Source: a bacterium
GTDB taxonomy: Bacteria; Bacteroidota; Bacteroidia; B-17B0; Aurantibacillaceae
Length of the DNA stretch: 38,014 bases
Assembly (NCBI GenBank): GCA_029945625.1
Contig: JAQSCW010000013.1
Coordinates: forward strand, 1-38,014
Direction of reading: 5' to 3'
The notes beneath the pieces are model-generated. The model did no database searches. It saw nothing but the letters and a program-made list of their open reading frames with translations, and was not told the origin of the DNA. Below, in pieces: positions 1-38,014 of the stretch. Position 1 is the stretch's first letter; each line of letters starts with the position of its first letter. Made by a program: the position numbers and the translations under genes.

Positions 1-55
1 GTGAGGGGTCAGTTTAGAGTGAAATGTAGGGGTCTGTTTGAGTGAAATTTCCACA
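1..55. mobile_element. Terminal end of an IS21-like insertion sequence (partial)
   Basis: Two imperfect copies of a roughly 23-nt unit lie side by side (about 5-28 and 29-50), each with GGGGTC(A/T)GTTT followed by GAGTGAAAT. Multiple short terminal repeats of this kind, with GGGGTCA and GTGAAAT blocks, are typical of IS21-family ends. Read outward from the interrupted gene, the sequence begins TGTGGAAATTTCACTC at position 55, so it has the TG terminus usual for this family. The inserted sequence replaces the conserved end of the hsdM frame, which places the boundary at about 55/56. The istA and istB genes would lie beyond the left edge, so the family call rests on the terminal repeats alone. 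Confidence 0.6.
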
Positions 56-1807
56 ATAGTTCATTAAATGCTGATACACATCGTATTTATCCATCAGATT
101 TTTATCGGTGTATGTTTTTAGTATATCTTCCGATACTGTATGTATTGTTTGTTTTGGCTTAATTCCCGATGTGAGATTTTTAAGATATTTCGTATTCCTT
201 GTTTTCCAATCAGTAAACAAGTCATCCATTTCTTTACTGAAATTTACAAATTCGGGATGTTTAAAAATACTTTCATTAATGCTCTCCTTATTTATTTTTA
301 ATTGACTGTAATGTTTTCTTTTACTGGCAGAAAATAATTCTTTTTTTAGTGTTTTATAAACTTCCCAATATCCATTTAAAGCTTCGATATCTGCGTTGGG
401 AATATCGCCTAATAAATGTGCTTCAATATCTTGTATATCCTCAACTTCTTGGTTATCGATATAGCGTGGCAGGTTTAAACTGTAATCATTTTTTTTGTCG
501 CTAATTTCCGCATAAGAAACAAATCGGCTATACTTGGGCAATTCTATTTGTTTGGTAAAAACATCTACAATTTTATGTATGTCTTGTTCTCGTAATCTAT
601 TTTTGTTTCCGTCTTTAATAAATCCTTTACTGGCATCTATCATAAAAATGCCTCTTTGTTCATCAGGTAAGTCCTTTGTTGCTTCTGCATTTGCAATGTC
701 AAGTACAATAACACAAGCAGGAATGCCAGTACCGTAAAACAAATTGGCAGGCAAGCCTATAATGCCCTTTATATAACCTTTTTCAATAATGCCTTTTCGT
801 ATTTCAGACTCAACATTGCCACGGAATAAAACTCCATGAGGTAAAATACAAGCACCCTTACCTGTACTTTTTAAAGATTTAATGATGTGCAATAAAAACG
901 CATAGTCACCATTTTTTGCAGGCGGTATTTTTTCTGTTTCAAAACGATTGTAAATATCATTTGAAGGGTCAAAACCATCAGTCCAGTTTTTTGATGAGAA
1001 AGGGGGATTAGCAACAACAAAATCAAAGGTTTTTAAATTGCCCAGTTCGTTTTTGAATAGAGGATCGGATAAAGTGCTTTGCCCTTTTTTTATCTCTGCT
1101 TCAGGGTTGTTGTGCAAAATCATGTTCATACGAGCCAAAGCAGCTGTTACAACTGTTTTTTCTTGTCCGTAAAGATTCGCTTTGTTTTCGGCTTCTTCCG
1201 CAACTTTTAGTAATAACGAACCTGAACCGCAAGTTGGGTCATAAATAGTCTGCTTTTCTTTTGTTGATTTTTTTACACCAATTACTTTTGCTAATACACG
1301 ACTTACTTCTCCGGGTGTATAAAACTCTCCTTTACTTTTTCCACTTTCCGATGCAAAGTGTCGCATTAAATATTCGTAAGCATCTCCTAAAATATCATCG
1401 CCTTCAGCACGATTTTTACTAAAATCTAATGAAGGGTTTTCAAATATTGTGATAAGGTCAGTAAGTTTATCTTGCATCTCCTTGCCTTTTCCTAACTTTT
1501 CCTCATCCTGAAAACTAATAACATCAATAACGTTCACTAAGTCGTTTTCTTTTGCCAACGCACTTATTGCTACGTCAATTTTTTCCCCAATGTCCTTTTT
1601 ACCTTTTAATTCCTGCATATCCTTAAAACTTCCACCTTTAGGAATTTTAATTAATGCATTGGGATCATTTGCATATTTATCGGATACATATTTAACGAAC
1701 AATAATACCAATACATAATCTTTGTATTGACTCGGTTCCATCGATCCTCTTAACTTGTCACAGCTTGCCCAAAGGGAGCTATATAATTCAGATTTTTTAA
1801 TTGCCAT
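14..1807 (-). CDS. hsdM: Type I restriction-modification DNA methyltransferase subunit M, 3'-truncated by an IS end
   Basis: HsdM is the N6-adenine methyltransferase subunit of type I restriction enzymes and works with HsdS and HsdR. The frame has the N-terminal helical HsdM domain, the SAM-binding motif DPTCGSG at residue 190 and the catalytic NPPF at residues 267-270. Native sequence stops at about residue 584, inside the family block YQHLMNYW. The last 13 residues are read from the IS21-like end and finish at a chance stop codon. Relatives with this block continue for roughly another 150-200 residues, so the C-terminal region is missing while the catalytic domain is whole. It is the last gene of a minus-strand operon, 21 bp after the ABC-3C ATPase. 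hsdS and hsdR are not in the window and would lie left of the insertion. Loss of subunit assembly is an inference. Confidence 0.93.
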   Translation of the reverse strand: MAIKKSELYSSLWASCDKLRGSMEPSQYKDYVLVLLFVKYVSDKYANDPNALIKIPKGGSFKDMQELKGKKDIGEKIDVAISALAKENDLVNVIDVISFQDEEKLGKGKEMQDKLTDLITIFENPSLDFSKNRAEGDDILGDAYEYLMRHFASESGKSKGEFYTPGEVSRVLAKVIGVKKSTKEKQTIYDPTCGSGSLLLKVAEEAENKANLYGQEKTVVTAALARMNMILHNNPEAEIKKGQSTLSDPLFKNELGNLKTFDFVVANPPFSSKNWTDGFDPSNDIYNRFETEKIPPAKNGDYAFLLHIIKSLKSTGKGACILPHGVLFRGNVESEIRKGIIEKGYIKGIIGLPANLFYGTGIPACVIVLDIANAEATKDLPDEQRGIFMIDASKGFIKDGNKNRLREQDIHKIVDVFTKQIELPKYSRFVSYAEISDKKNDYSLNLPRYIDNQEVEDIQDIEAHLLGDIPNADIEALNGYWEVYKTLKKELFSASKRKHYSQLKINKESINESIFKHPEFVNFSKEMDDLFTDWKTRNTKYLKNLTSGIKPKQTIHTVSEDILKTYTDKNLMDKYDVYQHLMNYCGNFTQTDPYISL

Positions 1808-1828
1808 ACTACTACTATTCTTCTATTA

Positions 1829-3691
1829 TTAATTTGGAAAGAAACCTTTTCTAACACCGTTCGCTTCATTTGAAAATTGGATATAATTAATTTTACTAAT
1901 TACATCGGCTGGGGGAATTTTATTATCTAAAATTATTATTTGCCTGTCGTTTTTTACTTTCGCCAAATCTTTAAAAAATAATTCTTGCATATCGGGAGTA
2001 ATCTCGTCATCCTTTTCACGCTTTTGATTATTATGATAGGTTGTCAATGGAGAGTCAAGTACAATAATTCCGGAGTGGGGTTTCGATTTTTCAATACAAT
2101 AATCAAGAAGTCCGAAAACAAAAGCTGAATAGGACAATGCCCTTACACCTTTCCCATGACTATTTCGACCTCTACCTGAAATTATTAAATCAAATATTTT
2201 GTGTTTATCGTTAAATTCAACTGACGTTAATCCTGGAAACTTCCACGCTTTAAGGAATTTTTCTACATGTTCCGAAAATGATTTTAATATTGTGTATCCT
2301 AAATCAACTTTCGCTTCCTCTGGTTTCGATTTTGATTTTAGTTCTTTTTCTAACCCTTCTTTGTCAAGAAATAATTTTGTTATATCGGTTTTCGCAGAAA
2401 GTATTTCCTGTTCAATTTTATTTTGATTTATTAATTGACTAATCTGCGTTTGAAAATTTTGCTGTAATGGCAGTAGCTCAGAATTTAGTTCCTTATTGAC
2501 AACAGCCAACTCCTTTTCCATTTTCGTAATTAATACATCGTTAATAGTTTTATCACGCTCGGTAGTTATAATAGTTGCGTTTAAATCTTCTAATTTGAGT
2601 CCTATTTTTCTCCCTTCAATTTTTACCGACTCTCCGATTGCCTTATTTTCTATGTTAGTTGCCAAGCATTTAAGGTGTTCTTCATCCATGTGAGTACCAC
2701 AAATAGGGCAATCCTTCGTTATCAATTGCTTAAATAAAAATTCGCCTTCAATAATAAAAGTCAATCTATTTAAGTCATTTTTATAATGATCACGCAATAA
2801 ATAAAATCTTTTTAAAATTTCATTGTTTTGTAAATTAGAAGACTTTAGTTTTTGTAATTCGTTAAAGTCTACCTCTCTTTTAGATGTCAATTCTTCTATG
2901 CGTTTTGTTGAAGTCTCAAGTTTTTCTAACAATTTTGAAACTTGAATATTAATTTCCTCAGACGTAAATTTTGATGTTGAATTCTGTAAAGTTTCAATTG
3001 CTTTGTTTTTGGAAAGCACTAAAGACTCTATAAATTCCATTTTACCTTTTATCCTACTTTCAAAGACCTTTTTTTCTTCTTTTTCTACAAGCTCATTGTC
3101 AACATTTTCGGTAAGCAAATATCTAAACGCAGACTTTTCAACCGTAAAATCAAGAAAATTACTCATAGAGAAATAGACAGGAGAGCCTTCTGTTATTATC
3201 CGACTTTCATCAATTAATGATAGCTGAGAGATATCTCTGAAGCTTAATTTTCTTGTTTTATTCGATGCATTCGTTTTGAGAGAAACATCTTTCACTCCCA
3301 TTAGACCAAGAAGAAACTCCGATATATTCTCTCCATTTAATGTTGCATTTTTTTCTCCTAAAACAGTTTTCGGTGATGTGCTGTATTTTTCATACACGGT
3401 TTGTGTAACACTTGCTTTTGATGGAGTTTTTAAATTTCTATAAATTGTAAAAACTCTTTTATCATCTGTTTTTATTTGTAAGTAAGCCTCGGAATATCCC
3501 ATTGATTCAGGAATATCCACTTTTGGACAATTAGCAGCACCGAGTAGGTAATCAATACATTGGTACACATAAGATTTTCCGGTGTCTGAAGAACCCACAA
3601 TCAAGTTAGCACCTTTAGAAAATTTCAACGAAGCTTCCTTAACACCTTGTCCTGTAACAATTAATTTTTCTATGTAAAATCTTTGATTCAT
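1829..3691 (-). CDS. ABC-3C system ATPase, Rad50/SMC-like AAA ATPase
   Basis: This 620-residue protein has the layout of a Rad50/RecN-like ABC ATPase. Walker A (GSSDTGKS) is at residues 33-40. A long charged coiled coil follows and is broken by a zinc-hook-like CPIC at residues 328-331. The C-terminal half has an ABC-signature-like segment (RALSYSAFVFG) and a Walker B/D-loop (IIVLDSPL) near residue 545. In ABC-three-component systems such an ATPase is encoded with a small middle component and a nuclease- or effector-bearing protein, and these systems are considered anti-mobile-element conflict systems. Its start lies 2 nt after the middle-component stop, so the genes are almost certainly co-translated. 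The ATPase class is clear. The ABC-3C assignment depends on the neighbours as well as the sequence. Confidence 0.82.
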   Translation of the reverse strand: MNQRFYIEKLIVTGQGVKEASLKFSKGANLIVGSSDTGKSYVYQCIDYLLGAANCPKVDIPESMGYSEAYLQIKTDDKRVFTIYRNLKTPSKASVTQTVYEKYSTSPKTVLGEKNATLNGENISEFLLGLMGVKDVSLKTNASNKTRKLSFRDISQLSLIDESRIITEGSPVYFSMSNFLDFTVEKSAFRYLLTENVDNELVEKEEKKVFESRIKGKMEFIESLVLSKNKAIETLQNSTSKFTSEEINIQVSKLLEKLETSTKRIEELTSKREVDFNELQKLKSSNLQNNEILKRFYLLRDHYKNDLNRLTFIIEGEFLFKQLITKDCPICGTHMDEEHLKCLATNIENKAIGESVKIEGRKIGLKLEDLNATIITTERDKTINDVLITKMEKELAVVNKELNSELLPLQQNFQTQISQLINQNKIEQEILSAKTDITKLFLDKEGLEKELKSKSKPEEAKVDLGYTILKSFSEHVEKFLKAWKFPGLTSVEFNDKHKIFDLIISGRGRNSHGKGVRALSYSAFVFGLLDYCIEKSKPHSGIIVLDSPLTTYHNNQKREKDDEITPDMQELFFKDLAKVKNDRQIIILDNKIPPADVISKINYIQFSNEANGVRKGFFPN

Positions 3692-3693
3692 AA

Positions 3694-4200
3694 TTATCCT
3701 CTTATAAGCGATTCATAAATAAATTCTCCGCCCCAATTTGGGATATTGTTCTCCACTATTGTGTTGAGTTTTTCATCTGAGTATTCTGCAAATTGACCTT
3801 TAATCCATTTACTTATTTCTATTAATTTTTTTGAGTATTCATTCTCCTGTAATTCAATAAATTTTTTAGTAAGCTCATTGGATTTATATTTAATTCCATC
3901 CGCAGAAAAAACGATATCAATCAACTCTTTACTTCTCATTAGAGCCATCGCATCTTTTAAAATAAGAGGCTTGATAATAATTTGAGCCGATCTGTGAGGA
4001 ATAGGTGGATGCAGACTGGTTGGTCCATTAGGGAAATCGCTTGAATTCAGCAAAAAATAATCGTAAATAACTAATCTATTAAGATCAACTTCAACAGGAG
4101 ATATTCCATTTAAAATATAAAGAGTTCTAAAACCAATTTCTAAAGGCGAATTAAAAACGTTCGCATTCCGAGTTTCAAATATGTTACTTAAATTTTCCAC
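3694..4200 (-). CDS. ABC-3C system middle component
   Basis: This is a 168-residue protein with no catalytic motif that I recognise. The N-terminal segment NVFNSPLEIGFRTLYIL, followed by a short helical domain with LVIYDYFLLNSSDF and LHPPIPHRS, resembles the small middle-component family (MC2-like) that links ATPase and effector in ABC-three-component systems. The position supports this: the start overlaps the end of the upstream nuclease-fold gene by 13 bp, and the stop lies 2 bp before the ATPase start. In this family the middle component is thought to bridge the other two proteins. The subfamily number is from memory and uncertain; the three-gene arrangement is the stronger evidence. Confidence 0.72.
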   Translation of the reverse strand: MENLSNIFETRNANVFNSPLEIGFRTLYILNGISPVEVDLNRLVIYDYFLLNSSDFPNGPTSLHPPIPHRSAQIIIKPLILKDAMALMRSKELIDIVFSADGIKYKSNELTKKFIELQENEYSKKLIEISKWIKGQFAEYSDEKLNTIVENNIPNWGGEFIYESLIRG

Positions 4201-5288
4201 GACAATTTATTTTCATTAACTAAATGGTGGCAAATGCCTTGCTTATCATGAATGCTTATGGTTACTGTTAAAGGATTAACTGTAATGCTCAGAAGTGTGC
4301 TGTGATCAAGAACACTTGTTAATCTTTTGAAAGCATTTTCATAAGTAGCTATTACCTTTGAATATACCGCAGTATAAATTTCGTCTTTTAAAGCTTCAAA
4401 TGCATTTGAATCGGGAGGTAGATTATCTCTTTCAAATTGTTTTAATGTTTCTACAGAATAAAAATTCTTTCTTTGAATATCGAAATGAACCATATAAGTG
4501 CCATGTTTAGATAATTCATCAACTGAATTAATTTCTTGGCTAATCTCCTCTCCATATGCTATCAACAATTGCTTAACATATCTCATTTCCTTTTCAGGAT
4601 CAGCAATACTTGGAACAACAGTATCTTCTCTGTACTTTTTTAGTCCACCACCAAAATGATATAGGTGGTAGCTTGTCTGACCATGTTGTTCAATTAATTC
4701 ATGAGGCTCAACTGATTTTATTATTGAGAAATCAAAATCCTCAACATATTTTTTGAAATCCCCTTCAAGTTTGATTTCGCCCGTCCCTTTAGTTGTTATT
4801 TTTTTTAAAACATTCTTGTCCCAGTTCCCAATTAATGCTGCTTTAAGTTTAATTGGATCGTCTATCATATCCCCAAGTTTTGTTCCCACTCCCTCTTGAC
4901 TTACGATGTAATAATTTTGAGGAATAGTATAATCTTTTATAAAAGTGTAGTAGCAAAGTTTTCCAAGTTCAACATAAAAATTTGTTGGGGTTAATGCATT
5001 ACCATAATGTTTACATTGGAAATTATCCCACTTCTTTTCGCTCAAATTAATCCATCCGATGACATCTCTTCCCTTATCCCCAGCAGCACCGCATCTTCTT
5101 ACTTTTTCATATTTTGTAGAGAGGTATTCGAATACCCATTCTGTTACAATTTCTTCAAATTCACTATCGTCTATAACAGCCAATCTTTGAATAGGTGTAA
5201 TAGATTTACCGTAAAGAATATCGTGATTAGATATCTTTGGTGTGCTTTTAGGTTTTAATATTTCAGTTGTATCAGTTTCTGTGGTCAT
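4188..5288 (-). CDS. ABC-3C system protein: restriction-endonuclease-fold N-terminus plus ABC-3C C-terminal domain
   Basis: This 366-residue protein has two parts. Residues about 40-130 look like a PD-(D/E)xK nuclease fold: an acidic helix (FEEIVTEW), then GRDV with D75, then QCK at 91-93, the spacing seen in Mrr-like enzymes. The C-terminal half (about 225-366) carries the pattern of the ABC-3C C-terminal domain, including VHFDIQRKNFYSVETLKQF and a following LKDEIYTAVYS helix. This would make it the effector that cleaves nucleic acid when the ATPase and middle component signal. The gene begins 118 bp downstream of the AAA+ gene and overlaps the next gene by 13 bp. Cleavage activity and target are inferred from the fold only. 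Confidence 0.75.
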   Translation of the reverse strand: MTTETDTTEILKPKSTPKISNHDILYGKSITPIQRLAVIDDSEFEEIVTEWVFEYLSTKYEKVRRCGAAGDKGRDVIGWINLSEKKWDNFQCKHYGNALTPTNFYVELGKLCYYTFIKDYTIPQNYYIVSQEGVGTKLGDMIDDPIKLKAALIGNWDKNVLKKITTKGTGEIKLEGDFKKYVEDFDFSIIKSVEPHELIEQHGQTSYHLYHFGGGLKKYREDTVVPSIADPEKEMRYVKQLLIAYGEEISQEINSVDELSKHGTYMVHFDIQRKNFYSVETLKQFERDNLPPDSNAFEALKDEIYTAVYSKVIATYENAFKRLTSVLDHSTLLSITVNPLTVTISIHDKQGICHHLVNENKLSWKI

Positions 5289-5405
5289 TTTGGAGGAGAA
5301 AATATACGGATTTTAAGCAAATGATTCTCATAAGGTTAGCCTTTTATTTAATGGGGGTTAGTAATCAATGTTTTAGAGGGATTCGGTTAATTCTCATTTG
5401 TAAAT

Positions 5406-6464
5406 TCATACTAATTTCAGCCATCGATCAATTGTTTTTTTTGTTTTTCCTGTATTAAAAACCAAATCTCCTTGCTTTATTTTTTCGTAGTCGGGTAATG
5501 CAGCAATTGTTACTGCGTAATTTTTCATTAATGCTTTGTTGTAAGAATTGAAAGGCTGTGAAATATCAAATGTATTTGGCATTTCTATTTTTGATGTCAA
5601 ATTATATTTTTCAAAATCTGTTTTTACTAAATCAAAAATACTCTTCTCGTTAACAACTTCCTTAGATGTAGGATCAAAAACTGTTTTCCAATACGTCATC
5701 CATAAAATCGAAATTGATTGTAAGTCACGGAAATTACCATCAAGTGGTAATTGACTAAGCCATTTGTAAAACCCATTATCCGTTGGTGTTTCTATTCTTT
5801 CATACCCTTTTGATTTATTGAATTGCATTCCGTTCCAAACTAATTTAAAATCTGATTTTACGGTATCCCTCGTTTCAGAAATTGATGGTAGTTTGATTAC
5901 AAGTTGAGCGACACGATCATAAAAATCAGGAAGCAATGTGTCGTTTTTTAGTTCTGCTATTATTCTATTGCTTCCGAAAATTGGTCTCACTTCAACATAA
6001 TGTGTTTTATCCCCCATCATTTTCCTAAAAGAAAACTTTCCCTTTTCTTTACCGCTACCAACGGTTTGCAATGCAGTTAGTAGCTTGGATTTTACTCGAT
6101 CATCTAAATGATGTACTTCATCAAGAAATAAAATTCCCTTATCCGCTTGCTTCAATAATCCTTCGTGACCATTTGGATTAGCGCCAGTAAAGGCATTCTT
6201 CTCATATCCAAAAATATCTGCTTCGGCATTATCATTATTAAACGATGCACATGAGGCTTCAACAAATTTGTCGGTGTATAAAACTTTTTCTTCTTTTAGA
6301 AATTCACATATTTGTTTTATCCACCGTGATTTTCCTGTTCCTCTCTCTCCAATTACAAGAACGGAGAACCTTCCCGGATTGGACATGAAATGATAAAGCC
6401 TTTTCAAAGCATCTTTTCTAAGTGGATGCTGATCTTTTATTTCGTTTAGGAATTCTGCATTCAT
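5406..6464 (-). CDS. Sigma-54-activator-like AAA+ ATPase with C-terminal helix-turn-helix-like segment
   Basis: The protein has 352 residues from the ATG at 6464. It is an AAA+ ATPase of the bacterial enhancer-binding type: Walker A GERGTGKS at 39-46, a GAFTGA-type loop reading NAFTGA at 90-95, and Walker B GILFLDE at 110-116. There is no N-terminal receiver, GAF or PAS domain. The last 25 residues (KIKQGDLVF...KKTIDRWLK) could form a small DNA-binding helix-turn-helix. A TTG five codons upstream also keeps the frame open, but the ATG is better: it sits exactly 4 nt after a promoter motif. It heads the ABC-3C/hsdM operon and may be its regulator or a fourth component. NAFTGA differs from GAFTGA in its first residue, so sigma-54 contact is not certain. 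Confidence 0.8.
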   Translation of the reverse strand: MNAEFLNEIKDQHPLRKDALKRLYHFMSNPGRFSVLVIGERGTGKSRWIKQICEFLKEEKVLYTDKFVEASCASFNNDNAEADIFGYEKNAFTGANPNGHEGLLKQADKGILFLDEVHHLDDRVKSKLLTALQTVGSGKEKGKFSFRKMMGDKTHYVEVRPIFGSNRIIAELKNDTLLPDFYDRVAQLVIKLPSISETRDTVKSDFKLVWNGMQFNKSKGYERIETPTDNGFYKWLSQLPLDGNFRDLQSISILWMTYWKTVFDPTSKEVVNEKSIFDLVKTDFEKYNLTSKIEMPNTFDISQPFNSYNKALMKNYAVTIAALPDYEKIKQGDLVFNTGKTKKTIDRWLKLV

Positions 6465-6468
6465 AGGA

Positions 6469-6476
6469 TAAAGATA
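6469..6476 (-). promoter_or_regulatory. Promoter -7 element of the defence operon (leaderless arrangement)
   Basis: The minus strand reads TATCTTTA, then TCCT, then ATG at 6464. TAnnTTTG is the Bacteroidota -7 consensus; here the last base is A. Because transcription starts about 5-7 nt after this motif, the mRNA would begin at or next to the start codon. Confidence 0.55.
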
Positions 6477-6488
6477 CAATTATCTAAA

Positions 6489-6507
6489 TAGAAGACGTTA
6501 TCTTCTA
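6489..6507. promoter_or_regulatory. Perfect inverted repeat upstream of the defence operon, possible operator
   Basis: TAGAAGA and TCTTCTA form 7-bp arms around the loop CGTTA. The repeat sits 13 bp upstream of the -7 element, in the -25 to -43 zone of the predicted transcript, where a bound dimer would block or help polymerase. The AAA+ protein encoded just downstream is an obvious candidate ligand; this is inference. Confidence 0.4.
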
Positions 6508-6516
6508 CATTAATTA

Positions 6517-6528
6517 TCAATATATTGA
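6517..6528. promoter_or_regulatory. 12-bp perfect palindrome between divergent operons
   Basis: TCAATATATTGA is a perfect palindrome in the 140-bp spacer between the two divergent operons. A further half-like ATATCAATT follows at about 6530. It could be an operator, but the spacer is very A+T-rich, so chance is possible. Confidence 0.3.
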
Positions 6529-6604
6529 ATATCAATTATATAGTTACTTTAAAAAGTACTGGCATAGATTGTGAAATTACATAGACACAAACAAAATTCT
6601 ACAA

Positions 6605-6907
6605 ATGGAAACAGATAAATTTTCAATAAGTCCAAAGGGACAATGTAAAGCATCTACCGAAGTACCGGATCAAAAGGCAATTCAAATTGTAATCGCTGCA
6701 TCAAAAAAGAAACCGCAAAAGGAAAACACGGTTCTTATTGCGAGATACCAATGGTTAAAAAAACACAAGCTGCCTTTTCCTGAAAAAATGGAATTGCCTA
6801 ATCTTTGTGTAATCATTAAGAACGGTAAATTAAAAAGTGCTTTTTTTTCTAATGTATTAACTCACATTATCAAAAAACAAAATTACTATTTGCAAATACT
6901 TAATTAA
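6605..6907 (+). CDS. Small lysine-rich hypothetical protein
   Basis: This 100-residue frame has no domain I recognise. It is rich in lysine, with a central segment LIARYQWLKKHKLPFPEKM and no signal peptide or membrane segment. It directly abuts the next gene: its TAA ends at 6907 and the ATG of the glycosyltransferase-radical SAM gene begins at 6908. That fits translational coupling and a shared operon. The codon composition is as A+T-rich as its neighbours. It could be a genuine small partner of the radical SAM enzyme or the remnant of a longer gene. Apart from the exact junction, nothing shows that it is expressed. Confidence 0.5.
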   Translation: METDKFSISPKGQCKASTEVPDQKAIQIVIAASKKKPQKENTVLIARYQWLKKHKLPFPEKMELPNLCVIIKNGKLKSAFFSNVLTHIIKKQNYYLQILN

Positions 6908-9211
6908 ATGAAAATAGTAAAAATCATTCATGGGTATCCTCCCCTTTATAATGCAGGATCAGAGGTTTATAGTCAATCCATCTGCGAAGAGTTATCAAAG
7001 ACAAATCAGGTATATGTTTTTACAAGAGAAGAAAATCCTTACCTGCCAGATTTCACAATCAGAAAAGAAAAAATAAATGAAAATCTTGAGGTGTTTTTTA
7101 CGAATATGGCTCAAGGTAAAGACGGATTTAAGCATAAAGAATTGGACTCCATTTTTTCAAATCTATTGAATGAAATAAATCCCGATGTAGCTCATGTTGG
7201 ACATTTAAATCATCTTTCTATTGGGTTTATTGATGTATTAAAAAGTAAAAATATTCCAATTGCGTTCACGCTTCATGACTTTTGGTTAATGTGTCCTCGT
7301 GGTCAATTTTTACAGAGAAATTTTGGCAACACAAATCATCTGCAATTATGCGACAAACAGGAAAACACGAAATGTGCTACCAACTGCTACAATGCGTATT
7401 TCACAGGGCAAGAAGACAATAAGGACTCCGATATTTCTTTTTGGAGTACTTGGATAGGTAACCGAATGAAGGAAACAAAAGAAATAACAAATAAGGTGGA
7501 CATATTTATTGCCCCTTCAAATTATCTCAAGGCTCGTTTCGTTAAAGAATTTGGTGTTTCAGAAACTAAAATTCAATATTTAGATTATGGTTTCCCATTG
7601 CATTATTTAACTCCAACAGAAAAGAAAGAAGATACACAATCCTTCACTTTCGGGTATATAGGTACGCATATACCTGCAAAGGGAGTTAACCTTTTAATTG
7701 AAGCGTTTTTGAAATTAAAAGGAAAAGCTGTTTTAAAGATATGGGGATGGAAAGATCAAAATAATACCAAAACCTTAATCGATAAAGCAAGGGTATTAGG
7801 ATTACCAATTGAATTTAAAGGGGAGTATGTAAATAAAAATCTTGCCGATGAAGTATTTTCTCAGGTAGATTGTATTGTTGTTCCTTCTATTTGGGGAGAG
7901 AATTCTCCTTTGGTAATTCATGAGGCGCAAGCTTGCCACATCCCTGTTATCACAGCAAACTATGGAGGAATGGCAGAATATGTCGAACATCAAGTTAACG
8001 GTTTGTTATTTGAACATAGAGATTCGATTAGTCTTGCAGAACAAATGCAATGGGCAATTGAAAACAAAAGTGTAATGAGCGATTTTGGAAAGAAGGGTTA
8101 TCTGTTTTCAAACGATGGTAGTGTCCCTGAAATTAAAGAGCATTGCAACGAATTAGTAAAAATATATCAAAGCTTACAAAAGAAAAAAACTACTGACTCA
8201 CTTTGGAGAATTACAATCGATACTAATCCTGAAGACTGTAATTTAAGTTGTACAATGTGTGAAGAGCATAGCCAGTTTAGTAAATACATTGACACTCTTT
8301 TTAAAGAAACAGGAGTTAAAAGAAGGAGAATGCCAGTTGAGTGGTTAGATAAAATATTTGCTCAAGCGAAAGAAATGGGAGTGAAAGAAATCATCCCATC
8401 TACAATGGGAGAACCACTATTGTATAAGGGATTTGAGCGAATATATGATTTAGCAAAAGAGCATCAAATTAAAATCAATTTAACAACAAATGGAACTTTT
8501 CCTAAAAAGTCCGTTAAAGAATGGGCTAAAATTATAGTGCCACAAACGAGTGATGTTAAGATATCGTGGAACGGTTCTACAGCAGAAACATCTGAAAAAG
8601 TGATGGTGGGAATCGACTTCGAAAATGCAATTGAAAATGTGAAGCAATTTGTTGAATATCGAAATTTACATTTTATAAATGGTGGCAATTATTGTCGGGT
8701 AACATTTCAATTAACCTTTATGCAAAATAATATGCACGAGTTGGCGGAAATCATTAAACTGGCTGCCCACCTTGATGTAGATAGAGTAAAAGGGCATCAT
8801 CTGTGGGCGCATTTCGATGAAATTAAAAACCTCTCTATGAAGGTTGATTCCCTCACTATTAAAAAATGGAATGTATTTGTAGAAGAAGCATACGCTTCAG
8901 CCGAACAGTATCGCAGACCAAATGGAGAAAAAGTATTACTTGAAAATATTTATCCACTTGAAAATATCGAAGAAAAAAACGTTCCTGAAAATTATGGCTG
9001 TCCATTTTTAAAAAAAGAAATATGGATTTCTGCTACAGGAAAAATATCGCCTTGTTGTGCGCCTGATAAGGAGCGAGATAAATTAGGTGACTTTGGAAAC
9101 ATTCAAGATCAAACCTTGCAAGAAATTGTTTCCGGTAACAATTACCAAAATCTTGTAGCCAATTATAAAAATCAAAATCTTTGTAAAACCTGTAATATGC
9201 GTAAACCATGA
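6908..9211 (+). CDS. Glycosyltransferase family 4 - radical SAM/SPASM fusion protein
   Basis: This 767-residue protein fuses two enzymes. Residues 1-420 form a GT-B glycosyltransferase of family 4: the N-terminal GYPPLYNAGSEVY loop, TLHDFWLMCPRG, and an E-x7-E motif at 331-339 that binds the nucleotide-sugar donor. Residues about 430-767 form a radical SAM enzyme with the CxxxCxxC iron-sulphur site at C444, C448 and C451 and a SAM-binding STMGEP segment. A C-terminal SPASM-type region follows (C698, C716, C717 and a terminal CxxC near 758-761). Its stop overlaps the next start by 4 bp (ATGA). SPASM enzymes usually modify peptides or amine-bearing substrates, so the pairing suggests both glycosylation and radical chemistry on one product. 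Substrate unknown. Separate GT4 and rSAM genes are common; this fusion looks unusual. Confidence 0.87.
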   Translation: MKIVKIIHGYPPLYNAGSEVYSQSICEELSKTNQVYVFTREENPYLPDFTIRKEKINENLEVFFTNMAQGKDGFKHKELDSIFSNLLNEINPDVAHVGHLNHLSIGFIDVLKSKNIPIAFTLHDFWLMCPRGQFLQRNFGNTNHLQLCDKQENTKCATNCYNAYFTGQEDNKDSDISFWSTWIGNRMKETKEITNKVDIFIAPSNYLKARFVKEFGVSETKIQYLDYGFPLHYLTPTEKKEDTQSFTFGYIGTHIPAKGVNLLIEAFLKLKGKAVLKIWGWKDQNNTKTLIDKARVLGLPIEFKGEYVNKNLADEVFSQVDCIVVPSIWGENSPLVIHEAQACHIPVITANYGGMAEYVEHQVNGLLFEHRDSISLAEQMQWAIENKSVMSDFGKKGYLFSNDGSVPEIKEHCNELVKIYQSLQKKKTTDSLWRITIDTNPEDCNLSCTMCEEHSQFSKYIDTLFKETGVKRRRMPVEWLDKIFAQAKEMGVKEIIPSTMGEPLLYKGFERIYDLAKEHQIKINLTTNGTFPKKSVKEWAKIIVPQTSDVKISWNGSTAETSEKVMVGIDFENAIENVKQFVEYRNLHFINGGNYCRVTFQLTFMQNNMHELAEIIKLAAHLDVDRVKGHHLWAHFDEIKNLSMKVDSLTIKKWNVFVEEAYASAEQYRRPNGEKVLLENIYPLENIEEKNVPENYGCPFLKKEIWISATGKISPCCAPDKERDKLGDFGNIQDQTLQEIVSGNNYQNLVANYKNQNLCKTCNMRKP

Positions 9212-9783
9212 TAGAAGCAATAAAAAAACACTCCGCTGATTCTAAATTGGCGTTGATTATTAGACATGCTGATAGAGATAAAATTCCGGCTGGATCATTC
9301 GGAAATGAAGTTTTACTTAATGCAATTGGAATTAATAACTCAATACGATTCGGAAAAGAATTAATGCAGCACAAAATAAACTGTATTTATACAAGCCCTG
9401 TTGAGCGGTGCGTTCAAACTGCTCATTATTTAAAAGATGGTTACAAAAAAGAAATTCCATTCCACACAACCAAAGCTTTGGGTGATCCGGGGCTTCATAT
9501 TGCTGACGATAAGTTAGCAGGAGAGTTTTTCTTAAAATATACTTTTGATGAAATGTATCGAAGATTTATGCTTGGAGAGACTATTCCGGGTGTGCCTTCT
9601 GCACAGGACTTCGAAACAAAGATGACTGAGTTTATCAAGCAAAATACAATTGAAGATGGCTTGACGATTTTTATCACGCACGATTCACTAATCGCTTTTT
9701 ATCACTATTGTTTAAATAAAGTTGTTTATACGAAGGAGAACTGGGTAAACTATTTATCAGGAATAATTTTAAAAGTTGAATAA
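9208..9783 (+). CDS. Histidine phosphatase family protein
   Basis: This 191-residue protein belongs to the histidine phosphatase (phosphoglycerate mutase-like) superfamily. The catalytic motif reads RHAD at residues 19-22, with the phospho-accepting histidine at 20. A second arginine is in TSPVERCVQTA, and a late catalytic histidine is in ITHDSLIAF. RHAD instead of the usual RHG or RHGE leaves substrate class open. The enzyme would remove a phosphate through a phosphohistidine intermediate. It overlaps the radical SAM gene by 4 bp and precedes the WG-repeat gene by 2 bp, so the three genes are tightly coupled. It may act on an intermediate made by the fusion enzyme, but nothing in the sequence names the substrate. 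Confidence 0.82.
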   Translation: MIEAIKKHSADSKLALIIRHADRDKIPAGSFGNEVLLNAIGINNSIRFGKELMQHKINCIYTSPVERCVQTAHYLKDGYKKEIPFHTTKALGDPGLHIADDKLAGEFFLKYTFDEMYRRFMLGETIPGVPSAQDFETKMTEFIKQNTIEDGLTIFITHDSLIAFYHYCLNKVVYTKENWVNYLSGIILKVE

Positions 9784-9785
9784 AT

Positions 9786-10487
9786 ATGAACTGGCAAGAA
9801 ATTAAATTATCTGAATGTGGAACATTCTTTAATTACCATGAAAAAAAAGCGTTTGATAAAACATTTATTAATGCACTCAAATTTCATGCGCCCGGATTTG
9901 CGCCCGTGCAAGATGAACTCGGATGGTATCACATTAATACAAACGGAGTAGAACTATATAAGCAACGCTATAAAAGAGTCTTCGGTTTTTATTGCAATCG
10001 GGCTGCTGTGATTAATGATGCTGGGTGGTTTCATATTGATGAAAGTGGTAATAGATTATGTACCGAAACTTACGCATGGATTGGTAATTATCAAGAGGAC
10101 AAATGTGCTGTTCGTGATTTGAATAATAACTACTATCACATTGATCCGTTAGGATATAGAATTTACAAGGAGAACTACTTTTATGCAGGGGATTACAAGG
10201 ATGGATATGCTTGCGTAAAATCAAATGATGGTTGGAAACATATTAATAGTAAAGGAATAGACCTCAACAATAAAAGATTCGAAAACTTAGGCATTTTTCA
10301 TAAGAACTATGCAACCGCAAGGGATTCAAATGGGTGGTTTCATATTGATAAAAATGGTTCGGAATTATATTCTTCACGTTATCATTCTATTGAGCCATTT
10401 TATAATGGTTTTAGTTTAGTTGAAGATTTCGATAAACGAAAATTGGTTATTGCCGAGTCAGGAGAAACAAATTATTTAGTTCCATAA
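9786..10487 (+). CDS. WG-repeat protein
   Basis: This 233-residue protein consists almost entirely of about five repeats of 36-40 residues with the pattern GW(Y/F)HI(N/D)xxGxxLYxxRY followed by an aromatic-rich strand. This is the WG (KWG) repeat, thought to form beta-strands in a propeller-like binding platform. The third repeat has N-Y in place of G-W and the fourth has GWKHI. There is no signal peptide or membrane segment, so it is probably cytoplasmic. It starts 2 bp after the phosphatase stop and is followed by a strong terminator, so it is the last gene of the operon. A role as a binding or scaffolding subunit is likely for the fold but unproven. Confidence 0.82.
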   Translation: MNWQEIKLSECGTFFNYHEKKAFDKTFINALKFHAPGFAPVQDELGWYHINTNGVELYKQRYKRVFGFYCNRAAVINDAGWFHIDESGNRLCTETYAWIGNYQEDKCAVRDLNNNYYHIDPLGYRIYKENYFYAGDYKDGYACVKSNDGWKHINSKGIDLNNKRFENLGIFHKNYATARDSNGWFHIDKNGSELYSSRYHSIEPFYNGFSLVEDFDKRKLVIAESGETNYLVP

Positions 10488-10513
10488 TTAAACATTTGAA
10501 ACGCTCTACTTTC

Positions 10514-10545
10514 AACCCACGCAAATAGCGTGGGTTTTTTATTTT
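10514..10545 (+). terminator. Rho-independent terminator of the GT4-rSAM operon
   Basis: AACCCACGC (10514-10522) pairs perfectly with GCGTGGGTT (10528-10536) around an AAATA loop, and a T-rich tract follows. It begins 27 bp after the WG-repeat stop codon. Confidence 0.88.
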
Positions 10546-10895
10546 CATTCCTGAAAAAAAATCAAAAATCTTCTCAAAACATTTCAGAACAGATCGAGAA
10601 CGCTCAAGGCTCGAAAGAAAACAGAGAAAGCTTCCTAAAACATGGGGGTAGTTTTGCTTTGTGTTTTGTTATACCCCATATACCCCTGAATTAGACGATT
10701 CATAGCAGTATTTGCCATTGAGTATGGCACTTATATTTTGAACGTGCAAGTTTATTCCCTTGGTTTTTTCCCCTCAAAAAAAGAAAGTCGAATTCGCTAC
10801 CACGTTTCAAAACGTGTATCGAACTTGTCGTTAATTCCCTCAATTAGCGGTGACGATGGATTGGTAGTAGTTGATTTTAAAAGAAGGAAAGAGAA
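10546..10895. other. Intergenic region ahead of recombinase module 1
   Basis: No gene is visible in these 350 bases. They hold the upstream copy of the conserved recombinase-module box (10649-10810). An imperfect inverted repeat, ATGGGGGTA at 10643-10650 against TACCCCAT further on (about 10672-10679), brackets the first block of that box. A purine-rich ribosome-binding-like stretch (AAGGAAAGAG) lies just before the small ORF at 10896. Confidence 0.5.
10649..10810 (+). repeat. Conserved upstream box of recombinase module 1 (copy 1)
   Basis: Three blocks match the region ahead of the second recombinase in the same order and spacing: TAGTTTTGCTTTG at 10649-10661, a 40-bp core at 10714-10753, and GCTACCACGTT at 10796-10806. 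The core agrees with copy 2 at 38 of 40 positions, far better than the surrounding DNA or the genes. The core contains the small inverted repeat GCCAT-TGAGT-ATGGC and ends in AACGTGCAAGTTT. It may be a recombinase binding or attachment site, or a shared promoter/operator. Confidence 0.7.
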
Positions 10896-11117
10896 ATGGA
10901 AAAAGTAGTTGAAAAAATAAGTTTAAGCAGATGCAAATCGGTTCTTGAATCGGATGGTTCTAAATATTCTAACGAAGAGATTTTAGAAATAAGAGAATTT
11001 TTATACAAGATGGCTGATCTGGATTACGAAGTGTTTTTAAAACAAAAAATTCGGGATAAGGAATTTGAAGAAGCAAAACAAAAGCCTGAAGACGAAGATT
11101 TGAAACAAGCTGCATAA
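10896..11117 (+). CDS. Small acidic protein of recombinase module 1
   Basis: This 73-residue charged protein lies 12 bp before the first serine recombinase. It resembles the small ORF before the second recombinase: here YSNEEILEIREFLYKMADLDY, there LSDEQILMFIDFLKTYSHLVY (residues about 24-44 and 30-50), and both end in two alanines. The shared segment is predicted to be helical and might mediate protein contact. No DNA-binding motif is obvious. Its conserved position next to an integrase suggests a recombination accessory or directionality factor, or a regulator of the recombinase; this is inference from synteny and weak similarity. Confidence 0.65.
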   Translation: MEKVVEKISLSRCKSVLESDGSKYSNEEILEIREFLYKMADLDYEVFLKQKIRDKEFEEAKQKPEDEDLKQAA

Positions 11118-11129
11118 AAAATAAATAAT

Positions 11130-12704
11130 ATGAAAAGAGCAATTCTTTACATTCGGGTTTCAACAGATGAACAGGCCGACAAAGGATATTCTATGAGGCA
11201 TCAAGAAGAGTTCTTGAGAAAGTATTGCGAAATGAATTCCATCCAAATGGTGGAAGTCATAAAAGAAGATTACTCCGCAAAAACTTTTTTAAGACCTGCG
11301 TTCAATATTCTTTTGATGAAACTGAAGAACAGAAAATTAAAAGCTGATTTTTTAATTTTCACAAAATGGGATAGGTTTTCAAGAAACGCTCCCGATGCTT
11401 ATGCGATGATAAGCACGTTAAATAAAATTGGAATTGAACCACAGGCAATCGAGCAACCTTTGGATTTGTGTATTCCGGAAAATAAAATTATGCTTGCCTT
11501 TTATTTATCTGCACCTGAAGTTGAAAACGACAGAAGGGCATTAAATACTTTGGTTGGAATGCGAAGGGCGAGAAAAGAAGGGCGATGGATTTCATCCGCA
11601 CCGAAAGGCTACGTTAATAAAATGGATGATAACGGTAAAAAAGTTATCGTCCCAAATGAGTATGCTCCAATTTTAAGATGGGCATTTGAAACTTTAGCAA
11701 CAGGACAATACGGAGTTGAAGAAGTTAGGAAGATGTGTGTTGAAAAAGGATTTGAATTTAAGAAGAGCCAATTTTACGAGTATTTTAAAAACCCTGCTTA
11801 TTGCGGAAGGATAATTATTCCTGCTTACAAGCAAGAGGAAGAACAAATAGTGAAAGGGCAACACGAACCGTTAATTTCGGAAGCGTTATTTGATCAGGTG
11901 CAATTGGCACTTTCAGGAAGGCGATTTAAAACCACTTATAAAATTTGTGTTCGTGATGAGTTGCCACTTCGGGGATATATTAACTGCCCACAATGTGGCA
12001 GGAAATTGTGCGGAAGTGCCTCAACGGGAGGTAGCGGAATTAAGCACAATTATTACCATTGTAAATACCCGTGCAAGGAAAGGGTAAAAGCCCCTGTGGT
12101 GAATGATGCCTTCGCTGATTATATCGCCACATTTCAGTTTAAAGCAGGGGTTCAGGAAATGTACGACATGATCCTTCAGGACGTATTTAAGAGCAAGAGT
12201 GGGGAGAAAAACGCCACTAAACAGGCTTTACAGGTAGAGATCGACAAGAACAAGGAACGCCTGAATAAAGCCCAACAAATGATGCTCGATGGCGAAATGG
12301 AAATGACTGATTACAAGGAAATAAAACGCAATATCGAGCCGAAAATTGAAGCGATGTTAAGCCAACAATTAGGCTTCAACCAAATAGAAGTCGAATACCG
12401 AAGTTATTTGAAAAAAGGATTGACCGCAATTCAGAATTTAGGACATCTCTTTGATAACACGCCCATTAACGGGAAACAAGAAATTATCCGTTCGACTTGG
12501 AAGGAAAATGGGGTAATTTCAGAAGGGAAAGTTCGAACGGGAAAATTAAATAGTTTGATTTTGCTGACTACCTACGGGGACGGGCAATACAGAGGAGATA
12601 AAAAAGCGAAAGGGAGCAATTTTTGCTCCCTTTCCGCTATCGTACCCCAAGCCGGAGTCGAACATCAATATCAAACTCTTCAACTACCTGAGTATGATCA
12701 CTAA
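11130..12704 (+). CDS. Large serine recombinase 1
   Basis: This 524-residue site-specific recombinase inserts or excises DNA through a covalent phosphoserine link. The N-terminal resolvase domain has YIRVSTDEQ with catalytic S11 and R9, and KWDRFSR further on. The recombinase domain (about 160-270) includes APKGYVNK and KNPAYCGRIIIPAY. A zinc ribbon follows (CPQCGRKLCG with later cysteines in YHCKYPCKE), then a coiled-coil region. The last 35 or so residues are doubtful: they are read through a terminator-like hairpin (12609-12633) and then through tRNA-like sequence in antisense (IVPQAGVEHQ). The true C-terminus may therefore differ when the element is excised. All catalytic residues are present, so it may be active. 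Confidence 0.92.
   Translation: MKRAILYIRVSTDEQADKGYSMRHQEEFLRKYCEMNSIQMVEVIKEDYSAKTFLRPAFNILLMKLKNRKLKADFLIFTKWDRFSRNAPDAYAMISTLNKIGIEPQAIEQPLDLCIPENKIMLAFYLSAPEVENDRRALNTLVGMRRARKEGRWISSAPKGYVNKMDDNGKKVIVPNEYAPILRWAFETLATGQYGVEEVRKMCVEKGFEFKKSQFYEYFKNPAYCGRIIIPAYKQEEEQIVKGQHEPLISEALFDQVQLALSGRRFKTTYKICVRDELPLRGYINCPQCGRKLCGSASTGGSGIKHNYYHCKYPCKERVKAPVVNDAFADYIATFQFKAGVQEMYDMILQDVFKSKSGEKNATKQALQVEIDKNKERLNKAQQMMLDGEMEMTDYKEIKRNIEPKIEAMLSQQLGFNQIEVEYRSYLKKGLTAIQNLGHLFDNTPINGKQEIIRSTWKENGVISEGKVRTGKLNSLILLTTYGDGQYRGDKKAKGSNFCSLSAIVPQAGVEHQYQTLQLPEYDH
12599..12633 (-). terminator. Minus-strand terminator hairpin inside the 3' end of recombinase 1
   Basis: AAAGGGAGC (12609-12617) pairs with GCTCCCTTT (12625-12633), with two more A-T pairs inside. 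On the minus strand it is followed by CGC and a run of T. It lies just downstream, in minus orientation, of the tRNA-like sequence at 12640-12700, as the hairpin at 15154-15193 does for tRNA-Val. Confidence 0.55.
12640..12702 (-). pseudogene. tRNA-like remnant or attachment half-site
   Basis: The minus strand contains a D-arm-like ACTCAGGTAGTTGAAGAGT and, 11 nt later, a T-arm-like GTTCGACTCCGG, followed by GGGGTAC and a terminator hairpin. The anticodon arm is absent and the acceptor strands do not pair, so this is not a working tRNA. It parallels the tRNA-Val end that follows the second recombinase, and could be an old att site that kept part of a tRNA 3' end. Chance similarity remains possible. 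Confidence 0.35.
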
Positions 12705-13080
12705 CATTCCAACCTGCTACTTGCAGGCGTTTATCTATAATATCTTTTCTAGTTTTCGCCTCGTTGCCGGACATAAATACACTCAGTTAACTACCGAAAA
12801 ATACGAAAATTTACCTGTTAAACTATGTCCAAGAGTAAACTTGTTGATAATCAATTTATCAAGGCCATTTTCAGGCTTGTTTTCTGAAACAAAAAATAGT
12901 ACAATTTTTTTAAAATCGCTTTACAAAAGTAAAAATCATCAAAGGTTTTTTAAGGAAAATTTTCAAGTGGTCAAATGGGAATATTCACGCAGTATATTTT
13001 TGTTTTATGATTTGTAGAAACAGATACCAAATAAAAATAGACGATTCTTAATCGTAAACAATTGCGAAATCATTTATGCC

Positions 13081-13110
13081 GATTTGTGCCGTTTCAGCTC
13101 GTTACAAATC
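13081..13110. repeat. Inverted repeat in the inter-module region
   Basis: GATTTGT (13081-13087) and ACAAATC (13104-13110) are perfect 7-bp arms around 16 nt. The left arm continues into TTTGTGCC, which recurs at about 13123-13130. Arms of this size are compatible with a serine recombinase att site or a regulator site, but no duplicate elsewhere confirms either. Confidence 0.3.
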
Positions 13111-13200
13111 CAAGCATTCCATTTTGTGCCATATTAGAAAACTAACGAAATGAACGGGGATTTAGCGCCCAAACCGAGAAAGCAATTCCTATATGCAACT

Positions 13201-13355
13201 TAGTTTTGCTTTGCAAAATGTTTAACCTTTTAACCCAATAAAACCGATGATATAGACCAATTCGCCATTGAGTATGGCATTTAAATTTTGAACGTGCAAG
13301 TTTGTTTCCTGAATTTTTTCATTGGAAAAAAGATAGTTGGAATAGCTACCACGTT
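13201..13355 (+). repeat. Conserved upstream box of recombinase module 2 (copy 2)
   Basis: This is the second copy of the box described at 10649-10810: TAGTTTTGCTTTG at 13201-13213, the 40-bp core at 13264-13303 and GCTACCACGTT at 13345-13355. Distances between blocks match copy 1 to within 2 bp. The core differs only at two positions. Confidence 0.7.
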
Positions 13356-13389
13356 CGCAAAAGAGTACCTAATTTCCATTTAGAAAGCC

Positions 13390-13629
13390 ATGAAGAAGAT
13401 AGATAAAAACAACGAATTCAACCGTGAAGAAGATTTGACGATTGAAGAATTAAAACAAAGTCCGGAATTCGAAAATTTAAGCGATGAACAAATTTTAATG
13501 TTCATTGATTTTTTGAAAACATACAGCCACCTAGTTTATCAGGCTCACAGAAAAATAAATTGTTGTGAAGAAGAAAACGAAATGATGATTGACCAAAATA
13601 ATGATAACCAAATAAAACTAGCAGCATGA
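13390..13629 (+). CDS. Small acidic protein of recombinase module 2
   Basis: This 79-residue protein is rich in Glu, Asn and Lys. The middle segment LSDEQILMFIDFLKTYSHLVY aligns with the module 1 small protein, and both end in AA. Its TGA overlaps the ATG of recombinase 2 (ATGA at 13626-13629), so the pair is translationally coupled. That coupling, together with the second example upstream, makes a functional partnership with the recombinase likely. No enzymatic or DNA-binding motif is visible. Confidence 0.68.
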   Translation: MKKIDKNNEFNREEDLTIEELKQSPEFENLSDEQILMFIDFLKTYSHLVYQAHRKINCCEEENEMMIDQNNDNQIKLAA

Positions 13630-15236
13630 TGCAACCGAAAAGTTTAGAAAAATTTGCCCGAGGCAAAGTTCAGGTTGATGAACGAACGAATATGTGTGTT
13701 ATTTACACAAGGGTTTCAACTAAAGAGCAAGCAGATAATAATCTCAGTTTAGAAACTCAGCGAAAAGCTTGTGACCAATTCGCAATTAAAAATAACCTTA
13801 TAGTAAAAGGTCATTTTGGAGGAACGTACGAAAGTGCAAAAAATGATGAGCGAAAACAATTCAACGCTATGCTTTCTTTTGTGAAACGAAGCAAGGATAA
13901 AATCTCAACGATAATTGTTTATTCGGTTGATCGATTTTCTCGATCAGGAGGAAACGCAATTTATATTACAGAACAATTAAAAAAGCAAGGCGTGAATTTG
14001 CAAGCGGTAACGCAACCTTCAGACACTTCAACGCCAAGCGGAAAATTACAACAGAACATTCAATTTATTTTTAGTGAATACGATAACCAACTCCGAAGAG
14101 AAAAGTGTGTTGCCGGAATGAAAGAGGCAATGCAAAATGGAAAGTGGATTGGTAAAGCGCCTTTCGGTTATGAAATAGTTAGAAAGGAGGGGAAAAACGT
14201 AATTGTTTTGAACGAAAAAGGAAAAATATTTAAAAAAGCATTTGAGTGGAAAGCATTAGAAAAACTTTCATCGGCAGAAATTTCAAGAAAACTTTTTTTG
14301 TTTGGGCTAGAGATTGACGACCGAAGAATTGCTGAATTTATAAGAAACCCTTGGTATTGCGGATATATGTCGCACAAACTTTTAGAAGGTAAGTTAGTAA
14401 AGGGAAGCCATGAACCGTTAGTTTCACAAGAACTTTTTATCAAGGCAAATATTGAAGTTGATAAAAACGAACACGGTTATAGTTTGCATTTTGAAAATGA
14501 ACCAATACCATTGAAAGGATTTTTAAAATGCAACCAATGTGGGCAACCAATGAGAGGATATACGATAAAGCTTAAGAAAAATTTGCCTTATTATAAATGC
14601 AATACTAAAGGCTGCTGTAATAATAAAAGCGGGAAGGAATTGCACATTAGCTTCAAAAGTGCCCTACAATATTTGAAACTTGAATTGTTGCCAAATACGA
14701 GGGGCTTCCTGAAAAAACAGGTAATAGCCACCTACAATAAAATTAACCGGGAAAGGGAAGAAAATAAGGAAATTATGAGGGAACAAATCATGGAGGTCAA
14801 CCGCAAAATACAAAGGCTTGAAGAACGCTTCATGGTTGAAGAAATTACGCTTGATCTTTACCAAAAGTACGGCATCCTTTACAAAGAGGAATTAAAAAAT
14901 CTGGAGGAAGCTTACAATGAATCAGGAAAACGAGTGTCGAACCTTGAAAAATGCATTGATGTTGCTTTTGAAATGGCTGGAAACCTGCACCAAATGTGGG
15001 ATGTGCTGACTTTTAAGGATAGAGTGATAATGCAAAAAGTGGTATTTCCTCAGGGGATTTGGTATGATAAGAAAATAAACAGATGTCGAACCAATGAAGT
15101 AAATTTTGTAATCCGCTACTTCTCGCAGTTGTCTAAGGACGCAGCGGAAATAAAAAGCGGGGATTCAAACATGATATTTGAAATCCCCGCTTTGGTGGGA
15201 ACTACTGGGTTCGAACCAGTGACCCTCTGCTTGTAA
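13626..15236 (+). CDS. Large serine recombinase 2
   Basis: This 536-residue large serine recombinase has an extra N-terminal 25 residues before YTRVSTKEQ, with catalytic S31 and R29; VYSVDRFSR follows. The recombinase domain contains APFGYEIV and RNPWYCGYMSHKL, the zinc ribbon reads CNQCGQPMRG with YKCNTKGC, and a coiled coil follows (about 375-450). As in recombinase 1, the frame continues through a hairpin (15154-15193) into a tRNA in antisense. Its last residues, LVGTTGFEPVTLCL, are the complement of tRNA-Val and the stop lies near the anticodon. It is the gene closest to the tRNA, so it is the likely integrase of the island. It shares domains but not close identity with recombinase 1. Confidence 0.92.
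   Translation: MMQPKSLEKFARGKVQVDERTNMCVIYTRVSTKEQADNNLSLETQRKACDQFAIKNNLIVKGHFGGTYESAKNDERKQFNAMLSFVKRSKDKISTIIVYSVDRFSRSGGNAIYITEQLKKQGVNLQAVTQPSDTSTPSGKLQQNIQFIFSEYDNQLRREKCVAGMKEAMQNGKWIGKAPFGYEIVRKEGKNVIVLNEKGKIFKKAFEWKALEKLSSAEISRKLFLFGLEIDDRRIAEFIRNPWYCGYMSHKLLEGKLVKGSHEPLVSQELFIKANIEVDKNEHGYSLHFENEPIPLKGFLKCNQCGQPMRGYTIKLKKNLPYYKCNTKGCCNNKSGKELHISFKSALQYLKLELLPNTRGFLKKQVIATYNKINREREENKEIMREQIMEVNRKIQRLEERFMVEEITLDLYQKYGILYKEELKNLEEAYNESGKRVSNLEKCIDVAFEMAGNLHQMWDVLTFKDRVIMQKVVFPQGIWYDKKINRCRTNEVNFVIRYFSQLSKDAAEIKSGDSNMIFEIPALVGTTGFEPVTLCL
15149..15193 (-). terminator. Terminator of tRNA-Val, overlapping the recombinase 2 end
   Basis: AAAGCGGGGATT (15154-15165) pairs with AATCCCCGCTTT (15182-15193), with a further AAA/TTT pairing inside. 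On the minus strand a TTTTTATTT tract follows. It begins at the CCA end of the tRNA, so it would end the tRNA transcript. Whether it belongs to the chromosome or came with the element is not resolved. Confidence 0.75.
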
Positions 15237-15270
15237 GGCAGATGCTCTGAACCAGCTGAGCTAAGCTCCC
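15193..15270 (-). tRNA. tRNA-Val (anticodon TAC)
   Basis: The minus strand folds as a standard cloverleaf. The acceptor strand GGGAGCT pairs with AGTTCCC, the anticodon stem TCTGC/GCAGA encloses the loop CTTACAA with TAC at 34-36, and the T arm is ACTGG-TTCGAAC-CCAGT. An encoded CCA end follows. It marks the boundary between the A+T-rich island to the left and the core-like region to the right, and its 3' end is next to the large serine recombinase. Confidence 0.95.
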
Positions 15271-15316
15271 TTTTACCAACCGTAGCGTTAGCTTAGATTG
15301 GTTTTTTTTTGGTCTG

Positions 15317-15350
15317 CAAATGTAGCAGATTAATTCTAATTAGTCAACAA
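15317..15350 (-). promoter_or_regulatory. Promoter of tRNA-Val
   Basis: The minus strand has TACATTTG (15317-15324), an exact match to the Bacteroidota -7 consensus TAnnTTTG. TTGTTGAC about 18 nt upstream (15343-15350) fits the -33 region. The predicted start is about 40 nt ahead of the mature tRNA. Confidence 0.65.
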
Positions 15351-15358
15351 GAAAATAA

Positions 15359-16138
15359 TTATTTTTTCTCGAGTTCCAATCCTGCATCCGGAATCAACAT
15401 GCCGTCTACTAAGATCCTTCCGCAATGTTCACACACAATGATCTTCTTATTTAAACGAATGTCTAACTGACGTTGTGGTGGAATCTTATTGTAACATCCG
15501 CCGCAGGCATCACGCTCAACCGCTACAACCGCTAATCCATTGCGCGAATTGGCACGAATACGTTTGTAAGCATTCAACAACCGTTCTTCAATTTCTGCCG
15601 ACGATTTTTCGCTGTCTTTCAATAAATCTTTTTCTTCCTTTTCAGTTTCTGCAACGATCTCATCCAACTCACTTTTTTTCGCCTTAAGATCTTTGCTGCG
15701 CTCTTCAAATTCGATCTTACTTTTCTCAAGTAATTCCTGCTTAATAATAATGCTTGCTTTGGCCTCCTTGGTACGCTTCTCAGCCAACTGGATCTCGAGG
15801 TTTTGAAACTCAATCTCCTTGGTGATGGCATCGTATTCGCGGTTATTACGCACCTTATTTTGTTGCGCTTCGTATTTTTTTATGTTCGATTGAAAATCCT
15901 TTACGGCCTGTTTCTTCTCGTTCAATTGATTCTCCAACTCCGCCACTTCCTCCGTAACATTCGTTAGACGGGTCTCCAACCCGGCTACTGTATCTTCCAG
16001 GTCACTCACCTCTAAAGGTAATTCCCCACGAATAGTGCGTAAACGATCGATCTTACTGTCAACTAATTGTAAGTGGTAAAGGTTTTTTAATTTCCCTTCA
16101 ATCGAAGCATCTATTTTCTCTTTAATTTTTGCGCTCAT
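15359..16138 (-). CDS. CdsZ-type C4 zinc-ribbon coiled-coil protein
   Basis: This 259-residue protein is a long charged coiled coil (about 1-195) followed by a C4 zinc ribbon: CGGC near residue 212 and CEHC near 238. This is the layout of the zf-RING_7/DUF164 (CdsZ) family, best known from Helicobacter HP0958, where it is linked to nucleic-acid binding and flagellar gene control. In Bacteroidota it is widespread, without a settled role. It follows the Nif3-family gene by 4 bp, so they form one transcription unit; this pairing is common in the phylum. The protein is probably cytoplasmic, with no signal peptide or membrane segment. Confidence 0.85.
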   Translation of the reverse strand: MSAKIKEKIDASIEGKLKNLYHLQLVDSKIDRLRTIRGELPLEVSDLEDTVAGLETRLTNVTEEVAELENQLNEKKQAVKDFQSNIKKYEAQQNKVRNNREYDAITKEIEFQNLEIQLAEKRTKEAKASIIIKQELLEKSKIEFEERSKDLKAKKSELDEIVAETEKEEKDLLKDSEKSSAEIEERLLNAYKRIRANSRNGLAVVAVERDACGGCYNKIPPQRQLDIRLNKKIIVCEHCGRILVDGMLIPDAGLELEKK

Positions 16139-16142
16139 AGTC

Positions 16143-17237
16143 TTAAAAGTAATTTACCGGATTCGTATTGATTTTCGATAAATGGATTGCAAATGTACTG
16201 AATTTTTTCTTAATAATCTCATAAAAAATTTCGGGTGTAAATTGCTCCGATTCAAAGTGACCGGTGTCTACCAGCAAGAGTCGCCCCTCGGCGTCAAAAA
16301 ACTCATGGTACTTAAAATCAGCACTTAGATAGGCCTGCGCACCCGCAGCCAGCGCCTGTTTTAACAAAAATTGTCCGCTGCCCCCACACAACGCCACCTG
16401 TTTGATGGGTTTGCCAATTAGTGGGGTATGTTTGATGATAGGCACTTTGAACGTTTTTTTAACATGTTGTAAAAACGCTGTTTCTTCCATTTCCTCCGCC
16501 ATTTCCCCCATCATGCCGCTTCCCACCCGGGCAAAATTGTTTTGAAGCGGATACAGATCATAAGCCACCTCTTCGTAAGGATGCGCCTCCAATAATGCAG
16601 TTAGAATCCGGGTTTCTTCTTGTTTGGGGTAAATAGTTTCTAGGCGAATTTCTTTCTCCCGACTCAATTCCCCGGGCTTCCCAATAAATGGTGTGCTCCC
16701 TGCTGAGCCTCTAAAAGTGCCAGTTCCTTCAAGGTTAAAACTGCATTGGTCGTAGTCCCCCATATGCCCTGCACCGGCATCAAAAAGAGCCTGCAATACC
16801 TGTTGGTGATGACTCTGCGGCACAAACGTCACCAACTTCTTGAGCTGACCCGTTTTAGGCGCCAACAGCCGAAGGTTACGGAGCCCTAATTTTTCGGCAA
16901 TTTTATGGTTAACCCCCAAAAACACATTGTCAAGATTCGTATGGCAGGCATAAATCGCAATGTCGTGTTTAATGGCCTTAATAATGGTGCGCTGAACATA
17001 GTCAGAACCGATGAGCTTTTTAAGTCCCGAAAAAATAATGGGATGGTGTGCGATTACCAGGTTGCACTTATTCTGAATGGCCTCCTCAATCACTTCCTCG
17101 GTGCAATCTACTGTTAAAATCGCGCCTGAGGCAAGCCAGCTCCTGCTTCCGGTGAGCAACCCTGAATTATCATAATCTTCCTGGTAGGCGGGGGCTGCGA
17201 AATTTTCGAGTTCCTGTAAGATGTCGCCAATGGTCAT
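16143..17237 (-). CDS. Nif3-like dinuclear metal-centre protein
   Basis: This 364-residue protein belongs to the Nif3/YbgI/DUF34 family, often listed as GTP cyclohydrolase 1 type 2 though that activity is not general. The metal-site histidines are in VIAHHPIIFSGLKKL (about 61-75) and YACHTNLDN (about 96-104); the C-terminal DTGHFESE (about 326-333) supplies the remaining ligands. The length shows the extra central PII-like domain (about 130-240) found in the longer members, which form hexameric rings. It is the first gene of a pair with the zinc-ribbon protein. The true substrate of the family is unclear. Confidence 0.88.
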   Translation of the reverse strand: MTIGDILQELENFAAPAYQEDYDNSGLLTGSRSWLASGAILTVDCTEEVIEEAIQNKCNLVIAHHPIIFSGLKKLIGSDYVQRTIIKAIKHDIAIYACHTNLDNVFLGVNHKIAEKLGLRNLRLLAPKTGQLKKLVTFVPQSHHQQVLQALFDAGAGHMGDYDQCSFNLEGTGTFRGSAGSTPFIGKPGELSREKEIRLETIYPKQEETRILTALLEAHPYEEVAYDLYPLQNNFARVGSGMMGEMAEEMEETAFLQHVKKTFKVPIIKHTPLIGKPIKQVALCGGSGQFLLKQALAAGAQAYLSADFKYHEFFDAEGRLLLVDTGHFESEQFTPEIFYEIIKKKFSTFAIHLSKINTNPVNYF

Positions 17238-17262
17238 TATACAACAGTTTTAGATTAAAAGA

Positions 17263-17296
17263 ACAAAAAAAATCCCCCCATTTTGTGGGGGGGATT
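17263..17296 (-). terminator. Terminator of the PpiD-like gene
   Basis: On the minus strand AATCCCCCC (17288-17296) pairs with GGGGGGATT (17271-17279) around a short A+T loop, followed by eight T. It starts 7 nt after the stop codon of the upstream gene. Confidence 0.88.
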
Positions 17297-17302
17297 CTTT
17301 CA

Positions 17303-19507
17303 CTAATCAATTCTCGATTTGTGGAACTCAATATCCGACACATCTTTTAAGGCGTTAAACACTTCGTAGTCTGAACGGCCTCTTAATTGGGTTTCCATTT
17401 CTTCCCGCTGCGCTTGCAAATTAATGCCTTCACCCGGGGCTTTACGTGAATTTAGTTTAACAACAAATACGCCGTTTTCACCAACTACCGGCTTGCTCAT
17501 CGCGCCTGCCTTTAAGCCCGCAGCAGTACCAATAAGGGCATTTTCGTGACCCAAGGCGTCTACCACTCCTCCCATATACATCAACAGATCCTGATTAAGT
17601 ACTTCTGTTCCAAGTTTTGTGGCAACTTCTTGAATTGTTTTGGCATCTGCTGCCTTGCTCTTAAATTCGGCCAGAAATTGTTCCGCCTTCTTTTCAGTGG
17701 TGGCTTTTTTTACCACATCTTCACGAACTTCTTCCAGAGGTAACGTGCCTTTATTTTTAATACTGCTCAACTTTGCAACAATAAATTTATCGGGGAATGA
17801 AAATAAACTTACATCTCCTTTATTGGCTGTATAAGCCCATTTTACCATGTCTTTCGCACCTTCAACGCCCGGTACCTGATAGTCACCTTCTTTTAAATTA
17901 TCAGCTAATCGTTTGGTGTATTTTTCTTTTTCCGCAGCTTTATCAAATAACTCCGCAGTATTGTTCTCTCCTGCAAATTGATTGGCTTTCGCAAACACAC
18001 CTTGAGTGGTTTCTTCACTTGGCGCGATCAATTTCATCACTTGCGCTACTTTGAAACTCTTATGACGGGTTTTGCTCACATCAAGTACTTCAATAATATG
18101 GTAGCCAAATTGTGTTTCTACCACGGTGGTGGTTCCTTTGGTGCCCATTAATCCGGCATATTTAAAAGGATCTACAAAGCCCTTGTCTTCGTCATACCAT
18201 CCATAATCTCCACCATTGGTTTTGCTGCCAAAATCGTCGCTCACACGAAGTACCAGACTATCAAAATTGGCCTGCTTGTTTTTTAGGAGAACCACCAAAC
18301 TGTCTGCTTCTCTTTTTGCCTGTGGCATGCTGCGTTTTTGCTTCTGCGTCTCGGCATCATTAATACCAATCAAAATATGTCGTACTCTGGCACTGTCGGC
18401 CACCGAATTAACAGCTTCCAATTTGTAGATCTTAAAAAATGCGCCTTCGTTATAAGGACCATATACCGCGCCCGGGGCTGCAGTGTAAACACTGGAGTCG
18501 CGAATACTCATTATTTTTTTGGTGAGATTTTGAATAATGATGGCGCCATTTTCATTCTCCTGTGCCATAATCACACTGTCTTCGGCCGTTGTCTTTCCTT
18601 TTAAGTCGCCGGCCACCCGAGCAGCTTCTTTTTCAATGGCACTCACGTCGGCAGCACTTGGAAGTACATTAAACGTAATAAACTCAAGCTTACGGCTGGT
18701 TTCAGTGTTCAGGTATTCGTAGGCATGGTCTTTGTAATATTTTTCAATGTCATTCTCCGTCAGCTTCACTGCAGAGTCGCTCAGTAAACTGTAACGTTTT
18801 ACAACAAACGACACATTCATTGGTCCCTGCACCAAATCAAACTGAGCTTGCGTTTCGGCAGTGGTTACATAAAGTCCTTTGTTAATAAGGTTTCTGAATT
18901 TTTCAAAATAACGCGTGCTTTTCACCTGCTCTTCCATGTTGCGCACGGCCATTTCGTTTTCGCCCGTCACATTTTGAACGGCTTGTCTCCATTTGTTTGG
19001 ATCAAGCGTGCCATCGGGACGTGAAAATTGTTCGTTCACTTTTTTGGTATTGGGATCGGTAAGGTTTTGAATGATTGTTTCAACGGGATTTACTACCACT
19101 GCTTCGTACAACTCATCTTCTCCCACCACAATTCCCACTTTTTCAAACTGGGGTTTCATCACTAACTCAATGATGTATTGCTGCCAAATGGTCTCAACTG
19201 CTTGCGTGCGCGTTGCTTCATCGGCCTCTTTGCCCTGATTACGTTGTCTGTAATTGTTCAATTGATTTTCAAATCGCATAATGAACTCATTCCTGTCGAT
19301 CGTTTTTCCGTTAATGGTTCCCGCTTTCGACAGTTCGTTCCCGCCAAAAATAGAGGCACCGGAACCCAACAGACTTTCCAGAATAAAGATAAGGAGCGCA
19401 AGGCCCACAATACCAACAAGTAAACCTGTTCTTCTTCTGATTTTTTCTAATACACTTGTGCGTTCTTTTTTACGCTCCGGTTGAATGATGTTTTTATCGC
19501 TACTCAT
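17303..19507 (-). CDS. PpiD/SurA-like peptidylprolyl isomerase, membrane-anchored periplasmic chaperone
   Basis: This 734-residue protein has a basic N-terminus and a single membrane anchor (about residues 28-46), so the rest lies in the periplasm. A SurA_N-like chaperone domain follows (about 55-240). A parvulin PPIase domain lies at about 370-480, with RHILIGI, DFGSKTNGGDYGWYDE and TQFGYHIIEV. A second, degenerate parvulin-like region follows before the C-terminus. This is the PpiD layout, and the protein should assist folding of exported and outer-membrane proteins. It has its own promoter (TATCTTTG at 19535-19542) and terminator, so it is a single-gene unit. Confidence 0.9.
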   Translation of the reverse strand: MSSDKNIIQPERKKERTSVLEKIRRRTGLLVGIVGLALLIFILESLLGSGASIFGGNELSKAGTINGKTIDRNEFIMRFENQLNNYRQRNQGKEADEATRTQAVETIWQQYIIELVMKPQFEKVGIVVGEDELYEAVVVNPVETIIQNLTDPNTKKVNEQFSRPDGTLDPNKWRQAVQNVTGENEMAVRNMEEQVKSTRYFEKFRNLINKGLYVTTAETQAQFDLVQGPMNVSFVVKRYSLLSDSAVKLTENDIEKYYKDHAYEYLNTETSRKLEFITFNVLPSAADVSAIEKEAARVAGDLKGKTTAEDSVIMAQENENGAIIIQNLTKKIMSIRDSSVYTAAPGAVYGPYNEGAFFKIYKLEAVNSVADSARVRHILIGINDAETQKQKRSMPQAKREADSLVVLLKNKQANFDSLVLRVSDDFGSKTNGGDYGWYDEDKGFVDPFKYAGLMGTKGTTTVVETQFGYHIIEVLDVSKTRHKSFKVAQVMKLIAPSEETTQGVFAKANQFAGENNTAELFDKAAEKEKYTKRLADNLKEGDYQVPGVEGAKDMVKWAYTANKGDVSLFSFPDKFIVAKLSSIKNKGTLPLEEVREDVVKKATTEKKAEQFLAEFKSKAADAKTIQEVATKLGTEVLNQDLLMYMGGVVDALGHENALIGTAAGLKAGAMSKPVVGENGVFVVKLNSRKAPGEGINLQAQREEMETQLRGRSDYEVFNALKDVSDIEFHKSRID

Positions 19508-19534
19508 TATTTCTTATAAAATTTTTAAGACTTG

Positions 19535-19542
19535 CAAAGATA
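19535..19542 (-). promoter_or_regulatory. Promoter -7 element of the PpiD-like gene
   Basis: The minus strand reads TATCTTTG, an exact match to TAnnTTTG, 27 nt before the ATG. This predicts a leader of about 20 nt. Confidence 0.6.
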
Positions 19543-19851
19543 ACAGTTTCAGCGAAACGACAATAGGGTTTAACGAAATGTATATGATTGAAAATAAAGG
19601 CAATATGTTTTCACGGGAGCACGAAAACGCCGCTTAGCTCCTCTCTTTCTCCAATGCGCCCCTAATTGCCTGAATTTGTTCTGTTACACGGCGGCGTGGC
19701 AATCTCTTTTTCATCCGCTTTTATGCCACCAATTAGCTTTCCTTATTTTTCAACATCAGAAATTACCTTTACTATTTTGCCTAAATTTAATTTCCCTTTT
19801 GGCAGAATTAAAAAGGGAAGAAAATCACACATCCTATTCCAAACGATAACT
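19543..19851. other. Upstream region of dnaE with a hairpin in the likely leader
   Basis: No gene is seen here. TTCCCTTTT (19792-19800) and AAAAGGGAA (19811-19819) form a 9-bp hairpin about 32 nt before the dnaE start. A weak promoter-like TATTTTG lies at 19773-19779, which would put the hairpin in the mRNA leader. A role in expression control is only a possibility. Confidence 0.4.
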
Positions 19852-22800
19852 ATGTTCTTAATTTTTGATACTGAAACCACCGGATTGCCAAGAAATTTTA
19901 ATGCTCCCTTAACTGATCTCGACAATTGGCCGAGAATGGTTCAGTTGGCCTGGCAATTGCATGATAAACAAGGGAAATTACTACAACACGCTTCTCTCAT
20001 TATTAAGCCCCGTGGGTACACCATCCCCTTTAACGCGGTACAAATCCACGGCATTAGCACACAACGAGCTGAAGCGGAAGGCCGAGAGCTGGAGGAAGTT
20101 CTCACCGAGTTTGCAGCTGCGGTAGAAGCCGCCACCTATTTATGCGGCCATAATATCGGCTTCGATACAAATATCCTTGGCGCGGAATTTATTCGCAGTG
20201 GCTTACCCAACTTGTTCAACCAAAAAAAGGTGTTCGATACTAAAAACGATCAAACTACTAATTTTTGTGCTATTCCGGGGGGCAAAGGGGGGAAATTCAA
20301 ATGGCCTTCGCTCTCCGAATTATATGTCAAATTATTTAAGAGCCAATTTGAAGAAGCGCATAACGCGGCCTTCGATGTGCAAGCTACATCGCGGATCTTT
20401 TTTGAGCTTTTGAAACGCGGAATCAATCAGGTGCCGGAACTTCTTCCGCAGGAACAAGAGTTGTTGGTGTATGAAGATGTAGACCTCAGCAGTTTATTAC
20501 TCCATGAAAAGAGCCTGAAAAACAAAGTGGACGTGAGTACCCCGGCACCTGTGGAATTAACTCCGCCCTTGTCGCAAGTTACCGGAGACCAATCCATTCA
20601 GGAAATCCCATTTTCGCACCTTCACAATCACTCTCAATATTCGGTGTTGCAATCGGTAAGTGATGTGGCGGAGCTTGTAAAACGAGCTGCTGAATACAAT
20701 ATGCCGGCCATCGCTCTCACCGATCATGGGAATATGTATGCCACATTTTTATTCTGGCAAACAGTGGAGAAACAAAATAAGGGAATCCACGCACATAACG
20801 ATGCGGTTGACAAGGGCGAAAAACCGGGACCAAAAAAAAATGAGATCAAATGCATCCTCGGCTGTGAGTTTTTTGTGACCAAAGATCTTCACGATAAATC
20901 CAAACAAGATAATGGCTATAGCATCCCCTGCCTGGCCAAGAACAAAAAGGGATATGAAAATCTGTCGCGATTGAGTTCCTACGGGTTCACCGAAGGTTTT
21001 TATTATGTGCCACGAATCGATAAGGAATTATTATTGCGTTACAAATCCGATCTTATCATTACCACAGGGTCCTTGCAGGGCGAAATCCCCTCCTTGATTC
21101 TCAATGTGGGAGAAACGCAGGCAGAAGAGGCTTTTGTGTGGTACAAAGAAAATTTCGGCGATGATTTTTATGTGGAATTGAACCGTCATAAATTACCCGA
21201 AGAAGATCATGTGAATACCGTGCTCCTTGCATTCGCAAAAAAATATGGGGTCAAGTATTTTGCGGCCAACAATAACTATTACATCGATAAAAAGTCATCC
21301 GATTCGCACGATATTTTATTATGTGTGAAAGACGGGGAATTAAAGGAAACGCCTGTTGGAAGGGGCAGAGGCTTCCGTTTCGGCATGCCTAATAATGAGT
21401 TTTACTTCAAATCTCCTAATGACATGCGCGAAGCTTTTGCCGATATGCCCGAAGCCATCGCTTGCACCAATGAGATCGTGTCAAAAATTGATTCCTTTAA
21501 ATTGGGGCGCAATGTTTTATTGCCAAAATTCAAAATTCCTGATGAATTCCTCGACGAACGCGACACTGATCCTAACGACGAAGGCAAAGGAAACCGTGGT
21601 GAAAATGCCTATCTGAAGCATCTCACACTGGAGGGTGCTAAAAAGCGGTATCCCAATATGGACAAGGATACTGCCGATCGAATTGATTTTGAATTAGGAG
21701 TAATGGAACGCATGGGATTTCCCGGTTACTTTTTAATTGTTTCCGACTTCACCACCAAAGCCCGCGAAATGAAGGTGAGTGTGGGTCCGGGACGTGGAAG
21801 TGCTGCAGGAAGTGCGGTGGCCTACTGTTTGGGAATTACAAATGTGGATCCCATTAAATACGATCTCCTCTTTGAGCGTTTTTTAAATCCCGATCGGATC
21901 AGCATGCCCGATATAGATATTGATTTTGATGATGAAGGTCGCGACAAAGTAATTGATTATGTGATTGAAAAATATGGTGCCAATCAGGTGGCTCAAATTA
22001 TCACCTATGGTACCATGGGCGGAAAGAGTGCCATTCGCGATGCAGCGAGAGTACTTAATCTTCCTTTATCGGATGCCGACAAACTTGCCAAATCTTTCCC
22101 CGATAGTTTAGAAGCCCATTTAAAGCAACTCTTGAAACCGGGAGGCATTGATGAAAAATACCTTGAAAAAATAAAAGACCGCCGCGAAGTAGTGGAGCAA
22201 TCTTATAACTTCAGAAGATTGGCCGATGAGAACAGCGCCGAATCACTGGTTTTAAAACAAGCATACGAACTCGAAGGGTGTGTGCGAAATACCGGTGTTC
22301 ATGCTTGCGGCGTAATTATTACGCCCGACGAAATGACCAAGTTCGTACCGGTTACGAAGTCAAAAGACAGTAATATGTTATTGACACAGTTCGATAACTC
22401 AGTGGCCGAAAGTGCGGGTCTGCTGAAGATGGACTTCTTGGGACTACGAACACTCACCATTATTAAAGATGCACTTGCTTCTATCAAACTAAATCATAAG
22501 GTGGATCTCGACATTGATACCATTGATCTCAACGATCAAAAAACGCTGGAATTATTTCAACGTGGCGAAACCAATGGCATTTTTCAGTTTGAAAGTCCGG
22601 GCATGCAAAAACATTTAAAGGATTTGAAGCCGGATAGTTTTACAGATCTTATTGCCATGAACGCCTTGTACCGTCCGGGCCCACTGGCCTACATTCCCAA
22701 TTACATTGCCCGTAAACATGGTCGCGAAAAAATAGTTTACGACTTGGAAGGAATGGATGAGTTTTTGCAAGAGACTTATGGAATTACGGTGTACCAGGAG

Positions 22801-24237
22801 CAGGTAATGCGTTTGAGTCAAAAGCTCGCTAATTTTACGAAGGGTGATGCCGATACGTTGCGGAAGGCCATGGGTAAAAAGCAAAAAGATGTGCTTGATA
22901 AAATGAAAAGCAAGTACATTGAAGGCTGCAAAACAAATGGGCATGATCCCGTGGTGGCCGAAAAAGTGTGGAAAGATTGGGAAGCTTTTGCCAGTTATGC
23001 CTTCAATAAATCACACAGTACGTGTTACGCTTATTTGGCGGTGCAAACGGCGTATTTAAAAGCGCATTATCCCAGCGAATTTATGGCCTCGGTCTTAAAC
23101 CACAGCGGCAATATTGATAAAATCACATTTTTTATGGAAGAGTGCAAACGCATGGGATTAAAAGTACTGGGCCCGGATGTGAACGAGGGTTTTGGAAAAT
23201 TCAGCGTGAATCCCAATGGCAATATTCGTTTTGGAATGGCCAGCATTAAGGGAGTGGGCGAAAATGTGGTGACCGCAATTGTGAACGAAAGAAACGAGAA
23301 CGGCAATTTTGTGTCGGTGTTTGATTTGGCAGCACGACTCGATACCAAGGCCATCAATAAAAAATCATTGGAGGGTCTTGCGCTGGCCGGGGCATTTGAT
23401 AGTTTTGATCAGGTACACAGAGCCATGTTTTTTGTTCCCGATCAGGAAGGCATCACGCTTACTGAACGAATTATTCGGTATGGCAATCAAAAAAATTTGG
23501 GCAACGATACCACGCAGGCCAGTTTGTTTGGTGGCGATCATGCCATAGAAGTGAGTGAACCTCTCCTGCCTAAAATTGAACCCTGGTCGGCCTTAGAACA
23601 GTTAGGAAAAGAAAAGGAAGTAGTGGGATTTTTTATCAGCGGCCACCCTCTTGATCCTTATAAATTGGTGATCGAACACCGCTGCAATGCCAGTTGTACG
23701 CAGTTGAAAGCCGGTTTGGAGCCCTTTAAAAACAGAGAAGTTATTTTTGGAGGCATCATTACAGGTTTTGAGAACCGTACCAGTAAAACAGGAAACGCGT
23801 TTGGGAAATTAATTATTGAAGATTACAGCGGCAGTGTGGAACTCATGTTGTTTGGGAAAGATTTTGTGGAATACAATAAATTTATGGTGCAGGGTTTGTT
23901 TGTATTTGTAAAGGCACGTGTGCAGGAACGGTACAACCAACCGGGAAGTTTAGAAATTAAATTGAGTAAAATTGAATTGCTGGATGAGGTGAAAAAAAAT
24001 GCCTTTAATGTGATCAGACTTAAGATCAAATTAAACAACCTCGACCAGACCGTGGTGTCGAAACTGGAGGCGCTTATGAACCGATTTGAAGGCAAGAGCA
24101 GTCTTGAGTTTTATGTGGAGGACGAAGACATGCATCAGAATTTAAAATTATTTTCAAAGAAAAATAAGATTGCCATTGACAGTGATTTTTTGCTAGAGCT
24201 GGAGAAATTTCCGGATGTAAAATACGATCTCAACTAA
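19852..24237 (+). CDS. dnaE: DNA polymerase III alpha subunit with fused N-terminal DnaQ-like exonuclease
   Basis: I start the gene at ATG 19852 because the next residues, FLIFDTETTGLP, are the first exonuclease motif; an upstream ATG at 19666 would add 62 unconvincing residues. The protein has 1461 residues. Residues 1-190 are a DEDDh proofreading exonuclease (D6 and E8, HNIGFD at 100-105, HNAAFD at 170-175). A PHP domain begins with HLHNHSQYS at about 256. The polymerase core carries PGRGSAAGSAVAYC and the catalytic aspartates D687, D689 and D691. The tudor/OB-fold DNA-binding region is near the C-terminus. This is the replicative polymerase with its own proofreading domain, a layout known in Bacteroidota DnaE. 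Confidence 0.95.
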   Translation: MFLIFDTETTGLPRNFNAPLTDLDNWPRMVQLAWQLHDKQGKLLQHASLIIKPRGYTIPFNAVQIHGISTQRAEAEGRELEEVLTEFAAAVEAATYLCGHNIGFDTNILGAEFIRSGLPNLFNQKKVFDTKNDQTTNFCAIPGGKGGKFKWPSLSELYVKLFKSQFEEAHNAAFDVQATSRIFFELLKRGINQVPELLPQEQELLVYEDVDLSSLLLHEKSLKNKVDVSTPAPVELTPPLSQVTGDQSIQEIPFSHLHNHSQYSVLQSVSDVAELVKRAAEYNMPAIALTDHGNMYATFLFWQTVEKQNKGIHAHNDAVDKGEKPGPKKNEIKCILGCEFFVTKDLHDKSKQDNGYSIPCLAKNKKGYENLSRLSSYGFTEGFYYVPRIDKELLLRYKSDLIITTGSLQGEIPSLILNVGETQAEEAFVWYKENFGDDFYVELNRHKLPEEDHVNTVLLAFAKKYGVKYFAANNNYYIDKKSSDSHDILLCVKDGELKETPVGRGRGFRFGMPNNEFYFKSPNDMREAFADMPEAIACTNEIVSKIDSFKLGRNVLLPKFKIPDEFLDERDTDPNDEGKGNRGENAYLKHLTLEGAKKRYPNMDKDTADRIDFELGVMERMGFPGYFLIVSDFTTKAREMKVSVGPGRGSAAGSAVAYCLGITNVDPIKYDLLFERFLNPDRISMPDIDIDFDDEGRDKVIDYVIEKYGANQVAQIITYGTMGGKSAIRDAARVLNLPLSDADKLAKSFPDSLEAHLKQLLKPGGIDEKYLEKIKDRREVVEQSYNFRRLADENSAESLVLKQAYELEGCVRNTGVHACGVIITPDEMTKFVPVTKSKDSNMLLTQFDNSVAESAGLLKMDFLGLRTLTIIKDALASIKLNHKVDLDIDTIDLNDQKTLELFQRGETNGIFQFESPGMQKHLKDLKPDSFTDLIAMNALYRPGPLAYIPNYIARKHGREKIVYDLEGMDEFLQETYGITVYQEQVMRLSQKLANFTKGDADTLRKAMGKKQKDVLDKMKSKYIEGCKTNGHDPVVAEKVWKDWEAFASYAFNKSHSTCYAYLAVQTAYLKAHYPSEFMASVLNHSGNIDKITFFMEECKRMGLKVLGPDVNEGFGKFSVNPNGNIRFGMASIKGVGENVVTAIVNERNENGNFVSVFDLAARLDTKAINKKSLEGLALAGAFDSFDQVHRAMFFVPDQEGITLTERIIRYGNQKNLGNDTTQASLFGGDHAIEVSEPLLPKIEPWSALEQLGKEKEVVGFFISGHPLDPYKLVIEHRCNASCTQLKAGLEPFKNREVIFGGIITGFENRTSKTGNAFGKLIIEDYSGSVELMLFGKDFVEYNKFMVQGLFVFVKARVQERYNQPGSLEIKLSKIELLDEVKKNAFNVIRLKIKLNNLDQTVVSKLEALMNRFEGKSSLEFYVEDEDMHQNLKLFSKKNKIAIDSDFLLELEKFPDVKYDLN

Positions 24238-24265
24238 AAGAAAAGTCTGTAAGCTCTTAAATAGC

Positions 24266-25342
24266 ATGGAAGGCAGGGGATTATATCATGATTTGAAGTC
24301 CGGTGAAAAATGCAGTGCTTACCTCGAATTACAAGGAAACACGTTAGTGGTATCACCAGTTTCACAAAATTATGAACGATTGGAGTGGAATCTTTCGCGC
24401 GTGAGTATCTGCGAGTTTACCGGACCACTCCTCCGGCTGCAATACGGCAATCAGACCTTAGAATTTTCGGGCGATCTTGCTCCCCAAGTGCATGAGATGT
24501 GGATGCGCAGCCGGCCACCCGAATCCATAAAAAAGAGTTCTAAAAAGAACATGATTCTTTCTGGCATTGGATTTACCGCATTATTTTTGGTGACGGCGTA
24601 TGTGTTGTGGTTCAAAACACTTCCTTGGCTGGGTGAAAAAGCGGCAGGTTTTGTACCTCTTGACACAGAAATAAATTTGGGGAAAAAAATGAGTGCTTCG
24701 TTTGAAGAGGGCTACGTGGGCAGTGATTCATCCACGTATTATTTGCAGCAATTTGTGGATACGCTAAAACTCGACAATACGTATTCTATTCACGTGCAAG
24801 TACTGCAATCGGAGGATATAAATGCCTTTGCTTTGCCGGGAGGAACTATTTTTGTGTTCACCGCCATTATTGACCGAATGCAATCGTATGAAGAGCTGGT
24901 GGCCTTGTTGGGCCATGAAGTGACCCACATTAAAAACCGTCATTCCCTCAAAAGCATTTGTCGCTCTGCGGCCAATCGTCTGGTATTTTCGGGTCTGTTG
25001 GGAGGAATGAACGGATTGGGCTCGGGAATTTTGGAACAAGTAAATGCCTTTAAAGAATTGGATTATTCGCGTGAACTTGAAACGGAGGCCGATAATTTGG
25101 GACTCACCATTATGTATGAAAACAGGGTAGATCCTAGAGGTATGCTGGCCTTGCTGGAGCTTCTAAAAAAAGAAGGAGAGGAAACGCCGGGTCTTATGAA
25201 ATACCTGAGTACGCACCCCGAAACCGATGAACGCATTACCAACATTTCGAAAAAAATTGAGAAGGCTCCCCTGTTTCCAAAAAACCCGCACTTGGAAGAG
25301 ACGTTTAGAAACCTTCAGAAGGCATTGGCGAATGGGAAGTGA
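24266..25342 (+). CDS. M48-family membrane metalloprotease
   Basis: This 358-residue protein has an N-terminal PH-like cytoplasmic domain (about 1-85), one membrane segment (about 96-117) and an extracytoplasmic M48 peptidase domain. The zinc site is HEVTH at 217-221 with a third ligand E274 in ELETEAD. STHPETDERI near the C-terminus is also typical of the family. It starts 28 bp after dnaE and may be read from the same transcript, though a functional link is unlikely. M48 enzymes of this type (BepA/Oma1-like) handle quality control of envelope proteins; the specific substrate is not known. Confidence 0.9.
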   Translation: MEGRGLYHDLKSGEKCSAYLELQGNTLVVSPVSQNYERLEWNLSRVSICEFTGPLLRLQYGNQTLEFSGDLAPQVHEMWMRSRPPESIKKSSKKNMILSGIGFTALFLVTAYVLWFKTLPWLGEKAAGFVPLDTEINLGKKMSASFEEGYVGSDSSTYYLQQFVDTLKLDNTYSIHVQVLQSEDINAFALPGGTIFVFTAIIDRMQSYEELVALLGHEVTHIKNRHSLKSICRSAANRLVFSGLLGGMNGLGSGILEQVNAFKELDYSRELETEADNLGLTIMYENRVDPRGMLALLELLKKEGEETPGLMKYLSTHPETDERITNISKKIEKAPLFPKNPHLEETFRNLQKALANGK

Positions 25343-25717
25343 CCACACGTGCTAAACAAATTTTGTGAAAAAAAGATGATCAAAAAATTCTCGGCCCATT
25401 TCAATTAATTCATTCAATGAAAAAATCGTGGCGTGTTTTGGTATGAATGCTTTTGCCCCGATTTGGCTGAGGGATTGAGGCGGCAGCCTTGCGAAGCCCT
25501 GCAAAAAATGCCGTAGCAGCGAGGAGGCATACGTAAGGGAGCCACCGCAGCGCACAGGCATTTTGCATGGCGAGCAAGCTAAAGCCGAAAGCCCGACCCT
25601 TCCGCACCGCAATAAATCTTGATCGGAAGGGGCAGCCCCCTACAACACCGCAAGCACTCTAACACGAGTTCATAAAGCTCCTTCATTTTAGATGATTCCC
25701 ATCTCCTAAATTTACAT
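25343..25717. repeat. G+C-rich structured non-coding repeat-like region
   Basis: This 375-bp gap contains a stretch (about 25440-25660) that is much richer in G+C than the flanks. It contains CCCTTCCG (25597-25604) paired with CGGAAGGG (25624-25631), the overlapping palindrome GGGGCAGCCCC (25629-25639), and ATGCC/GGCAT around 25518-25540. Open frames on the minus strand are rich in Cys, Gly and Leu and do not look like protein. I recall similar G+C-rich intergenic sequences with CCGAAAGCCCGACCC in other Bacteroidota genomes, which suggests a dispersed repeat or a structured RNA, but I could not check this. Confidence 0.5.
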
Positions 25718-25725
25718 TATCTTTG
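25718..25725 (+). promoter_or_regulatory. Promoter -7 element of the ABC-F gene
   Basis: TATCTTTG is an exact TAnnTTTG match, 20 nt before the ATG at 25746. This predicts a leader of roughly 14 nt. Confidence 0.62.
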
Positions 25726-25745
25726 CGCCTTTAAGAATTGCAAAA

Positions 25746-27677
25746 ATGATCTCAGTAAGCGGTGTCACAGTGAGTTTTGGCGGGTACAACCTATTCGACA
25801 ACATCTCCTTTTTAATAAATCCCAAAGACCGCATTGGTTTGGCAGGTAAAAACGGTGCCGGAAAAAGTACGCTTCTAAAAATTTTGGCAGGTGATCAAAA
25901 TCCTACCAAAGGAGAGATCTCTGTTCCCAAAGGGTGTAAAATAGGTTATTTACCCCAGGATATGATTCACCAGCACGGTAGAACTGTGTTTGAAGAAACC
26001 GAAACGGCATACGAAGAAATTCAAATTCTCGATAAGCGCATTGATGAGATCAATTATTTGTTGGAGACGCGCACTGATTATGAAAGTGATTCGTATTCAA
26101 AATTAATTGAAGAGCAAACTGAAGTTTATACGCGCCTCGACGTGTTGGGTGCCTCAAACCGATTTGAAGAGATTGAAAAGATTTTAAAAGGATTGGGGTT
26201 TGATCGCAAGGACTTTGGACGTCAAACGGCCGAATTTAGCGGAGGTTGGAGGATGCGGATTGAATTGGCTAAATTATTATTGCAAAAACCCGATGTGTTA
26301 TTGCTGGATGAACCCACCAATCACCTCGACATTGAAGCTATTATGTGGCTGGAGGAATTTATGGAGACCTTTTCAGGGGCGGTGATGCTCATCAGTCACG
26401 ATAAAACTTTTTTGGATAATGTTACCGGTCGAACCATTGAGATTTCGAACCAAAAAATTTACGATTATAAAACCAATTATTCGCGCTACCTCGTGCTGCG
26501 TAAAGAACGAAAAGAGCAACAAGAAAACGCCGCGAAAAATCAACAGAAAATGATTGATCAAACGGAAGTGTTGATTGATAAATACCGCGCCAAAGCCAGC
26601 AAAGCAGCGTTTGCACAATCGTTGATCAAAAAATTGGATCGTATGGAACGGGTGGAAGTGGATGATGACGATGCCATGAGCATGAATTTTCGTTTCCCGG
26701 CGCCGGCACATAGTGGTAAAATTGTAATTACGGTTGATCAGGCCGGAAAAAAATACGGTGAGAAACGCATTTTCAGTGAGGCCGAATTCATTATTACCAA
26801 GGGCGAAAAAATTGGTTTGGTGGGAAGGAATGGAGAAGGAAAAAGTACCATGATGAAGATGATTGCCCGCAAGGTTGATTTTGAGGGAAAGATTGTGTTG
26901 GGGCACAGTGTGCTGATGGGGTATTTTGAACAGGACCAGGAAGAAAAATTAGATCCCAAAAAAACCGTGTTTGAAACCATTGATGAATTGGCGGTGGGCG
27001 ATGTGCGTAAACAGGTGCGTGGTTTATTGGGTTCATTTTTATTTAGAGGGGATGATATTGAGAAAAAAGTGCAGGTTTTGAGTGGGGGAGAGCGGGGTCG
27101 TTTGGCTTTGTGTAAATTATTATTGGAGCCTTATAATTTATTGTTGATGGACGAACCAACAAATCACCTTGATATTCGTTCGAAAGATATTTTAAAACGG
27201 GCGCTCATTGATTATCAGGGTACGGTAGTAATGGTGAGTCACGACCGTGATTTTATGAAAGGCATTTGCCACCGCTTGTTTGAATTCCGCGACGGCAAAG
27301 TGAAAGAACATTTGTGTGACATTGAAGAATTTATGCAACTTCGTAAGGTGGAGCGGTTGAATGAACTTGATCTTGATAAAAAGGAAAAGAAAGCCGAACC
27401 TGTGGGCGTAAAGCCGGTGACTGTAGTTCAGGACTCGACAGCCGAAAAAAACAGGGAAGCGGAACAAAAGCAGATCAGAAATCAATTAAAGAAGTTAGAA
27501 GATAATATTGAGCGACTTGAAAACGAGATTAAACAGTCTGACGAGAAACTTTCCGATCCTTTGGAATATCAGAAGCTCATGACAGACCGTACCTTTTTCA
27601 ATAAATACAATTCGCTTAAGAAGGATCTTGAGCGGGATATGGAGCAGTGGTCGATCGTGAGCTCCAAATTAGATTAA
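25746..27677 (+). CDS. ABC-F family ATP-binding protein
   Basis: This 643-residue cytoplasmic protein has two ABC ATPase domains and no membrane part, the ABC-F layout. Domain 1 has Walker A GKNGAGKST (about 39-47), the signature FSGGW and LLLDEPTNHLD. Domain 2 has GRNGEGKST, LSGGERGRLAL and LLMDEPTNHLD. The linker between them is charged and helical, and a Lys/Glu-rich coiled coil closes the protein (about 565-640), as in Uup-like members. ABC-F proteins bind ribosomes, usually at the E site, and ease stalled translation; some confer antibiotic resistance. Which subtype this is cannot be told by eye. It converges with the next gene, and their stop codons overlap by 3 bp. Confidence 0.93.
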   Translation: MISVSGVTVSFGGYNLFDNISFLINPKDRIGLAGKNGAGKSTLLKILAGDQNPTKGEISVPKGCKIGYLPQDMIHQHGRTVFEETETAYEEIQILDKRIDEINYLLETRTDYESDSYSKLIEEQTEVYTRLDVLGASNRFEEIEKILKGLGFDRKDFGRQTAEFSGGWRMRIELAKLLLQKPDVLLLDEPTNHLDIEAIMWLEEFMETFSGAVMLISHDKTFLDNVTGRTIEISNQKIYDYKTNYSRYLVLRKERKEQQENAAKNQQKMIDQTEVLIDKYRAKASKAAFAQSLIKKLDRMERVEVDDDDAMSMNFRFPAPAHSGKIVITVDQAGKKYGEKRIFSEAEFIITKGEKIGLVGRNGEGKSTMMKMIARKVDFEGKIVLGHSVLMGYFEQDQEEKLDPKKTVFETIDELAVGDVRKQVRGLLGSFLFRGDDIEKKVQVLSGGERGRLALCKLLLEPYNLLLMDEPTNHLDIRSKDILKRALIDYQGTVVMVSHDRDFMKGICHRLFEFRDGKVKEHLCDIEEFMQLRKVERLNELDLDKKEKKAEPVGVKPVTVVQDSTAEKNREAEQKQIRNQLKKLEDNIERLENEIKQSDEKLSDPLEYQKLMTDRTFFNKYNSLKKDLERDMEQWSIVSSKLD

Positions 27678-29110
27678 TCTACCTTTAATATGAGTGTTCC
27701 TGTTTGAGGGAAGAATTTTGCGGCGCTAAGTTTCTTTTGGCAGCGATAATCCGTGAGATCATAAGGGGGCACTACAATCAGAAAATCACAGTGGGAAAGA
27801 TCGGTAGGCGTGGGGCCCCCGGCGCCGGAAGTACGTGATCGTAGTTCTTCTCCTGCAAAAGAGTAGTTGTATTTTTCTGTCATTTGAAAATAATTTCGAA
27901 AACCGCCATACACCTCGGTGCCCATGCCCACGCGCACAGCACCATTTTTTTCAAGAAAGTCCATTCCCTTTTTTAGATCGGCCTGCGCATGGTAGTCAAC
28001 TACCGACGTACTATTGTAATGCAAAAGAAAATTGACAATCAGAAATACAGATCCTGTAAGCAAGGTCATTTTTTTTACGATTGTAGTTGCGGAGAGGCTC
28101 TCGAGAAACTCCACAAAACACACAACCGTGAGTGGAAATAGGAAGAGAGCAGATCGGCTGGCCGGCAAAACAAATTGAAAGAAGAAATGGCCCGAAAAAA
28201 TAAGGATGAATTCGCACAGGAGAATTAAGGCGGCGTAGTAGTGGAGTGGGGCAGAAGTTTTTTTGCCGGGCAATAAGCCGCTTAGTGTAGATAAAATAAT
28301 CAGGGTGCAAGCGGCCCATTTACTCCCCAACATTATAGGCGATTCGGGGCGGGAAGTAAGTTGAAAAAGTCCTTCGGTGAAAACAGCACAGAATTCGCTG
28401 AACTCTTGCGTGCCCGCTCCTACCACATCGTTAGAGCAGCGTGTGATGAATAACAAAGCCCGGGCCACCAACAAGGAAACGATCGAAACAAAAAAGCTGT
28501 CACGGTAAAATTCCTTGGTTTTTACAAACGTAATCCCTTTTAAGAAGTGGGTCCTCGTAAAATAAACGCTTGAAAAAGCGACAAAAAAATAAAAGAAACT
28601 AAAATTGGAAATGGCGGCCAAACCGGCGAACAGCAAGGATAAAAAGGAAGATCCTTTTTTTTGGGGCCCTGTAGTTCGAAAAAAGAACAACAAACTCAAA
28701 CTCTCAAACAGGAGTCCCGAGGCATAACCTCTTGCAATTGAAAAATAGTCGAGCACATACGGATTTAATAAACAAACGGAGAGAACGAACAACGCCGAAA
28801 CAAAATTCGTTTTGCTCTTTGCCCATTGCCACGTGATCCAAAAGAAAACGGTGGCCGACAAGAGGCTGAACCAACGGAGGGCAAATACACTTTCTTGTTG
28901 CAGCAGAATAGCGACTTTTAGCGCCATACTGTTGAGCCAATGTGTATTGCCGGTGCACAGCGCTTCGGCGTACCAAAAACGCTTCATATTATGAAAGGAG
29001 TAGGCCTCATCGTGCGTAATGGGAATAAAATAGGCACGCATCATAACATAGACAAGAACTGCTGCGGTGATGGCCGTGAGGATGAGCCTGTATTTTCGAT
29101 TGGTCAACAA
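27674..29110 (-). CDS. GT-C-type integral membrane protein (GT39/ArnT-like), putative glycosyltransferase
   Basis: This 478-residue protein has around ten hydrophobic segments. The first external loop after the first membrane span has THDEAYS at about 33-39, like the acidic motif with which GT-C glycosyltransferases (PMT/ArnT/GT39) bind the lipid-linked donor. A soluble C-terminal part follows. The frame has no ATG near its 5' end: the start used here is TTG at 29110, and ATG codons appear only at residues 23-24, after the first hydrophobic segment. TACATTTG at 29140-29147 fits as its promoter. It probably moves a sugar from a polyprenyl carrier to an envelope molecule; donor and acceptor are unknown. 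Confidence 0.7.
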   Translation of the reverse strand: MLTNRKYRLILTAITAAVLVYVMMRAYFIPITHDEAYSFHNMKRFWYAEALCTGNTHWLNSMALKVAILLQQESVFALRWFSLLSATVFFWITWQWAKSKTNFVSALFVLSVCLLNPYVLDYFSIARGYASGLLFESLSLLFFFRTTGPQKKGSSFLSLLFAGLAAISNFSFFYFFVAFSSVYFTRTHFLKGITFVKTKEFYRDSFFVSIVSLLVARALLFITRCSNDVVGAGTQEFSEFCAVFTEGLFQLTSRPESPIMLGSKWAACTLIILSTLSGLLPGKKTSAPLHYYAALILLCEFILIFSGHFFFQFVLPASRSALFLFPLTVVCFVEFLESLSATTIVKKMTLLTGSVFLIVNFLLHYNSTSVVDYHAQADLKKGMDFLEKNGAVRVGMGTEVYGGFRNYFQMTEKYNYSFAGEELRSRTSGAGGPTPTDLSHCDFLIVVPPYDLTDYRCQKKLSAAKFFPQTGTLILKVD

Positions 29111-29139
29111 AATGATCTTAATTGAAGAAAATGTTTAAG

Positions 29140-29147
29140 CAAATGTA
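29140..29147 (-). promoter_or_regulatory. Promoter -7 element of the GT-C gene
   Basis: The minus strand reads TACATTTG, an exact TAnnTTTG match, 29 nt before the TTG start codon at 29110. It is the left half of a divergent promoter pair with pssA. Confidence 0.55.
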
Positions 29148-29160
29148 CTTTTATAAATAT

Positions 29161-29168
29161 TATATTTA
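29161..29168 (+). promoter_or_regulatory. Promoter -7 element of pssA (leaderless arrangement)
   Basis: TATATTTA is followed by GGCC and the GTG start codon at 29173. The 4-nt gap means transcription would begin at or beside the start codon. Confidence 0.5.
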
Positions 29169-29172
29169 GGCC

Positions 29173-29922
29173 GTGGAAATTAAACGTCATATTCCCAATG
29201 CCATTACATGTGCTAATTTACTGTGTGGCTGTCTGGCCATTGTTAAAGCTTTTGAGGGTGATTTAGTATGGGCCGCTTATTTGGTGGGCATTGCGGCGGT
29301 TCTTGATTTTTTAGACGGTTTTGTGGCGCGCCTCTTGCACGTGCACTCGCCCATTGGCAAAGATCTCGACAGTTTGGCCGATGTAGTGACGTTTGGTGTT
29401 GTGCCGGGTGTGATCATCTACCAGTTGTTTCAATTGGTGTTAAACAATGCTCAGGTAAGTGCTTCTGATCCGGCCGTAGTTCATGAAAACCTGTTGAACA
29501 GGTATCTACCGTATTTGGGCTTTATTGTTCCGGTATTTTCGGGCATCCGCTTGGCAAAGTTCAATAACGATCCGCGTCAAAGTGATTCCTTTAGGGGATT
29601 GCCGGTTCCGGCCAATGCCATCATGATTTGTTCGGTACCGCTGCTGTTGCAGTATTCAGGCAATTCCATTGTTTGGCTGATGAATTCTTGGGGCCTCAGC
29701 ATCGGCGCCATCGTCTTGTCTTTCTTATTGGTATCTGACATTCCTCTTTTTTCACTTAAATTTAAGAGTTTCGGTTGGCAGGATAATAAGCTTCGATTTT
29801 GGTTCTTAAGTCTCTCAGCAGGCATTCTTGTGGCCTTTCAGCTCCTTGCTATTCCTCTCATCATAATTCTTTATATTTTATTAAGTATTGTGAATAATAT
29901 ATTTTCAAAGAAGGAAGTTTAA
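29173..29922 (+). CDS. pssA: CDP-diacylglycerol-serine O-phosphatidyltransferase
   Basis: This 249-residue inner-membrane enzyme joins serine to CDP-diacylglycerol, giving phosphatidylserine, the precursor of phosphatidylethanolamine. The CDP-alcohol phosphotransferase signature D-x2-D-G-x2-A-R-x8-G-x3-D-x3-D is complete, from DFLDGFVAR at about 44-52 to KDLDSLAD at about 62-69. Several membrane segments surround it. The start codon is GTG; it is the first plausible start, and it lies 4 nt after a TATATTTA promoter motif. The gene is divergent from the GT-C gene, with only 62 bp between their starts. Confidence 0.92.
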   Translation: MEIKRHIPNAITCANLLCGCLAIVKAFEGDLVWAAYLVGIAAVLDFLDGFVARLLHVHSPIGKDLDSLADVVTFGVVPGVIIYQLFQLVLNNAQVSASDPAVVHENLLNRYLPYLGFIVPVFSGIRLAKFNNDPRQSDSFRGLPVPANAIMICSVPLLLQYSGNSIVWLMNSWGLSIGAIVLSFLLVSDIPLFSLKFKSFGWQDNKLRFWFLSLSAGILVAFQLLAIPLIIILYILLSIVNNIFSKKEV

Positions 29923-30050
29923 TTCTATTTTTGTTCCTCAAAATTTAAAAATTTGATAGAATTTGTCTGGAATTCAAAATATTGATACTCGGCAAATAAC
30001 AGCGACATTTAAAAACAACTAATCTTTAAATAAAAAACACAAGCTCTAAC

Positions 30051-31304
30051 ATGGGATATTTATTCACCTCAGAATCAGTGTCAGAAGGACATCCTGACAA
30101 AGTAGCCGACCAGATCTCGGATGCACTAATTGATAATTTTTTGGCTTTCGATCCAAGCAGTAAAGTGGCTTGCGAAACGTTAGTTACCACCGGACAGGTA
30201 ATATTGGCCGGAGAAGTTAAGTCTAAAACATATTTGGATGTGCAGGAAATTGCCCGTGAGGTGATTCGCAAAATTGGCTATACCAAAGCCGAGTATATGT
30301 TTGAAGCCAATTCCTGCGGTGTTCTTTCAGCGATCCACGAGCAATCGCAAGACATTAATCAGGGAGTTGAGCGCAAAAACAAAGAAGATCAGGGTGCCGG
30401 TGATCAGGGAATGATGTTTGGGTATGCCACCAACGAAACCGATAATTACATGCCTTTGGCCCTCGACCTTGCACACGCAGTTCTTATTGAATTGGCTGCT
30501 TTGCGCAGAGAAAACAAACAAATCAAATATTTGCGTCCCGATGCAAAGTCTCAGGTTACTCTGGAATACAATGATAATAATGAGCCGGTTCGTATTGATG
30601 CCATTGTGGTATCAACACAACACGATGATTTTGACAGTGAGCCAAAAATGCTGGCGAAGATCAAAGCGGACATCATCGATATTTTAATTCCACGGGTAAA
30701 GAAAAATTATCCGAAATATGCCAAGTTATTCAACAATAAAATCAATTACCATATTAATCCTACCGGAAAATTTGTGATCGGTGGTCCGCATGGCGATACC
30801 GGTTTAACCGGCCGTAAGATCATTGTAGATACTTACGGGGGAAAAGGAGCACATGGTGGAGGCGCATTTTCGGGAAAAGATCCTAGTAAGGTAGATCGCT
30901 CGGCAGCGTATGCCACGCGTCATATTGCAAAAAATTTAGTGGCGGCAGGAGTGTGTTCTGAAGTTTTGGTGCAAGTATCTTATGCCATTGGCGTGGCAAA
31001 ACCAATGGGAATCTACATTAATACCTATGGCACCTCTAAAGTAAAAATGACCGACGGACAAATTGCCGAGATCGTTGAAAAGGTATTTGATATGCGTCCA
31101 TACTTCATTGAACAACGTTTTAAATTACGCACTCCTATGTACAGTGAAACTGCGGCTTATGGTCATATGGGACGCAAGAATGAGATTGTAACTAAAACCT
31201 TTAAAACACCCGACGGCAAAACGAAGACCATGAAAGTGGAATTGTTTACTTGGGAGAAATTGGATTACGTATCAAAAGTAAAAACGGCGTTTAAACTAAA
31301 ATAA
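30051..31304 (+). CDS. metK: S-adenosylmethionine synthetase
   Basis: This 417-residue cytoplasmic enzyme makes S-adenosylmethionine from methionine and ATP. Signature segments are present: [13 protein letters not shown] at about 14-26, [16 protein letters not shown] near 116-131, and the glycine-rich [19 protein letters not shown] near 264-282. It is full length. The 128 bp upstream of the ATG show no clear SAM-riboswitch fold by eye and no exact -7 motif, though TAGAATTTG near 29957 is close. The gene ends in a probable terminator at 31324-31356. Confidence 0.97.
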
Positions 31305-31323
31305 AACCCGAATTCATCATTAA

Positions 31324-31356
31324 AAGGTCATCGCTAACGTGGTGACTTTTTTTTTG
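31324..31356 (+). terminator. Probable terminator of metK
   Basis: AAAGGTCA and TGACTTT pair with a one-base bulge, and the stem continues briefly around GCTAAC. A run of nine T follows. It lies 20 bp after the metK stop. Confidence 0.6.
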
Positions 31357-31392
31357 ATCCAATTTGAACGCTTCCAAGGAAACAAATTTTTA

Positions 31393-31400
31393 TATCTTTA
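31393..31400 (+). promoter_or_regulatory. Promoter -7 element of the deacetylase gene (leaderless arrangement)
   Basis: TATCTTTA is followed by CCGC and ATG at 31405. This is the same 4-nt spacing as at three other genes here, so transcript and start codon would nearly coincide. Confidence 0.55.
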
Positions 31401-31404
31401 CCGC

Positions 31405-32763
31405 ATGCTCGGCATCAAAGGATTACATGCTCTACTGGGCCTGGAAGTGCAACCGGGTGCGGCACAAGTGTTTATTTATTCGGAGCATACGTCGGAACGC
31501 CTGCTCTATACCTGCGACTTTATTTTTAAACACGTAGTAGGGGTAAATTTTTTCATCACCCAGGATCGTGATGAATTTGAAAAATGTGCAGGATTAAAAA
31601 TAAATTATTCGTATCGTGAAATGGAGGACTGTTTGCAGATCCTACCACATACCTTACTTTTTGAAAAAGGAATTTCGGAATTAAAACCGGCATCTACAGT
31701 GAGGAATGGAAGTCTTTATTTTTTTGAAAATAAGGTGGGTTTTTCTTTTGATGTTTTCTCTGCTGTTTTTTATTTTATTTCCCGTTACGAAGAATGGCAA
31801 TCCTTTAAACCTGATGCCCACCAACGATTTGAAGCTGCTGAGAGTTTGTTGTTTCAGAAAAAGTTTCACCTCAAGCCCCTGGTCGATATCTGGATTTCTG
31901 AATTGAAAGGGGCGTTAGAAAGAAATTTTCCAGCTAAGAAATTGCCTCCGCGCGAATTCAGGTTGTTAAGCACCATTGATGTGGACAACGTGTATGCTTA
32001 CCGATCAAAAGGGCCTGTGCGAACCCTCGGTGCTGTCGCAAAAGACCTGTTGGCAGGGGACTTCACAAATTTGAAGGAACGCATGTTAGTGTTGCGGGAA
32101 AAGAAGAAAGATCCTTTTGACATTTACGAAGAGGTGGCTGATTTTTGTTTCGAACATAAAATTCCATTGATCTTTTTTTTCCTGTTTAGAACAGGCAACA
32201 AGCACGATCGCACACTTAAAACGTCTTCCCCGGCATTTAAGGAAGTGTTTGACATCCTCCATAAAAATAGGGCACTTATGGGAATTCACCCTTCTTACGA
32301 CGCGGCCTTCAACGAGGAGCTGCTCAAGGACGAGTTAAAAAAATTAGGCAATGTTTCTTCTCAAAAAATCACCTGTTCGCGTCAACATTACCTGCGTTTT
32401 GATATTCGTTCAACACCACAACTCTTGCTCAAGAATGGCATTGAAGCTGATTTCACCATGGGCTATGCTTCTGCGCCGGGTTTCAGGGCTGGCACCTCGT
32501 ATCCGTTTTATTATTTTGATTTCCACCGCGAAGCAGCCTCTACGCTTTTGTTTGTTCCCTTTTGCGCCATGGATGGAGCCTTTACGGTATATAACAAATC
32601 AGAACCTTTAGCGGCCATGCAGTCGTTTAACGAGTTGGCACAGGAGATAAAAAAAGTGGGTGGCAATTTTATCACGGTATTTCACGAACGTACCTTTTCC
32701 GACCACTTATATAAGGGTTTCGGCACCTTATATAAAAACCTCCATCTAAAGCTAAAAGGCTGA
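31405..32763 (+). CDS. Polysaccharide deacetylase-like protein
   Basis: The gene starts at ATG 31405 rather than at an in-frame GTG 66 bp earlier, because the family begins near LLGLEV and a promoter motif sits just before this ATG. The 452-residue protein has an N-terminal domain of unknown function (about 1-170) and a NodB-like carbohydrate esterase domain. In that domain STIDVDN (about 189-195) carries the D-x-D metal/catalytic residues and GIHPSYD (about 293-299) the histidine ligand. Such Bacteroidota proteins are usually near envelope polysaccharide genes and are thought to remove acetyl groups from a glycan. No signal peptide is evident, so the site of action is unsure. Confidence 0.8.
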   Translation: MLGIKGLHALLGLEVQPGAAQVFIYSEHTSERLLYTCDFIFKHVVGVNFFITQDRDEFEKCAGLKINYSYREMEDCLQILPHTLLFEKGISELKPASTVRNGSLYFFENKVGFSFDVFSAVFYFISRYEEWQSFKPDAHQRFEAAESLLFQKKFHLKPLVDIWISELKGALERNFPAKKLPPREFRLLSTIDVDNVYAYRSKGPVRTLGAVAKDLLAGDFTNLKERMLVLREKKKDPFDIYEEVADFCFEHKIPLIFFFLFRTGNKHDRTLKTSSPAFKEVFDILHKNRALMGIHPSYDAAFNEELLKDELKKLGNVSSQKITCSRQHYLRFDIRSTPQLLLKNGIEADFTMGYASAPGFRAGTSYPFYYFDFHREAASTLLFVPFCAMDGAFTVYNKSEPLAAMQSFNELAQEIKKVGGNFITVFHERTFSDHLYKGFGTLYKNLHLKLKG

Positions 32764-32784
32764 TCCCCGACCCAAAATTTCGAC

Positions 32785-32792
32785 TATCTTTA
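32785..32792 (+). promoter_or_regulatory. Promoter -7 element of the lipoprotein gene (leaderless arrangement)
   Basis: TATCTTTA is followed by CGGG and ATG at 32797, the same spacing as upstream of the deacetylase gene. Confidence 0.55.
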
Positions 32793-32796
32793 CGGG

Positions 32797-33900
32797 ATGA
32801 AATTTTTGAGCTTCATACTGGTGGTGCCGGTCCTTTTGGGACTGATATCCTGCAAAAACGACTTGCAGCTCAACGCACCCTATAAGGAAATACCGAGTGT
32901 TTACGCAGTGTTAAATCCGTTTGAACCCATCCAGGTCATTCGGGTTAACAAAGTTTTTTTGGGAGAAGGGGATGCCAATGTAATGGCCAAAGTGGCCGAT
33001 TCCATTAATTATCAGCCCGGAGAATTATTGATCAACCTCCGAAGGTTTGTAGATGGTACTCAGGTGAGTGCCAGTCCTCAAAATACCTCTGATACGGTGA
33101 TTACGTTCCGTGACTCTATGGTGACCGCAACACCCGGTGCATTTAATACCAATCAGCGGGTGTACGTGAGCTCCAAGAAACTGTTTACAGACGGGGTGTA
33201 CAAATTAACAATAAGAAATGTCATTAGCGGCGCCGTATTTACGTCTACCGCGAGCGCCCTCGATAGGGTGTACGCCGATCTTCAGCCCTTGGTCGCTCCT
33301 TTTTTCGAATACCCTCAAAACACCCCTCCCGAATTATACATCGATTATTCCAGTACCACCTCCAAATATCCGTATGAAGTGAAACACAGGGCCGAGAAAC
33401 GCTTTGGGCAAATTTATCAGTTGATTCTTCGGATGCATTTATATGATACCGTGGGAGGTCAAAGAACTGAGCAAGCCGTTGATTACCTGGTGGGGACAAA
33501 AACCTTGCGTGATGTTCAGGTATTGTCCGGCATCAATTATGTTTCCCACACATTCACCGGCGGTGGAATTTTTTCGGTAGTTGGTAACGCGGTTTCAAAG
33601 ATGAATCAAAATATTTATGGGAGAAAAATGTACATGGTGGAGTATTTTATTTATTCTTCCAGTCAGGAGTATCAGGACTATATGGAATATGTGAAACCTT
33701 CACTAAGTATCACCCAAAACAAACCCCTGTACTCCAATTTTCAAAATGCCGCTGCCCTAGGCCTCTTTACCTTTAGAACCACCCTCAATGTAAAAAAGAA
33801 CCTCGCGTCGGTCTATATTAGTTCCTTTTCCAATAACCCAAGTACCTGCAATTACCGATTTGTCACCAGCGACGGGAAGACCATCAGGGGCTGTAAATAG
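32797..33900 (+). CDS. DUF4249-like lipoprotein
   Basis: This 367-residue protein starts with a lipoprotein signal peptide: a hydrophobic core and the lipobox LISC, with Cys19 or close to it as the lipidated residue. The following NAPYKEIPSVYAVLNPFEPIQVIRVNKVFLG resembles the start of DUF4249-type lipoproteins of Bacteroidota (residues about 26-56). It should be anchored in the periplasm or at the outer membrane. The rest looks beta-rich with no enzyme motif. DUF4249 genes are often next to TonB-dependent receptors, but none is present here. The family assignment is from recognition by eye and is moderately sure; the lipobox is clear. Confidence 0.72.
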   Translation: MKFLSFILVVPVLLGLISCKNDLQLNAPYKEIPSVYAVLNPFEPIQVIRVNKVFLGEGDANVMAKVADSINYQPGELLINLRRFVDGTQVSASPQNTSDTVITFRDSMVTATPGAFNTNQRVYVSSKKLFTDGVYKLTIRNVISGAVFTSTASALDRVYADLQPLVAPFFEYPQNTPPELYIDYSSTTSKYPYEVKHRAEKRFGQIYQLILRMHLYDTVGGQRTEQAVDYLVGTKTLRDVQVLSGINYVSHTFTGGGIFSVVGNAVSKMNQNIYGRKMYMVEYFIYSSSQEYQDYMEYVKPSLSITQNKPLYSNFQNAAALGLFTFRTTLNVKKNLASVYISSFSNNPSTCNYRFVTSDGKTIRGCK

Positions 33901-33927
33901 CTGACAATTCGATACTGAAATCCAGAG

Positions 33928-33959
33928 TTTTAGGACAATTTTAGGACCAATTAATGGTC
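33928..33959. promoter_or_regulatory. Short repeats upstream of dnaK
   Basis: TTTTAGGAC is repeated directly at 33928-33936 and 33939-33947. The inverted repeat GACCA-ATTAA-TGGTC covers 33945-33959. These may be regulator sites for dnaK, 40-70 bp before its promoter, but no known heat-shock operator (CIRCE) is seen. Confidence 0.3.
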
Positions 33960-33998
33960 AAAATGACAGTCTGGCAGAAAAGGCCGGCTTTGTCCATT

Positions 33999-34013
33999 TG
34001 GCATATTTATTGA
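33999..34013 (+). promoter_or_regulatory. Sigma-54-like promoter of dnaK
   Basis: TGGCATATTTATTGA matches the -24/-12 consensus TGGCAC-N5-TTGC, with GG and G separated by the required 10 bases and GA in place of the final GC. The predicted transcript would start near 34025, giving a 35-nt leader. A second TGGCAG lies at 33972-33977. Confidence 0.45.
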
Positions 34014-34059
34014 GAAGCTATTGACTGTATTAGAGTCCGAAAAATTAAAAATTGAAAAA

Positions 34060-35982
34060 ATGGGAAAAATAATAGGAATAGATCTGGGTACCACTAACAG
34101 CTGCGTTTCAGTAATGGAAGGTAACGAACCGGTGGTGATTGCCAACAACGAAGGAAAACGCACCACGCCTTCGGTAGTTGCATTTGTTGAAGGTGGTGAA
34201 CGCAAAGTGGGTGATCCTGCAAAACGTCAGGCCATCACCAACCCTAAAAAAACGGTTTATTCAATTAAACGTTTTATGGGGCATACTTTTGACGAGGTTT
34301 CTGACGAAGCCAAGCGTGTGCCGTATAGCGTTGTAAAAGGCGATAACAATACGCCACGCGTGCAAATAGATGATCGTAAATACACTCCTCAAGAGGTGTC
34401 GGCCATCATTCTTCAAAAAATGAAGAAAACAGCTGAAGACTATCTGGGAACAGAAGTTACTGAAGCGGTTATAACAGTACCGGCATATTTTAACGACGCA
34501 CAACGTCAGGCAACTAAAGAAGCCGGCGAAATTGCTGGTTTAAAAGTAAAACGGATCATTAACGAACCAACTGCTGCCGCCCTTGCCTATGGCATGGATA
34601 AAAAGAACAAAGACATGAAAATTGTGGTGTTCGACTGCGGTGGAGGAACACATGACGTATCAGTATTAGAATTGGGTGACGGTGTGTTTGAGGTAAAAAG
34701 TACCGACGGCGATACCCACTTAGGTGGTGATGATTTCGACCAGGTGATCATTGATTGGTTGGCCGATGAATTCAAAAAAGAAGAAGGTCTTGATCTTCGT
34801 CTCGATCCAATGGCTTTGCAGCGTTTAAAAGAAGGTGCCGAAAAAGCAAAGATTGAATTATCCAATTCAACCAGCACCGAAATTAACCTGCCGTATATTA
34901 TGCCGGTGAATGGTATGCCGAAACATTTGGTAAAAACATTGACCCGCGCCAAATTTGAGCAACTGTCCGACAGCCTTATTCAACGTACCATTGCGCCTTG
35001 CCGTTCTGCTTTAAAAAATGCAGGATTGGAAACAAAGGACATCAATGAGATCATTTTAGTGGGAGGTTCAACCCGTATTCCTGCAGTGCAGGCAGCCGTT
35101 GAAAAATTCTTTGGTAAAGCCCCTAACAGAAGTGTGAACCCTGATGAGGTGGTAGCTCTTGGAGCAGCCATTCAAGGTGGTGTATTAACCGGTGAAGTAA
35201 AAGACGTATTGTTGTTAGACGTAACACCACTCAGCTTAGGTATCGAAACCATGGGCGGTGTGTTCACTAAATTAATAGAGTCAAACACAACCATCCCGAC
35301 TAAAAAATCGCAAGATTTTAGTACGGCAGCCGATAATCAGCCATCCGTGCAGATTGTTGTATTTCAGGGTGAACGCCCTATGGCAAAAGACAACCGCAAA
35401 TTGGGTGAATTTAACCTCGATGGTATTCCTCCGGCTCCACGCGGTGTGCCACAAGTAGAAGTAACATTTGACATTGATGCAAACGGAATTTTACACGTGA
35501 GTGCAAAAGACAAGGCTACCGGCAAATCACACGCCATTCGTATTGAAGCGAAGAGCGGGTTGAGTCAGGAAGAAATTGATCGCATGAAACGTGAAGCGGA
35601 TGTGAATGCTGAAGCGGATAAAAAAGCAAAAGAAGAAGTTGAGAAATTGAATGAAGCAGATACCATGATCTTCCAGACTGAAAAACAGATGAAAGAATAT
35701 GGCGATAAAATTCCTGCCGATAAAAAAGGTGCGGTTGAAACAGCACTTACCGAATTAAAGGCAGCGCATGCTTCAAAGAATATTGAGAAGATTACTTCTG
35801 CTCTGGCTGCTTTAAACACAGCTTGGTCAGCCGCCAGCGAAGACATGTACAAAGCGCAGCAACAGGCTGGTCCTGAAGCCAACGGCAGTGCAGGGCAACC
35901 CGGAGGCGAACCAAACAAAGGTCAACAAAGCGGTGCAAACACTGAAAATGTGACCGATGTGGATTTTGAAGAAGTGAAATAA
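34060..35982 (+). CDS. dnaK: Chaperone DnaK (Hsp70)
   Basis: This 640-residue Hsp70 starts at ATG 34060, where [15 protein letters not shown] is the normal N-terminus; an upstream TTG at 34021 is not needed. The ATPase domain (1-385) has the phosphate loop IDLGTTNS and [15 protein letters not shown]. The substrate-binding domain begins near residue 390 after the linker [12 protein letters not shown], and a helical lid ends in the Gly/Gln-rich tail with [10 protein letters not shown]. In the family VFD-L-GGGT-F-D is usual; here it is [10 protein letters not shown], with Cys and His in those places. DnaK binds unfolded proteins with DnaJ and GrpE, neither of which is in the window. Confidence 0.98.
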
Positions 35983-36003
35983 TATTTCGTCAGTTTTATG
36001 AAG

Positions 36004-36040
36004 ATCCCTTCATTCTTTAATGGATGAAGGGATTTTTTTT
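36004..36040 (+). terminator. Terminator of dnaK
   Basis: ATCCCTTCAT (36004-36013) pairs with ATGAAGGGAT (36024-36033), followed by seven more T. It lies 21 bp after the dnaK stop. Confidence 0.9.
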
Positions 36041-36119
36041 GTATTCGATTTTATGAAAAATAAAAACTTTGGAGAAAACCTCCGTCTTTCCTGCACTTTT
36101 TTTAAACAGAGAGAGAAAA

Positions 36120-36222
36120 AAAACTTTGTGTTCCTTTGTGTTGCCTCTTCCTTTGTGGGCTTTGTGGTTCTTGCTTCTATAACCACAAAGTGCACAAAGG
36201 TTTACACGAAGGACACAAAGTA
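36120..36222. repeat. Palindromic CTTTGTG heptamer repeat
   Basis: CTTTGTG recurs four times at irregular 10-20 bp spacing (about 36132-36174), and its complement CACAAAG recurs in the right half (about 36184-36221). GGCTTTGTGGTT and AACCACAAAGTGC meet around a short turn near 36175, so the whole can fold into one long imperfect hairpin. Dispersed repeats of this heptamer kind lie between genes in many bacteria. It sits between two convergent genes and might end transcription of both. Confidence 0.65.
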
Positions 36223-36225
36223 GGT

Positions 36226-38014
36226 CTATCTTTCCACCACCAGTTTCATCCTTTCTTGTTGCTGCCCGATTTTTGCCTGAAGGAAATAAATGCCGGGTTC
36301 TAAACCATGCACTACTCCAAGAACCGTTAGCGTGCCAGCTTGTTGTTCTGAGTTTTCCAAAATGGTTTTTACCTTTCTTCCAACCTCATCATAAAGTTCA
36401 ATGCCCAAGTATTCGGTTTTTTTCAGATCCAGATCAATTCGTATCTGGTCACGGGCCGGATTAGGATATACTGTAATTTTGCCGGAACTGAGTTTAAATT
36501 CCTTTATTCCTACAGTCAGGTTTTTTGGTGTTATCCTCTGCGAATCCACCACAAAATCCAAATTGGTGAAATTCTCAAAACCGGTGATTATGATGCGGTG
36601 ATACGTGCCATTGGTATCTAGACCCGGGATATCTACCAAAATATAATAATGTTCATTAGGCAGATTTGGAACAAGATTTGAAAGTGTGTACTGACCCTGT
36701 GCATTCGTTTTGCTTCTTTGCACCATCATAGCTCCGGGGTTGGTGCCGGCTTTTACAATAATGTTCGGGATGCCTGCTCCGGGTGTGCCCGGCATTGTGT
36801 ATCCCGGACCTTGTGTAATTTTGCCTGATAAAGTTGCTTTGCTTTTCAGATTATTGTTGATCGTAATAATATTAATATTTTGAATAGAAGGGTTATAACA
36901 ATTATGATTAATCACCGCTGCACTTTGCCAACTAGAGGAAGAGAGTCCGTAGGTTTCAATTAAGTCTGTAGGGAATGGGAAGGATTTTACCACATAAGTC
37001 CCCACAGGAACAGAAGGAAAATTATAATTTGAAGTAATCACTAGTGAAGTATTAATGGAATCCCATTTACTCAGGTAAGGTTTGTATTTGTACAAAACAA
37101 CGTTTCCATTGGTTTGTCCTGTGGTGCTGGTTACTACGCCTGTAATTGCAGTAAGTGAATAAACAATAATACTGAGATTAGTCGGACTAAGATTCACACA
37201 ATTCACCAAATTGGTGCCACTTAAACTGTACTGCTTTGTGGTGGGCGGAGTAATTGTAAAACTACTTCCTGATAAATTACCGGGCATCAACGTATAAGTA
37301 CTAGCCCCCGAAGGTATAAGCACAGCCGAGCCACCCGCACATAATGTGGGCGTGTTTGAAACCAGATTTAATGTAGGTGTAATATTAACGCTGATGGTTT
37401 TCAGTGCTGCATTGCTGCATCCTGTCAGGGTATTGGTTCCTGTAAGGGTGTATGTAGTTGTTAGGAGTGGAGAAGGAAAAATAGTACTTGAATTTAAATT
37501 ACCGGGCATCCAGGTATAGGTAATGCCCCCGCCCGCTACAAGTGTGGCAGATATTCCCGTACAAATTATACTCTTAGTAGTACTTGCCGTTATAACAGGC
37601 AGTGGATTTACTGATACCGTCGCAAAGGCGGTATTTGAACAAGTTGTGATGGCATCGGTTCCTTTTACATTGTAAAAAGAAGTAAAAGCCGGACTTACAG
37701 AAATGCTCGTGTTGTTTGAATTATTAGACCAGGTATAGCTACCTGCTCCGCTTACACTTAAGGTGCTGCTTCCACCTGTGCAATACACACTCGGACTCGC
37801 TACCACACTCAAAATCGGAAGGGCATTTACTGAAACATTTTGAACAACAGAATTCCTGCATCCGTTTACATCGGTCCCCGTAACAGTATAGGAAACACTT
37901 ACGGTGGGACTGACCACATACAAGCTCTGAGTTGAACCGGTGTTCCAGGAATAAGTGCCAGCCCCCAAAGCTGAAAGTGTGGTGGTTTTACCAAAACAAA
38001 TAACCGTAGTGCTT
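36226..38014 (-). CDS. Large secreted repeat protein with T9SS sorting domain (5' end outside the window)
   Basis: The minus-strand frame stays open to the right edge, so the N-terminus is outside; 595 residues are visible. The first 270 or so are at least three tandem Ig-like (PKD/Big-type) repeats of about 75-80 residues with C-x-GGS-TL, GAxTYxW and CSN patterns, plus near-identical WMPGNL/LMPGNL pieces. A prealbumin-like segment follows (about 380-490). The last 80 residues form a T9SS type A sorting domain: VYPNPARDQ, IELYDEVGRKV, GLEPGIYFL and a basic end. The protein should cross the outer membrane by type IX secretion and be displayed or released, perhaps as an adhesin. Several CDS in other frames here are shadows. 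Confidence 0.88.
   Translation of the reverse strand, partial: STTVICFGKTTTLSALGAGTYSWNTGSTQSLYVVSPTVSVSYTVTGTDVNGCRNSVVQNVSVNALPILSVVASPSVYCTGGSSTLSVSGAGSYTWSNNSNNTSISVSPAFTSFYNVKGTDAITTCSNTAFATVSVNPLPVITASTTKSIICTGISATLVAGGGITYTWMPGNLNSSTIFPSPLLTTTYTLTGTNTLTGCSNAALKTISVNITPTLNLVSNTPTLCAGGSAVLIPSGASTYTLMPGNLSGSSFTITPPTTKQYSLSGTNLVNCVNLSPTNLSIIVYSLTAITGVVTSTTGQTNGNVVLYKYKPYLSKWDSINTSLVITSNYNFPSVPVGTYVVKSFPFPTDLIETYGLSSSSWQSAAVINHNCYNPSIQNINIITINNNLKSKATLSGKITQGPGYTMPGTPGAGIPNIIVKAGTNPGAMMVQRSKTNAQGQYTLSNLVPNLPNEHYYILVDIPGLDTNGTYHRIIITGFENFTNLDFVVDSQRITPKNLTVGIKEFKLSSGKITVYPNPARDQIRIDLDLKKTEYLGIELYDEVGRKVKTILENSEQQAGTLTVLGVVHGLEPGIYFLQAKIGQQQERMKLVVER

What the first reader, a model, noticed from the sequence alone, without database searches (positions are those of the whole stretch)
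6908..10487. Compact operon of a GT4-radical SAM fusion, a histidine phosphatase and a WG-repeat protein
Gene junctions are 4 bp overlap and 2 bp apart, ending in a strong terminator, so the three are a unit. One polypeptide holds a complete GT4 glycosyltransferase (E331-x7-E339) and a complete radical SAM/SPASM enzyme (C444/C448/C451). I know of no described pathway with this set. It may build a modified glycan or glycosylated peptide, with the phosphatase finishing it and the WG-repeat protein binding it.
Basis: partly seen in the sequence, partly recalled or inferred. Interest (0 to 1): 0.68.

Follow-up and report, generated by a model that had tools for sequence, protein, structure and literature searches.

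The report
Mobile sugar-chemistry cassette in defence islands
This stretch holds a mobile, switch-controlled set of enzymes that probably builds a small sugar-containing molecule in the cell, perhaps when it is under attack; its two hallmark genes also occur in a prophage of the insect symbiont Wolbachia, where their job is unknown.

Summary
Confirmed: a GT4-radical SAM/SPASM fusion, a histidine phosphatase and a WG-repeat protein form one tight operon with a terminator.

Neither refutation test is met. Seventy related loci, nearly all Bacteroidota, carry the fusion or its two halves. WG is present in 66 of 71 loci (the other five end first); 59 of those 66 have a phosphatase, of one of three types exchanged at least 13 times on the tree. 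Methyl-, nucleotidyl- and carbamoyltransferases come and go.

A sigma-54 -24 element recurs upstream, two cassettes contain a prokaryotic viperin, and flanks are enriched for anti-phage families.

'No described pathway' is partly wrong: the fusion is 49% identical to WD0613 of Wolbachia's Undecim Cluster, whose next gene fuses this WG protein to an O-methyltransferase; syntenic homologues in Capnocytophaga and Saprospira were noted in 2015. The modular cassette, its control and its defence setting were not in the papers found.

Best reading: an inducible pathway for a small sugar-containing metabolite, phosphatase nearly obligatory, WG propeller as binding partner, probably defensive. Product unknown.

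The parts
5406..6479 (-). RtcR-like sigma-54 activator (AAA+, GAFTGA, 357 aa), short form without the N-terminal CARF-like part
   Evidence: Sigma54_activat E 5.8e-27; PADLOC RtcR_PspF1 CARF_AAA_HTH E 2.1e-51, matching profile positions 165-416 of 468 only; a divergent relative lies within 1.5 kb of the fusion in 33 of 52 loci with at least 2.2 kb upstream
6560..6576 (+). putative sigma-54 promoter, TGGCATAGATTGTGAAA
   Evidence: TGGCA[CT] 45 bases before the small ORF; the element lies in the 90 bases before 10 of 19 small genes tested, 8 of them at -39 to -45, against 0.8 expected; RpoN encoded in the genome
6605..6907 (+). small protein, 100 aa, probably part of the control module
   Evidence: Relatives upstream of the fusion in 23 loci, AAA gene found in 22 of them; no Pfam match of weight; model pLDDT 77, no clear fold
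6908..9211 (+). GT4 glycosyltransferase fused to radical SAM/SPASM enzyme
   Evidence: Pfam; catalytic residues invariant; 70 further loci; 49% identical to its prophage WO counterpart, WD0613 in wMel
9208..9783 (+). histidine phosphatase, branch 1
   Evidence: His_Phos_1 E 1.4e-8; RHADR and THD motifs
9786..10487 (+). WG-repeat protein, predicted compact beta-propeller
   Evidence: WG_beta_rep; model pLDDT 95; propeller matches; seven invariant His in 41 sequences
10514..10536 (+). intrinsic terminator
   Evidence: 9-pair stem, T tail

Best explanation
A mobile, inducible biosynthetic cassette. A sigma-54 activator of the RtcR type switches on one transcript. The GT4 half transfers a sugar from an NDP-sugar of the host to a small, probably phosphorylated, acceptor; the radical SAM/SPASM half then changes the glycoside by radical chemistry; a phosphatase removes the phosphate and makes the route irreversible; optional modules methylate, carbamoylate or nucleotidylate the product; the WG propeller binds an intermediate or the product. 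The cassette most likely serves stress or anti-phage defence. Shown: gene set, conservation, module swapping, propeller prediction, regulator and promoter element, presence of viperin in two cassettes, enriched defence flanks. Inferred: order of steps, phosphorylated acceptor, ligand of WG, trigger, and defence role.
For: 70 loci. Constant ends, variable middle: fusion (or its halves) and WG in 66 of 71, phosphatase in 59 of 66 by three types (25 first HP type only, 27 tyrosine phosphatase only, 6 second HP type only, 1 with two), methyltransferase in 29 of 66, carbamoyltransferase in 6 of 66. At least 13 changes of phosphatase type among 57 loci and 15 of methyltransferase presence among 58 on the GT4 tree. 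The HCx5R motif is present in all tyrosine-phosphatase domains not cut by a contig end, also in 6 loci where the nucleotidyltransferase motif was not found by the pattern used. Regulator, sigma-54 element before 10 of 19 small genes against 0.8 expected, and RpoN. Viperin (E 1.3e-82, 2.9e-84) between the small gene and the fusion in L019 and the GT4 gene in L048. Flank genes: 89 PADLOC families matched by 112 proteins against 2 by 106 control proteins at E 1e-25. WG: family-specific His; the close WG family occurs in the same 2 of 395 genomes that hold the fusion. Radical SAM followed by phosphatase on a phosphorylated sugar nucleotide is known in polyoxin biosynthesis (PMC5365060, abstract read).
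Against: No substrate, product or phenotype is known. Seven of 66 loci show no phosphatase: L046 (an inserted gene in its place), L051-L053, L068, L070, and L056, whose contig ends too soon after WG to exclude the second type. None was found beside the Wolbachia genes. The short regulator in this window lacks the CARF-like part, so the trigger inferred from RtcR may not hold here; 19 of 52 loci with enough upstream sequence lack a divergent activator. Nine of 19 small genes tested lack the -24 element, and per-locus promoter scores were mostly not significant. Defence enrichment is moderate: 24 of the 25 families listed match one protein each, and the tool does not give the number of distinct proteins. 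The phosphatase, WG and small protein match nothing in PADLOC, the fusion only as a weak radical SAM hit.
Confidence: 0.45

Rival explanations
1. A surface-glycan or exopolysaccharide tailoring set, as proposed for the Wolbachia relatives: GT4 and radical SAM make an unusual cell-surface sugar.
For: GT4 is typical of surface polysaccharide loci (recalled); the Wolbachia cluster was read so (PMC9203015 and PMC4701759, passages).
Against: No flippase, polymerase or lipid-linked priming enzyme among the middle genes that were identified (some rare middle genes were not searched). Flank genes are enriched for defence families (glycan genes were not counted). The cassette WG proteins start without an evident signal peptide, whereas the six distant WG relatives read look like lipoproteins (by eye).
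Confidence: 0.2
2. A RiPP-like pathway: the small ORF is a precursor that the radical SAM/SPASM enzyme modifies and GT4 glycosylates.
For: SPASM enzymes often act on peptides (recalled); a small ORF lies upstream of the fusion in 23 loci, in many of them touching or nearly touching it.
Against: The small proteins follow the regulator (22 of 23 with AAA) and were found in 23 of 71 loci, 25 with a second look; two small ORFs at that position match DUF4258 weakly, below its cut-off; each of the two subfamilies is conserved end to end, with no variable core; no peptide-recognition domain was hit.
Confidence: 0.1
3. The WG propeller is itself the acceptor or carrier: the sugar is built on the protein, modified there and released by the phosphatase.
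For: WG is the most constant partner and strongly conserved; in Wolbachia and Arsenophonus it is joined to the methyltransferase.
Against: No invariant Ser, Thr or Cys among the 33 invariant residues; Tyr69, Tyr116, Tyr195 and Tyr206 remain possible.
Confidence: 0.12
4. An RNA or tRNA modification and repair set, given the RtcR-like regulator.
For: RtcR binds tRNA halves with cyclic phosphate ends (PMC7790460, passages); GT4-type enzymes glycosylate queuosine in animals (recalled).
Against: No RNA ligase, cyclase or RNA-binding domain was hit in the window's cassette; regulator far below the RtcR equivalog cut-off (112.9 against 650 bits).
Confidence: 0.1

Closest known systems
Undecim Cluster of Wolbachia prophage WO (WD0611-WD0621); related genes on Arsenophonus plasmids and, in print, on Rickettsia plasmids
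   Same: UC3/WD0613 is the same GT4-radical SAM/SPASM fusion, 49% identical over its length; UC4/WD0614 begins with the same WG protein (46% to the window's, 53% to the nearest cassette's) and ends in an O-methyltransferase like that of 29 of 66 cassettes
   Different: Undecim has NDP-sugar enzymes, PhyH dioxygenase, ABC exporter and two threonine-aldolase-like enzymes, none found in the window or the Bacteroidota loci; no phosphatase and no RtcR-like regulator of the cassette types found in L079
RtcR and RtcR-like CARF-AAA-HTH activators
   Same: Sigma-54 AAA domain with GAFTGA; 18 of 38 cassette regulators have 570 aa or more, and the one tested matches the CARF_AAA_HTH profile from position 70 on
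   Different: The window's copy matches the AAA part only and is far below the RtcR equivalog cut-off
Prokaryotic viperins (pVip)
   Same: Radical SAM chemistry; two cassettes carry a pVip gene
   Different: The fusion's own radical SAM part is not a viperin: 31.6 bits against 275-280 for the true ones; SPASM present
Polyoxin octosyl acid pair PolH (radical SAM) and PolJ (phosphatase)
   Same: Radical step on a phosphorylated sugar nucleotide, then dephosphorylation (abstract)
   Different: No sequence comparison made; an analogy of chemistry only

Membership tests
GT4 glycosyltransferase | GT-B donor domain with E-x7-E | tested here: met
   PF00534 E 6.1e-29; E331 and E339 invariant in 29 of 29
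Radical SAM/SPASM enzyme | Cx3Cx2C plus SPASM cysteines | tested here: met
   PF04055, PF13186; C444 C448 C451 and five SPASM Cys invariant in 29 of 29
Histidine phosphatase branch 1 | RH motif and second catalytic His | tested here: met
   PF00300 E 1.4e-8; RHADR and THD
Undecim Cluster | GT4-radical SAM fusion neighbouring WG | tested here: met
   in the window the phosphatase gene lies between them
Undecim Cluster | Remaining genes UC1, UC2, UC5-UC11 | tested here: not met
   tblastn at 1e-10 against the window and the loci held then (L001-L005 and L077 left out): UC2, UC5, UC7, UC8 hit only L080 (Arsenophonus plasmid); UC1, UC6, UC9-UC11 hit nothing outside L079
Prokaryotic viperin | Strong match to pVip profile | tested here: not met
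   31.6 bits, partial, for the fusion; 275-280 bits for the separate pVip genes of L019 and L048
[quoted passage not shown]
   112.9 bits against 650
RtcR-like CARF-AAA-HTH family | CARF plus AAA plus HTH | tested here: inconclusive
   Window copy AAA only; long form L009 matches profile positions 70-453 of 468
RiPP pathway | Precursor with leader and variable core, recognition element | tested here: inconclusive
   Small ORF conserved along its length; no such domain hit
Known anti-phage system in PADLOC | Cassette proteins match a system's profiles | tested here: not met
   Small protein, phosphatase and WG: no match; fusion only weakly to pVip
Nucleoside or aminoglycoside antibiotic pathway | Known scaffold enzymes and product | not testable with these tools
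   No product data; no sequence comparison with such pathways was made

The most novel reading that the evidence does not exclude
A new class of inducible chemical defence: damage or phage attack, read by an RtcR-like activator, turns on a GT4-radical SAM engine that makes a cytoplasmic anti-phage glycoside, whose decoration is diversified by swapping phosphatase, methyl-, carbamoyl- and nucleotidyltransferase modules; Wolbachia and relatives share the engine (GT4-radical SAM plus WG) and have it wired to an exporter, to act in insect hosts.
Probability: 0.3. Interest if true: 0.88.

Novelty: new variant of a known kind. Interest (0 to 1): 0.62.

Why it matters
It gives the Undecim Cluster, whose function is called unknown in 2025 (PMC12801941, passages), free-living relatives with a smaller gene set, some in cultured strains (record titles). 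If the defence reading holds, it would add a tailored small molecule to a field where viperin products are, to my recollection, among the few antiviral metabolites known in bacteria. The WG propeller with its repeated invariant histidines is a defined, testable partner of a radical SAM enzyme.

Tried and rejected
Glycosylated-peptide reading: the small ORF was aligned, modelled and searched and fits a regulator-linked protein better; its fold stays open. A viral home: the first IMG/VR scan with the window protein found no relative; with alignment A3 it gave two contigs, one a Bacteroidota-type cassette (L082), one high-GC with fusion and WG (L081). PDB sequence search with the WG profile: no match. 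Sigma-54 scoring per locus was mostly not significant alone; only the shared position of the -24 element is. That test used 19 of the 24 small genes of clusters 6 and 7; three of the 19 (L006, L010, L013) had alignment starts that are not ATG; the genes are related, so they are not independent. The long regulator searched at E 1e-70 in 395 genomes gave nothing and had no positive control, so it is not used. A viperin identity of the fusion and an Rtc operon were rejected by score. Tunicaminyluracil clusters came up in search listings; no sequence of theirs was fetched because one producer is a listed germ, so any likeness stays untested.

Limits of the counts: one search finds loci by near-exact peptide patterns of the window protein, so it favours close relatives; L034 and L035 are identical in GT4 and radical SAM, as are L030 and L031 (one search shows the radical SAM tree for both pairs); several loci end early. 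ORFs were called by a simple script, so starts and very small genes are rough: sm6 of L012 and L014 was seen only on a second look. The phosphatase and methyltransferase states for the tree counts were typed from the tables; L067, with two types, was entered as tyrosine type. The bootstrap of the GT4 tree had not settled, and the printed trees were cut in the middle. Defence control: 20 stretches from seven genomes; one of these (G237) holds a cassette elsewhere on its chromosome.
Full report
WHAT IS THERE. The three genes are as described. The fusion (767 aa) holds a GT4 glycosyltransferase (residues 17-398 by Pfam) and a radical SAM/SPASM enzyme (444-763). It overlaps the phosphatase gene by 4 bases, and the WG gene follows after 2 bases; a 9-pair terminator ends the unit. 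To the left lie a Lamassu system (LmuA E 5e-106, LmuB E 5e-150, LmuC E 1e-44) and a type I methyltransferase; to the right two large serine recombinases. The second recombinase gene ends inside a tRNA-Val (15193-15270), after which genes of ordinary cell upkeep follow. The cassette is therefore most likely part of a mobile island.

IS IT MORE THAN CHANCE. A scan of one genome per species found 70 further loci. The fusion's catalytic residues are invariant in 29 aligned sequences. In 71 loci including the window, WG is present in 66; in the remaining five the contig ends first (L048 shows a partial WG). GT4 and radical SAM are separate genes in about a third of the loci; starred branches of the GT4 tree force at least four changes between fused and split. 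In 395 genomes of the phylum, the fusion occurs in 2, and the close WG family (58-100% identity) in the same 2; twelve other genomes hold only distant WG proteins of 30% identity or less. Within the genus, 4 of 40 genomes have the fusion (one of them cut by a contig end). The spread is patchy, as expected of a mobile cassette.

CONSTANT ENDS, CHANGING MIDDLE. Between fusion and WG the genes vary: histidine phosphatase; a protein made of nucleotidyltransferase and tyrosine phosphatase; O-methyltransferase; carbamoyltransferase. A second type of histidine phosphatase sits just after WG in six loci. Of 66 loci with fusion (or halves) and WG, 59 have a phosphatase: 25 the first type only, 27 the tyrosine type only, 6 the second type only, 1 two types. 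Seven have none: L046, L051, L052, L053, L056, L068, L070. L046 has an inserted gene that looks like a transposase (by eye); L056 ends too soon after WG to exclude the second type. On the GT4 tree the phosphatase type changes at least 13 times among 57 loci and methyltransferase presence 15 times among 58. Shuffled labels gave 20-25 and 16-20 in the five draws printed for each, so the methyltransferase is spread almost at random over the tree. In six loci the nucleotidyltransferase motif was not found by the pattern used, or the domain is gone, while the tyrosine phosphatase motif is intact. A phosphatase thus seems to be the step that is needed, whichever fold supplies it. The cassette genes are packed with overlaps or gaps of a few bases.

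THE WG PROTEIN. Its model is confident (pLDDT 95.0, pTM 0.83) and matches beta-propellers as a fold class (Foldseek best BamB, E 6.8e-9, TM-score 0.52 by query; VIA-align Z 8.1-10.9 in the 50 rows shown, rmsd 3.4-7.3 over 193-232 residues). These matches show a fold, not a function. Across 41 sequences including Wolbachia and Arsenophonus, seven histidines are invariant, five of them at the same place in successive repeats (49, 83, 118, 152, 186). In six distant WG proteins (from six of the twelve genomes) that place holds Tyr, Phe, Val or Ile and never His. A dedicated pocket of histidines is the natural reading; the model's coordinates could not be inspected.

CONTROL. A divergent RtcR-like activator lies within 1.5 kb of the fusion in 33 of 52 loci with enough sequence. 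Of 38 such genes, 18 have 570 aa or more and 20 are shorter; the long one tested matches the CARF-AAA-HTH profile (E 1.2e-76). The window's is short and lacks the sensor part. The element TGGCA[CT] lies in the 90 bases before 10 of 19 small genes tested (of 24), 8 of them at -39 to -45, against 0.8 expected (highest of 500 shuffles 4). The window has it at -45, and the genome encodes RpoN. RtcR itself is switched on by tRNA halves with a 2',3'-cyclic phosphate (PMC7790460, passages), and RtcR-like proteins unlinked to Rtc are often near restriction systems (PMC4012209, passages). The small proteins occur with the activator in 22 of 23 loci; the exception, L011, shows a partial activator at its contig end.

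DEFENCE CONTEXT. A prokaryotic viperin gene follows the small gene and precedes the fusion in L019 and the GT4 gene in L048 (E 1.3e-82 and 2.9e-84). In L045 an AbiEi/AbiEii pair lies inside the cassette. In L018 a McrBC-type gene lies upstream; L022 and L037 have a member of the same cluster. Of 112 flank proteins from 29 loci, PADLOC gave matches to 89 families at E 1e-25, against 2 families for 106 proteins from 20 arbitrary places in seven genomes of the phylum. Several profiles describe one family, so the true number of proteins is lower; the tool does not state it.

THE WOLBACHIA LINK. Among 50,697 phage records the only ones with a match over at least 80% of the fusion are two of Wolbachia phage WO (49%), and among 72,556 plasmid records three Arsenophonus plasmids (49%). 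The WG protein gives one of the WO records and the same three plasmids, plus one distant Calothrix match. In wMel the fusion is WD0613/UC3 of the Undecim Cluster (PMC9203015, passages). The next gene, WD0614, is WG joined to an O-methyltransferase, as Baldridge and colleagues wrote in 2015 (PMC4701759, passages; the first author's name is recalled); they also list peptides of both proteins and note syntenic homologues in Haliangium, Capnocytophaga and Saprospira. The remaining Undecim genes are not found in the Bacteroidota loci. On both trees the Wolbachia, Arsenophonus and L081 sequences form one group apart from the other rows (long branches, so direction of transfer is open).

MECHANISM. 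A GT4 enzyme paired with a phosphatase recalls routes in which a sugar is transferred to a phosphorylated acceptor and the phosphate is then removed (sucrose-phosphate, trehalose-phosphate and mycothiol routes; recalled). The solved GT4 structures matched by sequence include a protein labelled Tll1590, which I recall as a sucrose-phosphate synthase. A radical SAM step on a phosphorylated sugar nucleotide followed by a phosphatase is established in polyoxin biosynthesis (PMC5365060, abstract). Methyl-, carbamoyl- and nucleotidyl-transferases, and in L067 an APH-type kinase, are usual decorators of small sugar-containing compounds (recalled). No exporter was recognised among the identified genes of the Bacteroidota cassettes, whereas Undecim has one; the product of the former may act inside the cell. 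The defence role rests on control, neighbours and viperin, not on a phenotype.

NOVELTY. The fusion and its pairing with WG were in print. The modular cassette with exchangeable phosphatases, its sigma-54 control, its viperin-bearing forms and its island setting were not in the papers found by nine searches of an open-access library, of which seven were opened, in part; subscription papers were not searchable.

Noticed in passing
window 10710-10781 and 13260-13331: A 72-base direct repeat (82%) stands before each of the two small-ORF plus serine-recombinase units, which look like a duplicated module.
   Followed up: no
window 15193-15270: tRNA-Val overlaps the 3' end of the second serine recombinase gene and separates the island from upkeep genes: probable integration site.
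   Followed up: partly
window 1829-5288: Lamassu system (LmuA, LmuB, LmuC) next to the cassette.
   Followed up: partly
L019:9128-9988 and L048:9144-10013: Prokaryotic viperin embedded in the cassette, directly before the fusion (L019) or the GT4 gene (L048).
   Followed up: yes
L045:1439-3045: AbiEi/AbiEii pair inside the operon between radical SAM and phosphatase, followed by two further genes not identified.
   Followed up: partly
L067:9000-19500: Enlarged cassette with class II aldolase, APH-type kinase and what look like further radical SAM genes (the last by eye and weak similarity).
   Followed up: partly
L017, L022, L037 upstream of the fusion: A short conserved ORF (46-47 aa in L017 and L022, within a 73-aa ORF in L037; the L017 copy with weak Ifi-6-16 similarity) near a DUF4258-like protein in the activator-to-fusion gap.
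   Followed up: no
L081:7863-11165: High-GC contig of the viral collection with fusion and WG but none of the other cassette families: a branch grouping with Wolbachia and Arsenophonus, outside the Bacteroidota rows.
   Followed up: partly
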